From Dictyoglomus sp. NZ13-RE01 (lineage in GTDB: Bacteria; Dictyoglomota; Dictyoglomia; Dictyoglomales; Dictyoglomaceae), in assembly GCA_002878375.1 (NCBI GenBank), contig NIRF01000005.1, forward strand, positions 1 through 64,000: DNA of 64,000 nt. Direction: 5' to 3'. The position numbers and the translations under genes are program-made. The notes beneath the pieces were generated by a model. That model did not search any database. It was not told the origin of the DNA and saw only the letters and a list, made by a program, of their open reading frames with translations. Positions within the stretch are counted from its first letter, which is position 1. Each line of letters starts with the position of its first letter. Of this stretch, positions 1 to 64,000 are shown one piece after another.

Positions 1-85
1 CTTTTATTAAACTCATTATTAACACAATTAAAATTTCTTTTATCTTTTTTCTTAAAGAAAAATCTGGTAGAATATTAATGACCAT
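1..85 (-). CDS. 5' end of an unidentified protein gene (partial)
   Basis: A start codon at 85 (minus strand) is preceded by a strong ribosome binding site, GGAGGTGA, seven bases upstream. The frame stays open to the window edge, giving 28 codons that begin MVINILPDFSLRKK. The fragment is too short to assign. Basic residues followed by an Ile/Leu-rich stretch could be the start of a membrane segment. The gene is divergent from the MFS transporter gene. Confidence 0.6.
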   Translation of the reverse strand, partial: MVINILPDFSLRKKIKEILIVLIMSLIK

Positions 86-92
86 AGTTTTC

Positions 93-147
93 ACCTCCCG
101 GGGTTTGGATGTTATCTCTTTCTAATCTAATTCTAACCCTGGGAGGT
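93..147 (+). terminator. Long hairpin followed by a T-tract
   Basis: ACCTCCCGGGGTT (93-105) pairs with AACCCTGGGAGGT (135-147), giving 13 bp with one G-U pair and a loop of about 29 bases. TTTTTCTTTT follows on the plus strand, so the element looks like an intrinsic terminator read left to right. No plus-strand gene is visible upstream. In the minus-strand transcript the same arms would cover the ribosome binding site of the gene starting at 85. Confidence 0.45.
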
Positions 148-190
148 TTTTCTTTTCAAAAACTGATTACAGGTCAGTATCACCTAATTA

Positions 191-221
191 TTGACTTGGA
201 GTTTACTCTAAGAGTTATATT
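191..221 (+). promoter_or_regulatory. MerR-type promoter/operator upstream of the MFS gene
   Basis: The -35 box TTGACT (191-196) and the -10 box TATATT (216-221) are separated by 19 bp. That over-long spacer is the hallmark of promoters controlled by MerR-family activators. A dyad, CTTGGAGT-TT-ACTCTAAG (195-212, one mismatch), fills the spacer. An almost identical element in opposite orientation precedes the aldo/keto reductase gene. No MerR-family regulator gene is in the window. Confidence 0.7.
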
Positions 222-257
222 TTTAATGTTAATTTTTCCTTAAGGGAGGAAGAGATT

Positions 258-308
258 ATGAAGAAGAAATTTACTGCTGGGAGAGATGCGTTAGGAGGAG
301 ATTTATGA
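258..308 (+). pseudogene. Remnant of a carboxymuconolactone decarboxylase-like gene start
   Basis: A 16-codon frame, MKKKFTAGRDALGGDL, has a good ribosome binding site (AAGGGAGGAAGAG) and ends in TGA overlapping the ATG of the MFS gene. TAGRDALG matches, from memory, the conserved N-terminus of carboxymuconolactone decarboxylase-family proteins, where an acidic aromatic stretch and about 110 more residues normally follow. I infer that a deletion removed the rest of the gene and placed its start directly before the transporter gene. It could now serve as a translated leader. The alternative is a chance short ORF. Confidence 0.45.
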
Positions 309-1462
309 AGAGGGTAAGAAATAATGAGCTATTATTGTTAAAAATATTTCTTTTTGTTTATTACGCTAATTGGACTTTTATCTTTTTCTTCGTTCCAGTA
401 TATTTGAGAGAGGTCAAGAATTTTTCCATTGGGATGATAGGAACTCTTGGTGCAATTTCTGCCTTTTTGGGAGCTATCTCCCAGATTTTTGTGGGGTATT
501 TGTCTGATCGAATAAAGAAAAGAAAGCCCTTTTTAATATTAAGTGCATTAGGACTTCTCTTTCTTTATCTTTTTATATTTCCTAAATTAAATTCTTTTAT
601 CGCTTTTATTCTTGTTTATGCTTTTATAGGTATTTTTATGAATACTTTAACCACTTTATCTAATGTATTAACTTTTGATTACTCTTCTTCAGAAGGAACA
701 GGAAAGTCTTTTGCCAGTGTGAGGGTTTGGGCCCCAATTGGGTTTTTAACAATGATGCTCACCATAGGCTTTTATCCAAAACTGGCTGAGCCAAACATCA
801 TGTTTACATTAATTCCTTTGATATTTTTATTAAATTTAATTGTAATACTTCTTTTAAAAGAGCCTGAGTTAAAAACAGGTATAAAAACAATTGAATTAAG
901 AGATTTGCAAAGATTTATTTCACAACCTAAGGTAAGAAAGTTTTTATTATTTTATATGTTTTACTTATTTGCTATGTCAGGAGCTGCAGGGAATGTAAAT
1001 CTTTTGATTAGATATCTTGGTGGTTCTAATAGTGATATTAGCTGGGCTCTTTCTGTATGCTCTATTACTGAAATACCTACCACCTTTTTGTGGGGATATT
1101 TGGCAGATAAAATTGGAAGATTGCCTCTGCTAATGTTTACTTCAATTGTTTTACCTATAAGAGTTTTTCTTTATTCATTAACAAGTAAAGCATTAGATGT
1201 AATCCTTATTCAACTTTTTACTCATGGATTAACTTTTGCTATAATGATTACAGTTTCTGCAGTATATATAAATGATTTGGTCTCGGAAGAGGAGAGGGCA
1301 AGTGCACAAGGAACTTTGAGCATGGCAGGTGCCTTTTCTCAAACCTTATCCGCATTAGTATCTGGTAATGTGGCGGATATGGTAGGTCTAAAAGGTATGT
1401 ATGTTTTTCTAACCTTTATAGCTCTAATTTCCACATTTTTGGGATTGAGATTAAAAAAGTAG
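305..1462 (+). CDS. MFS transporter
   Basis: The 385-residue protein has about twelve hydrophobic segments, as expected for a major facilitator superfamily permease of the inner membrane. The loop 2-3 signature GYLSDRIKKRKP is at residues 64-75, and its repeat GYLADKIGR is near residue 263 in the second half, showing the duplicated six-helix architecture. The start ATG sits after GGAGGAG, which lies in the short leader frame before it. Substrate cannot be read from sequence. The MerR-type promoter upstream suggests induction by a small toxic or reactive compound, so efflux is plausible. The hydrolase gene follows after 24 bases, probably in the same transcript. Confidence 0.85.
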   Translation: MKRVRNNELLLLKIFLFVYYANWTFIFFFVPVYLREVKNFSIGMIGTLGAISAFLGAISQIFVGYLSDRIKKRKPFLILSALGLLFLYLFIFPKLNSFIAFILVYAFIGIFMNTLTTLSNVLTFDYSSSEGTGKSFASVRVWAPIGFLTMMLTIGFYPKLAEPNIMFTLIPLIFLLNLIVILLLKEPELKTGIKTIELRDLQRFISQPKVRKFLLFYMFYLFAMSGAAGNVNLLIRYLGGSNSDISWALSVCSITEIPTTFLWGYLADKIGRLPLLMFTSIVLPIRVFLYSLTSKALDVILIQLFTHGLTFAIMITVSAVYINDLVSEEERASAQGTLSMAGAFSQTLSALVSGNVADMVGLKGMYVFLTFIALISTFLGLRLKK

Positions 1463-1486
1463 AAGATTAAAAGGAGAGTAAATAAA

Positions 1487-2356
1487 ATGGATACATTAGA
1501 TAGTCTTTCAGTTAGAGTGATCGTTGAGAATTCAGTGATGCAGGGGAGTTCCTTTTGGGGACTTCATGGAATTTCCTTCTATGTAACTGCAATAAAAGAT
1601 AATTTTGAAAAACATTTTTTAATAGATGTGGGTCAGAGTCATGAAGTGCTTCTTCATAATATGAAACTTATGGAGATAGATCCAAATAAAATAGATGCGA
1701 TCATTCTCACTCATTGCCATTACGATCATACTAATGGTTTAGCAGGATTACTTAAAGAGATTGGGAAAAGCAATATTCCTATTATTGCTCATCCTGATCT
1801 TTTCAGGATTAATTTTGCTGACAAGCCTTATTTAAGATACATAGGAATGTCAACAGAAAATGCAGAATTAAATCTGGAAAAACTTGGTGCAACTTTTTTC
1901 CTTACATCAGATTCACTACAGCTTATGCCAGGACTTATAACTACTGGATATGTACCACGCATAACAGATTTTGAAGAGGGTACATCTTTTAAAACAATTG
2001 ATATGTCAAATCGTATTGTACAGGATTATATGAATGATGATATATCAGTTGTTGGGGCTATAAAGGGGAAAGGGTTGGTTATTCTTACTGGATGTGGTCA
2101 TGCTGGCATAGTAAATATAGTAAAGCATGCTATTGAGCTAACTGGTATATCTAAGGTAGTTTCAATTATTGGAGGCTTACATCTTGTTGATGCATCTATG
2201 GAAAGAATTATGAAAACTGTAGATACTCTTTATTCCTTAGGAGTTGAATCTATATATGCTGGTCATTGTACTGGGTTTAATGCTCAGGTAGAACTAAGGA
2301 AAAAGTTTGGAACACAATTTATGCCTTTACAGGTAGGAAACTATTTTAAATTTTAA
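1487..2356 (+). CDS. Metallo-beta-lactamase-fold hydrolase (COG1237-like)
   Basis: The 289-residue protein carries the metal-binding motif HCHYDH at residues 76-81. Further metal-ligand candidates are in GCGHAG and in GHCTG near the C-terminus. This arrangement matches the group that includes dihydropterin ribofuranosyl-aminobenzene phosphate synthase-like enzymes, many members of which have no known substrate. It is probably cytoplasmic, as no signal peptide is seen. It follows the MFS gene closely with its own ribosome binding site (AAGGAGAG) and is followed by a bidirectional terminator. I would call it only a metal-dependent hydrolase. Confidence 0.8.
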   Translation: MDTLDSLSVRVIVENSVMQGSSFWGLHGISFYVTAIKDNFEKHFLIDVGQSHEVLLHNMKLMEIDPNKIDAIILTHCHYDHTNGLAGLLKEIGKSNIPIIAHPDLFRINFADKPYLRYIGMSTENAELNLEKLGATFFLTSDSLQLMPGLITTGYVPRITDFEEGTSFKTIDMSNRIVQDYMNDDISVVGAIKGKGLVILTGCGHAGIVNIVKHAIELTGISKVVSIIGGLHLVDASMERIMKTVDTLYSLGVESIYAGHCTGFNAQVELRKKFGTQFMPLQVGNYFKF

Positions 2357-2372
2357 AAAAGTATTTATTTGG

Positions 2373-2398
2373 ATGCCCTCCCTATATAGGGAGGGCAT
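2373..2398. terminator. Bidirectional terminator between convergent genes
   Basis: A perfect 26-base palindrome (ATGCCCTCCC arm, TATATA centre) lies between the hydrolase stop and the aldo/keto reductase stop. The minus-strand side continues into a run of T residues. It can end transcription from both sides. Confidence 0.8.
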
Positions 2399-2405
2399 AA
2401 ATATA

Positions 2406-3398
2406 TTACTGTGGGGGAAGTAGGGGTCCTACGATAGGATGAGGAATATAAGGCTCTTCTAAATATTTAATCTCTTCTTCTGTTAATTCAATATCTACTG
2501 CTTTTACAGCATCTTCAAGCTGTTCTAATTTTGTTACTCCTACAATGGGAGCCACGACAGGTTCTTTATAAAGAAGCCAGGCTAAGGCAACCTGAGCTCT
2601 ACTAATACCGCGATTTTTAGCAATCTCACCAACTCTGTCGATTATTGCCTTATCAACATCTTTCATGGAATCGTATTTACCTTTTGCAATTTCGTCGGTC
2701 TCATAACGTATAGTATCTCCCTCCCATGCTCTTGCTAATCTTCCTGCAGCAAGTGGGCTATATGGAGTAAGTCCTATACCCTCTTCCTTACATAGAGGGA
2801 TAAGTTCCCTTTCATCTTCCCTATAAATCAGGTTATAGTGATTTTGCATAGATATAAATCTTGTCCAGCCGTGTTTTTCTGCTACGTAGAGGGCTTTTTG
2901 AAATTGCCATGCAAACATGGCGGATGCTCCTATGTATCTTACTTTTCCAGACTTAACAAGGTCATGAAGGGTTTCCATAGTTTCTTCAATAGGAGTATTA
3001 TAATCCCAGCGGTGAATAATGTATAAATCTATGTAGTCAGTTCCAAGTCTTTTTAAACTTTGGTCTACCTGACTCATAATATGTTTACGGGAAAGTCCTG
3101 CACCGTTTGGACCTTCAAACATACGAGAAAAAACTTTTGTTGCGATGACCACTTCATCTCTTTTTGCAAAATCTTTTAATGCTCTTCCCAAGATCTCTTC
3201 ACTTCTTCCCAGAGAGTATACATTGGCGGTATCAAAGAAGTTAATTCCAAGTTCAAGTGCTCTTTTAATTATGGGGCGACTATTTTCTTCGTCTAAAACC
3301 CATTTATGAAGCCAGACATTTCTATCTCCAAAACTCATACATCCAAGACATATTCTTGATACTTCTAAGCCTGATCTTCCCAATTTCATGTATTTCAT
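2406..3398 (-). CDS. Aldo/keto reductase
   Basis: The 330-residue protein is a TIM-barrel NADP(H)-dependent oxidoreductase of the AKR superfamily. The catalytic tetrad is visible as D56 and Y61 (in FDTANVY), K88 (in ATKV) and H129 (in YIIHRW). Such enzymes reduce aldehydes and ketones. The start at 3398 has GGAGGTGA six bases upstream and starts a short leader under a MerR-type promoter. That promoter matches the one before the MFS gene, so the two are probably co-regulated, perhaps by aldehydes, thiol stress or a drug. The true substrate is unknown. Confidence 0.9.
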   Translation of the reverse strand: MKYMKLGRSGLEVSRICLGCMSFGDRNVWLHKWVLDEENSRPIIKRALELGINFFDTANVYSLGRSEEILGRALKDFAKRDEVVIATKVFSRMFEGPNGAGLSRKHIMSQVDQSLKRLGTDYIDLYIIHRWDYNTPIEETMETLHDLVKSGKVRYIGASAMFAWQFQKALYVAEKHGWTRFISMQNHYNLIYREDERELIPLCKEEGIGLTPYSPLAAGRLARAWEGDTIRYETDEIAKGKYDSMKDVDKAIIDRVGEIAKNRGISRAQVALAWLLYKEPVVAPIVGVTKLEQLEDAVKAVDIELTEEEIKYLEEPYIPHPIVGPLLPPQ

Positions 3399-3424
3399 CT
3401 TTATTCACCTCCAAATTTTTTTAT

Positions 3425-3455
3425 AGTTTAAATTTTAGAGTAAACTCTAAGTCAA
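3425..3455 (-). promoter_or_regulatory. MerR-type promoter/operator of the aldo/keto reductase gene
   Basis: On the minus strand TTGACT (3455-3450) and TAAACT (3430-3425) are separated by 19 bp. The spacer contains a perfect dyad, TTAGAGT-AA-ACTCTAA on the plus strand at 3435-3450. It closely repeats the element at 191-221. Confidence 0.75.
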
Positions 3456-3467
3456 TGCTTTTATAAG

Positions 3468-3496
3468 TTGAAAAATTTTTATATTCTAAATAAAAT
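3468..3496 (+). promoter_or_regulatory. Promoter of the beta-glucosidase gene
   Basis: TTGAAA (3468-3473), a 17 bp spacer and TAAAAT (3491-3496). The predicted transcript start, near 3503, leaves a leader of about 29 bases before the TTG start. It lies back to back with the aldo/keto reductase promoter. Confidence 0.65.
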
Positions 3497-3531
3497 AATC
3501 TGTATTTAATTTTAAGATGGAGGTGATTTTT

Positions 3532-4875
3532 TTGGGAAAGCTGGTTTTTCCAGATGGTTTTCTTTGGGGTACTGCTACGGCATCCTATCAAATTGAAGGA
3601 GCAGTGGATGAGGATGGAAAGGGCGAAACTGTATGGGATAGGTTCTCTCATACTCCAGGAGCAATTTTTGAGTCACAAAATGGTGATATAGCTTGTGATC
3701 ATTATCATTTATGGAGAGAAGATGTTGAACTTATGAAATTTATTGGTCTAAAAGGTTATAGATTTTCAATTTCATGGGCAAGAATCTTTCCAGAAGGAAA
3801 GGGACCTGTTAATTATAAAGGGTTGAATTTTTATCGCCAGTTAATTGATACTCTTATAAAAAACAATATAAAGCCTGTGATAACTCTATATCACTGGGAT
3901 TTACCACAAGCATTAGAAGATAAAGGTGGATGGTTGAATAGAGATACTGCGAAGTATTTTGCAGAGTATGCCAACTTTATTTTTAAAGTATTTGGTAACA
4001 GGGACATAATATGGATTACTCTAAATGAGCCTTGGGTTAATGCTTTTCTTGGATATGGGTTTGGGGTTCATGCTCCTGGAAAAAAAGATATGAAGGGAGC
4101 CTTTATTGCATCTCATAATCTTTTATTAGCGCATGGATTGGCAGTGCAAGCCTTTTATGATAATGGAGTAAAAGGAGAAATAGGAATAGCTTTAAACCTG
4201 AGTCCAGTATATCCTGCATCAGATTCTGAAGAAGATTTAGAGTGTGCAAAGTTGCAAGATGCGTATACCAATAGGTGGTTTTTAGATCCATTATTTAAAG
4301 GCAAATATCCAGAAGAGGTAGAAAATCTTCTTCCAAAATTTAGATGGAACTTCAATTATGATCCAGAGGACTTCAAGATTATAACCACTCCAATAGATTT
4401 TGTGGGAGTAAATTATTATACAAGAACAATAGTAAAGTATGATCCATCCAATCCTTTCCTCCCATTGAAACATGTTGAGGGACCAAATGAAAAAACGGAA
4501 ATGAATTGGGAAGTATATCCAGAAGGCTTATACTATCTTCTTTTTAGATTATCAAAGGATTATATTAACAACATAATAATTACCGAAAATGGAGCAGCCT
4601 TTAAAGATGAACTAAAAGATGGTAGAGTAGAGGATCAAAAGAGAATTGATTATTTAAGAGAACATATTTATCAATGTTACAGGGCTATTAAAGATGGAGT
4701 TAATTTAAGAGGCTATTTTATCTGGACTCTCATGGATAATTTTGAATGGGCTTTTGGTACCAGTAAAAGGTTTGGAATAATATATACAGATTACTCAACT
4801 CAGAAGAGGATATTAAAGGATAGTGCATATTTCTATAAAAAGGTGATTGAAGAAAATGGTATAGAGGGGAGATAA
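3532..4875 (+). CDS. Beta-glucosidase, glycoside hydrolase family 1
   Basis: The 447-residue protein is a GH1 retaining beta-glycosidase. The acid/base E166 is in TLNEPW and the nucleophile E352 is in ITENG; PDGFLWGTATASYQIEG is the usual family start. I place the start at TTG 3532, because GGAGGTGA (3519-3526) lies eight bases upstream; an in-frame ATG at 3517 would contain that ribosome binding site within the coding sequence. No signal peptide is seen, so it should act on oligosaccharides inside the cell. A terminator hairpin overlaps the stop codon. The ROK-family repressor nearby may sense sugars but is not shown to control it. Confidence 0.93.
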   Translation: MGKLVFPDGFLWGTATASYQIEGAVDEDGKGETVWDRFSHTPGAIFESQNGDIACDHYHLWREDVELMKFIGLKGYRFSISWARIFPEGKGPVNYKGLNFYRQLIDTLIKNNIKPVITLYHWDLPQALEDKGGWLNRDTAKYFAEYANFIFKVFGNRDIIWITLNEPWVNAFLGYGFGVHAPGKKDMKGAFIASHNLLLAHGLAVQAFYDNGVKGEIGIALNLSPVYPASDSEEDLECAKLQDAYTNRWFLDPLFKGKYPEEVENLLPKFRWNFNYDPEDFKIITTPIDFVGVNYYTRTIVKYDPSNPFLPLKHVEGPNEKTEMNWEVYPEGLYYLLFRLSKDYINNIIITENGAAFKDELKDGRVEDQKRIDYLREHIYQCYRAIKDGVNLRGYFIWTLMDNFEWAFGTSKRFGIIYTDYSTQKRILKDSAYFYKKVIEENGIEGR

Positions 4876-4885
4876 GCTCCCCTCT
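4863..4885 (+). terminator. Terminator overlapping the bgl stop codon
   Basis: AGAGGGGAG (4863-4871) and CTCCCCTCT (4877-4885) form a 9 bp stem with a five-base loop that contains the TAA stop. The T-tract is weak. The convergent gene ends four bases further on, so the hairpin could serve both directions. Confidence 0.6.
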
Positions 4886-4888
4886 CTT

Positions 4889-5668
4889 CTAATTTATAGA
4901 TACATCTCCCATCTTGCAAAAGATCTCTATTTTACTTTCTTCTTCATTCCCAAATACATATTTTTTATCTTTAAATCTATAGCCTTCTTTTGAGATACTT
5001 AAGTCTCCTAAAGAAATGTGTGGGATAATGGTCCCATTATAATTTTCTGGTAAGTTTATACTTAAATCTCCCATATTACAATTCAATGTGGCATTTTTTG
5101 GACTTTTCAAAAATTTTATATCCATGTCTCCCATGTTTACCACTCCATTTAGATCATCACAACTAATGTTGAGATCCACATCTCCTGCATTTAGTATAAT
5201 CTCTATTTTTTCACAAGATACACTTCCATCTAAATCTCCTGCACTTACTAATATTCTTAGTTTTTTAAGATCAGAGGGAAGAGTTATAGAAAAGTCTCCT
5301 CCTGCAAGTTTAATTTTTCCTTCCTCTAAATGGAATTTACCTTTCCCTTCAATATTTATCTCATTTGTATTCTCCTCAGTTTTTATATCTAAGTCACCGC
5401 CAGAAAGAGAAATTTCAAGTAGTTCATCTTTATTCCATTCTATTTTTTCTCTTATTTCTTTTGAGGAAGGTGTAAAGACACTTTCTAAAATAGAAGGTAC
5501 AATTGAAAGAGCAGAGGAAACTGATTCTCCAATAATTTTACCTAAACTATCTATGTTTTTTATTTTTGATCTCCTTTCTTCTAAAGCATTTATTAGTCTT
5601 TCCGCTTCTTCTGCATTTATTTTTCCTTCTTCCAACATTTTTAAAATTTTTCTTATTTCCTCTTCCAT
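4889..5668 (-). CDS. YvlB/LiaX-like DUF4097 protein
   Basis: The 259-residue protein begins with a short charged helical domain (residues 1-35), of the type found in YvlB and LiaX, where residues like EEGKINAEEAERLI recur. The rest is a repetitive beta-rich region with repeats of the form GDxDIxxxx or GDLSIN, typical of the DUF4097 putative adhesin or beta-helix family. No transmembrane segment or signal peptide is visible. Relatives are linked to cell-envelope stress responses, but the molecular role is not established. Ribosome binding site GGGAGG is eight bases before the ATG. Probably monocistronic. Confidence 0.75.
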   Translation of the reverse strand: MEEEIRKILKMLEEGKINAEEAERLINALEERRSKIKNIDSLGKIIGESVSSALSIVPSILESVFTPSSKEIREKIEWNKDELLEISLSGGDLDIKTEENTNEINIEGKGKFHLEEGKIKLAGGDFSITLPSDLKKLRILVSAGDLDGSVSCEKIEIILNAGDVDLNISCDDLNGVVNMGDMDIKFLKSPKNATLNCNMGDLSINLPENYNGTIIPHISLGDLSISKEGYRFKDKKYVFGNEEESKIEIFCKMGDVSIN

Positions 5669-5689
5669 TTTATTTAACCTCCCTTTATA

Positions 5690-5920
5690 AATTATAAACT
5701 ATATTTTTATAAAAGTATAATTCATATATTAATTTTTGGCAATATCTTTCTAAAAATTAGAAAAATAGCTTTGTAAAAAAGTTGGAGTAAATGTACTCAC
5801 ATAGGAACCAATACAGATAGTATATGCGGGGAAAACGCATTCAAGGTAGAATGAAATAGGTTCATAATGGAGTGATAAACTTTAGTTTACTGAATAGTGG
5901 ATAGAAAGGATATATTTATA
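5690..5920. other. Intergenic region with small dyads, no gene recognised
   Basis: About 230 bases between the YvlB-like and ROK genes. The left part is AT-rich and carries the YvlB-like promoter region (TATAAT on the minus strand at 5696-5691). The right part, 5780-5900, holds GAGTA/TACTC, ATGCG/CGCAT and a longer-range GAACC/GGTTC pair (about 5806 and 5870). These could fold as a small RNA, but no known family is recognised and every frame is broken by stops. Confidence 0.3.
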
Positions 5921-7108
5921 TTAAACTGTTGATAAGACGGGACCTTCAAAGATATCCCAAAATGCCCAGATCCCAGCACCTAAGAGTTCTGCAGGATATT
6001 TTAAGAAGGAGGTTAGTTCTATCCTAACTTCCCCTGCCTCCTTAGTAATACTGAATTTTCTTACTTGTTTTATAACTTCTTTTCTTACATCATCCCAAAA
6101 GTTTGTGTTTGCACCAGTAACTAATGGACCACCAAGTATAATAACATCTGGGTTTAATCCATTCACAATATTAATGATTCCAAAGGCTATTTCGTTTGCA
6201 AATTCTTTGATTAATTCCTTGTTCTCTACATAAATTTCTTCCTTATTTATATCAATTCCCATCTCTTTTGCGATAGGACTGGAAAGAGATGCATATCTTT
6301 CCCAACATCCTTTCTTTCCACATTTACATAGTATTCCATCCTTAGAAATAGTCATATGACCAAATTCACCTGCTGTATTTTTCTTTCCTCTATATAGTTT
6401 TCCTTCTAAGATCAAGCCTGTTCCAATTCCTTCTCCAATATATACATAAACTATATTTGAATCTTCGAGTCCAATCCTTTCTCCTAACATCCCTTCTGCA
6501 ACTACCGCCAAATTAGCCTCATTATCCAATTTTACAGGTATGTTAATATTGAATTTGCTTTTTATTTTTCTATTGAGTAAAGTAGCTAATGGTATATCCT
6601 TCCACTTTAAGTTTGGAGCTATTACTATCTTTTTGAAAGTACTATTAACAATCCCTGGAACACCGATTCCAACAGCATGTATTTTTTCTTTTCCAGTTGG
6701 GAATAATTTTTCTATGCCTTCTGCCACCTTTTCTATGAATTCTTCATGATTTTCAGGAGTATGAAAATCAATACATTCCTCAATTCTCATGGCGAAATTT
6801 ACTTTTGCAATGGTAGATATAGTAACTCCTATTTTTATTGCCATAGCCTTTTTATATTCTGGATTTAGGCTTAAAATGACAGCTTTTCTTCCTAAACCTT
6901 TTGAATAACTACCAACCTCTATGAGAACTCCTTCCTCTAAAAATTGGGTTACAAGGCGTGTGACTGTGCTTTTGCTTAAGTTAAATTTCCTTGCAATATC
7001 TGCCCTTGATATATTTTTATATCTTAAAAATCCATTTAAAATTATTGTCTTGTTAATCTCTCTTTGTTGAGTGACCTTACCAGTTTTTCCCGTTTTTATA
7101 AATACCAT
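5921..7108 (-). CDS. ROK-family transcriptional repressor
   Basis: The 395-residue protein joins an N-terminal winged helix-turn-helix (about residues 20-75, with ISRADIARKFNLSKSTVTRL) to a ROK sugar-kinase-like domain. The ROK zinc motif CKCGKKGCWE is present. This is the architecture of XylR/NagC-type repressors that release DNA on binding a sugar. The effector is unknown. The gene has a TTGACA-17-TAAAAT promoter, and a 15-base palindrome lies between that promoter and the start codon, which suggests autoregulation. The nearest carbohydrate gene is the GH1 beta-glucosidase 1 kb away. Confidence 0.85.
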   Translation of the reverse strand: MVFIKTGKTGKVTQQREINKTIILNGFLRYKNISRADIARKFNLSKSTVTRLVTQFLEEGVLIEVGSYSKGLGRKAVILSLNPEYKKAMAIKIGVTISTIAKVNFAMRIEECIDFHTPENHEEFIEKVAEGIEKLFPTGKEKIHAVGIGVPGIVNSTFKKIVIAPNLKWKDIPLATLLNRKIKSKFNINIPVKLDNEANLAVVAEGMLGERIGLEDSNIVYVYIGEGIGTGLILEGKLYRGKKNTAGEFGHMTISKDGILCKCGKKGCWERYASLSSPIAKEMGIDINKEEIYVENKELIKEFANEIAFGIINIVNGLNPDVIILGGPLVTGANTNFWDDVRKEVIKQVRKFSITKEAGEVRIELTSFLKYPAELLGAGIWAFWDIFEGPVLSTV

Positions 7109-7132
7109 AATTATACCTCGTTGGATAATATT

Positions 7133-7147
7133 ATTTCTTTAAGAAAT
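7133..7147. promoter_or_regulatory. Palindrome in the ROK gene leader, candidate operator
   Basis: ATTTCTT-T-AAGAAAT is a perfect 7-1-7 dyad, just downstream of the predicted ROK transcript start and 25 bases before its start codon. Position fits an autoregulatory operator. Binding is inference only. Confidence 0.45.
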
Positions 7148-7161
7148 AAAATTTATAATTA

Positions 7162-7190
7162 ATTTTAGGATTTTAGTTTAAACATGTCAA
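7162..7190 (-). promoter_or_regulatory. Promoter of the ROK regulator gene
   Basis: On the minus strand TTGACA (7190-7185), a 17 bp spacer and TAAAAT (7167-7162). Its -35 region forms one arm of an inverted repeat with the tRNA-Ala -35. Confidence 0.7.
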
Positions 7191-7199
7191 TATTAAAAT

Positions 7200-7229
7200 T
7201 TGACATGGAGCTTAAGTATGAAGTAAACT
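7200..7229 (+). promoter_or_regulatory. Promoter of tRNA-Ala
   Basis: TTGACA (7200-7205), an 18 bp spacer and TAAACT (7224-7229). The predicted start is about ten bases before the mature tRNA 5' end. Confidence 0.55.
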
Positions 7230-7246
7230 ATCATATAGTTGAAGGT

Positions 7247-7321
7247 GGGGGCGTAGCTCAGTGGGAGAGCGCTTGCTTCGCATGCAAGAGGTCGTGGGTT
7301 CAAATCCCATCGCCTCCACCA
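7247..7321 (+). tRNA. tRNA-Ala (anticodon CGC)
   Basis: The 75-base cloverleaf has acceptor stem GGGGGCG/CGCCTCC with the alanine identity pair G3-U70. The anticodon stem CTTGC/GCAAG encloses loop TTCGCAT, giving anticodon CGC, which reads GCG. The T arm GTGGG-TTCAAAT-CCCAT and an encoded ACCA end are present. It lies alone between the ROK gene and dprA. Confidence 0.97.
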
Positions 7322-7385
7322 AGAGAATAAAATTAAACCAAATTCTATTTTCAACCACAATATGATTTTCTAATCAATTTTATGG

Positions 7386-7391
7386 TAAAAT
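7386..7391 (+). promoter_or_regulatory. Extended -10 promoter of dprA
   Basis: TAAAAT preceded by TGG forms an extended -10 element. Only seven bases separate it from the GTG start codon, so the predicted transcript begins at or next to the start codon. No ribosome binding site is seen, in agreement with a leaderless mRNA. Confidence 0.5.
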
Positions 7392-7398
7392 ACCAAGA

Positions 7399-8505
7399 GT
7401 GTTTAATAATAGTTTTAATTTTTTAAAAGAGGATAAGCCATATTTGTATGCACTAAGTCATTTCCCTCCACTATTTAGAAGATGGAGGGAATGGATAAAT
7501 TTTATTAATGTAAAAGATTTATTTTTACTATCAGACAGTGATTTGCTTCATGCTTTTTCAAACTCTTCAATTATTCAAGAATTCATATTATTTAGAAGAA
7601 AAAATTCTTGGGAGAAATTTTGGGAAGATCTTATAAAAAAGGGAATTGATATGGTTGTAATTGGGGAAGAAAATTATCCCCCTCTTTTAGCAGAGATTAA
7701 AAATCCTCCTTTATTCTTATTATATAAGGGAAGATTAGAAGGAGATTTGTTTATTTCTATAGTAGGAACAAGAAAGCCTACAAGTTATGGAATAAAGATG
7801 GCTTTTGAATTTTCTAAAGAATTGGCAAGTTTAGGATTTGTAATAGTGAGTGGACTTGCTTATGGTATAGATACATATGCCCATAAAGGAGCTTTGGAAG
7901 TAAAAGGTAAGACCTGGGCTGTTATAGGGTCAGGTTTTGATCATATATATCCTAAGGAGAATATAGGTTTGGCGGAGGATATTGTTGAAAATGGTGGTGC
8001 AATCATTTCTGAGTATCCTTTGAATACAAAGCCAGCCTATTATACATTTCCTCAAAGAAATAGAATAATTAGTGGAATATCAAGAGCAGTTTTGGTTGTA
8101 GAGGCAGGAGAAAAAAGTGGAGCATTAATTACTGCAGGCTTGGCTTTGGATCAAGGGAGAGATGTATATGCTATACCGGGAAGAATTATTGATGGAAAAA
8201 GTAAGGGAACAAATAGACTAATTCAAGATGGAGCCAAGATGATTTTGGATATTAGAGATATATTAGATGATTATGGTTTATCATATGAAAAAAGTAAGAG
8301 AGAAGAAATTAAATTAAGTGAAGAGGAAGAGAAATTACTTAGGTTCCTTTCCTTTGAGCCTAAGTTTATAGATGAGATAGCGGAGGAAAGTAATATACAT
8401 GTTTCAAGATTAATTTTTTTATTAATATCTCTTCAGAGTAAGGATATAATAGAGGAATATCCAGGACAAAGATATGCAATAAAAAGGAGTGTTTGGAATG
8501 AGTAA
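7399..8505 (+). CDS. dprA: DNA processing protein DprA
   Basis: The 368-residue protein is DprA/Smf, which binds incoming single-stranded DNA and loads RecA during natural transformation. The Rossmann-fold region carries the family motifs GTRKPTSYG (about 121), SGLAYGID and FPQRNRIISG, with an N-terminal helical domain and a C-terminal winged-helix domain (about 300-368). The GTG start has no clear ribosome binding site and seems leaderless; homology begins near YLYALSHF, residue 15. It overlaps topA by eight bases, the common dprA-topA pairing. No other competence gene is in the window. Confidence 0.93.
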   Translation: MFNNSFNFLKEDKPYLYALSHFPPLFRRWREWINFINVKDLFLLSDSDLLHAFSNSSIIQEFILFRRKNSWEKFWEDLIKKGIDMVVIGEENYPPLLAEIKNPPLFLLYKGRLEGDLFISIVGTRKPTSYGIKMAFEFSKELASLGFVIVSGLAYGIDTYAHKGALEVKGKTWAVIGSGFDHIYPKENIGLAEDIVENGGAIISEYPLNTKPAYYTFPQRNRIISGISRAVLVVEAGEKSGALITAGLALDQGRDVYAIPGRIIDGKSKGTNRLIQDGAKMILDIRDILDDYGLSYEKSKREEIKLSEEEEKLLRFLSFEPKFIDEIAEESNIHVSRLIFLLISLQSKDIIEEYPGQRYAIKRSVWNE

Positions 8506-10594
8506 GGAATTGAAATTAGTCATAGTAGAGTCACCTGCAAAGGCAAAAACAATTGAAAAAATTTTGGGAAAGGATTTTAAAGTAGTAGCTTCTTATGGTC
8601 ATATAAGGGATTTGCCAGAAAAAGAGATGGGAGTAGATGTGGATGATAATTTTAAGCCAAAGTATAAAGTCTTACCTGGAAAAGAAAAAGTTATAAAAGA
8701 ATTAAAGACTTTATCGAAATCTGCAACCCATCTATACTTAGCAACAGACCCTGATAGAGAAGGAGAAGCAATAGCTTGGCATATAGTAGAGACTTTAAAA
8801 TTGGATAGTGACGAATATTCAAGGATTGAATTTCATGAGATTACTCCAAGAGCTATAAAACTTGCTTTGCAGTCACCAAGAAAGTTAGATTGGAATAAGA
8901 TAAAAGCTCAGCAAACGAGAAGAATCTTAGATAGATTAGTTGGTTATGAGTTGAGCCCATTCTTATGGGATAAGGTAAGAAAGGGACTTTCTGCAGGAAG
9001 GGTACAGTCTGTTGCTTTAAGATTGATTTGTGAAAGAGAAAAAGAAATAGAATCTTTTGTCCCAGAAGAATACTGGGAAATTTATGCCTATCTCACTAAT
9101 AGTGATAAGAAGAAGGAAATAAAGGCAAAGCTTTTTTCATATAAAGGGAAAGAAGTAAATATAAAGGATGAAGAAACTGCCTTAAAGATAATAGAAGAAA
9201 TTAAAAATGAGCATTTTATAGTAAAAAGTCTAACACCAAAGGAGGAGAAAAAATCTCCACCACTGCCTTTTATTACGAGTACACTTCAGCAATCTGCAAG
9301 CAAATTATTGGGCTTTCCGGTAGAGAAGACAATGCGTATTGCCCAAAAGCTTTATGAGGGTGTGGATATAGGTTCTGAGAGAGTAGGTTTAATAACCTAT
9401 ATGAGAACAGATTCTACTCGAATTGCAGAAGAAGCCAGGCAGGAAGCGGAAAATTATATAAAGGAACATTTTGGTAAGGATTATGTGGGAAAGGAAAGAA
9501 AAGAAAAGAAAAAATTAGGTGTACAAGGAGCTCACGAGGCTATACGTCCCACTTCTGTATTAAGGGAACCCGAAAGTGTCAAAAATTATTTAACCTTAGA
9601 TGAGTTTAAGCTTTATAACTTGATATGGCATAGATTTTTAGCAAGTCAAATGTCAAATGCTATATATGATGTTTTGGATGTAGAAATTTCAGCAGGAGAT
9701 TACATTTTTAAAGTAAGAGGTAGAAGTTTGAAGTTTCCAGGGTATTTGATTTTATATAAAGAGGAAGAAGAAGAAAATGAAGAAAATGTTATGTTTCCAT
9801 TTCCTCTTAAGGAAGATCAGGAATTAATCTTAAAAAATTTGGAGCCAAAACAATTCTTTACACAACCACCAGCAAGATATACAGAAGCAACCTTAGTGAG
9901 AACTTTGGAAAAATACGGAATAGGAAGACCAAGTACTTATGCTGTGATTATATCAACATTAAAAGAGAGAAAGTATGTAGTATTAAATAATAAGTACTTA
10001 GTACCTACAACCTTAGGAAAAACAGTGAACGATCTTCTTATAAATAAATTTCCCTCTTTAATAAATATAAAGTTTACTGCTCATATGGAGAAAGATTTAG
10101 ATGAGATAGAGGAAGGGAAAAAAGATAGTGAGGAGGTTTTAAAAGAGTTTTATCCTACTTTTAAAAAAGAATTAGATAAAGCTTATAACGAGACAAAAAA
10201 AGTTGAAGTTGCTGAAAAAACGGATAAAGTTTGTCCAAAATGTGGAAGCCCCTTACTGCTAAAGGAGAATAAATTTGGCAAATACTATGCATGTTCGAAA
10301 TATCCAGAGTGTAGTTATACAGAGCCTATTTATGAATATGCAGAAGGGAAATGTCCAATTTGTGGTGGAGATGTGGTAAAGAGATTTTCAAGGAAGAATA
10401 AAGAAAAGCCAAAGGCTTTTTGGGGCTGTATTAACTATCCAAATTGCAATTTTACCTCCTCTTTAGAACCATTGAATGAGAAGTGTCCAAAGTGTGGTAA
10501 CATTCTTTTGAAAGGGAAGGGATATAAAAAGTGTAGTAATAAAGAATGTGATTATATTGAATGGAATAGGAGGAGTAAAAAGTGGAAAAAGTAA
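8498..10594 (+). CDS. topA: DNA topoisomerase I (type IA)
   Basis: The 698-residue enzyme relaxes negative supercoils by single-strand passage. Its TOPRIM domain starts with VIVESPAKAKTIEKILG and includes the metal-binding DPDREGE at residues 84-90. The catalytic tyrosine is Y301 in TYMRTDST. Three C-terminal zinc ribbons follow (CPKCG, CPICG and CPKCG, each with a second cysteine pair). I choose the ATG at 8498, which sits eight bases after AAGGAG; a GTG nine bases earlier lies on the Shine-Dalgarno sequence. The gene overlaps both neighbours, so dprA, topA, trmFO and xerC are translationally linked. Confidence 0.97.
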   Translation: MSKELKLVIVESPAKAKTIEKILGKDFKVVASYGHIRDLPEKEMGVDVDDNFKPKYKVLPGKEKVIKELKTLSKSATHLYLATDPDREGEAIAWHIVETLKLDSDEYSRIEFHEITPRAIKLALQSPRKLDWNKIKAQQTRRILDRLVGYELSPFLWDKVRKGLSAGRVQSVALRLICEREKEIESFVPEEYWEIYAYLTNSDKKKEIKAKLFSYKGKEVNIKDEETALKIIEEIKNEHFIVKSLTPKEEKKSPPLPFITSTLQQSASKLLGFPVEKTMRIAQKLYEGVDIGSERVGLITYMRTDSTRIAEEARQEAENYIKEHFGKDYVGKERKEKKKLGVQGAHEAIRPTSVLREPESVKNYLTLDEFKLYNLIWHRFLASQMSNAIYDVLDVEISAGDYIFKVRGRSLKFPGYLILYKEEEEENEENVMFPFPLKEDQELILKNLEPKQFFTQPPARYTEATLVRTLEKYGIGRPSTYAVIISTLKERKYVVLNNKYLVPTTLGKTVNDLLINKFPSLINIKFTAHMEKDLDEIEEGKKDSEEVLKEFYPTFKKELDKAYNETKKVEVAEKTDKVCPKCGSPLLLKENKFGKYYACSKYPECSYTEPIYEYAEGKCPICGGDVVKRFSRKNKEKPKAFWGCINYPNCNFTSSLEPLNEKCPKCGNILLKGKGYKKCSNKECDYIEWNRRSKKWKK

Positions 10595-11898
10595 TAATTA
10601 TAGGAGGAGGACTTGCTGGGTGCGAATCCGCCTGGCAGATTGCCAAGAGAAAAATTCCCGTAGAGATATATGAAATGAGACCTAAGGTTATGACTCCTGT
10701 ACATAAAACAGGTTACTTAGCAGAGCTTGTTTGTAGTAATTCACTAAAATCGAAGGAAATTACAAATGCAAGTGGTTTATTAAAAGAGGAAATGCGACTT
10801 CTTGATTCTTTAATTTTAAGAGTAGCTGAAGAGACCCAAATTCCTGCAGGAACCTCTTTGGCAGTAGATAGAGAGCTTTTTGCAAGAAGAGTAGAAGAGA
10901 TTCTTTCAAGTAACCCTTATGTATCAATAATTAGAGAAGAGATCAAAGAAATACCAAAAGAAGGAATAGTTATAGTTGCTACTGGTCCTCTAACATCTGA
11001 TGAATTTGCAAAACATCTCCAAGACTTGTTAGATACAGACTTTTTATATTTCTACGATGCAGTATCTCCAATAGTATTAGCTGAATCCTTAGACATGAGG
11101 AAGCTTTATTTTGCAAACAGATATGGAAAAGGAGAAGAGGAAGTATATCTAAATGCTCCTATGAGTAGAGAAGAATATTATAGATTTGTAGAGGAATTAA
11201 TAAAAGCGGATACTGTAGAATCCCATTTCCCAGATGAGGAAAGATATTTTGAAGGATGTTTACCCATTGAGGTTATGGCAAAGAGAGGAGTTGATACCCT
11301 TAGATTTGGTCCTATGAGACCTGTTGGTCTTCCAGACCCTCGTACAGGAAAAGAGCCTTTTGCTGTTGTTCAACTACGTCCAGAAAACAAGTATAAGACA
11401 ATGTATAGTCTTGTTGGTTTTCAAACAAGATTAAAATGGTTAGAACAAAAGAGAATTTTTAGAATGATACCTGGATTAGAGAATGCGGAGTTTGCAAGAT
11501 ATGGAGTTATGCATAGAAATACATATTTTTATTCTCCAAGATTTCTTGAGCCAACTTTACAGTTTAAGAAGGATAAAAGAATATTTTTCGCAGGGCAAAT
11601 TATTGGAGTAGAAGGATATATGGAATCTGCAAGTACTGGAATTATTGCTGGAATCAATGCATACCGTCTTATAACAGGAAAACCATTGATAACACTGCCC
11701 CCAGAAACAATGATAGGAGCATTAATAGGCTATGTTACTTCTCCTATTTCTGTAAAGGATTTCCAGCCTATGAATGCTAATTGGGGGTTAATGCCACCCA
11801 TTGAAAAGAGAGTAAAAGATAAGAAACTTAGAAATGAGATTTATGCAAAAAGATCTTTAAATACTTTATCAGAAATTATAAAAAGGTTTAATATTTAA
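10582..11898 (+). CDS. trmFO: Folate-dependent tRNA(uracil-54-C5) methyltransferase TrmFO
   Basis: The 438-residue flavoprotein makes m5U54 in the T loop using methylenetetrahydrofolate and FADH2. The FAD-binding motif IIGGGLAGCESA is at residues 5-16. Family blocks include ELVCSNSLKS, VDRELFARRVE and the C-terminal GLMPP region. Length agrees with the family. The GTG start overlaps topA by 13 bases and has AGGAGG seven bases upstream. The topA-trmFO-xerC order is the same as in many Firmicutes upstream of hslVU-codY, which are absent here. Confidence 0.96.
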   Translation: MEKVIIIGGGLAGCESAWQIAKRKIPVEIYEMRPKVMTPVHKTGYLAELVCSNSLKSKEITNASGLLKEEMRLLDSLILRVAEETQIPAGTSLAVDRELFARRVEEILSSNPYVSIIREEIKEIPKEGIVIVATGPLTSDEFAKHLQDLLDTDFLYFYDAVSPIVLAESLDMRKLYFANRYGKGEEEVYLNAPMSREEYYRFVEELIKADTVESHFPDEERYFEGCLPIEVMAKRGVDTLRFGPMRPVGLPDPRTGKEPFAVVQLRPENKYKTMYSLVGFQTRLKWLEQKRIFRMIPGLENAEFARYGVMHRNTYFYSPRFLEPTLQFKKDKRIFFAGQIIGVEGYMESASTGIIAGINAYRLITGKPLITLPPETMIGALIGYVTSPISVKDFQPMNANWGLMPPIEKRVKDKKLRNEIYAKRSLNTLSEIIKRFNI

Positions 11899-11903
11899 AA
11901 GCT

Positions 11904-12791
11904 ATGAATGTACATGAGGAGTTAAAAGAATTCTTAAATTATCTAAGGTTTGAAAAAAACTACTCAGAAAATACTGTGAGAAGCTATAAGGCGGATCTTA
12001 TTGATTTTGCTGAGTATTGTGAAAAATCTGGTCTCTATTTTGCGGATAGGAAAACAATTAGAAGTTTTCTCCACTACTTAGCAGAGAAGGAGTATAAAAA
12101 ATCAACTTTAGCAAGGAAAATAATAAGTCTTAGAAATTTTATGCTTTACCTTTTAAAAGAGGAAAAAATTAATGAGGATCTTACAATATTTTTATCTACC
12201 CCAAAGGTAGATAAAAAGCTTCCAAATTTTTTATCTCAGGAGGAAGTAATAAGGCTTTTAGAAATACCTTCTTTAGATAATTTATTGGAGATTAGAGATA
12301 GAGCTATTATAGAGACCTTATATGCTACAGGAATTAGAGTGGGAGAGCTTATTAACATGAAGGATAAAGATATAAATTGGGAGCTTGGAGAGATTAGGGT
12401 TTTTGGAAAAAGATCAAGGGAGAGGATAGTAATAATAGGAGAACAAACTCTCAATATTCTCAAGCTATACTTTGATAAAGTAAGACCAAAACTTATTAAA
12501 AAGCCAACTGATAGGTTCTTTTTAAATGCCAAAGGAGGACCTCTTACAGATAGAGGGGTAAGATTAATAATTGAAAAATACTCTAAAAAGTTGAATAAGA
12601 AATTTACTCCTCACACCTTAAGACACACCTTTGCTACCCATCTCTTAGAGGGAGGGGCAGATTTGAGAGCTGTTCAAGAACTGCTTGGACATGTCAGAAT
12701 CGCTACAACCCAAATTTACACCCATGTTACAAGAGAACAGATTCAAAAGATATATCTAAAAGCACACCCAAGAGCTAAGAAGGATTCATAA
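11904..12791 (+). CDS. xerC: Tyrosine recombinase XerC/XerD
   Basis: The 295-residue protein is a site-specific recombinase likely to resolve chromosome dimers at a dif site. The catalytic residues are visible as R145, H237, R240, H263 and the nucleophile Y272. The N-terminal SAM-like core-binding domain covers residues 1-100. Length equals the Xer family, with no extra integrase domain, and no attachment site or phage gene is nearby. Placement after trmFO suggests XerC rather than XerD. If this genome has one Xer protein, it would work alone. Confidence 0.88.
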   Translation: MNVHEELKEFLNYLRFEKNYSENTVRSYKADLIDFAEYCEKSGLYFADRKTIRSFLHYLAEKEYKKSTLARKIISLRNFMLYLLKEEKINEDLTIFLSTPKVDKKLPNFLSQEEVIRLLEIPSLDNLLEIRDRAIIETLYATGIRVGELINMKDKDINWELGEIRVFGKRSRERIVIIGEQTLNILKLYFDKVRPKLIKKPTDRFFLNAKGGPLTDRGVRLIIEKYSKKLNKKFTPHTLRHTFATHLLEGGADLRAVQELLGHVRIATTQIYTHVTREQIQKIYLKAHPRAKKDS

Positions 12792-12808
12792 AAAAGGAGG
12801 TTTGGAAA

Positions 12809-13300
12809 ATGAAAAAAGGGATTATTATTTTAATTCTAATGTTAATTATAATCAATTTAGGACTTGCAAAGGAAACTTATATCATAGACTTTTCAAAGAA
12901 GAGTCCTACTGGAAACCTTGTATATGAATTAGGTAAGGGGACAAGGTTGGAAAGTGAGGATGGTTCTTATCATTTATCTCTCTATAGACCAGAAAGCTAT
13001 ATTAGAGTTTACACTCCTGTAACAAAGGATGAATTACCTTTTAGAGTTATATTGAAACTTTATGCTCTTTCTTTGCAGATTCCTTATTTAGAAACATGGA
13101 ATCCTTTAGAAATATCTGTAAATGATAAGTTACTTATAAAGGGATGGGACATTGGGGCTGGAATATATGTATCATCCTCTTTTGATATAACATCCCTTTG
13201 GCTTAAAGGGGAGACCAACAAAATAGAGATTAGATTAGGTAAAGATGCAAATGGTGAGGTTTGGATTAGGGTTATTGAACTTGGTATCTACAATAAATAA
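12809..13300 (+). CDS. Secreted beta-rich protein of unknown function
   Basis: The 163-residue protein starts with a classic signal peptide: MKKG, a hydrophobic run, then LGLA before KE at about residues 20-21. There is no lipobox cysteine. The mature part is beta-rich. Its end (VNDKLLIKGW, DITSLWLKGETNKIEIRLG) recalls galactose-binding or carbohydrate-binding jelly-roll folds, in which a bound sugar or metal is common, but I cannot assign a family. RBS AAAGGAGG is nine bases upstream. It ends the dprA-topA-trmFO-xerC run and overlaps the next, convergent gene by 13 bases. Confidence 0.65.
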   Translation: MKKGIIILILMLIIINLGLAKETYIIDFSKKSPTGNLVYELGKGTRLESEDGSYHLSLYRPESYIRVYTPVTKDELPFRVILKLYALSLQIPYLETWNPLEISVNDKLLIKGWDIGAGIYVSSSFDITSLWLKGETNKIEIRLGKDANGEVWIRVIELGIYNK

Positions 13301-13986
13301 AAGATTATTTCAAAGTCTTTAATTTCAAAAGAATCTTTATCCATAGAAGTGATATAAACCACATTGGAGGGGAGAAAAATCTCATAATTCTCCTCTCCAA
13401 TGGGATATCCTGTTAAACCAATAAGTATATTTGCTATATCATTTTTATATAATTCCAGAGAGTAACGTTCTTTAGGGGAAAATTTGTGGGTTTTTGATAA
13501 AAGACTTAATTCACTATGAATTTTAGGATAGTGGAAAAAATTTATACAAAAGGTTATGGTTTTAATTATTTTTAGATACCAAGATAAAATCTCCCATAGA
13601 AAATTTTCCTCTCCTAATTCTTGAAGAGATGGGAAATTAATGCTTTTGGGAATAGGAATATTTTGTAGAAAGATGTACTCTTCTAAATCTTTTGCTATTT
13701 TTAGCAAATAGCTTTTAATCTCTATACTATTCGTTAGAAGTTCTTTTCTAAAATCTTTAATTTTATTTATAAGTGATATAAAAGTAAAAAAATCTCTTTT
13801 GTTGTTTTTGATCCATTCCTGGAATATTCTTATTTCCATTTGTTCCTTAGAAATTAACGCTTCTTCTCCCTTTTGGAAATAATAAAGATAATACAGAGTC
13901 TCTTTTCCCCATTCAAAGGGAAATTCTAAGATATCTATTTTGGGCTTTAAAAATTTTTCAATTATCTTTTTCTCTAAAGCTTTCAT
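13288..13986 (-). CDS. Unknown protein, 232 residues
   Basis: I do not recognise this gene. The product is mostly charged and helical, with aromatic-rich segments (YYLYYFQKGEE) and no signal peptide, transmembrane segment, cysteine cluster or nucleotide-binding motif that I can see. It starts inside the end of the CCA-family gene (29-base overlap), so it is surely translated from the same operon. It also overlaps the convergent secreted-protein gene by 13 bases. It is the last gene in the run that begins at mazG. A partner of the nucleotidyltransferase is conceivable but unsupported. Confidence 0.6.
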   Translation of the reverse strand: MKALEKKIIEKFLKPKIDILEFPFEWGKETLYYLYYFQKGEEALISKEQMEIRIFQEWIKNNKRDFFTFISLINKIKDFRKELLTNSIEIKSYLLKIAKDLEEYIFLQNIPIPKSINFPSLQELGEENFLWEILSWYLKIIKTITFCINFFHYPKIHSELSLLSKTHKFSPKERYSLELYKNDIANILIGLTGYPIGEENYEIFLPSNVVYITSMDKDSFEIKDFEIIFYLL

Positions 13987-15358
13987 CCTTCATTATTTTT
14001 TCTAAGTAATCTATAGCTTCTTCTTTACTTTTTACTATTCCCTTCTGCTGAGCCATTAATAATTTATCCTTTAAATAACCAATGAGAGGAGAAGGTTTTA
14101 AGTTAAATATCTCCATAATTTCATTTCCTGAAAGGATAGGTTTTAAATCTTTCTTCTCTAAATATATTCTTATTACACTCTTTGCAAAATCCAAAACCTC
14201 TATATTCTTATGTATAGATAAATGATCTGCTAAAAATAGAAGTATTAAGCTTATAGTATCCTCTTTCATTTTATTAACAATTTTCAATTTTTCTCCGTTA
14301 TCTCTAAAAATGAAGGCAGGATATAGATGATATTTTACCAATTTTTTAAGAAGGTCTTTCTCCTTACCACTCAATCTCCATCTTTCTGCTATATTTTCTA
14401 TCATTAGACTTCCAAGATTTTCGTGCCCATAATAATGAACTTTATTTTTTTCATCTATAAAATATTTTTCCTTTCCTATGTCGTGAAGAAGGACTGCAAT
14501 CTTTATTAATTCTCTTCTCGTAAACTCATCGTATACTTTTTCATTTAAATGCTCTCGAATCTTATCAGAGTATTCCTCAAAGATTTCATCCAAGTAATAA
14601 TATAAAAATTCCAGGATGCCTAAGGAAGAAAAGGTATGAATTAGAGGGTTTGTAGAGTGGGGAGGACTCCATGGGATGTTCTCTAAATTGGATAGCTCAG
14701 GAAGAATTACTTTTAATACTTTTAATTCATGCATTTTCAGCCATATATAGCTTGTAAAGGGTCCCTTTAAAATTTTGTAAATCTCATTATGGATTCTTTC
14801 TCCTTTTACTTTATTTAAATATATGGCATTCTTTGAAATTTCTTTCTGGGTTTGATGATTGATTTTAAAACCTAAGTTGGATGAAAATCTAAATGCCCTA
14901 AGTATTCTCAAGGGGTCTTCAATAAGGCTTTTTGATGTACATACATTAATATTTCCCTCTAAGAGATCTTTGATGCCCCTTAATGGATCTATTATTTTGA
15001 AGTTATCAAGAAATATTGTTATTGTATTTATTGTAAAATCTCTTCTAATGATTTCTTTTATTAGATTATTCTCAATAGGTGGGGTAAAATCTAATGAATA
15101 CTCCTCATCATCAATGCCAACATTTATTCTGATATATTTCCTTTCTTCATCTAAAAAGAATATTTTTCCATTAATAACTTTTGAAAACTCTTGTAGTTTA
15201 ATAAAGTCAAAGGGATAGATGATAAAATCTAAGTCATTGTTTTTTCTACCTAAGAATAGATCTCTAACAAATCCACCTATTAGATATATTCCATCGTTAT
15301 AGAAATGTTCTCTAATTTTCCAAATAATAAACTTTACCTTTTCGTCAAGGTAGAGCAT
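13958..15358 (-). CDS. tRNA nucleotidyltransferase / poly(A) polymerase family with HD domain
   Basis: The 466-residue class II nucleotidyltransferase has the head motif GGFVRDLFLG (28-37), the metal-binding DLD (42-44), RRDFTINT and the nucleotide-template motif EDPLRILRAFRF. An HD domain follows (LLHDIGKE), as in bacterial CCA enzymes with phosphohydrolase activity. It adds C and/or A to tRNA 3' ends. A second family member lies at 37969-40488, so the two may divide CC- and A-addition. The three tRNAs here all encode CCA, which implies a repair role for these. It overlaps the genes on both sides. Confidence 0.85.
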   Translation of the reverse strand: MLYLDEKVKFIIWKIREHFYNDGIYLIGGFVRDLFLGRKNNDLDFIIYPFDFIKLQEFSKVINGKIFFLDEERKYIRINVGIDDEEYSLDFTPPIENNLIKEIIRRDFTINTITIFLDNFKIIDPLRGIKDLLEGNINVCTSKSLIEDPLRILRAFRFSSNLGFKINHQTQKEISKNAIYLNKVKGERIHNEIYKILKGPFTSYIWLKMHELKVLKVILPELSNLENIPWSPPHSTNPLIHTFSSLGILEFLYYYLDEIFEEYSDKIREHLNEKVYDEFTRRELIKIAVLLHDIGKEKYFIDEKNKVHYYGHENLGSLMIENIAERWRLSGKEKDLLKKLVKYHLYPAFIFRDNGEKLKIVNKMKEDTISLILLFLADHLSIHKNIEVLDFAKSVIRIYLEKKDLKPILSGNEIMEIFNLKPSPLIGYLKDKLLMAQQKGIVKSKEEAIDYLEKIMKDESFREKDN

Positions 15359-16290
15359 TGATTGTTTCTTATTAGTTCCAAGATCTCTTTTATTTCATTT
15401 TCTTTTAGGGGTCTTGGAAAGTTGTAAGGAGTAATTCTGGGACTTTCATTATAATAAGGTCTATTGCAGTTTGGACAGCCAGAAGTAGTAAAGATTTTTT
15501 CAAAGAAGAGAGATGCCTTTTTTATTAGATCTTCCTCAATTATCAGTTTGTCATTATCGAAGGTTAAATCTTCAAATTTTACTAATCTCTCTTTCAAGAG
15601 AAATGTTATTAGTTGAATTTTTCTATATGTTAGATAGTCTGGTGGAGATTGATTTTCAAGCCTTGTTCCTGGAATAGGAGTGAATGCAAATAGGGCTATA
15701 GTGATATTATTTTGTATGAGTTCATTTATAATCTCAATAGCCTCTTTCTCCTTTTCTCCCAATCCTATAATTATATGAGTAGTGATTTTATGGGGAAATT
15801 TTTGGGAAGATTCTATTATAAAAGATAGTCTTTTTGTAAAGCTTTCCCCTTTATACTCTTCAAATTTATTTTTGTTTATAACATCTAAGGAAAGGTTTAT
15901 CTTGTCTACTCCTAAATTTAAAAACCTTTCTATAGTGTTGAAATCTTCAATAGGAGAGGATATAGATATGGGAATATTAAATTTCTGTAAATTCTTGATT
16001 AAATATTCAATAGTATCTTCCCAGTGCACATTTTTTGTGCTTTGAATACATATTCTTTTAAAGGGATTTCTTTTCTCTAAGAGATTAATTAGATAGTCAA
16101 CTTCTACTGGCGGCCAGGAAATTCTTGAGAGTAAAATTCCACTGCTTTTGCTATCTCTTGCTTGGGTGCAAAAGGCACAATTGTTCAAACATTTTCCAGG
16201 GGTAAGAAGATATAGTGTGGTAGGGGAGTCCTCTTTTAATATTCCTTCTTCTAATAATTTCAAACTACCATAAGAAACCCCTATTTTCAT
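15334..16290 (-). CDS. Radical SAM protein, LipS-type lipoyl synthase subunit candidate
   Basis: The 318-residue protein has the CX3CX2C cluster motif as CLNNCAFC (C34, C38, C41), followed by TQARDS, which recalls biotin synthase. A C-terminal CPNC pair could hold a second cluster. Start ATG at 16290 overlaps the previous stop (ATGA); an upstream GTG has no room for its ribosome binding site. It pairs with the next radical SAM gene, directly downstream of gcvPB. Archaeal lipoyl synthase in Thermococcus is known to need two such radical SAM proteins, LipS1 and LipS2, in place of LipA. I infer that role here. Confidence 0.7.
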   Translation of the reverse strand: MKIGVSYGSLKLLEEGILKEDSPTTLYLLTPGKCLNNCAFCTQARDSKSSGILLSRISWPPVEVDYLINLLEKRNPFKRICIQSTKNVHWEDTIEYLIKNLQKFNIPISISSPIEDFNTIERFLNLGVDKINLSLDVINKNKFEEYKGESFTKRLSFIIESSQKFPHKITTHIIIGLGEKEKEAIEIINELIQNNITIALFAFTPIPGTRLENQSPPDYLTYRKIQLITFLLKERLVKFEDLTFDNDKLIIEEDLIKKASLFFEKIFTTSGCPNCNRPYYNESPRITPYNFPRPLKENEIKEILELIRNNQCSTLTKR

Positions 16291-17087
16291 ACCAGGGCAC
16301 AGCACTCCTCAAAATATGATTCAATTTTATCTTCCCTTTTTAAAAGTTCTAAGGTGTTTGGGTGAGGTTTTACAATGACCTTAAATCCATATTTAATCGC
16401 TAATAGGTCCAATTTTTCTCTATATTCACCTTTTGGACGGACACATCCCATGTAAAACTCTGTATTTTTTAGTTTTTCCCTAGCAAAACCTAAAAATTGA
16501 TCAATACTTTCAAGGGAAGGTGGACTTACCTTTTCCATAGGTGTACCTTTTATAGGAGTAAATACGATAAAGATTAATTTTTTGATCGTAAAATTTTGCA
16601 AATAATCTACTATTTCATACTCATCATCTATGATTCCATTGTTTATTCCTATTATTATATGGGGACTTACTGAAAAATTATCAATAAGTAGTTCAAAGGC
16701 TTTTTTATAGTCTTCTTTATCTTTATTTAGATGAAAGATATTATGTATTACATCATTACTAAGCACAATATCAAAGGATACCTCATCTATTAATCCTTTT
16801 AGTTTTTCAATATCCTTCTCATCCACAAGTCCTAAATGGGCGTTTATTCTAAATCCTCTCTCCTTTAATTTCTTTATATAATCTACAGGAATATTAATAA
16901 GCTTACCTTCACTATCAAATCCTCCACTGATCAAAACGCTTTTATATTTCTGATTATTGTAATTATTACTTGGAGAATGCATGAACTTTAGGAAATGACC
17001 TTTACAGTGATCACATTGAAGACTACAATATTCTCCTGATGTACTTATAGTCAGGGTTTTTAAGGGATTTACAACTACTATTCCCAT
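16287..17087 (-). CDS. Radical SAM protein, second LipS-type lipoyl synthase subunit candidate
   Basis: The 266-residue protein has CX3CX2C as CSLQCDHC (C21, C25, C28) and ends in a Cys-Cys pair (EECCALV), which may bind an auxiliary cluster. Like the adjacent 318-residue protein, it has a TIM-barrel pattern with [10 protein letters not shown] versus TPIPGTRLEN in the partner, so the two are related. It overlaps gcvPB by ten bases and its partner by four, so the pair is translated together with the glycine decarboxylase. Insertion of two sulfurs into octanoyl-GcvH is the inferred reaction. Which protein matches LipS1 and which LipS2 is not decided here. Confidence 0.7.
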
Positions 17088-18514
17088 TTTACCTTTAGCT
17101 GTTTTGCAGCAAGTGCCTCATCCAATCTTCCAACAGGTGTATTATGAGGAGCATTTTTAACAGTTTCAGGATCCTTTTTGCTTTCTTCATCTATCTTTTT
17201 TAGAATCTCTATGAATTCATCAAGTACATACTTGGGCTCTGTTTCTGTTGGTTCTATCATAAGGGTTTCCTCAACAATTAGAGGGAAATAAATGGTAGGT
17301 GGATGTACTCCAAAGTCTAAAATCCTTTTTGCAATATCTAAGGTTTTAACTCCTCTTTCTTTTTGTTTTTTTCCAGATAATACAAACTCATGCTTACAAA
17401 TATCTGGATAGGGGAGATGGTAAAATTCTTTTAACTTTTCCTTCAAATAATTTGCATTTAAAACTGCCATCTCGGTTGTTTTTTTCAATCCCTCATGCCC
17501 TAAAAGTCTTATGTATATATATGCTTTTAATAGAACTGAGAAGTTGCCATAGAAAGTTCTTACTCTTCCTATACTTTTAGGTATATTGTAGTTTAGAAAG
17601 TATCTTTCTCCATCAAAATCTACCGTTGGTTTTGGTAGGAAGTTTGCAAGGTGTTTTTTAACTCCTACAGGACCAGCTCCAGGTCCTCCACCTCCATGGG
17701 GAGTAGAGAAGGTCTTATGCAGATTTAGATGTACCACATCAAATCCCATATCTCCAGGTCTTGCGTATCCCATTATTCCATTAAGATTTGCCCCATCATA
17801 GTATAATAATGAACCATTCTCGTGCATAATTTCTGCTATTTCCAAAATATCCCTTTCAAATAATCCTAAGGTATTTGGATTTGTTAACATTAGTACGGCG
17901 GTATCTTTATTTACATACTTTTTAAGTATTTTAGGATTTACAAGTCCCCTCTCATCGGATGGAATTTCAATAGTTTCGAAGCCTGCCATAGAAGCACTTG
18001 CAGGATTTGTCCCATGGGCAGAGTCTGGAACAAGGACTATATGTCTATCTTCCCCTTTATCCTCTAAATAGGCTTTTATAATTAAAAGTCCAGTAAGCTC
18101 TCCATGGGCACCAGCGGATGGCTGAAAGGTGAACCTTTCCATCCCTGTAATTTTGCAAAGTAACTGTTCTAATTGATAAATAATTTTTAAAGAGCCTTGA
18201 CTAAGTTTCTCAGGAGTGTAAGGATGAAGTTCTGTAAATCCATTAAGTCTTGCTAATTCCTCATTTATTTTGGGATTATACTTCATTGTACAGGAGCCTA
18301 ATGGGTAAAATCCTATATCTACCCCATAATTTCTTAATGCTAAGTTTGAAAAATGTCTTATTACTTCAACCTCACTAATTTGGGGAAGAGGTAGATCTTC
18401 TCTAAGGAGTTCTTTAGGTAATTCCTCATCAGGCTTAAAATCAACATCTTCAGGTAAATTTATAGTCTCTCGATCTTCATTGGATAATTCCTTTATTAAA
18501 GGAACTTCTCTCAT
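17078..18514 (-). CDS. gcvPB: Glycine dehydrogenase (decarboxylating) subunit 2
   Basis: The 478-residue protein is the C-terminal half of a split P-protein. K267 in [16 protein letters not shown] is the pyridoxal-phosphate lysine. Together with GcvPA it decarboxylates glycine and transfers the aminomethyl group to the lipoyl arm of GcvH. Split P-protein is usual in Firmicutes, Thermotogales and other thermophiles. It starts within the stop of gcvPA (ATGA overlap). Confidence 0.97.
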
Positions 18515-19860
18515 CTTAATACCTCTCTTAGTTTATTTACAAAGTAATTTATTTCTTCTTTTGAATTCATCTCAGTAAAAGCTAAAAGTATTTCTTTTTC
18601 CCTTACTGGGTAGAAGTTGGAAAGCAAGACTCCGGGTAGTATTTTTATATTCATAAGCTCTTCGTATACATCCTTTGCACTTTTATTTAGTCGGATTACA
18701 AATTCATTAAAGAAATAGCCTGAATATGGGAAATCAATTCCAGGAATCTCAGAAAGTTTTTTATGGGCATAATGGGCTCTATCAAAACAAATTTCTGCTA
18801 TTCTTTTTAGTCCCTTTTTCCCTAATAAAGAAAGATAAACAGTACTTGCTAAAGCTGTTAAGGCTTCGTTACTACATATGTTTGAGGTTGCCTTTGCTCT
18901 TCTTATGTGTTGCTCTCTTGCTTGTAAGGTTAATACAAAACCTCTTTTTCCATTCTTATCAATGGTTTCCCCTACAATTCTACCTGGTATCTGTCTTATA
19001 AATTCCTTTTTTGTAGCAAAAATCCCTAAATAGGGTCCTCCAAAGTTTAGACTATTACCAAGAGCTTGACCTTCTCCTACCACTACATCTGCATTATAAT
19101 CCTTTGGGGGTTTTAGAATACCAAGTGATATAGGATATACTATTGAAATGAGCAGAGAATTATTTTCGTGGACAATACCAGAAATTTTATCTATATCCTT
19201 TTCTATGACTCCAAAAAAATTGGGATTTTGAATAATAACAGATGAGGTGTTTTCGTTTAATATTTCTTTTAGCTTATTAAGATCAGTTTCTCCTCTTTCG
19301 TTGAGTGGAATTTCTTTAATATTTAGTTTTAACGATTTTAAATAAGTTCTTAGTACCTCTTTATATTCTGGATGAACCCCTTCTGAGATAATCACATCTT
19401 TTCTTCCATTAATTCTATAAGCCATTAATGCAGATTCTGCAGTACCTGAACCAGCCTCGTAAAGGGATGCATTTGCAACATCCATTCCTGTTAAATCACA
19501 TATTAGGCTTTGATATTCAAACATTGCCTGCAAAAATCCCTGACTTATCTCAGGTTGATACGGTGTATAGGATGTATAGAAAGAAGGATATGAAATTATC
19601 TCTTTAACAACAGGTGGAATATAATGGTTATAGGCTCCTCCACCTATAAAGGAGATAAAATCAGTTTTATTTTCCTGAGAAATATTAAGGATTTCTTTTT
19701 TTAGCTCAATTTCTGATATAGGTGGAGGAAGCAGAAAGTTTTTATTTGCAAGCTCTCTTATTTCTTCTGGAATGTCTAAGAAAAGTTCCTCAATACTTTC
19801 TACTCCAATTTCTTTTAGCATTTCTTCAATTTCTTTTTTCGTGTGAGGAAAGTATGTCAT
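18511..19860 (-). CDS. gcvPA: Glycine dehydrogenase (decarboxylating) subunit 1
   Basis: The 449-residue protein is the N-terminal half of the split P-protein. It keeps the PLP-transferase fold but lacks the catalytic lysine motif, which is in GcvPB. Family blocks [24 protein letters not shown] and [14 protein letters not shown] are visible. It lies one base after gcvH and overlaps gcvPB by four, consistent with equimolar synthesis. Confidence 0.97.
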
Positions 19861-19861
19861 C

Positions 19862-20239
19862 TTACTCCCCTATAAAGGATTTATACTCCTCCGCAGATAA
19901 TAAAGTTTCATACTCACTTGGATTTGATAGCTCAATTACTGCTATCCATCCCTTTTCATAAGGATCTTCGTTTAAAAGTTCGGGCTTTGTTTTTAGCTCC
20001 TCGTTAACTTTTACTACCTTTCCTGATAATGGTGAGTAAACCTCAGAAGCAGTCTTTACAGATTCTACCGTTGCTAAAATATCACCTTGTTTTACCTCTT
20101 TTCCAATGGAGGGAAGATCAACATAAACTACATCTCCTAACTCATTTTGAGCATGATAGGTTATACCAATGATAGCATTATTCCCGTCCAATTTTGCCCA
20201 TTCATGCTCCTTTGAATATTTTCTATCCTCTGGATACAT
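19862..20239 (-). CDS. gcvH: Glycine cleavage system H protein
   Basis: The 125-residue protein carries the lipoyl arm on K62 within ESVKTASEVYSP. It shuttles the aminomethyl group between the P and T proteins and the dihydrolipoyl group to dihydrolipoamide dehydrogenase, which is not in this window. Length and the GITYHAQNELGD block agree with the family. It is packed between gcvT and gcvPA with one-base gaps. Its lipoate would be installed by the radical SAM pair at the end of the cluster if the LipS assignment is right. Confidence 0.97.
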   Translation of the reverse strand: MYPEDRKYSKEHEWAKLDGNNAIIGITYHAQNELGDVVYVDLPSIGKEVKQGDILATVESVKTASEVYSPLSGKVVKVNEELKTKPELLNEDPYEKGWIAVIELSNPSEYETLLSAEEYKSFIGE

Positions 20240-20240
20240 T

Positions 20241-21323
20241 TTATTTCACTCCTTTCTTTATTGATGTATTTTTTACAAAAGGTAATTTAACTAAGTTTAT
20301 TTTAACTCTTTTATTTCTTATTTCAACTATCATATCTTCTTTAATCTCTTTTACATATCCTATTGCTATTCCTTTCTTTAATATGGGAGAATATGAGCCA
20401 CTTGTTACATATCCAATTTTCTCATCATTATAAAATATTCCATAATTTTGTCTTGGTATTCCCTCATCTACATAAAAGGCAATCTGCCTTTTACTTGGAC
20501 TATCCTTTAATTGTAAAAGAGAAGTTTTTCCAATGAAATCTATGTCCTTATCTAATTTAACCACAAAGGATAGATTTGCTTCCCAAGGAGTAGTATTTTC
20601 ATCTATTTCATGCCCGTATAAAGGATAACCCATCTCAAGCCTCAGTGTATCTCTTGCTCCTAAACCACAAGGCTTTATATTTTCTTCATAAATAAATTTC
20701 TTCCAAAGCTCTTGAGCCAATGAAATAGGTATCAGTAATTCAAATCCATCCTCACCGGTATATCCTGTGCGAGAGATTATGATATCTGACTCATAGTATT
20801 TGAAGAATGTAAAGTGATAGTATTTTAAAGTAGATAAATCAATATTAAAAATTTTTTGGGTGATTTCTTCTGCTTTTGGACCCTGAATAGCAAAAAGAAC
20901 AGTTTTATGAGTAATATCTTCAATATTAACCTTATAAGAATTATTTGAATAAAGCCAATTTAATATTTTTTCTCTGTTTCCTGCGTTTACAATTAAAAGG
21001 AATTCGTAAGAGCTTACCATGAAAACCAAAATATCATCTAAAATGGTACCATTTGGGGAAAGAATAAGAGAATATTGAGCTTTTCCAGGATAAAGTTTTT
21101 TAACATCATTTGAGGTTACAAATTGGAGGAAATCTAAAACCTTTTCTCCTGAAACCTTTAATCTCCCCATATGGGAGATGTCAAAGATGCCTACATTGGT
21201 TCTAACCTCTAAGTGCTCCTCTATAACGCCTTTGTATTCTAAAGGCATCCACCATCCGCCAAACTCAAAAAAGCGCGCATTTAACTTTTTATGCTCCTCT
21301 TCTAATGGAAGTTTGTTTAACAT
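20241..21323 (-). CDS. gcvT: Aminomethyltransferase (glycine cleavage T protein)
   Basis: The 360-residue protein transfers the methylene group from aminomethyl-lipoyl-GcvH to tetrahydrofolate, releasing ammonia. Recognised by FGGWWMPLEYKGV, FDISHMGRLKVSG, SRTGYTGEDGFEL and GLGARDTLRLEMGYPLYGHE. It begins the gcv block, 57 bases after hup. The Shine-Dalgarno AAAGGA is in the loop of a perfect 7 bp hairpin that ends right at the ATG. The methylene-tetrahydrofolate product is also the TrmFO methyl donor. Confidence 0.97.
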   Translation of the reverse strand: MLNKLPLEEEHKKLNARFFEFGGWWMPLEYKGVIEEHLEVRTNVGIFDISHMGRLKVSGEKVLDFLQFVTSNDVKKLYPGKAQYSLILSPNGTILDDILVFMVSSYEFLLIVNAGNREKILNWLYSNNSYKVNIEDITHKTVLFAIQGPKAEEITQKIFNIDLSTLKYYHFTFFKYYESDIIISRTGYTGEDGFELLIPISLAQELWKKFIYEENIKPCGLGARDTLRLEMGYPLYGHEIDENTTPWEANLSFVVKLDKDIDFIGKTSLLQLKDSPSKRQIAFYVDEGIPRQNYGIFYNDEKIGYVTSGSYSPILKKGIAIGYVKEIKEDMIVEIRNKRVKINLVKLPFVKNTSIKKGVK

Positions 21324-21343
21324 AATTCACTCCTTTGTGAATT
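21324..21343 (-). promoter_or_regulatory. Hairpin presenting the gcvT ribosome binding site
   Basis: On the minus strand AATTCAC and GTGAATT form a perfect 7 bp stem around the loop AAAGGA, and ATG follows at once. The Shine-Dalgarno core lies in the loop and the stem. It may modulate gcvT translation. No glycine riboswitch fits in this 57-base gap. Confidence 0.4.
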
Positions 21344-21353
21344 TAAATTATTA

Positions 21354-21373
21354 GGCTGGGGTTTCCCCCAGCC
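21354..21373 (-). terminator. Hairpin after hup
   Basis: GGCTGGGG (21354-21361) pairs with CCCCAGCC (21366-21373) around a four-base loop, directly after the hup stop on the minus strand. The following TAATAATTT is a weak T-tract, so partial termination or a 3' stability element that lets hup mRNA accumulate over the gcv genes is plausible. Confidence 0.65.
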
Positions 21374-21380
21374 CTCACAT

Positions 21381-21656
21381 TTATTTCTTTACTGCTTCTC
21401 TTAACTCTTTTCCTGGACGGAATACAGGAACTTTTGTGGCTGGGATTTTGATTGGTTGTTGAGTACGAGGATTTCTTCCTTCTCTTGCTGATCTCTTTCT
21501 GACAGAGAAGGTACCAAATCCTACAAATTGAACTGGCTCTCCCTTTGATAGAGCCTCAGTGATGGATTCTAATACAGCATTAACTACTTTAGTGGCTTCC
21601 TTCTTTGTGATTTTTGCCTTCTCCGCTACTTTGGCAATAAATTCTGCCTTTTTCAT
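21381..21656 (-). CDS. hup: DNA-binding protein HU
   Basis: The 91-residue histone-like protein has the HU/IHF fold: KKAEFIAKVAEKAKITK, GFGTFSVRKRSAREGRNP and the DNA-wrapping arm ending PVFRPGKELREAV. It is the ordinary homodimeric HU length. It overlaps the mazG stop by four bases (ATGA) and ends in a GC-rich hairpin that separates it from gcvT. The mazG-hup linkage is also seen in Firmicutes. Confidence 0.96.
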   Translation of the reverse strand: MKKAEFIAKVAEKAKITKKEATKVVNAVLESITEALSKGEPVQFVGFGTFSVRKRSAREGRNPRTQQPIKIPATKVPVFRPGKELREAVKK

Positions 21657-22444
21657 TCCTTTTCACCCCCTTTCTGGGCAGTCTTAGATATTTCCCACCA
21701 TTTATCCATATCTTCTAAGGTTAACTCTTCCCACCTTTTGTTTTCTTCTTTTACCTTTTCCTCAATAAATCTGAATCTTTCTATGAATTTCTCGTTTGTC
21801 TCTTTTAATGCAGTTTCTGGATTTACATCTAAATGGCGGGAAAGATTTACTATGGTAAAAAGAAGATCACCTATCTCTTCTCTAATATTTTCTTTATCCC
21901 CTTCCTTAATGGCATTCTCAAGCTCTAATAATTCTTCTCTTAATTTCGGTAAAATTTCTTCTGCATTTTTCCAATCAAAACCTACATGGGATACTTTTTC
22001 TTGAATTCTTAATGAGGCAAGAAGAGAGGGTAAAATTTTTGGAATACCATCTAAAATACCTTTACTATTTTCCTTTTCCTCCTTTTTAATACTTTCCCAG
22101 TTTAAAAGAACCTCTTCTTCATTTTCAAGCTTTGTGTTTCCAAAAACATGAGGATGTCTTAAGATAAGTTTATTGCTAACATTTCTTAATACATCTTCCA
22201 AATTAAAGCTTTTTCTTTCCTCCGCCATAATGCTTTGCATTACTATGTGAATGAGTACATCACCTAATTCTTCCTTTATTCCTTCCTCATTCTCATTCTC
22301 TATAGCTTCTACTAATTCATAGCTTTCTTCCATAAAATATTGTACCAAGGACTTGGGAGTTTGCTTTCTATCCCAAGGACATTCATTTCTTACCTTTTTG
22401 AGAATATTTACAAATTCTATGAATTCTTTACATAAATCTTCCAT
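21653..22444 (-). CDS. mazG: Nucleoside triphosphate pyrophosphohydrolase MazG
   Basis: The 263-residue protein has two tandem MazG domains. Each has the metal-binding acidic helix pattern: EESYELVEAI with EELGDVLIH (about residues 35-70), and REELLELENAI with EEIGDLLFTI (about 170-205). It hydrolyses NTPs or dNTPs to NMPs and pyrophosphate, probably for nucleotide-pool sanitation. ECPWDRKQT near residue 20 is a family signature. It is first in the operon behind a TTGCTT-16-TATAAT promoter, with a weak AAGGTG ribosome binding site. Confidence 0.94.
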   Translation of the reverse strand: MEDLCKEFIEFVNILKKVRNECPWDRKQTPKSLVQYFMEESYELVEAIENENEEGIKEELGDVLIHIVMQSIMAEERKSFNLEDVLRNVSNKLILRHPHVFGNTKLENEEEVLLNWESIKKEEKENSKGILDGIPKILPSLLASLRIQEKVSHVGFDWKNAEEILPKLREELLELENAIKEGDKENIREEIGDLLFTIVNLSRHLDVNPETALKETNEKFIERFRFIEEKVKEENKRWEELTLEDMDKWWEISKTAQKGGEKE

Positions 22445-22495
22445 TCGACTACACCTTACTTTTTAATCCCTAAAATACCCCTGATTTTTTCTATA

Positions 22496-22523
22496 ATTAT
22501 AGCATTAGTTTTTAAAAAAGCAA
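22496..22523 (-). promoter_or_regulatory. Promoter of the mazG-hup-gcv operon
   Basis: On the minus strand TTGCTT (22523-22518), 16 bp, and TATAAT (22501-22496) with an extended TGC. The leader is about 45 bases. The region from 22445 to 22609 otherwise holds only the 3' side of the PPIase gene spacer. Confidence 0.65.
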
Positions 22524-22609
22524 GAGCAAGCCACAATTTTTAATAGATAAATTCATTAAACATTGCAGTTCTCTATATTATTTAGCTACGATTTTTTCTA
22601 TATTTTTAA

Positions 22610-23680
22610 TTACATCTCATCGGTAGTTGGCAATGGAGTTTTTGCATCTTTTCTATAGAAAATTTGTTGAAATTCTACGAGTTTTCTCCATATTATCATC
22701 CAAATGTCTTTATCAGAAAAGTCTTTTTCAATTTTTGCCTTCTTATATTGTTCATCAAGCCATTTATTGAAGACTTTGCTTCTTTTGTCATTTAGAATTC
22801 TTTGTTCAATCTCTGGTTTTGCCTGTATGTATGGAGTAGTATAAGCCTCTTTTATGTCAGTTATAGTAGTGATGTAATAACCTTTATCGGTTTTTATTGG
22901 GTTGCTTACCTGGTTTATAGAGAGAGAAAAAGTTGCTTTTTCTACTTCAGAGGGCAGATCTCCCTGGGTTATATATCCTAAGTCACCACCTTTATCTTTT
23001 GTACTTGTATCCTCAGAGTATTTTTTAGCTGCATCTGCAAAAGATATCTTCTTATCCTTTATCTCCTTTGCAACCTCTTTTGCCTTCTTTTCATCTTTTA
23101 TTAGAATGATAGAAACTTTATATTGCTTTGGATTTTCAAATAGATATATATTATCTTTATAATATTTTTTCATCTCATCTTCAGTTACCTTTTCATCTTT
23201 TCCAATTTCAGCCATCAATTTATTTGTTATTAGGCTCTTTCTTATTTGTTCTTTGAAGGATTGAGGATCCAAACCATATTGGGATAAAGCCAGCTCAAAT
23301 TGTAAGGGATTTGCAAATTGTCCTTGTATTTCTTTGTATTTTTCCTCAATTTCATTATTTGATACACTAATACCTCTTTTTTTAGCCTCTGCTTCAATAA
23401 TTTTCCATTGGGCAAGACTTTTTATAGTCTCTTCTTTTACATTATTTAGCATTTTCTTTCCGTCTGTTGTGGTAAAGTCCACTCCGAACATTATAGCGTA
23501 TTGATCCTTCATGGTTTTAAATTCTTTTTGATATTCGCTTCTTGAGACAGGAATGTTATTAACTTTTATTACTGGATAACTTTTCATTTGATGGTATACA
23601 AAAGCAACAGCAATACCTACTAATACTCCTATAATTACAAGGATAATAAAAATTGTTTGGAAAATCTTTTTTAAGCTCAT
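22610..23680 (-). CDS. Membrane-anchored peptidyl-prolyl isomerase (PrsA/SurA-like)
   Basis: The 356-residue protein has one N-terminal transmembrane anchor (about residues 7-28), a SurA-N-like helical region, and a parvulin (rotamase) domain. The latter has the sequence VSIILIKDEKKAKE ... FADAAKKYSED, DLGYITQGDLPSE and ITTITD. It should lie outside the membrane and help fold exported proteins. No lipobox cysteine is seen, so it is not a PrsA-type lipoprotein. It is transcribed alone, with GAGGTGAT as ribosome binding site. Confidence 0.88.
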   Translation of the reverse strand: MSLKKIFQTIFIILVIIGVLVGIAVAFVYHQMKSYPVIKVNNIPVSRSEYQKEFKTMKDQYAIMFGVDFTTTDGKKMLNNVKEETIKSLAQWKIIEAEAKKRGISVSNNEIEEKYKEIQGQFANPLQFELALSQYGLDPQSFKEQIRKSLITNKLMAEIGKDEKVTEDEMKKYYKDNIYLFENPKQYKVSIILIKDEKKAKEVAKEIKDKKISFADAAKKYSEDTSTKDKGGDLGYITQGDLPSEVEKATFSLSINQVSNPIKTDKGYYITTITDIKEAYTTPYIQAKPEIEQRILNDKRSKVFNKWLDEQYKKAKIEKDFSDKDIWMIIWRKLVEFQQIFYRKDAKTPLPTTDEM

Positions 23681-23720
23681 CTTTCTATCACCTCATCACT
23701 ATAATTTTTTTATCTTTGGG

Positions 23721-23726
23721 ATTATA
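23721..23726 (-). promoter_or_regulatory. Extended -10 promoter of the PPIase gene
   Basis: TATAAT preceded by TGC on the minus strand lies in the 58-base gap after mfd. The -35 is poor (TGGTTT at 17 bp), typical of an extended -10 promoter. The leader is about 34 bases. Confidence 0.5.
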
Positions 23727-23738
23727 GCACGCTTTTTT

Positions 23739-26700
23739 TTAGTAAACCAGAGATATTTCTTTTAAAAAGTTAGCAATAAATTTTCCTTGTTTAATAAAAT
23801 CTCCTTTTGGAAGTGAAATCTCTCTTTTTCCATTTGTATAGTGTAATATTACAGAATCTTGTAAAATTTCAACTTTAATTATTCCCATTCTTTCTGCTCT
23901 ATACTTTATTTCTGCTAATATAAATAGGTTTTCAACATCTCTTGGAATTTTTCCATACATATCTTCCATTTCTTTTCTAATATTCTCTAACTCCTCTAAA
24001 TTTTCTAAACCTATTAGCCTTTGATAGAAATAAATTCTATCATTGGGATTCTCTATATATGTTTCAGGTATGGCAATCGCATAAGGAACTATTATTTTAC
24101 AATTTATTTTTACCTCCTTTCTCTCCTGTTTTATTTCCTTTATAGCTTCCTCAAGAAGTTGCATGTATAGGTAAAATCCCACCTCCTCCATATGACCATG
24201 TTGCTCCTTACCTAATAGATTACCAGCTCCTCTTATTTCTAAATCTCTTAATGCTAATCTTAGACCAGAACCAAGGGAGGAAAATTCCTTGAGGGCTTCT
24301 AATCTTTTTATACTCTCTGGAGATAAACTTTTCCATGGAGCATGCATAAAGTATGCATAAGCTTGCCTATTGGAGCGTCCTATTCTACCTCTTAATTGGT
24401 AGAGCTGGGCAAGTCCCATATGCTCCGCATTTTCAATGAATAAAGTATTAGCATTAGGTACATCTAATCCCGACTCTATTATTGTGGTTGCAACTAAAAC
24501 ATCTATTTTCCCTTCATAAAAATCAGACATTACCTTAGTTATCTTTTCTTCGTCCATTTTTCCGTGTACTATTCCTACTCTTGCATAAGGAACTAAGCTT
24601 GTTATCATTTCTGCTATTGATTCTAATCGGGATATATCATTACATACATAATATACTTGACCATTTCTCTCTAATTCTCTTATTATTCCCTCTTTTATAA
24701 TCTGCTGATTGAATTCTACAACAAAGGTTTCAATAGGTAGCCTATTTTGTGGGGGAGTTTCCAGTATAGAGAATTGTCTAATGCCACTTAATACCATAGA
24801 CAGGGTTCTTGGTATAGGAGTGGCGGAAAGATAAAGAATATCTACATGAGGATACTTCTTTTTGAAACCTTCCTTTTGAAATACTCCGAATCTATGCTCC
24901 TCATCTACAATGATTAAACCTAAATCTTTAAATTCTACGTCTTTTTGAAGAATTCTATGGGTACCAATTATTATATCTATTTCTCCTCTTTTTAATTGTT
25001 CTAAAATTCTTTTTTGTTCTTGTGCGGGTTTTAGTCTACTTAAGACTTCAACTTTTACTGGGAAAACATCCAATCTATCTTTAAAAACTCTCCAGTGTTG
25101 GTAGGCAAGTATTGTTGTTGGTACTAAAACTGCAACCTGCTTGCCATCAACAACTGCTTTAAAACTTGCTCTTAATGCAAGTTCTGTTTTTCCAAATCCC
25201 ACATCACCAATAAGTACCCGTTCCATAGGTTTTTTTGATTCCATATCTCTTTTTATCTCATATAAAGCTTTTAACTGATCCTCAGTTTCTTCATAAGGAA
25301 AGCTTGCTTCTAATTCCCTCTGCCATTCAGTATCCTTGGAAAATGCAAATCCTTCTTCTATCTCCCTTCTTGCATACATTTTAATAATTTCTTCCGCAAT
25401 TTCTTTTACAGATTCTTTTACTCTTCTTTTAGTCTCATCCCATTGTTTTGTTCCTATTTTGCTTAATGAAGGAGGCTGTCCACTTGGGGAAATGTATTTT
25501 TGAATAAGGTGCATTTCTTCCAATGGGATATAAACATAAGTTTGATTTGCATATTCTAATTGTATATATTCCTTAGTTTTTCCTTCGATGGTTAGTTTTT
25601 TTAAACCTAAGAATTTACCTATTCCATAATTTATATGTACAATGTAATCACCTATTTCAAAATTGCTTAAGTCAATTAATTTCTTTTCTTTTCTCTGGAC
25701 TCTTACAATTCTTCTCCTTTTGATTCCAAAGATTTCTTTATCAGTGAGAAAAAGAATTTTAGGATTTTCCCAAATGAAGCCACTTTTTATATCATAATGA
25801 ATAAATTTAATATCTTTTAAAATTTTCTTTATTCTTTCCTCTACAATCTCTCTATAATCTGTCTGGATAAATATTTTATAACCACTTTTTATATAGGTTT
25901 CCAGCTCTTTTTCTAATATTTCTCCCTTTCCTTTAAAGGTTGGAAGAGAATAAAAGGAGAAGAAGATATTTGGATTTTGTGAATTCATAACAATCCTTTT
26001 GAAATTTTTTATGTATGATTCAAACATATCTTTTGTGAGATATAAGTCCTTTGGAATTTTTTCTTTAAAATTAATTCTTTTCTCATAATTTTCATATCCC
26101 TTTTTATCCCATTTTTCTAAGGTAGATAAAGTCTTGTCGAAATCTTCTAATATTATTAATAGATTTTTGTCCAAATAGTCAAATATATAACTTCTCTCAT
26201 TATTTTTTAAAAATACTTTCTCCTCATCCTTTTCTCCTAATAGTTCATTAATAGGGGATAAAATGATGCTGTCTATCAGTTCGATAGATCTTTGGGTTTC
26301 AACATCAAAATATCTTATGGATTCTATTTCATCGCCTATAAATTCAATTCTTACAGGATAATTATAAGCTGGAGAAAAAATATCTATAATACCACCTTTG
26401 ATACAGAATTGTCCTACTCTTTCTACTCTATCACTTCTTTCATAAGAATTTTCCATTAGGTAGTTTAATATCTTTTCTCTTTCTAATTCTATGCCCTTTT
26501 TGAGAAAAATAAAGTTGTTTTTCATTTTTTCTGGTGGGTATAAAGGATAAATTAAAGATTTAACTGATGCTAATATAAAGACTTTTTCTCCACTAAGCAA
26601 TTTCTCTAAAACTTTTATTCTTTTACTTTCTGTGATATTTGATCTTAATGGTTTTTCATAAGGAAGATGTACAAAAGGTGGAAATATATAAAAGTTATTT

Positions 26701-26921
26701 ATAATTTGGGATAGAAAATTCCAATCTTCTAAATTATCTACTTGGTTTACTATCCAAAGGATGGAGCCATTATATTCTTTGAAAAGGATATAAAAAAGAA
26801 AGAAGATAGCACCTTCTGGAATTTCAGGGATACTAATCTCCTTTTCTTTTTTAACACCTTTTAAAAAGAGCTTTAAATCCTTATCCTCACTAAGATATTT
26901 TTCTAATTCTAAATTATACAT
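23739..26921 (-). CDS. mfd: Transcription-repair coupling factor
   Basis: The 1060-residue ATP-dependent translocase releases RNA polymerase stalled at DNA lesions and recruits UvrA. Order of domains: UvrB-like N-terminal module, RNA polymerase-interaction domain (GDYIVHINYGIGKFLGLK and following), two RecA-like translocase domains (LIGDVGFGKTELALRA, IVDEEHRFG, LRGRIGRS) and a C-terminal TRCF domain. It overlaps the pth start region by 13 bases and ends the Memo-pth-mfd operon. The pth-mfd pair is conserved in Firmicutes. Confidence 0.97.
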   Translation of the reverse strand: MYNLELEKYLSEDKDLKLFLKGVKKEKEISIPEIPEGAIFFLFYILFKEYNGSILWIVNQVDNLEDWNFLSQIINNFYIFPPFVHLPYEKPLRSNITESKRIKVLEKLLSGEKVFILASVKSLIYPLYPPEKMKNNFIFLKKGIELEREKILNYLMENSYERSDRVERVGQFCIKGGIIDIFSPAYNYPVRIEFIGDEIESIRYFDVETQRSIELIDSIILSPINELLGEKDEEKVFLKNNERSYIFDYLDKNLLIILEDFDKTLSTLEKWDKKGYENYEKRINFKEKIPKDLYLTKDMFESYIKNFKRIVMNSQNPNIFFSFYSLPTFKGKGEILEKELETYIKSGYKIFIQTDYREIVEERIKKILKDIKFIHYDIKSGFIWENPKILFLTDKEIFGIKRRRIVRVQRKEKKLIDLSNFEIGDYIVHINYGIGKFLGLKKLTIEGKTKEYIQLEYANQTYVYIPLEEMHLIQKYISPSGQPPSLSKIGTKQWDETKRRVKESVKEIAEEIIKMYARREIEEGFAFSKDTEWQRELEASFPYEETEDQLKALYEIKRDMESKKPMERVLIGDVGFGKTELALRASFKAVVDGKQVAVLVPTTILAYQHWRVFKDRLDVFPVKVEVLSRLKPAQEQKRILEQLKRGEIDIIIGTHRILQKDVEFKDLGLIIVDEEHRFGVFQKEGFKKKYPHVDILYLSATPIPRTLSMVLSGIRQFSILETPPQNRLPIETFVVEFNQQIIKEGIIRELERNGQVYYVCNDISRLESIAEMITSLVPYARVGIVHGKMDEEKITKVMSDFYEGKIDVLVATTIIESGLDVPNANTLFIENAEHMGLAQLYQLRGRIGRSNRQAYAYFMHAPWKSLSPESIKRLEALKEFSSLGSGLRLALRDLEIRGAGNLLGKEQHGHMEEVGFYLYMQLLEEAIKEIKQERKEVKINCKIIVPYAIAIPETYIENPNDRIYFYQRLIGLENLEELENIRKEMEDMYGKIPRDVENLFILAEIKYRAERMGIIKVEILQDSVILHYTNGKREISLPKGDFIKQGKFIANFLKEISLVY

Positions 26922-27490
26922 TTTCTATTATATAGGTTTTGTGCCTTTTCCCATCCTTCCTCTAATATGGTCATTAAAATATTGGGAGAAAGCTTAATAA
27001 TTTTATCTATTACTTCTTTTTCTTGAGAGGTGAAATTAGAAAGTACATATTCTACAACTTCTTCCTTTGAACTTGGTTTGTCAATACCTATTCTTAGTCT
27101 ATAAAATTCCTGAGATCCTGTTTCTATAACTATAGATCTTATCCCTTTATGACCTCCATCTTTCCCATCATATTTTATTCTTATCCTCCCAACTTCTAAG
27201 TCCAAATCATCATGAACTACTAATATGTTGTGTAGATCAAAGGAATAATCTGTTAAAAAGTTTTTAACTCCAATACCACTAAGATTCATATATGTTGTGG
27301 GTTTTACTAAGTAGATATCTCTACCTAATATTTTTTTAAAGGATAAGTCATAGGAGGGCTTTTTTGTCCATTTTGGGAAGTTAAAGCTTGAATGTAAAAA
27401 GTCTACAACCATAAATCCAACATTATGGCGAGTTTCAGAATATTCGAATCCAGGATTTCCTAAACCAACAATGGCTAATGTTTCAATCAT
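26909..27490 (-). CDS. pth: Peptidyl-tRNA hydrolase
   Basis: The 193-residue enzyme frees tRNA from prematurely released peptidyl-tRNA. GLGNPGFEYSETRHNVGFM includes the active-site asparagine and histidine, and VVHDDLDLEVGRIRIK and the G-rich DGGHKGIRSI block are typical. Its start overlaps the stop of the Memo gene (TAATG), and it overlaps mfd by 13 bases. Confidence 0.96.
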   Translation of the reverse strand: MIETLAIVGLGNPGFEYSETRHNVGFMVVDFLHSSFNFPKWTKKPSYDLSFKKILGRDIYLVKPTTYMNLSGIGVKNFLTDYSFDLHNILVVHDDLDLEVGRIRIKYDGKDGGHKGIRSIVIETGSQEFYRLRIGIDKPSSKEEVVEYVLSNFTSQEKEVIDKIIKLSPNILMTILEEGWEKAQNLYNRKCII

Positions 27491-28284
27491 TAGTAGAATA
27501 TTATTCCTGCGTATCCTACTACACTGGTATAATCCCTTGTTACATCTCCAGATGTTTTGTAATCTATTAGTTTTGCGTTTTTAATTCCTAATTTCTTCAT
27601 AACCATTAATAGTACTGTTATAGGAGCATATCCACATATGCTAAGATTTTTACTGACCACTCTATTATAGAACTCAAAGGGATCAATATTTAAAATAGAC
27701 TCTATAGCATAATAATCAACTTTTTTAGCTATTTCGTGAGGAATATAGTGAGAAAAATCAGAACTTGCAATGACAATGGTTTCGTCATCCATGTTTTTAT
27801 AAATACTCTCTGCTAAATCCTCTATGACTTCGAGACTGTCATCCGACATTGTAATAGGTACTATCTTTATTTGTGGGTTTATATATTGAAGAAATGGTAT
27901 TTGTACTTCTAAGGAGTGCTCTGGAATATGAGCAGAGAAGTCTTCTTTTAAGTATTTTGAGGCTTGCAATATTTTATGTGCGAGGGCTTCATTAATTTGA
28001 GCTTCCCCTAAAGGGGTTTTGAAAGAGCCCTCAGGATATATGGCAGAAGGATATCCAAGACCACGGTGATTTGGTCCTATTAATATGGCTGTTTCTGGAA
28101 TTTTAATGGAGGAATATACTTTTCCCGCAACTTCTCCAGAGTAAATATAACCTGCATGAGGAGAGATGCATCCAAAAGCCTTTATTGGATGCTCATCCCT
28201 TTTTATAACCTTACTTAAAAATCTTATTAACTCTTCCTTACTTCTTGGATAAAAATATCCTGCAACTACTGCTTCTCTTTTCAT
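27490..28284 (-). CDS. Memo-family protein (AmmeMemoRadiSam B)
   Basis: The 264-residue protein belongs to the Memo family, with a fold like class III extradiol dioxygenases. Conserved segments are SPHAGYIYSGEVAGK, LIGPNHRG, EHSLEVQIPFLQ and SSDFSHY, the histidines being likely metal ligands. The molecular role in bacteria is not settled; related proteins often occur with AMMECR1 and a radical SAM protein, neither adjacent here. A TATAAT box lies seven bases before the ATG and no ribosome binding site is seen, so the transcript is probably leaderless. Confidence 0.88.
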   Translation of the reverse strand: MKREAVVAGYFYPRSKEELIRFLSKVIKRDEHPIKAFGCISPHAGYIYSGEVAGKVYSSIKIPETAILIGPNHRGLGYPSAIYPEGSFKTPLGEAQINEALAHKILQASKYLKEDFSAHIPEHSLEVQIPFLQYINPQIKIVPITMSDDSLEVIEDLAESIYKNMDDETIVIASSDFSHYIPHEIAKKVDYYAIESILNIDPFEFYNRVVSKNLSICGYAPITVLLMVMKKLGIKNAKLIDYKTSGDVTRDYTSVVGYAGIIFY

Positions 28285-28291
28285 AGCTAAT

Positions 28292-28297
28292 ATTATA
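28292..28297 (-). promoter_or_regulatory. -10 box of the Memo-pth-mfd operon
   Basis: TATAAT on the minus strand, with TTTAAA 17 bp upstream (28320-28315) as a candidate -35. The predicted start coincides with the ATG at 28284, so the mRNA should be leaderless. Confidence 0.55.
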
Positions 28298-28352
28298 CTA
28301 CAAACAACATAGGATTTAAAACATCTTTAAAACTTTATCATAAAATTTGTGA

Positions 28353-28358
28353 TATAAT
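28353..28358 (+). promoter_or_regulatory. Extended -10 promoter of rpmB and the V-ATPase operon
   Basis: TGATATAAT (extended -10), with no good -35. It is divergent from the Memo promoter. The predicted leader before rpmB is about 35 bases. Confidence 0.55.
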
Positions 28359-28399
28359 TGACAACGTATAAAAATAAATTTTGGAAGGGAGGAAAAACT

Positions 28400-28591
28400 A
28401 TGTCAAGAAGGTGCGATATATGCGGAAAGGGTCCATGGACAGGATTGCAAGTGAGTCACTCTCATAGAAGAACAAAAAGAAGATGGCTTCCTAATTTACA
28501 AAAGGTAAAAGCAGTGGTTGATGGAAAGGTAAAGACTATAAGAGTTTGTACTCGTTGTTTAAAGGCAGGAAAAGTAGTGAGGGCGTTATAG
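28400..28591 (+). CDS. rpmB: Ribosomal protein L28
   Basis: The 63-residue protein binds the large ribosomal subunit. It is a zinc form with CDIC (N-terminal) and CTRC (C-terminal) cysteine pairs, and contains [20 protein letters not shown]. The ATG at 28400 is chosen: GGGAGG ends seven bases earlier and the family starts with SRRCDICGK. It is followed after three bases by the first V-ATPase gene, so translation and ATPase genes share a promoter. Confidence 0.96.
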
Positions 28592-28594
28592 GTT

Positions 28595-28912
28595 ATGAAT
28601 GAGATCAAGGATGTTTTATCTTTTGTAATAGAAAAGGAGAAGGAATTAGAAAAAAGTATTGAAGAGGCTAAACTTTATTGGAATAAGTGGCTTGAGGAGC
28701 AGATTGCTTTATTTGAAAAGGAATTGGAAAAAGAAAAGAAAGATTACGAAAATTCATTAGAACTTTATAAAAAAGAGAAACTTTCTAATTTAGAAAAAGA
28801 ATTAGAAAGAATAGAGAAGGAAAATAGCAGTAAGCTTGAGGAGTATAAAAAGAGACTTGAGAGTAATTTTTCAAAGGCATTGGAATTTATCTGGAATAAG
28901 ATAGGAGAATAA
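28595..28912 (+). CDS. V-type ATPase peripheral stalk subunit H/G
   Basis: The 105-residue protein is one long charged helix rich in Glu and Lys, predicted coiled coil throughout. This is the form of the small peripheral-stalk subunit (NtpF in Enterococcus hirae, AhaH in archaea), which pairs with subunit E. Assignment rests on shape and on being first in the conserved V-ATPase gene order. Three bases after rpmB and two before subunit I. Confidence 0.8.
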   Translation: MNEIKDVLSFVIEKEKELEKSIEEAKLYWNKWLEEQIALFEKELEKEKKDYENSLELYKKEKLSNLEKELERIEKENSSKLEEYKKRLESNFSKALEFIWNKIGE

Positions 28913-28914
28913 TT

Positions 28915-30870
28915 ATGGCAATTGTTCCTCTTAGGAGATTCTGGATTGTAGTGCCTAAAAATGATGAAGAGAGATTAGTAAATCTATTAAAAGAATTTTC
29001 TATTGTACATTGGGAGGACCTATCTCCTGAGGACAGTTTTTCTGATCAGACCTACACTCAGATTTTGGATAAAATAGATGAAGTAATTAAGATTTTAATT
29101 AGAATATTCCCTGAAAAGAAAGGATTTTTAGAGGGATTTTTTGCAGGTAGACCTGAGATAACAAAAGAAGAGTTAGAAAGATTAAGGAAGGATATTTATT
29201 GGGAAGAACTATACAAAAAAGCTAACGCTTTAGAAAGATCCTTAAATCTATTGGAAGAAAAAGAAAAAACCCTTCAAAATCTGTTAGAAGAGGTCTCTTA
29301 TTGGATTGATTTGGATGAAAGCTTAGATTTTCCAAGAGTTTTTAAGAGATTTAATTTATACTCAGGTAGCTTTTCTAAGGATAACATTGGAAGTTTTTTA
29401 GAGGATGCAAAAAACATCCTTGAGAAGGGTTATATTAAGTATTGGGAAGCTAATAACGAAGTAAAATGTATTATTTTAGTTCCAAAGGAAGATGTGGATG
29501 TTTTTGAGGAGTTCCTTCAAAAATACAAGTTTACTCCTCATAGAATTCCTTATTTAAAAGGAAAGCCAGCTGATAATATTGAGAGAATAAAGAGACATCT
29601 GCAAAAACTAAGGAATGATTTAAATAATTTGATTATTTCTGCAAAAGAGCTTTATGAGAGAAGATATAATTTGTGGGCATGGTACGACTATTTTTATATA
29701 AAGGTCCAAGAAAAAGGCTTTAGAAACCTTAGTTTTAATAGTAAATATTTTGTAATTTATTCTGGATGGATCCCAACTCGAGATAAAGAGAAGTTTTTAA
29801 AAGAGTTAAGAAGTAAATTTCAAGAATTTACTTGGGAAGATAGGGATCCACTACCTGAGGAAGAACCTCCAGTATTATTGGATAATCCTAAGATTTTTAA
29901 ACCTTTTGAGTTTTTAACAAAGCTTTACGGCGTTCCATCTTATAGATTCATTGATCCTACTCCTTTTACTGCTCCTTTTTATTTGTTATTTTTTGGTATA
30001 TGTCTTGGGGATTTTGGTTATGGACTTTTGCTCCTACTTTTAACATGGTGGATTAAGAGGAGATATAAGCCAGAAGGATCTGCAAGGGAACTTATGGATC
30101 TTTTACAAGTACTAAGTATACCTACAATGGTTGTTGGAATAATTACTTGGAGTTTCTTTGGTAATCAAATATTTTTAGGACCAGATGGCAAATTCCTTGG
30201 TATTTTCCCTATAATTAATCCTTCTGTGGATCTGATTAATGCCCTTGGTATAGCCTTAATTATTGGAATATTATCTCAATTTTATGCTTTGATCCTTAAG
30301 TTTATTTCTTCATGGAAGAGTAAAGATTATCAATCAGCAATTTTTGATGGTCTTTTATGGCTTTTCTTTTTGTCCTCCATATTATTCTATATTTTTACCT
30401 CTCTTCAAAATTTAACAAGATTTGATTTCTTGAAATACTTTGTTCTAATAGGACTTGTTGGTTTGATTTTAACTCAGGGGAGAGAATACAAAGGTATAGC
30501 AAGATTTATTGTAGGATTAATAAGTATTTATGGTATTTTAGGGGGGTATGGATTAACATCTTTTATAGGAGATATTTTATCTTATTCCCGCTTATTCGCT
30601 CTAAATCTTGTGAGTTCCATATTTGGATTTGTTGTTACTCAGCTTGCAAATATGGTAAAAGACTTTCCTATCATAGGATGGATACTTTATAGTACTATAT
30701 GGGTATTTGGACAGCTTCTTAATTTTGTGCTCAGTGTATTAGGTGCCTTTGTACACTCAACAAGATTACAATTTTTAGAAATTTTTGGTAGATTTTACTC
30801 TGCTGGTGGAAAAATATTTACCGCTTTTAAAGTAGATGGAAAATATTTTAGATTAAAAGATTCAAGATAG
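28915..30870 (+). CDS. ntpI: V-type ATPase subunit I (a)
   Basis: The 651-residue subunit has a soluble N-terminal half (about 1-345, with coiled coils) that ties the stalks to the membrane, and a C-terminal half with about seven to eight membrane helices. The essential arginine next to the ion path is R559 in SYSRLFALNL. It acts with the K ring in ion transport. RBS AGGAG lies nine bases upstream. Confidence 0.95.
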   Translation: MAIVPLRRFWIVVPKNDEERLVNLLKEFSIVHWEDLSPEDSFSDQTYTQILDKIDEVIKILIRIFPEKKGFLEGFFAGRPEITKEELERLRKDIYWEELYKKANALERSLNLLEEKEKTLQNLLEEVSYWIDLDESLDFPRVFKRFNLYSGSFSKDNIGSFLEDAKNILEKGYIKYWEANNEVKCIILVPKEDVDVFEEFLQKYKFTPHRIPYLKGKPADNIERIKRHLQKLRNDLNNLIISAKELYERRYNLWAWYDYFYIKVQEKGFRNLSFNSKYFVIYSGWIPTRDKEKFLKELRSKFQEFTWEDRDPLPEEEPPVLLDNPKIFKPFEFLTKLYGVPSYRFIDPTPFTAPFYLLFFGICLGDFGYGLLLLLLTWWIKRRYKPEGSARELMDLLQVLSIPTMVVGIITWSFFGNQIFLGPDGKFLGIFPIINPSVDLINALGIALIIGILSQFYALILKFISSWKSKDYQSAIFDGLLWLFFLSSILFYIFTSLQNLTRFDFLKYFVLIGLVGLILTQGREYKGIARFIVGLISIYGILGGYGLTSFIGDILSYSRLFALNLVSSIFGFVVTQLANMVKDFPIIGWILYSTIWVFGQLLNFVLSVLGAFVHSTRLQFLEIFGRFYSAGGKIFTAFKVDGKYFRLKDSR

Positions 30871-30885
30871 GAGGTTAGATAGGTT

Positions 30886-31359
30886 ATGTTAGGATTAGCA
30901 ATTGCTTTGATAGGTGCTGCTCTTGGTGCTGCTCTTGCAGCTGCTGGTTCAGGAAAGGGAGTTGGTATTGCTGGGGAAGCTGCAGCAGGAGTACTTGCTG
31001 AGAAGCCAGAAATGTTTGGAACAGTATTAATTCTTCAGGCTTTACCAGGAACTCAAGGCTTTTATGGGTTCATTTCTTCCTTCTTAATCTTAATGCGTCT
31101 TGGAATTCTTGGGGGTAAACTACCATCTCTCACAATTGAACAAGGTTTAATGGTGTTTGCAGTAAGTATCCCTATAATGTTTGGAGAATTTATAAGTGCT
31201 GTATGGCAGGGTAGGGCAAGTGCTGCAGCACTACAAATGGTAGCTCAAAAACCAGAGGCTTCCGGACAAGCAATAATTATACCTGCATTGGTTGAGACCT
31301 ATGCAATTCTCTCTTTAATTACTTCCATAATATTCTTATTCTTTGGAGTGAAGATTTAA
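30886..31359 (+). CDS. ntpK: V-type ATPase proteolipid subunit K (c), predicted sodium-binding
   Basis: The 157-residue membrane protein has four helices in two hairpins. Only the second hairpin has the ion-binding carboxylate, E137 in PALVETYA; the first has Q57. Residues L53, T56, Q57, Y60, Q108 and E137 match, in identity and spacing, the sodium site known in Enterococcus hirae NtpK (L61, T64, Q65, Y68, Q110, E139). I infer a sodium-coupled rotor with one carboxylate per four helices. Ribosome binding site GGAGG is well placed. Confidence 0.95.
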   Translation: MLGLAIALIGAALGAALAAAGSGKGVGIAGEAAAGVLAEKPEMFGTVLILQALPGTQGFYGFISSFLILMRLGILGGKLPSLTIEQGLMVFAVSIPIMFGEFISAVWQGRASAAALQMVAQKPEASGQAIIIPALVETYAILSLITSIIFLFFGVKI

Positions 31360-31361
31360 AA

Positions 31362-31922
31362 ATGAGTGTGGAGAATATTATTAAAAGACTTGAAGAAGAA
31401 AAAGAGGAAAAAATCTCTGAGATTAAAGATAAAGTTCGGAAGGAGTTAGAAAAGTATAAGGAGAAGAGGATAAAAGAAACTGAAGAATGGAAGCAGGACA
31501 CGAAGAAAAAGCTGGAAGAGGATATTGCAAGGGAGGAGAGTATAGAGATTGCAAAGAAGAATTTAGAATTCAAAGAAAAGATTGCTTCTTTAGAAAATAT
31601 GGCAATAGAAAAGCTAAAGAATGAGATCTTTAATAGATTTTTGGCGTTAGAAAAGGAAGAATATCAGAGATTTTGGGAGAGAATGCTTGAGAAGATGGAG
31701 ATAAAGGGTGGGGAATTGGTATTAGCAAGAGATGAGAATAAGTTGGATGTAAGTAGCCTTTGTAAGAAGTTTAACCTTACCTTTAATAATAAGAGATATG
31801 ATGCAAAGTTAGGGTTTATTATAGAAAAGGAGAATGTAGTTTTTGATTTAACTTTAGAGGAATTAATTGAGAATATTATAAATGAAAATTTACTTGATAT
31901 AGCAAAAATATTAAGAGGCTGA
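31362..31922 (+). CDS. ntpE: V-type ATPase subunit E
   Basis: The 186-residue protein has a long charged coiled-coil N-terminal half and a small globular C-terminal domain, as in peripheral-stalk subunit E. It sits between K and C in the usual gene order. Two-base gaps on both sides imply coupled translation. Confidence 0.9.
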   Translation: MSVENIIKRLEEEKEEKISEIKDKVRKELEKYKEKRIKETEEWKQDTKKKLEEDIAREESIEIAKKNLEFKEKIASLENMAIEKLKNEIFNRFLALEKEEYQRFWERMLEKMEIKGGELVLARDENKLDVSSLCKKFNLTFNNKRYDAKLGFIIEKENVVFDLTLEELIENIINENLLDIAKILRG

Positions 31923-31924
31923 AT

Positions 31925-32836
31925 ATGGGATATCAGGAATACTTATTTATTTCTACTAATTTAAAGGCAAAATTTGATAAATTTATTGCTCCTGATGAAT
32001 GGAAGAGGCTAAAGGATTTATCATATGAGGAGTTGGAAGAGTGGCTTAAAAATTCCTCATACAGCTTTCTTCTTGAAAGTGAAGATTGGTATAAGAGTTC
32101 ATGGAATGTGTTGAAAAAGGATTTGGAAGAAGTTAAGAGAAGTGTAAGGAATGAAGAAGTGTATAATATTCTTTTGTGGGATTTCTATTTTAGAAATCTC
32201 AGAATTCAGGTACACAGTATAAAAGAAGAAAGAGTAGAACTATATCCCATTCCTCTTACTAAGGATTTCAATAAAATATTTAAATCTGTTTACGATAAAG
32301 CTATTGAATTATGGGAAAAGACTAATAACATTTTTTTAGTGTATCTTTTTTTAGATCTTCAAAATATTATTATTTCCCAGAAGTTTTTTGAGAGTATAGC
32401 GAATAATAATATAAAAGAATTTTATCGCTTTAAGAATAATCTGCTCCTAATTAAGGTATTGTATAGAACAAAAAGGTTGAATATACAGTGGGACCTATTA
32501 AAGGATGCAGGAATTGAAAGAGTTAAAACAACAATTGACTTGAGAAATATTTTTAATTCTTCATTAAATTTGTGGAACAATTATTTCTATGGTATTTATT
32601 CAAGATTTGTAGGGGATTTAATTGATAAGAACGAGGATATAGAATATCTTTATAGATCATACATTTTTGAATTTATTAGGAAATTTACTTCTATTGTTAG
32701 TGGACCTGAAGTTGTATTGTTTTATTTTTATAATAAATACTTTGAGATGGATGAATTAATAACTCTTTTTAAGGTTAAAAGAAATAAAATTTCAAAAAAT
32801 ATTTGGGAAAAGAGGCTGTTGAAGATAAATGGCTGA
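31925..32836 (+). CDS. ntpC: V-type ATPase subunit C (d)
   Basis: The 303-residue mostly helical protein corresponds to the funnel-shaped subunit that links the central stalk to the K ring. Sequence is poorly conserved in this family; YIFEFIRKFTSIVSGPEVVLFYFYNKYFEM near the end, and position, support the call. Overlaps the F gene by eight bases. A little shorter than the usual 330-350 residues. Confidence 0.87.
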   Translation: MGYQEYLFISTNLKAKFDKFIAPDEWKRLKDLSYEELEEWLKNSSYSFLLESEDWYKSSWNVLKKDLEEVKRSVRNEEVYNILLWDFYFRNLRIQVHSIKEERVELYPIPLTKDFNKIFKSVYDKAIELWEKTNNIFLVYLFLDLQNIIISQKFFESIANNNIKEFYRFKNNLLLIKVLYRTKRLNIQWDLLKDAGIERVKTTIDLRNIFNSSLNLWNNYFYGIYSRFVGDLIDKNEDIEYLYRSYIFEFIRKFTSIVSGPEVVLFYFYNKYFEMDELITLFKVKRNKISKNIWEKRLLKING

Positions 32837-33158
32837 GGGAAAGATAGCTATAATAGGAATTTCAGATTTGATAGAGATTTTTAAAATATTTGGTATAGAT
32901 GCTTTTGGTGTGGCAAATGATGAGCAAGCCTTAGAGGTATTTAATAATCTTTCAAATAAAGATTATAAATTAATCATTGTTTTAGAAAGTGTATCAGGGA
33001 AAATTCTTGAGGAAAAAACAAAAAATAAAATATTGATACTTCCTGATACCTATTCTCATGGGAATATTGGTATGGAAATGATTAGAAAACAAATAGAGAA
33101 GGCTCTTGGAGTAGATATTTTAGAAGGAGAGGGATATTATGAAAGGAAAAATTATTAG
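32829..33158 (+). CDS. ntpG: V-type ATPase subunit F
   Basis: The 109-residue central-stalk subunit has a CheY-like Rossmann fold: [21 protein letters not shown] at the start and [14 protein letters not shown] near the end. It is named NtpG in the Enterococcus hirae operon. It overlaps subunit A by 20 bases; GGAGAGGG inside it serves as the ribosome binding site for subunit A. Confidence 0.92.
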
Positions 33159-34905
33159 AGTTGCAGGACCTTTGGTTATAGCAAAGGGATTAGAGGTTAA
33201 GATGTATGAAATGGTAAGAGTTGGAAACCTGGAACTGTTTGGAGAAGTTATAGGACTTGATAGGGATACATGTGCAATTCAGGTATATGAAGAGACTCAA
33301 GGAATAGGTCCTGGAGAACCTGTATATGCTTTAGGAGAACCTTTAAGTGTAGAATTGGGACCTGGAATTATTGGTCAGATTTATGATGGTATTCAAAGAC
33401 CCTTAAGCCAATTGGCTGTTAAAACAGGAGATTTTTTAAGTAGAGGTATTGCTCTCCCTGCTTTAGATAGAGAGAAGAAATGGGATTTTGAGGCAAGAGT
33501 AAAAGTAGGAGATTATGTAGAAGGCGGAGATATATTAGGAGTGGTTCAAGAGACTTCAGCTTTTGAGCATAGGATTCTTTTACCACCAAATCTAAAGGGT
33601 AAGATTGTAGAGATTAAATCGAGTAGCTTCACAGTAGAAGAGACTATTGGTATTTTAGAGGATGAAAGAGGAGAGAGAATAAATTTGAAATTAATGCAAA
33701 AATGGCCAGTAAGATATCCACGACCAATTAAAGAAAAACAGCCTCCACTAATTCCACTAATAACAGGACAGAGAGTTTTAGATACTTTCTTTCCATTAGT
33801 AAAAGGTGGAACAGCTTGTGTTCCTGGTCCTTTTGGTAGTGGTAAGACAATCATTCAACATCAGTTGGCAAAATGGGCAGATACTGAGCTTGTTGTTTAT
33901 GTGGGATGTGGGGAAAGAGGAAATGAAATGACAGAAGTTTTGATAGAATTTCCTGAATTAAAGGACCCAAGAACTGGCAAACCTTTAATGGAAAGGACTG
34001 TATTAATAGCTAACACTTCTAATATGCCTGTTGCTGCAAGAGAAGCATCTGTGTTTACAGGAATTACTATTGCAGAGTATTTTAGAGATATGGGATACCA
34101 TGTATCTCTAATGGCAGATTCTACATCTCGATGGGCAGAAGCCATGAGAGAGATCTCAGGAAGATTAGGAGAAATGCCTGGTGAAGAAGGATATCCTGCA
34201 TATTTGGCATCAAGAATTGCAAGTTTTTATGAGAGAGCAGGTCTTGTAAAGTGCTTAGGAAAAGATGGAAGAATGGGCTCTGTAAGTATAATTGGTGCTG
34301 TTTCTCCTCCTGGAGGCGATTTATCGGATCCAGTGGTACAAGCCACATTAAGAGTAACAAAAGTTTTCTGGGGACTTGATGCAAGACTTGCCTTTGCAAG
34401 ACATTTTCCTGCTGTTGATTGGCTGATTAGTTATTCTCTTTATGTGGATCAAGTAGCAAATTATTGGAAAGAAAATGTGGCAGAAGATTTATATAATTTG
34501 AGACAAAGAGCAATGGCTATATTACAAAGAGAAGCAGAGTTGCAAGATATTGTAAGATTAGTTGGTATGGAAGCTTTGTCTTCTCAGGATAGGTTAATTC
34601 TCGAAACTGCAAGATCTATTAGAGAGGATTTTCTCCATCAGAATGCCCTTCACGAAGTAGATACTTATACCTCTCCTAAGAAACAATATTTAATGTTGAA
34701 AAATATAATTAATTTCTATGATAAAGCCCTTTCCGCTCTTAATAAAGGAGTGGATCTTGAAAGTATATTAAGAATACCAGAAAGAGAACAAATTGCCCAA
34801 ATGAAATACGTTCCAGAAACTAATATACATGTGTTGGAAGAGTTACTGGATAAAGTAGAGAGAAGGATGCAAGAGCTAAAGGGAGGCGTAAGTCAATATG
34901 CTTAA
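33139..34905 (+). CDS. ntpA: V-type ATPase catalytic subunit A
   Basis: The 588-residue catalytic subunit has Walker A at residues 230-237 (GPFGSGKT), GERGNEM, and the SRWAEA block. The insertion after the N-terminal beta barrel that marks V/A-type A subunits is present (about 110-200). Hexamer with subunit B; hydrolyses or makes ATP, coupled to ion flow through I and K. It overlaps subunit B by eight bases. No frameshift or missing motif. Confidence 0.98.
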
Positions 34906-36271
34906 GGAATATACATCGGTTTCAAGAATTAGTGGACCGTTAATTCTTGTAGAAAATATTGAGAATGTTAAATATGGTGAATTGGTAGAGGTAAAGCTAA
35001 GTAATGGAGAAGTAAGACAAGGTCAGGTACTTGAGGCAATGGAAGAGGCAGCCTTAGTACAAATGTTTACTACTACTCAGGATTTGTCAATTAAAGGAAT
35101 GAGGGTAAAGTTTTTGGGGCATGTTTTAGAGATCAATCTTTCTCCAGCTATTTTAGGAAGGACTTTTGATGGACTTGGGAGACCAAGGGATGGCGGACCA
35201 GCTATAATACCAGAAAAGAAAATGGATATAAATGGAAGTCCTATAAATCCTTATTCAAGAGCATATCCTTCTGAGTTTATCCAAACAGGAATATCCGCTA
35301 TTGATGGGATGAATACATTAGTAAGAGGGCAAAAATTGCCTATCTTTTCAGGGGCTGGACTTCCTCATGCTGTATTAGCAGCTCAGATTGCAAGACAGGC
35401 AAGACTACTTAATGAGGAAGAAAAATTTGCAGTGGTTTTTGCTGCTCTTGGCATTACCTTTGAAGAGGCAAACTATTTTATTGAGGAGTTTAGAAGAACA
35501 GGCGCATTAGAAAGGTCTGTCTTATTTATAAATCTTGCAGATGATCCAGTAATTGAGAGAATTGCAACACCAAGATTTGCATTAAGCTGTGCTGAGTATT
35601 TAGCTTTTGATTTAGATATGCATGTACTTGTTATTATGAGTGATATGACAAACTATGCAGAAGCCTTAAGAGAGATCTCATCTGCAAGAAAAGAGGTTCC
35701 AGGAAGAAGAGGATATCCTGGCTATTTATATACCGATTTAGCTACTTTGTATGAGAGAGCAGGTAGGATTAAGGGGAAGAAAGGATCTATCACTCTAATT
35801 CCAATCCTTACAATGCCTGAAGATGATAGAACTCATCCTATTCCTGACCTGACAGGCTATATTACTGAAGGACAAATATTTTTAAGCAGAGAACTTCATA
35901 GGAGAGGTATATATCCACCCATTGATGTACTTCAATCTCTTTCCCGATTGATGAGAGGTGGAATAGGGGAAGGAAGAACAAGAAAGGATCATGGAGATTT
36001 ATCAAACCAGCTTTATGCAGCATATTCAAGAGGATTAGAAGCTAAAGAACTTGCAGTAGTATTAGGGGAAGCAGCACTAACAGAAGAAGATTTACTCTTC
36101 TTAAATTTTGCTCAAGAATTTGAAGAGAAGTTCGTTAAACAAGGAGAATACGAGAATAGAAGTATATTTGAAACCTTAGATTTAGGATGGAAATTATTAA
36201 GATTGTTACCTAAGAGTTCACTAAAGAGAATTAGACCAGAATATATTGAAGAGTTCTGGGGGAAAGAATAA
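34898..36271 (+). CDS. ntpB: V-type ATPase subunit B
   Basis: The 457-residue non-catalytic subunit has the RecA-like core without a Walker A lysine motif ([16 protein letters not shown] replaces it), the [15 protein letters not shown] block and [20 protein letters not shown]. It forms the hexamer with A. It overlaps A by eight bases and abuts D (shared base at 36271). Confidence 0.98.
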
Positions 36272-36879
36272 TGCCATTGAAAGTTAATCCTAATAGAATG
36301 GAATTGTTAAGATTAAGGAAGAGGCTTGCTGTTGCCCGTCGTGGGCATAAGCTGTTAGAAGATAAATTAGAAGGTTTAATCCAAAAATTTATGGAAGAGG
36401 TTAAAAATTATAAAGTATTACGGGAAGAAGCGGTTAATAAATTTTTGGACTTTATTAACTTGGGTGCTTTTGCATATTTTACTATTGATCCTTACCAATG
36501 GGATGATTTGCTTACTATAAATGATGGAGAAACTATTGTAAAAGAAGAAATTATAAAAGAAATGAATATACCTATTTCAAAGATTGAAATACTAAACTCT
36601 TATAAGCCTAATTATAGTCTCATTACATCCTCAGATGTATTAGATGATTTGGTTTTACTGTGGGATGATCTTCTTAACTCTTTAATAAGTTTGGCAAATA
36701 AGGAGAGAGAACTTTTAGCTCTTGCGGAAGAGATAGAAAAAACTAAGAGAAGGGTAAATGCTTTGGAATATAAGCTTATTCCTCAGATAGAAGAAACAGT
36801 TAAGTTTATAACTACAAAATTAGAAGAGTTAGAAAGAGCTAACTTTACAAGACTTCTAAGATTAAAGGAAATTGTATGA
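36271..36879 (+). CDS. ntpD: V-type ATPase subunit D
   Basis: The 202-residue central rotor shaft protein is an antiparallel coiled coil: NPNRMELLRLRKRLAVARRGHKLLEDK at the start and RRVNALEYKLIPQIEETVKFI near the end are family signatures. It is the last ATPase gene; alr starts in its stop codon. Confidence 0.96.
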   Translation: MPLKVNPNRMELLRLRKRLAVARRGHKLLEDKLEGLIQKFMEEVKNYKVLREEAVNKFLDFINLGAFAYFTIDPYQWDDLLTINDGETIVKEEIIKEMNIPISKIEILNSYKPNYSLITSSDVLDDLVLLWDDLLNSLISLANKERELLALAEEIEKTKRRVNALEYKLIPQIEETVKFITTKLEELERANFTRLLRLKEIV

Positions 36880-38009
36880 TTAAGAAGTTGGCTTGGAAAG
36901 AAATTGATTTATCATCTTTGCTTCATAACTTATCTGTAATTAAGGATAATGTTGGAGATAATGTGGAAATAATTCCTGTAGTAAAGGCGGATGCATATGG
37001 ACATGGAGCAATTATAATTAGTAGATTCTTATCGAAGTATGGTATTAAGAGATTTGCAGTTGCTCTGTTAGAGGAGGGAATTGAGTTAAGAAAAGCTGGT
37101 ATAAAAGAGCAAATTTTGGTTTTAACCCCTCAATTTAAAGATGCTATACCGTATTTAATTAAATATAATTTAACTCCTGTTATTTCTTCAATTGATTTTT
37201 TTGAAGAGCTTGGTAGGTTTACATACAGAAGAAATATTCCTTTTTCTTTTCATGTTAGTGTTGATACTGGAATGGGAAGAGAAGGACTATTGGAAGAAGA
37301 TTTAGATTCTTTTATAACCATATGGAGAAAATATTCTCATTTGACTCTTGAAGGACTTTCTTCTCATCTATCCAGCTCCGAAAATAAGGAAGATAAATAC
37401 AATGAGAAGCAGTTGAAGATTTTTGATAGAGTTTATTCTAAATTAAGAGAGATGGGATGGGAAGGTATATCTCATGTGGCAAATTCGGGAGGCATATGGA
37501 ATTTTCCAAAAGCCTTTTATAATGCAGTAAGACCTGGAATTGCTTTATATGGTTATGGGATGGAGGACTTAAAGCCCGTTATGTCAGTACATGCAAAGAT
37601 TACACTTATAAAAAGACTGCCAGAGGGATGGGGGGTCGGTTATAATCATACTTATACTACTACTAAAGAAACCTTGATCGCCTTAATACCTGTAGGTTAT
37701 GCGGATGGCTACAGAAGAGAGCTTTCTAACAAATCCTTTGTGATAATAAAAAACAAAAAATTTCCAGTAATTGGAAGAATATCAATGGATCAAACAATCA
37801 TAGATATTTCTTCTGACCCCTATATAAGAGTGGGTGATGAGGTAATTGTTATGGGAAGATCAGAAAGTCACAATATTGATGCTGAGGTCATTGCAAAGAT
37901 GGTAGGAACTATTCCTTACGAGATACTAACAGGTTTTGGTATGGCTAAGAGACTTGGAAATATTTATGTTAATGACTCATCTCTTGTGCTATCTTCAAGG
38001 CAAGGTTAA
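36876..38009 (+). CDS. alr: Alanine racemase
   Basis: The 377-residue PLP enzyme converts L- and D-alanine for peptidoglycan. The PLP lysine is K37 in VVKADAYGHG; SMDQ in the C-terminal domain and PVGYADGYRR are family motifs. It overlaps subunit D by four bases (ATGA), so it is expressed with the V-ATPase operon, an uncommon linkage. Its 3' end overlaps the convergent DHH-CBS gene by 41 bases. Confidence 0.96.
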   Translation: MIKKLAWKEIDLSSLLHNLSVIKDNVGDNVEIIPVVKADAYGHGAIIISRFLSKYGIKRFAVALLEEGIELRKAGIKEQILVLTPQFKDAIPYLIKYNLTPVISSIDFFEELGRFTYRRNIPFSFHVSVDTGMGREGLLEEDLDSFITIWRKYSHLTLEGLSSHLSSSENKEDKYNEKQLKIFDRVYSKLREMGWEGISHVANSGGIWNFPKAFYNAVRPGIALYGYGMEDLKPVMSVHAKITLIKRLPEGWGVGYNHTYTTTKETLIALIPVGYADGYRRELSNKSFVIIKNKKFPVIGRISMDQTIIDISSDPYIRVGDEVIVMGRSESHNIDAEVIAKMVGTIPYEILTGFGMAKRLGNIYVNDSSLVLSSRQG

Positions 38010-40488
38010 TCTCATCTTCCTTAGTTGATATATTCCCTTTTAAATGTTCCATAAAAATTTCTTTTAGCACATCTCCTATTATTCTTCCTTCTTTAAAACC
38101 AAGTTTTAATAGATCTCTTCCCTTCAGATATGGTATATGCTTCTCTTTGAGAGCAATTAATCTTTCTAAAATTTGTCTTTCATGGTTTTCTTTAAATAAT
38201 GCTAAGAAGAAGGTTAGTTCTTTTGGCAAATCTATCAGTTTTTTTATCAAATCATCATTTATCTTCTCATTTTTAAGTTGATGGAAATTGATTAATAGAT
38301 AAATTATGTTTTTAGAAAAATGGTATTCTTTCAACCAATTAACGGCTTTTTGTAAGGAGACATCTCTTAATAGATTTATAATTTGAAGAGATGTAATGTC
38401 CATATCCTTTCTTTTTCTAATTTCAATATTTATCTCTTCAAACTTCATTGGAAGATTATTTATTGGAAGAAGATAGGGAAGGGCGGAAAGCTCTTCTAAT
38501 CTTTTAAAAACTTTTTCTGGCTCTGGCTCTCGTAATATTAGTAAAATCTCTTCTTTTATTCTATCTTTACTTAGCTTAGTTAGGAATCCTTGTTCAATAG
38601 CCTCTTTTAGTAAATTTAAGGTTTTTTCCTCAAAATTAAAATTTAGCCTTTGTTCTAATCTTATGCCCCTTAATATACGTGATGGATCCTCAATAAAACT
38701 TAGATTATGGAGTACTCTTAGTTCTTTCCTAACTAAGTCTTCTAAGCCTCCATAAAAGTCTATAATCTCAAGCCAATTATCTTTATTTAATGATAGAGCA
38801 AGAGTATTTATTGTAAAATCTCTTCTTTTTAAATCTAACCAGAAGGACCCTTTTTCAACTTTAGGAAGTGCACCAGGTTCAGGGTAATATTCAATTCTTG
38901 TGGTCGCTATATCAATTCTTTTATTCCCCTCAAGCAGAATTTCTGCAGTCCCAAATTCTTCATGGACTTTTAATTCACCTTTTAATTTTCCAATCAATTG
39001 ATTTAAAAACAATTTAACATCACCTTCTACAGTAATATCAAGATCCATATTTGGATAATTTAATAATAGATCTCTGACAAAGCCTCCAATTGCATACACA
39101 GATGTATTTAGCTCTTCCGCAATATCTCTGATTATTAATAAAATCTCCCACCATGGCGTCCTTTTTACTAAATCTTCATTTATCTTAGATACACTTCCTA
39201 AAGGTGGGGATATGTGATTTTTGATAAAATGAAATTTTAATACATCTTGACGGGTTATTATCCCTAAAATTTTGTCATCTTTTACCACTGGAACTCTACC
39301 AATATCTTTTTCTATGAAAATTCTTTCTACTTGCGATAAAGAGGTTTCTGGATCAACAGTGATAACTGGTTTAGACATAAATGATTTTACTTTTCTTTTA
39401 TAAAGGCGCAAATTTATTGCTTTTTCTACATCCCTTCTGCTTATAATTCCTACTAATTTATTGTTTTCAACAACACACAAACCCCCATAACCTAATCGAG
39501 TCATAATTTTATGGGCTTCAGAAATTGTTGTTTCTGGTGAAATAGTTTCTACTGGATATGACATAATATTTTTAGCCACAAGATTATATGGGAGTATTCT
39601 TTTTAATCTATCCCTTAAATATTCTTCCAACTCTTTTAAATCCCTATTTGTCAATACTACTGTAGATGCGGATGGATGTCCACCAGGATCAAAATCTTCT
39701 AATACATGTAGTAGATTGATTTTGGGGGTTCTTGTTCTCCCCATTAAATACACTTTGTCCTTTATCTTTAACATTATAAATAAAGCATCTGCTTCTTTTT
39801 CATCAAGTAGCATATGGGCAAGGATTGAAAGCCCCTCTACATATTTATCCCTTTCTAAGGGAGCCCAGACTATCTTAAATCCTCTTATCTCTTCTTCTTT
39901 AGAACTTTGAATTAGCTCTGCTAAAAGATTCTTTTGTTCATCAGACAATTTTTCTTTAATATAATAGTTTATAATGCTAATATTGGCGCCTCTTTCTAAT
40001 AATAAAGACGCTACTTTTAAATCTCTCGCTGTGGTAGAAGAAAATGTAAAATTTCCTGTATCTTGATATATTCCTAAAGCAAAGAGAGTTGCCTCCACAG
40101 GATCTATTGGTATGTTATTTTTTATGATCAGCTCTAATAATATGGTAGTGGTAGCACCTACTTCCTCTATAAACTCCTTATCTCCTTTTATATCTCCACT
40201 TTTATGATGATCATAAATTTCGATGACAGGATTATTTTTAAATAACTCCTGATATTCTTTATCAATTCTATTTAGCCAATGATTATCAACGAGTATTATT
40301 TTTTCTACTTTATCAGGTGGTTTATCATGAAATTTTAAAAAATCCTTGTATAATGAATAAAATTCATAAACTTTTCTCTCCATACTTTTACTGGGTAGCA
40401 CTATTGCCTGAGGATAGAGCTTCTTAGCTGCATATAATGATGAAAGAGCATCAAAATCTAAATAATTATGAGAAAGAATTACCTGCAT
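37969..40488 (-). CDS. DHH-CBS-CBS-tRNA nucleotidyltransferase fusion
   Basis: The 839-residue protein has three modules: a DHH-family phosphoesterase (about 1-300, with SHNYLDFDAL and YDHHKSGD), two CBS domains (about 307-425) that usually bind adenine nucleotides, and a class II nucleotidyltransferase (GGFVRDLLLNYPNMDLDI near 465, RRDFTINTLALS, EDPSRILRGIRL). This architecture is known from several deep-branching bacteria. It may add A or CC to tRNA, with the 13958-15358 enzyme doing the other step, and the DHH module may degrade nucleic acid or nucleotides. It is last in the 13-gene run. Confidence 0.88.
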   Translation of the reverse strand: MQVILSHNYLDFDALSSLYAAKKLYPQAIVLPSKSMERKVYEFYSLYKDFLKFHDKPPDKVEKIILVDNHWLNRIDKEYQELFKNNPVIEIYDHHKSGDIKGDKEFIEEVGATTTILLELIIKNNIPIDPVEATLFALGIYQDTGNFTFSSTTARDLKVASLLLERGANISIINYYIKEKLSDEQKNLLAELIQSSKEEEIRGFKIVWAPLERDKYVEGLSILAHMLLDEKEADALFIMLKIKDKVYLMGRTRTPKINLLHVLEDFDPGGHPSASTVVLTNRDLKELEEYLRDRLKRILPYNLVAKNIMSYPVETISPETTISEAHKIMTRLGYGGLCVVENNKLVGIISRRDVEKAINLRLYKRKVKSFMSKPVITVDPETSLSQVERIFIEKDIGRVPVVKDDKILGIITRQDVLKFHFIKNHISPPLGSVSKINEDLVKRTPWWEILLIIRDIAEELNTSVYAIGGFVRDLLLNYPNMDLDITVEGDVKLFLNQLIGKLKGELKVHEEFGTAEILLEGNKRIDIATTRIEYYPEPGALPKVEKGSFWLDLKRRDFTINTLALSLNKDNWLEIIDFYGGLEDLVRKELRVLHNLSFIEDPSRILRGIRLEQRLNFNFEEKTLNLLKEAIEQGFLTKLSKDRIKEEILLILREPEPEKVFKRLEELSALPYLLPINNLPMKFEEINIEIRKRKDMDITSLQIINLLRDVSLQKAVNWLKEYHFSKNIIYLLINFHQLKNEKINDDLIKKLIDLPKELTFFLALFKENHERQILERLIALKEKHIPYLKGRDLLKLGFKEGRIIGDVLKEIFMEHLKGNISTKEDEINLALKIAQEMSH

Positions 40489-41474
40489 GTTATATTATAA
40501 ATAGATGGATTAAAATCCCCTTCAAGCTTATTGATTACAATTTTTTCCTCTTTATTGTGAGTTTTATATAAAACAGGAACATCATTTTCTTCTTTATGAT
40601 CGCTATAATAAACAGCTATTTTAGCAATAAGTACTTTGTCTTTTTCTTCTTCTACAATTTTATCAGGTATGAGGAGAACTGCGCTTGGATCTTTTGCCTT
40701 AAATAATGTGTCTTTTTCTCCAAATAAATTTATTAATTTCTCGTTTTCTTCTTTTTGTCTTCCCACAATAACCTTAATATCAGGAGATAATCTTAAGTGT
40801 CTACCAATCTTTAATAGCTCTAAATCTCTCCTTGTAATATCTTCTTTGTGATTTAAAAGATCCTTTAGCTTTTTTGAGAATTGTGGTTCTGTTAAGAGAC
40901 ATCCACCTGCAGGTGTTGGAATCTCTTTTAACCCTAATTCCTTTGCAAGTTGAAGCTGAACCTTTCGCGATCTTCCCTGTATATTTAAAAGCTCTTCTCT
41001 AATTACAAGTCCCTCTCTTTCAGGTTTTGTTGGGGGTAAAAGTTTTGCAGATAATGGACGTAAGATATAATCTTCTGCTCCTGAATATTTTTCAACTAAT
41101 TTTAAGGAATTTTTGTTCTGTGACATGGGTCTTTCTCCTAAAACCTCTCCTGTGATAATGAAATCTGCAGAAAACTCCTTTAGAAGTTCAAAAGTTTTTC
41201 TTATCATAAAGGCGTGGCAATCTATGCAAGGATTCATATTTTTTCCGTATCCATATTTAGGCTTTTTTAAAATTTCTAAGTATTCCTCCGTTATGTCTAT
41301 TATTTTTAGAGGAATTCCCAAAAATTCTGCAGATTTTTTTGCATTTTCAGGATTAAAAAAGGGGGTATAGAAGAAAATACCAATTACTTCTATACCCTGC
41401 CTTTGAATTAGAGAAACTGCTAATAGACTATCCAATCCACCTGATAGTAGTGCTAAAGCCCTTGTTTTACTCAT
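40479..41474 (-). CDS. PP-loop tRNA thiolase-like protein
   Basis: The 331-residue protein has the adenylating PP-loop SGGLDS (11-16) of ThiI/MnmA-type enzymes. Three cysteines, C83 and C86 in NPCIDCH and C192 in AGGCLLTEP, resemble the set that holds a 4Fe-4S cluster in cluster-dependent tRNA thiolases. The C-terminal part (GRHLRLSPDIKVIVGRQKEENEKL) may be an NFACT-R-like RNA-binding domain. It lacks the N-terminal THUMP domain of ThiI. RNA 2- or 4-thiolation is a fair inference; the target base is unknown. It overlaps both neighbours. Confidence 0.75.
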   Translation of the reverse strand: MSKTRALALLSGGLDSLLAVSLIQRQGIEVIGIFFYTPFFNPENAKKSAEFLGIPLKIIDITEEYLEILKKPKYGYGKNMNPCIDCHAFMIRKTFELLKEFSADFIITGEVLGERPMSQNKNSLKLVEKYSGAEDYILRPLSAKLLPPTKPEREGLVIREELLNIQGRSRKVQLQLAKELGLKEIPTPAGGCLLTEPQFSKKLKDLLNHKEDITRRDLELLKIGRHLRLSPDIKVIVGRQKEENEKLINLFGEKDTLFKAKDPSAVLLIPDKIVEEEKDKVLIAKIAVYYSDHKEENDVPVLYKTHNKEEKIVINKLEGDFNPSIYNITCR

Positions 41475-42535
41475 AGTTTGCTTACTGTTTCCTCATCTAA
41501 TCTCTTAATTACCTCCAAAATTAAATTCTTTGCTAATACAAAGTCATCTACATTAATAATTCCATTATGAGAATGAATATATCTTGCAGGTACGCCTATA
41601 ACAATAGAGGGGACTCCTTTTGCATTTATATGGATTCTTCCACCATCGGTTCCGCCTCTTTCTAAGGCAGAAAATTGTACAGGAATATTTAGCTTTTCTG
41701 CAACCTCAATAAAAAGTGATCTTAAGTTTGAATTTGGAATCATGGTAGCATCGTAAAGAATTATGGAGGGACCTTTCCCAAGAGAAATGATATTATCCTG
41801 ATTTACTCCTGGCATATCTACCGCTATATCCGATTCTAAGACAATACCAACATCAGGATTTACTATATAGGAGCTTGTAGTTGCACCTCTAAGTCCTACC
41901 TCTTCCTGGACTGTAAAGCTTGCAAATACAGTATTTGGATGAGAAATACTCGTTAGATCTTTAAGAATCTCAATAGCTAAGGCACATCCTACCCTATCAT
42001 CCCAAGCCTTTCCTAATAGAAACTTTGGATTAGCCATAGGCGTAAATTCACTATATGGAACAATAGGATCTCCTGGTCTGATTCCAAGTTCATAAACTTC
42101 TTCGTCACTTTTTGCTCCTATATCAATATACATGTCTTTTTTCTCTACTACTTTTTTTCTTTCCTCTTCAGTTAAAATATGAGGTGGTTTTGAACCAATT
42201 ACTCCTATGAAGTCACCTTTTCTTGATTTTATGATTACCCTCTGAGATAAAAGTACCTGATCAAACCATCCTCCCAAAGGCAGGAATTTTATATAACCAT
42301 CTTTTGTTATACTTTTAACCATGAATCCAATTTCATCCATATGGGCAGAGAGCATAATTTTAGGCGACTCACTACTACCTTTCTTTTTTATTATTAAGCT
42401 TCCTAATCTATCCTCTAAAACATCTCCATATGGACTTGCGTATTTTTTAATAACTTCTCTTATCTCATTTTCATAGCCTGAAACTCCGAATGTTTCGGTA
42501 ATTTCTTTTAGCATTGTTAAAAATTCCTTTTCCAT
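41471..42535 (-). CDS. M42-family metallopeptidase
   Basis: The 354-residue aminopeptidase of the M42 (FrvX/YsdC) family has the two-metal site: SAHMDEIGF, GKAWDDRVG, QEEVGLRGA with the catalytic glutamates, ERGGTDGGRI and YIHSHNG. These form dodecameric tetrahedral shells that trim peptides in the cytoplasm. Some family members were annotated as endoglucanases; nothing here supports that. It overlaps the PP-loop gene by four bases. Confidence 0.93.
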   Translation of the reverse strand: MEKEFLTMLKEITETFGVSGYENEIREVIKKYASPYGDVLEDRLGSLIIKKKGSSESPKIMLSAHMDEIGFMVKSITKDGYIKFLPLGGWFDQVLLSQRVIIKSRKGDFIGVIGSKPPHILTEEERKKVVEKKDMYIDIGAKSDEEVYELGIRPGDPIVPYSEFTPMANPKFLLGKAWDDRVGCALAIEILKDLTSISHPNTVFASFTVQEEVGLRGATTSSYIVNPDVGIVLESDIAVDMPGVNQDNIISLGKGPSIILYDATMIPNSNLRSLFIEVAEKLNIPVQFSALERGGTDGGRIHINAKGVPSIVIGVPARYIHSHNGIINVDDFVLAKNLILEVIKRLDEETVSKL

Positions 42536-42537
42536 TT

Positions 42538-43746
42538 TTATTCTCCTTTCTCAGAAATTTCTACTTTATATCCACGGTTTTTAATTTTATCAAATATTCT
42601 GTTTATTTGCTCAAAATTTTTTGTTTCAATTGTAATTTCAACAGTACTTTTCCCTATAGGGAAAAGGGGATTTGCTCTATCTTGATGTATTGAGTTAATA
42701 TTTGCTTTTTCTTCTGCAATAATCTCTAATATTTCTGCTAATTTTCCAGGGATGTCCAACAATTCTATTTTTAAATGTACTAATCTTCCTGATTGAATTA
42801 GACCATATTCTAATATTTTTGATAATAAGCTAACATCTATATTTCCTCCACTTAATATTAATGCAATTTTTTTCTCCTTTATTACATCGCTATATTTTAA
42901 TAAGGCGGATAAGGTGACGGCGCCAGCTCCCTCCACTAAAGATTTTGCTCTTTCTAATAAATATAAAATACCTTGGGCAATTTCCATTTCATCTACAATA
43001 AACATATCATCTATATATTTATCGAGAATTTCCTGTGTTATTTTGCCTGGTTTTTTTACAGCTATACCTTCTGCAATAGTTGATGAGGTTTTATCTGAAA
43101 TTGTTATTCCTTTAAATCTTTCATAGTAGTATGGAAATGCAAAAGTTTGTACCCCATATATCTTAATGTTTGGATTTTGTTCTTTTATTGCAATACAAAC
43201 CCCTGATGAAAGCCCTCCACCCCCTATGGGGACAATAATGGCTTGAATATCAGGCATATCGCTTAAAATTTCTAAGCCTACAGTCCCTTGTCCAGCTATT
43301 ATTTTAGGATCATCAAAGGGGTGAATAAACTCTAACTTTTCTTCTTCTGCAATTTTTAATGCATAGTTATAAGCTTCATCATAATAAGATCCATATAGAA
43401 TTACTTTTGCGGAGTAACTTTTTGTAGAGGCTACTTTTATGATAGGAGTATTTTCAGGCATAACTATAACTGTGGGAATTGAGAAAATCTTACCTCCATA
43501 AGCAACCCCTTGAGCATGATTACCTGCAGATGCTGCAATAATACCGTTCACCTTTTTATCTATTTGCCTTATATAATTGATGGCTCCTCTGATCTTAAAG
43601 GATCCAGTTTTTTGTAAGTTCTCAAACTTTAAATAAACATCTTTTTTGGTCATATCACTAAAAGTTTGGGAATAGGAGAGGGGAGTATGATGCACATATG
43701 GGGAAATTCTTTCCTGGGCTTCTTTGACCTCTTTTAGGCTTATCAT
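42538..43746 (-). CDS. ilvA: Threonine ammonia-lyase
   Basis: The 402-residue PLP enzyme deaminates threonine to 2-oxobutanoate. The PLP lysine is K51 in KTGSFKIRGAI; ASAGNHAQGVA and PIGGGGLSSG bind the cofactor. A single C-terminal ACT-type domain (about 325-402) gives the short, TdcB/IlvA2-like form, so it may be biosynthetic or catabolic. No isoleucine genes are nearby. Gap to the M42 gene is two bases. Confidence 0.9.
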   Translation of the reverse strand: MISLKEVKEAQERISPYVHHTPLSYSQTFSDMTKKDVYLKFENLQKTGSFKIRGAINYIRQIDKKVNGIIAASAGNHAQGVAYGGKIFSIPTVIVMPENTPIIKVASTKSYSAKVILYGSYYDEAYNYALKIAEEEKLEFIHPFDDPKIIAGQGTVGLEILSDMPDIQAIIVPIGGGGLSSGVCIAIKEQNPNIKIYGVQTFAFPYYYERFKGITISDKTSSTIAEGIAVKKPGKITQEILDKYIDDMFIVDEMEIAQGILYLLERAKSLVEGAGAVTLSALLKYSDVIKEKKIALILSGGNIDVSLLSKILEYGLIQSGRLVHLKIELLDIPGKLAEILEIIAEEKANINSIHQDRANPLFPIGKSTVEITIETKNFEQINRIFDKIKNRGYKVEISEKGE

Positions 43747-43749
43747 ACA

Positions 43750-44616
43750 TTACACTCCTTTTATATAAATTCCTCTATTAACAAACTTACAAGTTTTTAT
43801 TTTAAAACTATTGGGGAATTTTTCAATAAATTTTTCTCTTGCTTTTTTTAATTGGGTTAAATCATCAAATAAAGCGTAAATAGAAGAGCCAGTTCCGGAT
43901 AGTGAAACCAAAGGAGTAAAGAGGAGTAAAAATTCCTTTATATCTTTTATAATTCTATATTTTCTAAAAACTATATCTTCAAAAAGGTTGAAGGTGCCAG
44001 TTAATTTTTGGTTATTTATGTTTGAAATTACATTTTTCCAATCTAAATGCTCTCCTAAATCCCTTTCCTTTATCTCTCCATATATTTCCTTTGTACTAAT
44101 ACTAAAATTAGGTAATATCAAAAGTACAAAATAGGAAGGAAGGTTCTTAAGCTTAGTGATTTTTTCTCCCTTCTCTTCTGCAAGAGCGGTACCACCGTAG
44201 AGAAAAAATGGAACATCAGATCCTAATTGTATAGCAAGTTGAGATAGGTCTTCTTTACTTAATCCAAATTTTGTTATGAAATTAAGAAAGTATAGTATAG
44301 AACCAGCGTTAGAACTTCCCCCACCAAGACCTCCCCCTATAGGGATTTTCTTATAATGAAAAATTTCTAAACCAATTGGATATTTAGTTTTTTCAATAAA
44401 TTTACTGTAAGCTTTATAAATGAGATTTTTTTGTAGAGGAATGTCATAATTACTTTTCAGTATAAAGTAAGGAGATTTTAGAGTCTTTATGAATAGAAGA
44501 TCGTATAGATCTATGTTCTGAAGAATTATTTTAACATTATGATACCCGTCTGTCCTTTTGCTAATAACATCCAAGAATAATGTAATTTTAGCATAGGAAT
44601 ATATTTTATATACCAT
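43750..44616 (-). CDS. ispE: 4-diphosphocytidyl-2-C-methyl-D-erythritol kinase
   Basis: The 288-residue GHMP kinase of the non-mevalonate isoprenoid pathway has the ATP loop PIGGGLGGGSSNAGS at 92-106, AKITLFLDVISKRTDGYHNV at the start and LSGTGSSIYALF near the end. It follows rsmA with an 11-base overlap, as in Bacillus relatives. Confidence 0.95.
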   Translation of the reverse strand: MVYKIYSYAKITLFLDVISKRTDGYHNVKIILQNIDLYDLLFIKTLKSPYFILKSNYDIPLQKNLIYKAYSKFIEKTKYPIGLEIFHYKKIPIGGGLGGGSSNAGSILYFLNFITKFGLSKEDLSQLAIQLGSDVPFFLYGGTALAEEKGEKITKLKNLPSYFVLLILPNFSISTKEIYGEIKERDLGEHLDWKNVISNINNQKLTGTFNLFEDIVFRKYRIIKDIKEFLLLFTPLVSLSGTGSSIYALFDDLTQLKKAREKFIEKFPNSFKIKTCKFVNRGIYIKGV

Positions 44617-45442
44617 ACTCTTCCACTAAGTTGCTTATTTTAATATATACATCTATTGGTATATTTTCTGCTCTTTCTTTTAGATTGATATTTAGTTTAC
44701 TGAATATATCTTCCCAAGGAATATTACGAAATTCGCTCTTAAGATTGTTAATTAGATACTTTCTTCTGAATTTAAAGGCAGATTTTATTAACTTGTAAAA
44801 AAGCTCAGGATTTTTTATAGATTGATTTTTAGGATTGTATGAAAATTTTACAAGAAGAGAATCTACTTCTGGAATAGGAAAGAAAAAATGGGCAGGGACT
44901 GGAGTTATAATTTCAAAGTCATACATAAGGCTTAGCAAAATAGAGAGAGGACTAAAATTTTTTGTGCCATGTTTAGATGTTATTCTCTCCACCATTTCTT
45001 TTTGTAATAGTAGGACCATTGTTTGAGCATAAGGACCTTTCTTAAGGTATTCACCTAAAAATGTACCGGAAATATAATAGGGCAGATTGCCAAATATTTT
45101 ATATGGTGTAGTTACAATTTTTGATAATTCAATTTTCAAGATATCGTCAAAGATTAATTCCACATTTGAAAATTCTTTTAAACTTTCTTTGAGGATTTCT
45201 TCAAATCTTTTATCAATTTCCACTGCAATAACTTTATAGACATATTTTGCTAATTCTCTTGTTAAGGTTCCAATTCCAGCACCTATTTCTAAGACCACAT
45301 CACTTTTAGTTACATTACCAGCCTCTACAATTTTTTCTATTATTTTTTTATTCACTAAAAAGTTTTGTCCCAAGCTCTTTTTTAAAAAAATCTTATAATT
45401 CTTTAAGATTTTTACTAAGGTATCTCTATCTGTTAATTCCAT
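44606..45442 (-). CDS. rsmA: 16S rRNA dimethyladenosine methyltransferase RsmA (KsgA)
   Basis: The 278-residue enzyme dimethylates two adjacent adenines in the 3' hairpin of 16S rRNA. SAM motif I is VLEIGAGIGTLT (50-61) and the catalytic NLPY is 119-122. Order 3D-domain gene, rsmA, ispE recalls the yabE-rnmV-ksgA-ispE region of Bacillus; no rnmV primase gene is seen. Confidence 0.96.
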   Translation of the reverse strand: MELTDRDTLVKILKNYKIFLKKSLGQNFLVNKKIIEKIVEAGNVTKSDVVLEIGAGIGTLTRELAKYVYKVIAVEIDKRFEEILKESLKEFSNVELIFDDILKIELSKIVTTPYKIFGNLPYYISGTFLGEYLKKGPYAQTMVLLLQKEMVERITSKHGTKNFSPLSILLSLMYDFEIITPVPAHFFFPIPEVDSLLVKFSYNPKNQSIKNPELFYKLIKSAFKFRRKYLINNLKSEFRNIPWEDIFSKLNINLKERAENIPIDVYIKISNLVEEYGI

Positions 45443-45443
45443 C

Positions 45444-46289
45444 TCAATTTATTTTCTCTAATATATAAACAGCAACCTTCCTTCTACCGAAGTTATATAC
45501 TTCCCTTTTAGTAGGTAAAAGAAGGTCTATTCTGTATCTTTTTATTGCTCCCCCTGTATCACCTGCTATTGAAAATCCATAACTTGGTATGTATAAAGGT
45601 GTTCTTAGTGGAATAATTCTTGGATCTACTGCTACTATTCCTTTTTCTGCTTTCCATCCCAGGGCTGTTGAATCGTCTACTCCCTTTCCCTCCCATGGGT
45701 AGTAGGCTGTTGCGGTCATTGTGTAAACTTTCTTTAGTTTAAAGGTACCCTCAGTTATGTTTAAGCACCTAATTATTGGCGAATTAATTTCTATTATTTC
45801 CGGTTCACTTTTTACTAATACTTTTCTTGTTTTTAGAGTTTTTGATTCTAATTTTCCATTCTTATATAAAAGAAGCCATTCTTCATATATTTTCCCACTT
45901 TTCCCTCTATTTACTACTTTTTCTTTATATTCCTTGCTGTATTTAACTTTAAATATAATATCGTAAGAAGTTGTTATATAATCTTTTACTGTTTTTTCTT
46001 CTATTCTATCTATTCTTATCTCTCTTACATAATTTAAGTTAGCACGAGGATGAGGTGTGATTCTATCTTTTTTGTTAATTTTTATATTATTTTCTTGAAG
46101 AACCTCCCATACATAGTTTGCCCTTGTTTTTATTTTCATTACTTTTTTGTTGCCATCAATTATAGTTATATCTTTAGGTTTTTGTAAAATTTTATTGGGG
46201 TTAAAATAAAATTCATGAATTACCCCCTTACTATTATTAATTATTAAGTTTAAAGATAATAATGTTAAAATTATTAGTTTTTTTCTCAT
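45444..46289 (-). CDS. Exported 3D-domain protein, YabE-like
   Basis: The 281-residue protein has an N-terminal hydrophobic segment (signal or anchor), a DUF348-like region (VWEVLQENNIKINKKDRI), a G5-like middle part and a C-terminal 3D domain. The three aspartates of the 3D domain are in AVDPRIIP, AGDTGGAI and RIDL. 3D proteins are related to MltA lytic transglycosylases, so cleavage of peptidoglycan is likely. Like Bacillus YabE and resuscitation factors, it adjoins rsmA. It overlaps tyrS by four bases. Confidence 0.87.
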   Translation of the reverse strand: MRKKLIILTLLSLNLIINNSKGVIHEFYFNPNKILQKPKDITIIDGNKKVMKIKTRANYVWEVLQENNIKINKKDRITPHPRANLNYVREIRIDRIEEKTVKDYITTSYDIIFKVKYSKEYKEKVVNRGKSGKIYEEWLLLYKNGKLESKTLKTRKVLVKSEPEIIEINSPIIRCLNITEGTFKLKKVYTMTATAYYPWEGKGVDDSTALGWKAEKGIVAVDPRIIPLRTPLYIPSYGFSIAGDTGGAIKRYRIDLLLPTKREVYNFGRRKVAVYILEKIN

Positions 46290-47503
46290 TGTGGTATGAT
46301 TTTCTTGAAAAAGTGTTTTCCAACTCTTATTACTATTGGCTTTGTAATCTCTATCTCTAAATTAGGATCAGTAACCTTTTCACCATCAATCTCAACTGCT
46401 CCTTGAGAAATGAGTCTCCTTGCAGAACTATTACTATTTACTGCTCCTATCATATTCAACAATTTTACTATCCAAATTTTTCTTTCAGTAATCTTGTATT
46501 CCTCTATATTTTCAGGGAGAGATTTTTGTCTATAAACTCTTTCAAATTCCTCTTCCGCCTTTTGGCTTTCTTCCATTCCATGGTACATTCTTACTATTTC
46601 CCTTGCAAGTTTTGCTTTCATGTCTCTTGGATGTAAAGTGCCATTTTTTAAACCTTCTTCAATAATCTTTATCTCAGATCTGGGCAGATCAGTAACTAAG
46701 TAGAAGTATTTGACTATTAACTCGTCTGGTAAAGACATAACTTTCCCATACATATCCTTTGGAGAATCGTTAAGGGCAATATAATTCCCAAGGCTTTTAC
46801 TCATCTTTTGTTTTCCATCTAAACCTTCTATTATTGGCATAAGCATTGCAACTTGCGGTTCTTGTCCAAACTCTTTTTGAATCTCTCTTCCAACTAATAG
46901 ATTAAACTTCTGATCTGTTCCTCCAAGCTCAATATCCGCCTTAATAGCTACAGAATCATAAGCCTGCAAAAGAGGATAGAGAATTTCATGCATAAATATG
47001 GGTCTATTTTCCTTCATTCTTAGAGCAAAATCATCTCTTTCTAACATTCTTGCTACTGTATATTTAGACATAAGATTTATAACATCTTCTAATTTCATTT
47101 TGCCAAACCATTCTTCCTGATACCTTATTTCTGCTCTTGATATATCTAAGATTTTGCCTACTTGTTCTTGATAAGTCATAGCATTTTTCTTTACCTGTTC
47201 TGGCGTTAATGGTTTTCTTGTTTCAGATCTACCAGAAGGATCTCCAATTCTTGCAGTAAAATCGCCAATGATAAATACAACTTGGTGCCCTAAATCTTGA
47301 AATTGTTTCATTTTTCTTAAAACAACAGAGTGCCCTAAGTGTAGGTCAGGTGCAGAAGGGTCAGCTCCTAATTTTACTCTTAATGGTCTATTTTCCTCTC
47401 TGGCTCTTCTTAATTTTTCCTCTAACTCTTTTTCTGGAATTACCTCCACAGTATTTTCTAATAATATAGAAAGTTCTTCTTCTATACTAAGTTTTCGTAT
47501 CAT
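46286..47503 (-). CDS. tyrS: Tyrosyl-tRNA synthetase
   Basis: The 405-residue class I synthetase has HLGH at 55-58, the KMSKS loop at about 233-237 and a C-terminal S4 RNA-binding domain (SSARRLISQGAVEIDGEKV). It keeps the GADPSAPDLHLGH context of the TyrZ-like branch. It is in the middle of an operon and no T-box leader is present. Overlaps queT and the 3D gene by four bases. Confidence 0.96.
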   Translation of the reverse strand: MIRKLSIEEELSILLENTVEVIPEKELEEKLRRAREENRPLRVKLGADPSAPDLHLGHSVVLRKMKQFQDLGHQVVFIIGDFTARIGDPSGRSETRKPLTPEQVKKNAMTYQEQVGKILDISRAEIRYQEEWFGKMKLEDVINLMSKYTVARMLERDDFALRMKENRPIFMHEILYPLLQAYDSVAIKADIELGGTDQKFNLLVGREIQKEFGQEPQVAMLMPIIEGLDGKQKMSKSLGNYIALNDSPKDMYGKVMSLPDELIVKYFYLVTDLPRSEIKIIEEGLKNGTLHPRDMKAKLAREIVRMYHGMEESQKAEEEFERVYRQKSLPENIEEYKITERKIWIVKLLNMIGAVNSNSSARRLISQGAVEIDGEKVTDPNLEIEITKPIVIRVGKHFFKKIIPQ

Positions 47504-47985
47504 CTCTTTGCACCTACTCCCAAGATTTTTTCTTTAATATTTGGATTTTTATCTATGTAAATTAGTATTGGAAGACCTATGAGATATGTGACCACTGCTT
47601 CTCCTATTGCGATATAGATAACATTTAGAATATAGGGTAATTTAAAGAAGTAATGAAGATATAAACTTACTCCAAAAGCATTTACAAGTATTGGCGGTAT
47701 TGGAGCAAGATAAATTTTTGGCATTTTGTATGTTAGATATCCTGCAATTAAGGTGCATAAACTTCCAAAGACTACATCAATCCAGCCAGCCGGGCTGAAA
47801 AAATTAGCTATAAAACAACCCAAAAATATTCCAATGATTGAAGTGGGATCTATAAAAGGAAAAACAGTTAAAAACTCTGATATTCTAAATTGAATTGGTC
47901 CGTAACTAATCTGACTAAATAATAAAGTTAGAACTAAATATATTGATGCATATAATGCTATTTTTGTTATATTTCTTATAGACAA
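47500..47985 (-). CDS. queT: QueT-family ECF substrate-binding component
   Basis: The 161-residue membrane protein has about five hydrophobic helices, with ISYGPIQFRISEFLTVFPF and VDVVFGSL-like blocks (IDVVFGSLCTLIAGYLTYKM) typical of QueT S-components. QueT-type ECF transporters take up queuosine precursors. The energising A1, A2 and T subunits are not in the window. No preQ1 riboswitch is visible, as the gene overlaps its neighbours. Confidence 0.82.
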   Translation of the reverse strand: MSIRNITKIALYASIYLVLTLLFSQISYGPIQFRISEFLTVFPFIDPTSIIGIFLGCFIANFFSPAGWIDVVFGSLCTLIAGYLTYKMPKIYLAPIPPILVNAFGVSLYLHYFFKLPYILNVIYIAIGEAVVTYLIGLPILIYIDKNPNIKEKILGVGAKR

Positions 47986-48329
47986 CGAACCACCTCCTTG
48001 ATTATTTTTTTCATTTTTCTTTTAATAGGCTTACTCACCTTTGATCCACTAATCAAAAGTAACATCATGTCATTTTTCTCGAAATTGAAAATTGAGATTT
48101 GATTTTCCTCTCCCTTAATGCATATTTCACGTATTTTATCATTTTTTGTGGATTTTTCAAATAGATTATTGCTTTCTTTATAAATTAATGAAATATATGC
48201 AGATAAGATTTCCGATATATCTTCACTTAAACTGCTTTTTAAAACAAGACCCTCTGAAGTTGATAAAATTAGAAAAGACAAATCTTCTTCATTACACTTC
48301 GCTTTAAAATCATATTCCGATAAATTCAT
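47976..48329 (-). CDS. Roadblock/LC7-like small protein
   Basis: The 117-residue protein has the pattern of the roadblock/LC7 (MglB-like) fold: LSFLILSTSEGLVLKSSL, a helix with ISEILSAYISLIYKES, and MMLLLISG. Such proteins often regulate small GTPases. None is adjacent, unless the YchF-like protein counts. I use the ATG at 48329, five bases after GAGGGGGT; a TTG seven codons upstream has no such site. It is in the tightly packed argS operon. Confidence 0.6.
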   Translation of the reverse strand: MNLSEYDFKAKCNEEDLSFLILSTSEGLVLKSSLSEDISEILSAYISLIYKESNNLFEKSTKNDKIREICIKGEENQISIFNFEKNDMMLLLISGSKVSKPIKRKMKKIIKEVVRCL

Positions 48330-48339
48330 ATTAACCCCC

Positions 48340-48891
48340 TCACAGATCAAGCATTGCTGATATTTCCTTCATGGCAGATAAACCAATGGATATGAACTCG
48401 TTTAAAGGTATGCCAAACTCCTCACAAGACTTTATTTGTTCTCTATTTGCTCCCCTTGCAAAGCTTTTCTCCTTAAACTTTTTTAGAATAAAATCAGTGT
48501 CTAATGGGGCTAATTTCTTCTCTGGATGGACTAATGCAGATGCTACTATTAGTCCTGTTAATGGATCTACAGCGTAAAGTACTTTTGCAAGAAGAGTATC
48601 TCTTGGCAGTCCATGCATTTCATTATGGGCTTTAATTGCATCAATAACATCTGAGGGTAAATTGTATGGTTTTAGTATTTCTTCCGCTAATAAACTATGT
48701 TTTTCAGGTTCTTTTTCTGTTAATTCATAATCTATGTCGTGAAGTAAGCCTGTTATTCCCCATATTTCTTCATCCTCATTAAAATGTCTTGCCATTGCTC
48801 TCATTATTGCTTCTACTGCCAACATATGTTTAAATAAGTTTGGATTTTTAATATACTGCTTTACTAATGATAATGCCTCTTCTCTTGTCAT
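48340..48891 (-). CDS. HD-domain phosphohydrolase
   Basis: The 183-residue protein has the HD metal site: HMLAVEAIMRAMARHF, GLLHDIDYEL, EKHSLLAEEIL and later VLYAVDPLTG. The substrate is unknown. Related family members are annotated as HDIG-domain proteins. Gap to the MBL gene is 19 bases. Confidence 0.82.
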   Translation of the reverse strand: MTREEALSLVKQYIKNPNLFKHMLAVEAIMRAMARHFNEDEEIWGITGLLHDIDYELTEKEPEKHSLLAEEILKPYNLPSDVIDAIKAHNEMHGLPRDTLLAKVLYAVDPLTGLIVASALVHPEKKLAPLDTDFILKKFKEKSFARGANREQIKSCEEFGIPLNEFISIGLSAMKEISAMLDL

Positions 48892-48910
48892 TCTTCTTCC
48901 TCCTAATTTT

Positions 48911-49549
48911 TTAGTAATTTAATACCCACACTTCTGTAGAAGATGGCAAGTTTTCCTTTGTTAGCTCTACTTCTTTTTCTGTAAATTTTCTTATAGGATA
49001 ATTTACTATCGAGAGAAAATTTTCTACAGAGGATAGATCAAACTTTAAGTGTGGCGTCTTATAATGCATTGGTATAACGATTTTAGGAGATAGCTCTTTC
49101 ACGTTTTGGAGTGCTCCATTAGCATCAACAGTGTAAACTCCTCCTACTGGAACACAAAAAACATCAATGTTCCCTATATTTTTTACATCCTCGCTATTCA
49201 AAATGTGTCCTAAATCTCCTGCATGGGCTATTCTTATGCCATCAATTTCAAAGATAAAAATATAGTTTTCTCCTCTTTTTCCTCCCATCTGCTCATCGTG
49301 AAATGTTTTGACACTTCTTATTTTTATGCCCTGAATTTCTGTGTCTACTTTTCCTTTCAAAGTAGTAAAGTTGCCTTTTATTAAATTTACTGCGGAGTGA
49401 TCAAAGTGATCGTGACTTATAGTAACAATATTAGGTTCCACATCAGGCAAAGGATAACCTACAGAGGCATCAAAGGGATCTGTCAAAATCTTAATCCCAT
49501 TTTGACTTGTAAATAAGAAACATGCATGTCCATACCATCTTATTTTCAT
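48911..49549 (-). CDS. Metal-dependent hydrolase, UlaG-like MBL fold (UPF0173)
   Basis: The 212-residue MBL-fold protein has SHDHFDHSA with the HxHxDH motif at 46-51, AHAGDLGHIL and MHYKTP near the end. It belongs to the YtkL/UlaG-type group of uncharacterised metal hydrolases. It lies 19 bases after argS and before the HD protein; no substrate can be inferred. Confidence 0.85.
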   Translation of the reverse strand: MKIRWYGHACFLFTSQNGIKILTDPFDASVGYPLPDVEPNIVTISHDHFDHSAVNLIKGNFTTLKGKVDTEIQGIKIRSVKTFHDEQMGGKRGENYIFIFEIDGIRIAHAGDLGHILNSEDVKNIGNIDVFCVPVGGVYTVDANGALQNVKELSPKIVIPMHYKTPHLKFDLSSVENFLSIVNYPIRKFTEKEVELTKENLPSSTEVWVLNY

Positions 49550-49568
49550 ATTTATCTCCCTCCCTTAA

Positions 49569-51221
49569 TTACATTTTTTCAGGAGCGGAAATACCTAAAA
49601 TATTTAGACCATCCTTTATTATAATTCTAACACAATCAACTAAATTTAATCTTGCCAATGTTAGATTATAATCTTGAGAGAGGACTCTACACGAATCATA
49701 AAAAGCATGAAAGGCTGTAGCTAAATTAATCAAATAATAGGGTAGTAAATGCATCTCGTAACTTCTCGTAATATCCTCTAATCTTTCAGGGTATCTCATT
49801 AATTGAACTAAAAGTTCTCTTTCTTTTTCATCTTGAAGAAGCGTAAGATCCGCATTATCTAAGTCATTTAAATTTATACCTCTTTCTTCTGCTTGTTTTA
49901 GGATGCTACAACATCTGGCATGAGCGTATTGTACATAATATACAGGATTTTCAGAAGTTTGTTTTTTGGCAAGCTCAATATCAAAATCTAATTGACTATC
50001 TGCACTTCTAAGCAGAAAGAAAAATCTTATTGCATCCTTTCCAACTTCTTCTTGCATTTCCTGTAGAGTTATAAAATCTCCGGTTCTTTTTGATATTTTT
50101 ACTTCCTCTTTACCTCTTAGAATTCTTACCATTTGAACTAAAATAACCTGTAGAATATCTGGTGAGTATCCTAAGGCTTGGATGGCATTTTTCATCCTTT
50201 GAACATGGGCATGATGATCTGCTCCCCAGACATCAATAATAAGATCAAAACCTCTCTCAATTTTATTCAAATGATATGCTATATCTGCTAAAAAGTAAGT
50301 TGGAGAACCATCGCTTTTAACTAATACTCTATCTTTTTCATCTTCAAATTTTGCAGAAGCAAACCAAATCGCTCCATCTTTTTTGTAGATATGTCCCTTA
50401 CTTTCTAAGATATTAAGTACTTCTTGTAATTTTCCTTCTCTATGAAGAGTTCTCTCACTAAACCAATTATCGTACTCAACTCCAAAATTAGATAAGGCTT
50501 GACGTATATTTTCTAACATTTTCTTTAAGGCATATTCCTTAAAGAACTCTTTCTTTTCCTTTTCACTTAATTTCTCAATCTTATCTTTTTCCTTTAAAAG
50601 TTCTTTTGCTAAATCTTTTAAGTATTCTCCTTGATAACCATCTTTTGGAAATAGATAGTTGACCCCAATTTGCTCTAAATATCTTGCATATAGGGATTCT
50701 CCTAAAAGTTCAATTTGATTACCTGCATCATTAATATAGAATTCTTTTTCTGCATACCATCCAACCCTTCTAAAGAGGTTTGCTAAGGAATCTCCAATGA
50801 CAACTCCTCTTGCATGAGCTATATGCATAGGTCCTGTAGGATTTATGCTTCCAAATTCTAATTGTATCTTATTATATTTCTTTGGTAGACTTACAAAATT
50901 ATTTAGATTTTTTCTAATCTCTTTTATTATTTTAATAAGTGCTTTGTTGGATATATGAAAATTTATAAATCCTGGTCCTGCTACTTCTATGTTGTCAAAT
51001 AATTCTTCATCTTTAAGAAATTTTATAATTTGTTGGGCTATCTCTCTTGGTGGTTTATGGGTTTTATTAGAAAGGGTTAATGCAATAGGTGTAGCATATT
51101 CTCCAAACTCTTTTTGTTTTGGAGTTTCTATTACTATGTCTATATCATTGATATTTAAACCTTCAGATTCCAGATAGGTAAGGGCATTTTTTAATAAATC
51201 TTTTAGTTTTTTTCTTATCAT
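49569..51221 (-). CDS. argS: Arginyl-tRNA synthetase
   Basis: The 550-residue class I synthetase has the HIGH motif as HIAH in NPTGPMHIAHARG, KISKRTG in place of KMSKS, an N-terminal Arg-S additional domain (1-95) and a C-terminal DALR anticodon-binding domain. It is first in the 13-gene minus-strand run, behind TTGCTT-17-TATATT, with a GAGGGAGT ribosome binding site. Confidence 0.97.
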   Translation of the reverse strand: MIRKKLKDLLKNALTYLESEGLNINDIDIVIETPKQKEFGEYATPIALTLSNKTHKPPREIAQQIIKFLKDEELFDNIEVAGPGFINFHISNKALIKIIKEIRKNLNNFVSLPKKYNKIQLEFGSINPTGPMHIAHARGVVIGDSLANLFRRVGWYAEKEFYINDAGNQIELLGESLYARYLEQIGVNYLFPKDGYQGEYLKDLAKELLKEKDKIEKLSEKEKKEFFKEYALKKMLENIRQALSNFGVEYDNWFSERTLHREGKLQEVLNILESKGHIYKKDGAIWFASAKFEDEKDRVLVKSDGSPTYFLADIAYHLNKIERGFDLIIDVWGADHHAHVQRMKNAIQALGYSPDILQVILVQMVRILRGKEEVKISKRTGDFITLQEMQEEVGKDAIRFFFLLRSADSQLDFDIELAKKQTSENPVYYVQYAHARCCSILKQAEERGINLNDLDNADLTLLQDEKERELLVQLMRYPERLEDITRSYEMHLLPYYLINLATAFHAFYDSCRVLSQDYNLTLARLNLVDCVRIIIKDGLNILGISAPEKM

Positions 51222-51263
51222 GGCTTTTTGACTCCCTCTTTTTTAGTATGAAATTTAACTTAA

Positions 51264-51292
51264 AATATACAATAAAATTACTTTTAAAGCAA
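51264..51292 (-). promoter_or_regulatory. Promoter of the argS operon
   Basis: On the minus strand TTGCTT (51292-51287), 17 bp and TATATT (51269-51264). The leader is about 35 bases and holds no T-box or other visible riboswitch. Confidence 0.65.
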
Positions 51293-51332
51293 CTTTACTG
51301 AATCTTGCAAATATTTAGATTTTATAGGGGTG

Positions 51333-52337
51333 TTATAAGTGAAATCTGATTAAAAGTACATCTCCATCTTTTACTACGTAATCTTTTTTTTCTACTGAGA
51401 TCAGTCCTTTTTGATGGGCGTTTTTCCAACTTCCTTCTTCCACTAATTTATCCCATGGTATTACTTCTGCTCTAATAAATCCCCTTGCCAAATCTGAGTG
51501 GATTGTCCCTGCTGCGTCTATTGCAGTACTTCCATTTTTAAGTTTCCATGCTCTTACTTCCTTTTCATTTCCTGTAAAGAATGTAATAAGATCAAAGTGT
51601 TTAAATATAAGGTCGTAAACTCTCTCAGATAATAAATTTTTTATGCCATATAAGGATAGATATTCTAATGCTTCATCTTTTTCTATAGAAATTACTTCCT
51701 CTTCTAAGATACCTGAAAATATGATGTAGTTTTTTTCTTCTTTTTGTAAATAATCAATAATGGAATTTAAATTTTTGTTATCCTCAAAATATTCTGGAGA
51801 AACATTTATAGCATAAAAGATTGGTTTAAGGCTTAAGAAGTTCCATGAAATAAGAAGTTTTTCTTCTTCTGGCTTTAAAGTCATTGAGTTTATTAATTTT
51901 TCTTCTGATAAATGATTATATATCCTTTCAAGAAAATTCTTCTCTGAAAAGGAAGTTTTTCCTTTAAGTTGCCTCTCACATAATTCTAAATCGTGAATTA
52001 TTAGCTCACTTTCTTCTTTTTTAATCTCTTCTAATGGATTATACTCTTCTAAAAATGCTGGAATTATATAAATAATCAGGTCAGATTTTTGAATGTATGT
52101 TCGTAGATTTGCATCCTTTTTAGAAAAAGTGGCTTCTCCTGGAAAATCAATGAAGTCTGTATGAATTGGGGTTATTGTTTTGCTTTGAAATACGTTAGAA
52201 AGTTTGATAAGTCTTTCGTCTTCTTTTGGTACTGCAAATATATTAATATCGTGCTTTATATTAGCCTTTCCCCTAGATAATATATGCAAAAATGTGCTTT
52301 TACCTGAACTTTTTCGACCCAAAATTAATACTGACAT
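51333..52337 (-). CDS. Divergent YchF-like GTPase/ATPase with TGS domain
   Basis: The 334-residue P-loop protein has Walker A GRKSSGKST (7-15). Its C-terminal 80 residues (TGNEKEVRAW, AAGTIHSDLARGFIRAEVI, DYVVKDGDVLLIRF) are a clear YchF-type TGS domain. The G domain is unusual: the phosphate loop lacks the NVGKS form, G3 is DFPGEA rather than DIPGL, and the base-recognition site is NVSPE (near 178), close to the NxxE of ATP-preferring YchF. It is shorter than the standard 363 residues. Probable ribosome-associated function, inferred from the family. Confidence 0.75.
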   Translation of the reverse strand: MSVLILGRKSSGKSTFLHILSRGKANIKHDINIFAVPKEDERLIKLSNVFQSKTITPIHTDFIDFPGEATFSKKDANLRTYIQKSDLIIYIIPAFLEEYNPLEEIKKEESELIIHDLELCERQLKGKTSFSEKNFLERIYNHLSEEKLINSMTLKPEEEKLLISWNFLSLKPIFYAINVSPEYFEDNKNLNSIIDYLQKEEKNYIIFSGILEEEVISIEKDEALEYLSLYGIKNLLSERVYDLIFKHFDLITFFTGNEKEVRAWKLKNGSTAIDAAGTIHSDLARGFIRAEVIPWDKLVEEGSWKNAHQKGLISVEKKDYVVKDGDVLLIRFHL

Positions 52338-52339
52338 AT

Positions 52340-52756
52340 CTATATATCAAAAACAACTTGTACACACCATTTTCCATTTTGGTTCTCAATCTTTAACAGA
52401 TTATAAGTTACTGCCTTTATCTCTCTTTGAAGGGTATGTCTTTTAGGATCAAATTTTTCTCCATAGCAATTACTTATAAGTTGTTCATTTCCAATTAATG
52501 TAACCTTAAATTTACAAAATATTAAGCCTTTTACCTCAAAAACATAAAGTAACTCATTTAACCAAGTAACCAAAAGAGATTCTAAATCTTCAGCATCTAC
52601 TTCAATATCAAATCTTGTTTTTTCTTGAATTTCTTCCAATGGAACTATAAGGTCAAACATTGCTTTTGCACTATTTTCAAAAGCCTCTTCCTTGGTTGCT
52701 CCGTAAGTTATTATTCCTATATCTGCAGTGTGATCTAATAATTCATAATTCTTCAT
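52340..52756 (-). CDS. Archease
   Basis: The 138-residue protein has [12 protein letters not shown], an early aspartate-rich metal site, and the late block [21 protein letters not shown], all typical of archease. Archease assists the RNA ligase RtcB by promoting guanylylation. No rtcB gene is in the window. It overlaps the gyrA end by 14 bases. I take the ATG at 52756; another ATG four codons upstream is possible, as neither site has a strong ribosome binding site. Confidence 0.9.
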
Positions 52757-55178
52757 TTTTATTCCCATTAATCAAATCAATAGCTATAACACTATCATCA
52801 GGTGAAAGAGTAACTAATTTTACTCCTTGAGAATTTCTTCCCTGTACAGGAATGTTGTTTACCGCTATTCTTAAAAATTGTCCCTTTACTGTGCTTATGA
52901 GCACCTCATCATTTTCTGAGACACACTTTGCTTGAATAAGACCGCCTGTTTTTTGGGTAATCTTTATAGCCTTTACTCCAATTCCTCCTCTACCTTGTAA
53001 ATGAAATTCTTCAGCTTTTACCCTTTTTCCAAAACCTTTTTGGGTTATAAATAATATATCTTTATTGGGTTCAACTATTATTCCGCTTATAACCTTATCA
53101 TCTTCTCTTAATTTAATTCCTCTTACTCCTTGTGCTACTCTTCCCATTTCTCTAATCTCTTTTTCACTAATTCTTATTCCCTGCCCATTGTTAGTAAATA
53201 TCATAATCTCATCATTTCCAGAAGTTGGAATTACGTTTACTAAGTAATCACCTTCTTCTAAAGATATAGCTATTACTCCACTTCTTCTTATATTTGCAAA
53301 CTCCTCAAAGGGTGTCTTTTTAATAATCCCCTTAGAAGTAACAAAAAGAAGATACTTATAATTATTCTGAGAGTTAACTGAGATGATCTCAGTTATTTTT
53401 TCTCCAGAAGAGAGGTTTATATATTCTCTAAGGGATACACCTTTACTTTGTCGAGAAGTTTCTGCTATCTCATAGGTTTTTATAGAATAAACCTTTCCTA
53501 AATTACTAAATAGTAATAGATTGCTTCTTGTAGTAGTTATAGCAAGGTTTGTTATAACATCTTGATTTTGGTTGGCTAAGGTGTTTAACCCTTTTCCTCC
53601 TCTCTTTTGAAGTTGATAAGTGGAGAGAGGCAATCTTTTAACATATCCATCTTGAGTTAAGCATACTACTTCTGGATTGTCAGGAATAAGATCTTCAACT
53701 GTTAGAATTTCTCTTTCTTCCTCTACTATTTCAGTTCTCCTTTTATCTGCATATTTCTTTTTTATCTCTTTTAGCTCGTCTTCAATCACTTTCCATAAGA
53801 GATTCTCATCGGATAGAATGGCTTTTAATTTTTTAATTTCTTCATTTAGTTCTTTGGCTTCCTTCTCTATTTTTTCTCTTTCAAGAGCTGTTAGTTGATG
53901 TAATCTCATGTCTAAAATTGCTTGAGCTTGAGTTTGTGTTAACTTTAATTTTAATATAAGACTTTCTCTTGCCTTTTCAACATTTGGCGAACTTCTAATG
54001 ATTTTTACAACTTCATCTAAATTCTGCATAGCAATTAATAGTCCTTCTAAAATATGAGCCCTGTTTTGAGCCTTTTCCAAATCAAACTTTGTTCTTCTTA
54101 TAACTACTTCTTTTCTATGATCTAAAAATACTTTTAATAGTTCTAAAAGACTAAATAATTTGGGTTGTCCATTTATAACAGCTAAAAGAATGACTCCAAA
54201 GGTGCTTTCTAAAGGAGTATGTTTGTATAATTGGTTAATAATTACGTTAGGATCTGCTTCTTTCTTTAATTCAATTACTATTCTTATTCCATGCTTGTCA
54301 GATTCATCTCTTAGATCTTTTATACCCTGTATTTTCTTCTCTTGAACTAACTCTGCAATTTGAGTTAGAAGATTTGCTTTATTTATCTGATATGGGATTT
54401 CAGTTACAACGATACTTTTTTCTCCCTTTTTATTTTCCTCTATTTTATATTTGCTTCTAACAATTATTTTACCCTTTCCTGTCCTATAACTTTCTATAAT
54501 TCCTTTCTTCCCAATAATCGTGGCGCCTGTTGGAAAATCTGGACCTGGAATAAAATTTAATATTTCCTCTAATGTGGCATTTGGATTTTCTATTAGATAA
54601 AGTAAAGCATCTATAACTTCTCCTATATTATGAGGAGGTATATTTGTTGCCATTCCAACTGCAATTCCTGATGTACCATTTATTAATAATTGAGGCACTT
54701 TTGTAGGTAAAACTGTTGGCTCTTTTAATGAATTATCATAGTTTGGTACAAAATCTACCACATTCTTGTCTATATCTTCTAACATTTCCATTGCAATAGG
54801 AGTTAATCTGACCTCAGTATATCGCATTGCAGCAGGCTCATCTCCATCTATAGACCCAAAGTTACCATGTCCATCAACTAAAGGATATCTAAAGGAAAAG
54901 TCTTGAGCCATCCTAACTAAAGCATCATATACTGCTGCATCTCCATGAGGATGATATCTACCAAGGACATTTCCTACTACGTGGGCACTTTTTTTATAAG
55001 GTTTATTAGGATAAATCCCGGACTCGTACATGGAATAGAGTATTCTTCTTTGGACGGGTTTTAAACCATCCCGGGCATCAGGCAAAGCGCGTCCTAAGAT
55101 TACGCTCATTGCGTAATCTAAATAGGACGCCTCCATTTCTCTTTCTAATCCAACTAATAGAATCTTACTCTTGTCCAT
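52743..55178 (-). CDS. gyrA: DNA gyrase subunit A
   Basis: The 811-residue subunit has the catalytic tyrosine Y120 in AMRYTEVRL, and a C-terminal beta-pinwheel with the GyrA box QKRGGKG, which separates gyrase from topoisomerase IV. At the E. coli Ser83 position it has Ala81 (GDAAVYD), and Asp85 is kept. It starts six bases after thiN ends. No clear promoter stands between them, so it may be read from the riboswitch-controlled thiT promoter. gyrB is not in the window. Confidence 0.97.
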
Positions 55179-55184
55179 GTCTCT

Positions 55185-55826
55185 TTATTTTAACATAATT
55201 ACTATTAAAGTTCCAGACTTTATTTCAATTATTGCTTTTTCCTCAATAAATTCATTACTTATACCACGAGTCAGATTTCTATATAAGGGTTCATTATTGA
55301 GAGTATATTTTAAGCCTTTTAAGGTTATTCCCTCAACTGAATCGGAAAGGGGAATAAGGGAGATTATTCCTCCCAAATTCCCCCAAAATTCTTTTTTCTC
55401 TGGACCTTTTAAAAGAGTTATATAGATATTTTTATCTATTACTTCTACCTCTATACCTCTGTCTTTTATTCTCTCTAAAAAGAATATATTAGCTAAAGTA
55501 TGGTCAATTCTTTTTCCAAGAAGTCCTATAAAAGATATTTTTTCAGGATTATATTTTAGAGCGTATTTTACTCCTAATTCTAAATCGGTTTCATCTTTTT
55601 CTTTTGGATATATTTTCCATTCTATTTTTTTATCTTTCAAGATCTTTATAACATCTTCAGAAAGTGAGTCCAGATCTCCAATTATTACGTCAGGATAAAT
55701 ACCAAGATTTATTGCATGCGAGGTACCCCCATCTACGCATATTACTAAGTCTACTGGAAATATGCTTGTTATATCTCCTAATTCCAAATTATTATCGCCA
55801 TTCGCTATTATTAAAATGTTTTTCAT
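55185..55826 (-). CDS. thiN: Thiamine pyrophosphokinase
   Basis: The 213-residue kinase converts thiamine to thiamine pyrophosphate. CVDGGTSHAINLGIYPDVIIGDLDSL and DETDLELGVKYAL are family motifs. It overlaps thiT by four bases, so uptake and activation of thiamine are made together under TPP control. Confidence 0.94.
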   Translation of the reverse strand: MKNILIIANGDNNLELGDITSIFPVDLVICVDGGTSHAINLGIYPDVIIGDLDSLSEDVIKILKDKKIEWKIYPKEKDETDLELGVKYALKYNPEKISFIGLLGKRIDHTLANIFFLERIKDRGIEVEVIDKNIYITLLKGPEKKEFWGNLGGIISLIPLSDSVEGITLKGLKYTLNNEPLYRNLTRGISNEFIEEKAIIEIKSGTLIVIMLK

Positions 55827-56632
55827 TTTTCAACGCCTAAGGATTTTTGAAGTCTTGGATATATTATTAGTACTATTGGTAATGTTATGAATGTGCTTGG
55901 AGCAACTACAAAAAAGTTATAGACAAGGGAGTAAAGCCATGGAGGTGTTCCTGGAGGTGCATATTGGGAGAAGAATATTATCCCAGATAGAAAATGGGCA
56001 AATAATCTACCTAATCCTCCCAAAGTTATTCCAATCTCTATTGGCTCTATTGTTTTTCTCATGTAAGCTCCTAAAACAAGAAGGAGAAAGCCCAAAATTC
56101 CTGCAGCAAGTATGATAATTCTTGATATAGGATACCAATTCAATTTAAATTCCAGATCTTTAATCTCCTTTTGAATGTCTTCCTTTTCTGTACCTTGTGC
56201 TGTTTCAAGTTTTGCTTGAAGTTCTGAGAGTTTGCTCTTTGCTTGAGGGAGCTCTGAGGAGATGTTAGCATATAAATAGAAAGTACCTATTAAAATTAAT
56301 ATGGCAATTAAAATAGTGCCAAGCCTTGATAATTTTATTTTTTTAGCTATTCCCGTAAGTCCAATTAATCCAAAGGCTATAGGATAATCTAAAAGATATT
56401 GTAACCAATGTACTACATACATATCCTGTAAGGAATGAACAAAACCATAGACTAATCCTACAAACATTCCAGGAATTACTCCCCATCTTAGAGCAAATAT
56501 AAACAATGGTAGCATTTGAAGACTGATACTTCCACCTTGGGGCATCTCACCTATTTTTAAATACCAGAGTATTAGGGCAAGAGCAATGCTTACTCCTCCT
56601 TCTGTTAACATCTGCACTTTACTGTTTTTCAT
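55823..56632 (-). CDS. thiT: Thiamine ECF transporter S component ThiT, with insertion
   Basis: The 269-residue membrane protein has the ThiT blocks EGGVSIALALIL, QGGSISLQMLPLF, FVHSLQDMY with HWLQYLLDYPIAF, and LFAHFLSGIIFF. ThiT proteins are usually near 180-200 residues. Here residues about 100-195 are extra: a membrane helix, a charged coiled coil (126-165), and another membrane helix. The TPP riboswitch upstream supports the substrate. ECF A and T components are not in the window. Confidence 0.92.
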   Translation of the reverse strand: MKNSKVQMLTEGGVSIALALILWYLKIGEMPQGGSISLQMLPLFIFALRWGVIPGMFVGLVYGFVHSLQDMYVVHWLQYLLDYPIAFGLIGLTGIAKKIKLSRLGTILIAILILIGTFYLYANISSELPQAKSKLSELQAKLETAQGTEKEDIQKEIKDLEFKLNWYPISRIIILAAGILGFLLLVLGAYMRKTIEPIEIGITLGGLGRLFAHFLSGIIFFSQYAPPGTPPWLYSLVYNFFVVAPSTFITLPIVLIIYPRLQKSLGVEK

Positions 56633-56649
56633 AAAAATCCCTCCTTAAT

Positions 56650-56689
56650 AAAAAATTAAAGTTCCCCACCAGCTAAGGCAAGGAACTTT
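56650..56689 (-). terminator. Expression-platform terminator of the TPP riboswitch
   Basis: On the minus strand AAAGTTCC and GGAACTTT form an 8 bp stem (56689-56682 with 56665-56658) and a 16-base loop, followed by TAATTTTTT. It sits eight bases after the aptamer, so TPP binding should favour termination before thiT. Confidence 0.8.
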
Positions 56690-56696
56690 TTCTCTC

Positions 56697-56790
56697 TTCC
56701 CTCCCTTCGCTGGCATTGCCCAGATCAGGTTCCAAGGGTCGGTAGCTTCCGCTACCCTCTCAGCCCCGGCTTAGGAGCTCCCCTGGGAAA
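56697..56790 (-). ncRNA. TPP riboswitch (THI element)
   Basis: The minus strand has the conserved aptamer core: GGGGCTGAGAGGG, ACCCTTGGAACCTGATCTGG and AATGCCAGCGAAGGGA. TTCCC and GGGAA close P1, and GGTAGC/GCTACC forms the variable P3a-type arm. A TATAAT box (56819-56814) with extended TG lies upstream, inside the 3' side of the cysE spacer. It controls thiT-thiN and perhaps the following gyrA. Confidence 0.97.
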
Positions 56791-56835
56791 ACACCTCTAT
56801 TCAATTTTTAAATATTATATCACAGTTTATTTTGC

Positions 56836-57510
56836 TTAGGAATTTTTAATTTTAATCTCCTTTAACTTTCTTTCTAATTCTTCTATCTTGCTTTCAAGAT
56901 ATGTGATTCTTAAATTTAATTCTTCAATAATTTGTGCTTGCGGATCTGGCAAGTTACCATGGTCCAATATATTATTTATCTTTTTACCATCTTGTATGAT
57001 TATCTTTCCAGGCACACCTACAACAGTACAATTTGGTGGAACAGATTTTAAAACAACAGATCCTGCGCCAATTCTCACATTATCACCTATAGTTATAGGA
57101 CCTAAGACTTTTGCGCCTGCCCCAATAACCACATTATTTCCAATTGTTGGATGACGTTTACCTTTTTCTTTACCTGTACCGCCAAGAGTTACTCCTTGAT
57201 ATATAAGAACATTATCTCCTATCTCTGTAGTTTCACCAATTACAACTCCCATCCCATGATCTATGAAAAATCCCTTTCCTATTTTGGCTCCAGGATGTAT
57301 TTCAATTCCTGTTAGAAATCTATTAACATGAGAAATAAGTCTTGGAATTACGGGTATTTTTAATTTCCATAAAAAGTGTGCAACTCTATGGAGTAATATG
57401 GCATGAAATCCTGGATAGCATAATATTACTTCTAAAAAATTTCTTGCAGCAGGATCTTTTTCAAATACAGCTTTATAATCTGCCTTTAAAGTTTCCCAAA
57501 TTTTCTTCAT
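56836..57510 (-). CDS. cysE: Serine O-acetyltransferase
   Basis: The 224-residue left-handed beta-helix enzyme makes O-acetylserine for cysteine synthesis. Hexapeptide repeats run from [22 protein letters not shown] to [21 protein letters not shown], with histidines of the active site in DHG and KRHPTIG. A helical tail (190-224) follows. I choose the ATG at 57510 after GGGGTG; a GTG four codons upstream overlaps that site. Monocistronic. Confidence 0.95.
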
Positions 57511-57554
57511 AATACACCCCACTTTTAAGAATTTATACTTATTTAGTGCAAATT

Positions 57555-57583
57555 ATTTTATCATAATACCTCTTGTCATTCAA
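57555..57583 (-). promoter_or_regulatory. Promoter of cysE
   Basis: On the minus strand TTGAAT (57583-57578), 17 bp and TAAAAT (57560-57555). Its -35 overlaps the opposite-strand -35 of the tRNA promoter. Confidence 0.65.
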
Positions 57584-57601
57584 TAGAAAATATTTTATAA
57601 T
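57573..57601 (+). promoter_or_regulatory. Promoter of the tRNA-Met/Ile2 and tRNA-Val genes
   Basis: TTGTCA (57573-57578), 17 bp and TATAAT (57596-57601), a near-consensus promoter whose start falls about 16 bases before the first tRNA. Confidence 0.7.
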
Positions 57602-57623
57602 TCAATCTGAAAGTTGATTGTGT

Positions 57624-57698
57624 GGGCCCGTAGCTCAACGGCAGAGCAGCCGGCTCATAACCGGTTGGTTCTAGGTTCGAATCCTGGCGGGCCCACCA
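57624..57698 (+). tRNA. tRNA with anticodon CAU (elongator Met or Ile2)
   Basis: The 75-base cloverleaf has acceptor GGGCCCG/CGGGCCC, anticodon stem GCCGG/CCGGT with loop CTCATAA, T arm CTAGG-TTCGAAT-CCTGG and encoded ACCA. The G1-C72 pair excludes the initiator. A lysidine-modified isoleucine tRNA cannot be ruled out from sequence alone. Confidence 0.95.
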
Positions 57699-57717
57699 TA
57701 TTTTTGAGGGGGTATGT

Positions 57718-57792
57718 GGGCGGATGGCTCAGTGGTAGAGCACCTGTTTCACATACAGGGGGTCGTAGGTTCGAATCCTGCTCCGCCCACCA
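57718..57792 (+). tRNA. tRNA-Val (anticodon CAC)
   Basis: The 75-base cloverleaf has acceptor GGGCGGA/TCCGCCC, anticodon stem CCTGT/ACAGG with loop TTCACAT, T arm GTAGG-TTCGAAT-CCTGC and encoded ACCA. It reads GUG. It lies 19 bases after the CAU tRNA, likely in one transcript. Confidence 0.97.
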
Positions 57793-57832
57793 ATTTTAAA
57801 TTTTATTTTTATAAACCTCATATTAACCTTTG

Positions 57833-57861
57833 TTGACTAATTTTTGAACCCGCATTAAAAT
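57833..57861 (+). promoter_or_regulatory. Promoter of the COG1579 zinc-ribbon gene
   Basis: TTGACT (57833-57838), 17 bp and TAAAAT (57856-57861), with a leader of about 27 bases. The transcript could run through the next ORF and rnpB. Confidence 0.7.
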
Positions 57862-57894
57862 GATACCGAAAAGTTTGAATTTGGAGAGTGTAAT

Positions 57895-58614
57895 ATGAGA
57901 GTTTCTAGTATTCCAAAACTTTTGAATATTCAAGATCAACTTCTAAAATTAAAAGAATTGGAAAAGATTTTAAAGAGTAAAGAAGATGAATTAAAAAGCT
58001 TTAGAGAAGGTGAAACCAAAAAGATAAGTAGTTTAGAAGAAGAAATCAGGTCATTAGAGAAAGAGATAAAAAACATTAAAGATTCTCAAAAAGAAAAGGA
58101 AGATAAGCTATCTTTATTGAAAGAGAAGGTTTCTCAAGAGGAGAAGAGGGCTTTATATATTAAAAATCCTAAAGAAGTACTTCATTTGGAAAAAGAAATT
58201 AATCAGCTTAAAGAGCAAATAAATAATTTAGAAGATAGTATTCTTGAGCTAATGATAACTCTTGATGAAAAAAATAATGTTCTTACGATTAAGCTAAAAG
58301 AATTAGAAGAGATTAAAAAGGAATACAGTAAGAAAGAAGAGGAGATGTTAAAAGAGGTAGAGGATTATAAAAATCAGATTCTTTTATTACTCAATCAGAT
58401 TGAAGAAAACAAAAAGGATATTGAGCCCGATGATCTAATGGAGTTTGAAAATCTAAGTAAACAAAAATTAAATAGGGCAATTGCAAGAGTAGTAAACAAA
58501 GAGGTTTGTGATGGATGTAAACTTACAGTGCCTAAGTTATATCTTGATAGATTAAAGAGAGGGGAAGTTGTTTTTTGTCCAAATTGTGGTAGAATTTTAT
58601 GGATGGAAAAATGA
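57895..58614 (+). CDS. Coiled-coil protein with C4 zinc ribbon (COG1579)
   Basis: The 239-residue protein is a long antiparallel coiled coil (about 10-185) followed by a zinc ribbon with CDGC and CPNC (VCDGCKLTVPKLYLDRLKRG in between). The architecture is that of the widespread COG1579 family, whose function is unclear. Ribosome binding site GGAG lies before the ATG. The next gene starts in its stop codon (ATGA). Linkage of COG1579 genes to rnpB is, as I recall it, frequent in other bacteria. Confidence 0.88.
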   Translation: MRVSSIPKLLNIQDQLLKLKELEKILKSKEDELKSFREGETKKISSLEEEIRSLEKEIKNIKDSQKEKEDKLSLLKEKVSQEEKRALYIKNPKEVLHLEKEINQLKEQINNLEDSILELMITLDEKNNVLTIKLKELEEIKKEYSKKEEEMLKEVEDYKNQILLLLNQIEENKKDIEPDDLMEFENLSKQKLNRAIARVVNKEVCDGCKLTVPKLYLDRLKRGEVVFCPNCGRILWMEK

Positions 58615-58985
58615 ATTTAATTATTTTTTTAGTAGTAGGCATAATTTTTGTTTATTTAGTTGATAGAGTTTTAAAGTATTTTACCACTCCAAGATGTCCG
58701 AAGTGTGGGAAAGTATTATTAACAAGATATAGACTAATAAAGCCACCAACACCTACCGAAGATGGAAAAGAAGAAAAAACTTTATATTGTGAATGTGGAT
58801 ATGAAAAGAAAGTTGAATATAATGTACCTTATTGGAAAATAGTAAGAAAAGAAGGATTTAGAGGTTTTGAAATCATACCTTGGGTAGATCTATATAAGAA
58901 GGAGGAAGTGGACCGGGCAACCGCGGAATCCTCGAAAGAGGATTCTGAGGAAAGTCCGAACACCACAGGGCAGGGTGCTGGGTAA
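58611..58985 (+). CDS. Small membrane zinc-ribbon protein running into rnpB
   Basis: The 124-residue frame has an N-terminal membrane helix (about 2-18), then CPKCG and CECG pairs that could bind zinc. ATG at 58611 overlaps the previous stop. Codons 98-124 and the stop (58902-58985) lie inside the RNase P RNA gene, so the tail EEVDRATAES... is the read-out of the P1 and conserved region I sequences. No in-frame stop occurs before that. The frame is therefore either a real gene with a tail set by RNA sequence, or a shorter protein from a different reading. A promoter for rnpB lies inside it. Confidence 0.6.
   Translation: MNLIIFLVVGIIFVYLVDRVLKYFTTPRCPKCGKVLLTRYRLIKPPTPTEDGKEEKTLYCECGYEKKVEYNVPYWKIVRKEGFRGFEIIPWVDLYKKEEVDRATAESSKEDSEESPNTTGQGAG
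58867..58896 (+). promoter_or_regulatory. Candidate rnpB promoter inside the upstream ORF
   Basis: TTGAAA (58867-58872), 18 bp and TATATA (58891-58896) lie four to seven bases before the predicted RNase P RNA 5' end. This would allow rnpB transcription without reading the ORF. Confidence 0.55.
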
Positions 58986-59265
58986 CACCCAGTCAGGGTG
59001 ACCTGAAGGAAAGTGCCACAGAAAACATACCGCCTAAGCTGAAAAGCTTAGGTAAGGGTGAAAAGGTGAGGTAAGAGCTCACCAGCAGATGGGTGACCAT
59101 CTGGCTTGGTAAACCCCACCCGGTGCAAGGCCAAATAGGAGGGGTTGAGGTGGCCCGCCGACCCTCGGGTTGGCCGCTTAAGGTAATGAGTAATCATTAC
59201 CTCAGATAGATGGTTGCCACTCCAATATTGGAGTACAGAATTCGGCTTATAGGTCCACTTCCTCC
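58901..59265 (+). ncRNA. rnpB: RNase P RNA, bacterial type A
   Basis: The 365-base RNA is closed by a perfect 14 bp P1 (58901-58914 with 59252-59265). Conserved blocks are present: GAGGAAAGTCCGAACACC (region I), GGAAAGTGCCACAGAAA, AGGGTGAAAAGGTGAGGTAAGAGC, and ACAGAATTCGGCTTATAGG (region V), the last forming P4 with region I. It is the catalytic RNA for tRNA 5' maturation. P1 with the following TTTTTT also forms the terminator. Confidence 0.97.
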
Positions 59266-59271
59266 TTTTTT
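59252..59271 (+). terminator. rnpB 3' terminator
   Basis: The 3' strand of the 14 bp P1 helix is followed by six T residues (59266-59271). P1 helix and T-tract fit a terminator, but the partner strand is 340 bases upstream, so it may be weak. Confidence 0.45.
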
Positions 59272-59289
59272 ATTCTAAAAAATCCCCTA

Positions 59290-59318
59290 TTTAATTCCAT
59301 CTATAATAGTGCTATAAT
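59290..59318 (+). promoter_or_regulatory. Promoter of the dcw cluster (mraZ)
   Basis: TTTAAT (59290-59295), 17 bp and TATAAT (59313-59318) with extended TGC. The predicted start near 59325 falls on the first MraZ repeat. A second TATAAT at 59302 may add a start. Confidence 0.65.
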
Positions 59319-59322
59319 CAAA

Positions 59323-59349
59323 GGTGGAAATTGGTGGAAATGGGTGGAA
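59323..59349 (+). promoter_or_regulatory. MraZ operator (three direct repeats)
   Basis: GGTGGAA occurs at 59323, 59333 and 59343, exactly ten bases apart. MraZ is known to bind three to four short repeats with 10 bp periodicity upstream of its own gene. Position over the transcript start suggests autorepression of the cluster. Confidence 0.75.
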
Positions 59350-59364
59350 GATAAAGGGGATTTT

Positions 59365-59802
59365 ATGTTTATTGGGGAATATATTCACTCTTTGGATGAA
59401 AAAGGAAGATTAACCATCCCTAATGTATTTAGGCAAGAATTAGGTGATAAATTTTATATTACCCGTGGTTTTAATAAATGTCTTCATCTCTACACCATTG
59501 AGGAATGGATGAAATTTTCAGAGTTCCTTCTAAGTTTCTCCCCAACTGATGAAGCATCTATTAATTTAAAAAGGTTTTGGTTTTCCAGCTCTGTAGAGGG
59601 ATGTTGGGATAAATTAGGCAGAGTTTTAATACCAGTTTATTTAAGGGAATATGCAGAATTAGATAAGGACGTGGTAATAATTGGGGTAGGAAAATATATA
59701 GAGGTTTGGAATAAAGAAAATTGGGAGAAATTTAAAAAGCAAGTAGATTTATTAGAAAAATTGAAAGAAATAAATGAAAAGGTGGAAAGATCATGGAAAT
59801 GA
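59365..59802 (+). CDS. mraZ: Transcriptional regulator MraZ
   Basis: The 145-residue protein has two SpoVT/AbrB-type DNA-binding repeats: YIHSLDEKGRLTIPNVFRQ and CWDKLGRVLIPVYLREYA. It is the conserved first gene of the division and cell wall (dcw) cluster. I use the ATG at 59365 after AAAGGGGA; a GTG seven codons upstream lies in the operator. It overlaps rsmH by ten bases. Confidence 0.96.
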   Translation: MFIGEYIHSLDEKGRLTIPNVFRQELGDKFYITRGFNKCLHLYTIEEWMKFSEFLLSFSPTDEASINLKRFWFSSSVEGCWDKLGRVLIPVYLREYAELDKDVVIIGVGKYIEVWNKENWEKFKKQVDLLEKLKEINEKVERSWK

Positions 59803-60674
59803 TACATATTCCTGTAATGCTAAAGGAGGTTGTTGATTACTTAAATATTCGTCCTAATGGAATATATATTGATGCAACGGTTGGTTTAGGAGGGCATGCT
59901 GGGGAGATTCTAAAAAGATTAAAGGATGGATTATTAATAGGTTTTGATAAGGATTCTGAAGAAATTGCTATAACAGAGAAAAAATTGAAAGAGATATCAT
60001 CAAACTTCATCTTAGTAAATGAATCATATGAGAAAATTCCAGAATTTTTGGAGAAAAAGGGTATAAAATATGTGGATGGTATTTTCTTTGACTTAGGACT
60101 TTCATCTTATCAATTGGAAATTAGTAAAAGAGGGTTTTCTTTTAAAAGATTAGATGAGCCTTTAGATATGAGATTTTCTAAAGATGAAAATTTGACTGCT
60201 GAATATATACTTAATAATTATTCAGTGAATGAATTAGAGCGGGTTTTTAGAGATTATGGGGAGGAGCCTTATTACAGAAAATTAGCAATGGCAATATGTG
60301 AAGAGAGAAAGAAAAAGGCTTTTAAGAAGGTTGAAGATTTAGTGTCTGTTGTAGAAAAGATTATTCCTAAGAAAGGAAGGATTCATCCCGCTACGCGTGC
60401 CTTTCAGGCTTTGAGAATTGAAGTTAATAAAGAATTGAAGGTATTTGAAAATACATTACATAGAATCTTGCCCTTTATTAGGAAAGGTGGAAGGTTAGTA
60501 GTTATATCATATCATTCTTTAGAAGACAGGATAATAAAAAATTTTTTAAAGGATAAGGAAAAAGAGGGAGAAATGGAAATTATAACAAAGAAGGTCTTAA
60601 GACCTTCTTATGAGGAAATTAGAATGAACCAAAGGGCAAGAAGTGCGAAAATGAGGGTGGGAGAGAAAACATGA
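59793..60674 (+). CDS. rsmH: 16S rRNA (cytosine-1402-N4) methyltransferase RsmH
   Basis: The 293-residue SAM-dependent enzyme methylates C1402 in the ribosomal P site. HIPVMLKEVVDYL, DATVGLGGHAGEIL (SAM motif I), FDLGLSSYQLE and HPATRAFQALRIEVN are family signatures. It overlaps mraZ (10 bases) and the ftsL-like gene (4 bases). Confidence 0.97.
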   Translation: MEMIHIPVMLKEVVDYLNIRPNGIYIDATVGLGGHAGEILKRLKDGLLIGFDKDSEEIAITEKKLKEISSNFILVNESYEKIPEFLEKKGIKYVDGIFFDLGLSSYQLEISKRGFSFKRLDEPLDMRFSKDENLTAEYILNNYSVNELERVFRDYGEEPYYRKLAMAICEERKKKAFKKVEDLVSVVEKIIPKKGRIHPATRAFQALRIEVNKELKVFENTLHRILPFIRKGGRLVVISYHSLEDRIIKNFLKDKEKEGEMEIITKKVLRPSYEEIRMNQRARSAKMRVGEKT

Positions 60675-60967
60675 ATATGAAACTAATTTTATTGATATTA
60701 ATATTGATTTTCGCCTCTGTTCTTATAAATATAGAAGCATCAAAATTAAAGGAAGAAAATAGAAAGTTATTGAAATTAATACAAAATCTTGAAGAAGAAA
60801 AAATTTATTACGAGAATGCTCTGTTAAAAAGCATAAATTTAACTGAATTAGAGGAGAAAGCCCTGCGAATGGGATTTGTTTATCCAAAGGAGGCTCTAAA
60901 AATAAAAGTTAGAAACGAGAAGGTTATCAGTATAGATAAGATATATTTTGTGAAGCCCAATGAATAA
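60671..60967 (+). CDS. FtsL-like division protein
   Basis: The 98-residue protein has one N-terminal membrane helix (about 4-22) and a coiled-coil leucine-rich part (about 25-60), then a short extracytoplasmic tail (ALRMGFVYPKEALKIKV). Size, topology and place between rsmH and ftsI fit FtsL, which bridges FtsI and FtsB/DivIC. Sequence identity in this family is low, so the call rests on context. Confidence 0.75.
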   Translation: MNMKLILLILILIFASVLINIEASKLKEENRKLLKLIQNLEEEKIYYENALLKSINLTELEEKALRMGFVYPKEALKIKVRNEKVISIDKIYFVKPNE

Positions 60968-62540
60968 CAAAAAGAGATTAAGAATATTAACATTATTTTG
61001 GTTTATATGCATGATCTCTATAGAGGTCATTTTATTAACCTTTCAGGTTAATTTTAACATTTATGGAAATCAGTTTGGAAATGATATTCAGATTAATAGA
61101 GGAAAGATATTAGACAGAAATGGCAACGAGCTTGTTAGTAATTGTTATAGAAAATCTTTGGTAGTTAACCCTTTAAACATTGGGGAGAGTGAGAAAGAAA
61201 AAATAATTAGAAAATTAAGTAAAATCCTAAATTTGCCTGAAAAAGTGTTGTCAGAAAAATTGAATATGAAATCTAATTTTGTTTGGGTAAAAAGAATTTT
61301 AGGATACTCCGAGATTGAAAAGTTAAGTAATCTTCTTTCTTACAACAAGATTTTTCTTGTTGATGAGAAATACAGAAATTACCATTTGTCGGTAGCCACA
61401 TCTCCTCTACTTGGTTTTGTAGGAGTAGATAATCAGGGTCTATATGGATTAGAAGCAGTATTAGATCAATGGTTGAGAGAAGGGAATAATGTTTATTTAA
61501 CTATAGATAAGGATTTGCAAGCTACATGTGCAAATTATTTAAGAGAAGGAGTAGAGAAGTATAAAGCAAAAGGTGGATATATAGGCATTTTGGATGTATC
61601 TTCAGGTGAGATTTTAGCTTTTTCTATGCTTCCCGACTATGATTATAGAGAAAGTTTAGATTCACTAATAGATAAAATTCATGAAAAAAATCCTATAAAT
61701 TTTATAATTGAGCCAGGTTCTGTTTTTAAGATAATAACTGCGAGCATTGCATTAGAAGAGGGAATAGTTAATCTAAATGAAACAGTTGAGTGTAGAGGTG
61801 AGGAAAAGGTTAATGGTCATACAATAAGGTGTACAGAAGAACATGGGAAAGTAAACTTGGAAAAAGCTATTGAAAAATCATGTAATATTTATTTTTATCA
61901 TTTAGCACAAAAAATACCAAACTCTGTTTGGTATAAATATTTTAAGAGACTTCATATATTAGATCCGATTGATAGTGATATAAATCTAACTTTGAAAGAC
62001 TCCCTCATTCCTGACATTAATAGTAGCAAATTTACAAAAGGTACTTTAGGTTTTGGACAAGGCATAGGTTTTACACCCTTGAAGATCTTATGGCTTTTAA
62101 GCTACGTTGGAAATAATGGAAATTTAAAGACTTTACATTTGATTAAAAAAATAGAGGACTTAAAAGGGAAAAATATATACAATGATAAAACAGAAGAATT
62201 TTCTGTTGTGTCTCCAGACACATCAAAGAAGATTCTTTCTTACATGTTTGGAGTTGTAGAACGAGGAACGGCGAGTAATCTAAATTTGAAAGGATTAAAA
62301 ATAGCAGGGAAAACAGGAACTGCACAGGTTGCAAAGGATAATGGATATATTCCTGGGGTTTATAATCATCTTTTTTACGGTTTCTTATTTCTACAGAATA
62401 AAACATATGCTATTATTGTTATACTGTTAGAGCCTAAAATTGGTAAGTATGCAAAGGATACAGTGGTGCCAATTTTTAAAGAAATTGCTAAAAGATTAGT
62501 TATTTATGATGGAAGGTGGGTGCAAAATGAAAAATTTTAA
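60960..62540 (+). CDS. ftsI: Peptidoglycan transpeptidase FtsI (class B penicillin-binding protein)
   Basis: The 526-residue protein has an N-terminal membrane anchor, the dimerisation domain (RGKILDRNGNELVSN), and a transpeptidase domain. The serine active site is S254-K257 (EPGSVFK); SCN and KTGTAQ complete the triad. There are no PASTA domains. It cross-links septal peptidoglycan. It overlaps the ftsL-like gene by eight bases and murE by 14. Confidence 0.94.
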   Translation: MNNKKRLRILTLFWFICMISIEVILLTFQVNFNIYGNQFGNDIQINRGKILDRNGNELVSNCYRKSLVVNPLNIGESEKEKIIRKLSKILNLPEKVLSEKLNMKSNFVWVKRILGYSEIEKLSNLLSYNKIFLVDEKYRNYHLSVATSPLLGFVGVDNQGLYGLEAVLDQWLREGNNVYLTIDKDLQATCANYLREGVEKYKAKGGYIGILDVSSGEILAFSMLPDYDYRESLDSLIDKIHEKNPINFIIEPGSVFKIITASIALEEGIVNLNETVECRGEEKVNGHTIRCTEEHGKVNLEKAIEKSCNIYFYHLAQKIPNSVWYKYFKRLHILDPIDSDINLTLKDSLIPDINSSKFTKGTLGFGQGIGFTPLKILWLLSYVGNNGNLKTLHLIKKIEDLKGKNIYNDKTEEFSVVSPDTSKKILSYMFGVVERGTASNLNLKGLKIAGKTGTAQVAKDNGYIPGVYNHLFYGFLFLQNKTYAIIVILLEPKIGKYAKDTVVPIFKEIAKRLVIYDGRWVQNEKF

Positions 62541-64000
62541 AGAAGGATTAGATTATGTAAAAGAAGAAATTATAAGTGTAAAGGGAAAAGTACCTGAATA
62601 TATTTCGGGTATTTCAGTGGATTCAAGAAACGTAAAAGAAAATTACGTATTCTTTGCTATGCCAGGACAAAAAGAAGATGGAAAAAAATATATAAAATCC
62701 GCTATAGAAAATGGGGCTATATGTATCATATTCAGCGGAGAATTGTCAGAGGATTATTTCGTGGATAACATTTCTTATGTTCAAGTTAGAGATATCCAAA
62801 AAGTTCTTGGAAGGCTTTCTGCCTGGTTTAACGACTTCCCATCTCAAAAATTAACTATTATAGGAGTTACAGGGACTAATGGGAAGACTACTGTAACCCA
62901 TCTTCTATACCACTATTGGAAAACAAAGGGGGAGAAAGCAGGACTTATTGGGACCATTTATAATAAATTAGATGAAGAAACCCTTAGTACTAATTTCACT
63001 ACTCCTCAACCACCGGAATTACAATCACTGTTAAAGAAAATGGTGGAAAAAGGAATTAAATATGTTTCTATGGAAATATCTTCCCATGCATTAGCTCTTA
63101 GAAGAACTGAAGATTTATATATAGATGGAGCTGTCTTTACTAATTTAACTCAAGATCATTTGGATTTTCATCATACAATGGAAGAATATTTTAGTGCCAA
63201 GAAGAAGATTTTTAATTTACTTAAAAGAGATGGTTTTGGGGTTTTAAACAAGGATGATGATTGGGTAAAACAAGTATTTATCAATAATAAAACTATTTGG
63301 TGCTCTCTTTATGATAAAGTGGATTTATATGTAAGTCATTGGGAAAATAGAGAAGAAGGTTTAAAGTTGTTAATATCTACCCCTAAAGGTGATTTAGATT
63401 TAAATTTGAAATTGAGAGGAAAGTTTAATGTCTATAATATTCTTTTAGCCACAGGAGTATTGATAGGTCTTGATGAGGATTTAGAAAACATTAAATACGC
63501 ATGGGAATCTTTTAATGGCGTGCCTGGTAGATTAGAGTTTGTAGATGAAGGGCAAAATTTTTCCGTTATTATTGATTATGCCCATACTCCTGATGGACTT
63601 AACAACATTTTATCTACAGTTTCAGAGTTTACAAAGGGAAGAAAAATATTGGTTTTTGGTTGTGGAGGAGATAGGGATCCTTTTAAAAGACCAAAGATGG
63701 GAGAGATTGCGGGTAAACTTGCAGACTATGTGATAATAACTTCTGACAATCCAAGAAATGAGGATCCTTATAAGATAATAAGAGAAATAGAAGAAGGAAT
63801 TAAAGGCTCTGGCTTTAAAGACTATGTTGTGATTGAAAATAGAGAATTGGCAATAAAGCATGCTATTGAAGTAGCAAAGCAAGGAGATAGTGTAATTATA
63901 GCTGGGAAAGGTCATGAGGATTATCAAATAATAGGATCAGAAAAAATACATTTTAGTGATAAAGAGGTTGCTCAAAAATATCTTAGAGAGAGAAAGTCCC
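62527..64000 (+). CDS. murE: UDP-MurNAc-tripeptide synthetase MurE (partial at 3' end)
   Basis: The first 491 codons are in the window and the stop lies just beyond. The ATP loop is GVTGTNGKTTV near residue 116. The third-residue selectivity motif is DNPR (407-410), followed by NEDP, which in characterised MurE enzymes marks meso-diaminopimelate addition rather than lysine. SSHALALRR and DYAHTPDGL are further family blocks. The start overlaps ftsI by 14 bases. Confidence 0.95.
   Translation, partial: MKNFKEGLDYVKEEIISVKGKVPEYISGISVDSRNVKENYVFFAMPGQKEDGKKYIKSAIENGAICIIFSGELSEDYFVDNISYVQVRDIQKVLGRLSAWFNDFPSQKLTIIGVTGTNGKTTVTHLLYHYWKTKGEKAGLIGTIYNKLDEETLSTNFTTPQPPELQSLLKKMVEKGIKYVSMEISSHALALRRTEDLYIDGAVFTNLTQDHLDFHHTMEEYFSAKKKIFNLLKRDGFGVLNKDDDWVKQVFINNKTIWCSLYDKVDLYVSHWENREEGLKLLISTPKGDLDLNLKLRGKFNVYNILLATGVLIGLDEDLENIKYAWESFNGVPGRLEFVDEGQNFSVIIDYAHTPDGLNNILSTVSEFTKGRKILVFGCGGDRDPFKRPKMGEIAGKLADYVIITSDNPRNEDPYKIIREIEEGIKGSGFKDYVVIENRELAIKHAIEVAKQGDSVIIAGKGHEDYQIIGSEKIHFSDKEVAQKYLRERKS

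Follow-up and report, generated by a model that had tools for sequence, protein, structure and literature searches.

We find that, in the 64,000-nt stretch of Dictyoglomus sp. NZ13-RE01 analysed here (the window), a small zinc-ribbon gene reads without a stop codon into rnpB on the same strand and ends at a TAA that lies within the RNase P RNA gene. Comparison with related genomes suggests that this conserved overlap is probably the outcome of an old stop-loss, which was tolerated and then preserved in frame, with the new stop supplied by the RNase P motif GGGTAAC. The RNA of RNase P, an essential ribozyme, ranks with the most highly conserved RNAs known, and it is usually regarded as strictly noncoding. 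In a Ribo-seq study of S. meliloti, for example, rnpB was used as a non-translated control (PMC10117765).

The open reading frame (58599–58985, plus strand) is present as described in the earlier note, which had read it as a zinc-ribbon ORF running from 58611 into rnpB without a stop until 58985. ATG 58611 is likely its start, because in the sequence ATGA this codon overlaps the stop (TGA) of the PF02591 gene before it and because the starts of the relatives align there. The encoded protein has an N-terminal helix, followed by a CPxCG/CxCG zinc ribbon and a 26-residue tail encoded by rnpB. In the structure prediction, residues 99–124 have pLDDT values below 50, and this tail is predicted to be disordered. 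The RNA gene itself is identified as a full-length class A RNase P RNA by its match to RF00010, which scores 345 bits against a cut-off of 100 and spans model positions 1–367; the rnpB genes of the other Dictyoglomaceae likewise score in full (318–338 bits). The overlap amounts to 81 nt including the stop, that is, 26 sense codons and TAA. It covers P1 and conserved region I, as the earlier note had claimed, and P3 as well, while P1 could be extended outward to about position 58899.

The PF02591 gene, the overlapping ORF and rnpB follow one another on the same strand, the first two joined by a start overlap of the operon type, and a promoter-like TTGACT-17-TAAAAT is found at 57833, ahead of the PF02591 gene. 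Further upstream, on the minus strand, we note a TPP riboswitch (56685–56794) near a serine O-acetyltransferase-like ORF (56836–57522, also minus).

Table 1. Features around the ORF–rnpB overlap (positions in the window).
Feature	Position	Strand	Support
PF02591 C4-type zinc ribbon / coiled-coil gene, first of an apparent operon	57895..58614	+	Pfam Zn_ribbon_9, E=6.6e-10
Overlapping ORF, 124 aa, likely ATG start overlapping the preceding TGA	58611..58985	+	starts of relatives align
Possible promoter TTGAAA-18-TATATA, predicted +1 at about 58903	58867..58896	+	no better than chance
rnpB, identified as bacterial class A RNase P RNA	58905..59265	+	RF00010, 345 bits, full length
Segment with dual use, covering the 5' strand of P1, the P3 hairpin and conserved region I; conceptual translation EVDRATAESSKEDSEESPNTTGQGAG-stop	58905..58985	+	
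P3 hairpin, 21 nt (relatives: 18 or 15 nt, differing by multiples of 3 only)	58926..58946	+	
Stop codon TAA within the conserved RNase P motif GGGTAAC	58983..58985	+	
mraZ, next gene 3' of rnpB	59365..59802	+	Pfam MraZ, E=3.2e-31

The ORF was found in six of the seven Dictyoglomaceae genomes, in two genera and with D. thermophilum among them; the seventh (G006) is 72% complete, carries neither the ORF nor rnpB and is uninformative. When the ORF and its stop are compared among these relatives, as the earlier note had proposed, no stop precedes rnpB: the frame is conserved and stays open for 75–81 nt of the RNA gene in all six gene-bearing genomes, and the common stop is the TAA of GGGTAAC. Two of these genomes, G003 and G004 (1,855,560 and 1,959,987 bp), are single contigs, and the window comes from the other genus. 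An assembly or frameshift artefact is rejected because the overlap recurs in five genomes besides the window, including these two.

That the frame is not a gene at all, and its extension into rnpB meaningless, is a very improbable reading. The lack of any Pfam family above the cut-off for the ORF protein would fit it, but the protein body is 63–73% identical in the five relatives, with CPKCGK and YCECGYE invariant. This body is under purifying selection on codons (pN/pS 0.26), and its start overlap is operon-like, so that the reading is already contradicted. The search for homologues that might lack the tail gave only two matches, a weak zinc-ribbon one in the distant genome G124 (E=1.8e-5) and one in a Clostridia MAG that is unrelated, and these do not polarise the ancestry of the tail. 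At locus L090 of G124, a gene for a membrane zinc-ribbon protein with weak similarity to that of Dictyoglomaceae stops 14 nt short of rnpB.

How much an open frame means depends on how open rnpB is by itself. In 99 unrelated rnpBs from other bacteria, generally with a single representative per family, the frame of conserved region I is open across P1–P3 in 62 and ends exactly at the GGGTAA position in 75; both hold in 52. To any upstream gene that loses its stop, RNase P RNA thus offers a frame that is naturally open and already ends in a stop. Since about half of unrelated rnpBs are open as well, the open frame alone is weak evidence of coding, and the remarkable part is instead that no stop lies upstream of rnpB, that a gene occupies this frame and that the frame survives changes in P3 length. 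The same 52 of 99 fit a passive overlap, in which the stop was lost, the first stop provided by the RNA was used, and selection acts on the RNA only, leaving the tail unselected; the predicted disorder of the tail would also agree with it. We regard this alternative as rather unlikely, in view of what the overlapped bases themselves reveal.

In the six Dictyoglomaceae RNAs, the P3 hairpin measures 21, 18, 18, 15, 15 and 15 nt between fixed anchors, and each of the 11 nonzero differences between pairs is a multiple of three (3 or 6 nt), although these pairs are non-independent and imply at least two length events, possibly as few as two. Three other hairpins of these RNAs (P12, P13/14 and P19) give just 6 multiples of three among 37 length differences, and a clade without the overlap gives 4 of 24 within genera. 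A second line of evidence comes from substitutions. The tail, with only 16 variable columns, has a pN/pS of 0.26 in the ORF frame, equal to that of the protein body, whereas the two remaining frames give 2.7 and 1.4; the same region of the non-overlapping clade gives 0.76, 1.18 and 1.03. Shuffling columns within the two segments yields P=0.0085. Both the P3 lengths and the frame-specific pN/pS speak against a passive overlap.

The RNA structure is conserved together with the frame in six of six genomes. P1 carries compensatory pair changes (G-C to A-U and C-G to U-A), with matching changes in the 3' strand, and in the 5' strand these changes affect the third base of a codon (GTG/GTA, GAC/GAT). 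Taken with the in-frame P3 changes and the pN/pS values, this suggests that RNA pairing and amino acids are both kept. We therefore find support for the earlier proposal that the same bases are held by RNA structure and by codons, and the evidence for maintenance of the tail as protein sequence is moderate.

Overlap with rnpB is also recurrent across lineages, only some of which seem to hold its frame. In a sample of 102 rnpB loci (L011–L120), the neighbour just upstream can be recognised as a PF02591, RNase H, RsfS or zinc-ribbon gene at 51, and at 15 of those 51 it ends inside rnpB, mostly by 2–16 nt. In about half of the sampled families, rnpB directly follows a PF02591 zinc-ribbon gene or an RNase H-like gene, whose stop often touches P1. 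Overlaps of at least 60 nt by a recognisable gene number four in 102, namely those of Dictyoglomaceae, of RsfS in G042 and of RNase H in G027 and G037. The earlier description of the overlap size as unusual consequently holds in degree, while the arrangement is not unique. Many long ORFs that enter rnpB in GC-rich genomes were judged spurious, several of them having a recognised RNase H or PF02591 gene in another frame.

RsfS (PF02410) reads 71–74 nt into rnpB in five of five genomes of a Coprothermobacter-like family (L023 and L123–L126; genomes G042 and G145–G148). All of these overlaps end at GGGTAA, and one P3 that is 3 nt longer keeps the frame; the overlap is absent from the sister family (f140). 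An RNase H-like gene overlaps rnpB throughout the order of G027 (8 genomes). There it ends at GGGTAA in five genomes (L031, L128, L129, L132 and L133) and inside the P3 hairpin in the other three (L127, L130 and L131), where the frame is not kept. P3 length changes in this order thus switch the C-terminus of the protein, and not every lineage preserves a tail. The loss of frame in three of eight genomes without apparent harm is a further point in favour of passive overlap.

The earlier note had placed an internal promoter just before 58901. The best match, TTGAAA-18-TATATA, scores 9/12 with a predicted start 2 nt before the RNA model, a score that about 7% of control placements reach or exceed, and promoter-like matches at the equivalent place in relatives score 7–8. 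The proposed promoter is thus not supported, and no match to a strong internal promoter for rnpB rises above chance. The alternative −10 TATAAT at 58818–58823 was rejected, as relatives do not conserve it. In the RsfS clade, an extended −10-like sequence, TGGTAGAAT, occurs a few nucleotides before P1 in five of five genomes; it favours an internal promoter in that clade, although the rsfS codons that contain it are conserved too.

The want of a convincing separate rnpB promoter, the order PF02591–ORF–rnpB on one strand with its operon-type start overlap, and the recurrence of the overlap in several lineages would all suit a regulatory coupling, in which translation into P1–P3 sets the maturation of RNase P RNA from the operon transcript as a translation-dependent switch. 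We hold such a switch to be improbable, however: RNase P RNA is needed constitutively, the RNA has no extra conserved element, and sister family f140 does without the RsfS overlap.

We return, then, to a tolerated and frame-preserved stop-loss, for which the following course of events seems plausible. The small membrane zinc-ribbon gene would have no stop of its own, the ancestral one having been lost or never having arisen. Ribosomes would translate through P1, P3 and conserved region I to the TAA supplied by the ribozyme, unless the mRNA is cut earlier, and the protein would thereby gain a polar, probably disordered tail of 24–26 residues that is RNase P RNA sequence. This tail is presumably translated and probably has no specific function. 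The frame may be kept because a frameshift in P3 would either replace the tail by a different one or let ribosomes run on into more of rnpB, and because the tail, once fused, belongs to the protein.

The sequence is best seen as ending up either in an mRNA or in a ribozyme, with the two products most likely made from different transcripts. The suggestion of the earlier note that ribosomes on this mRNA would unfold the 5' part of the RNA is plausible. A ribosome must open P1 and P3, which on one molecule is mutually exclusive with their folded state, and an mRNA cut from a cotranscript by 5' trimming would be left without a stop codon. Most of the ribozyme probably derives from transcripts that start at P1 or are trimmed to it, and rnpB would be made either by its own promoter or by processing of the operon transcript. 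A broader reading, which we advance tentatively as possible though doubtful, is that the 5' end of rnpB is a recurrent source of protein C-termini, via P1, P3 and conserved region I to GGGTAA, with the Dictyoglomaceae P3 being frame-constrained and translation competing with folding.

If a family-wide overlap with whole-codon P3 changes is true, the helix of a universal ribozyme can evolve under reading-frame constraint. The overlap also raises the question of how one stretch of 81 bases serves the cell for both mRNA and ribozyme. We note that automatic annotation may cut such genes short or drop the ORF that overlaps rnpB. Our search of the literature, limited to open-access papers and thus weak as to absence, returned no report of a coding overlap with rnpB.

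Coding sequence that overlaps a functional RNA is a known kind of arrangement, unusual here because the RNA is a universal ribozyme. FtsO, which lies inside ftsI of E. coli, is an ORF-internal bacterial sRNA (PMC7815308). As in ORF-internal sRNAs of this type, the same bases on the same strand would yield both an mRNA for a protein and an RNA product in its own right; an internal promoter or processing sets the 5' end of such sRNAs. FtsO, however, is an sRNA that acts by pairing and is contained entirely in a long ORF, whereas here the RNA is a universal structured ribozyme of which only the first 81 nt are coding and which, unlike FtsO, supplies the stop codon. Within the RNase P system, rnpA overlaps rpmH in Thermus. 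That case is likewise a gene overlap with an RNase P component, but it joins two protein genes and leaves the RNA subunit gene aside. Closest are the other loci where RNase H, PF02591 or RsfS genes precede rnpB: there too the upstream gene ends at rnpB or a few to about 100 nt inside it, and the long overlaps mostly use the same GGGTAA stop. Most of these overlaps are 16 nt or less, however, and that of RNase H is not frame-stable, whereas in Dictyoglomaceae the gene is a different one, for a membrane zinc-ribbon protein, and the overlap is fixed.
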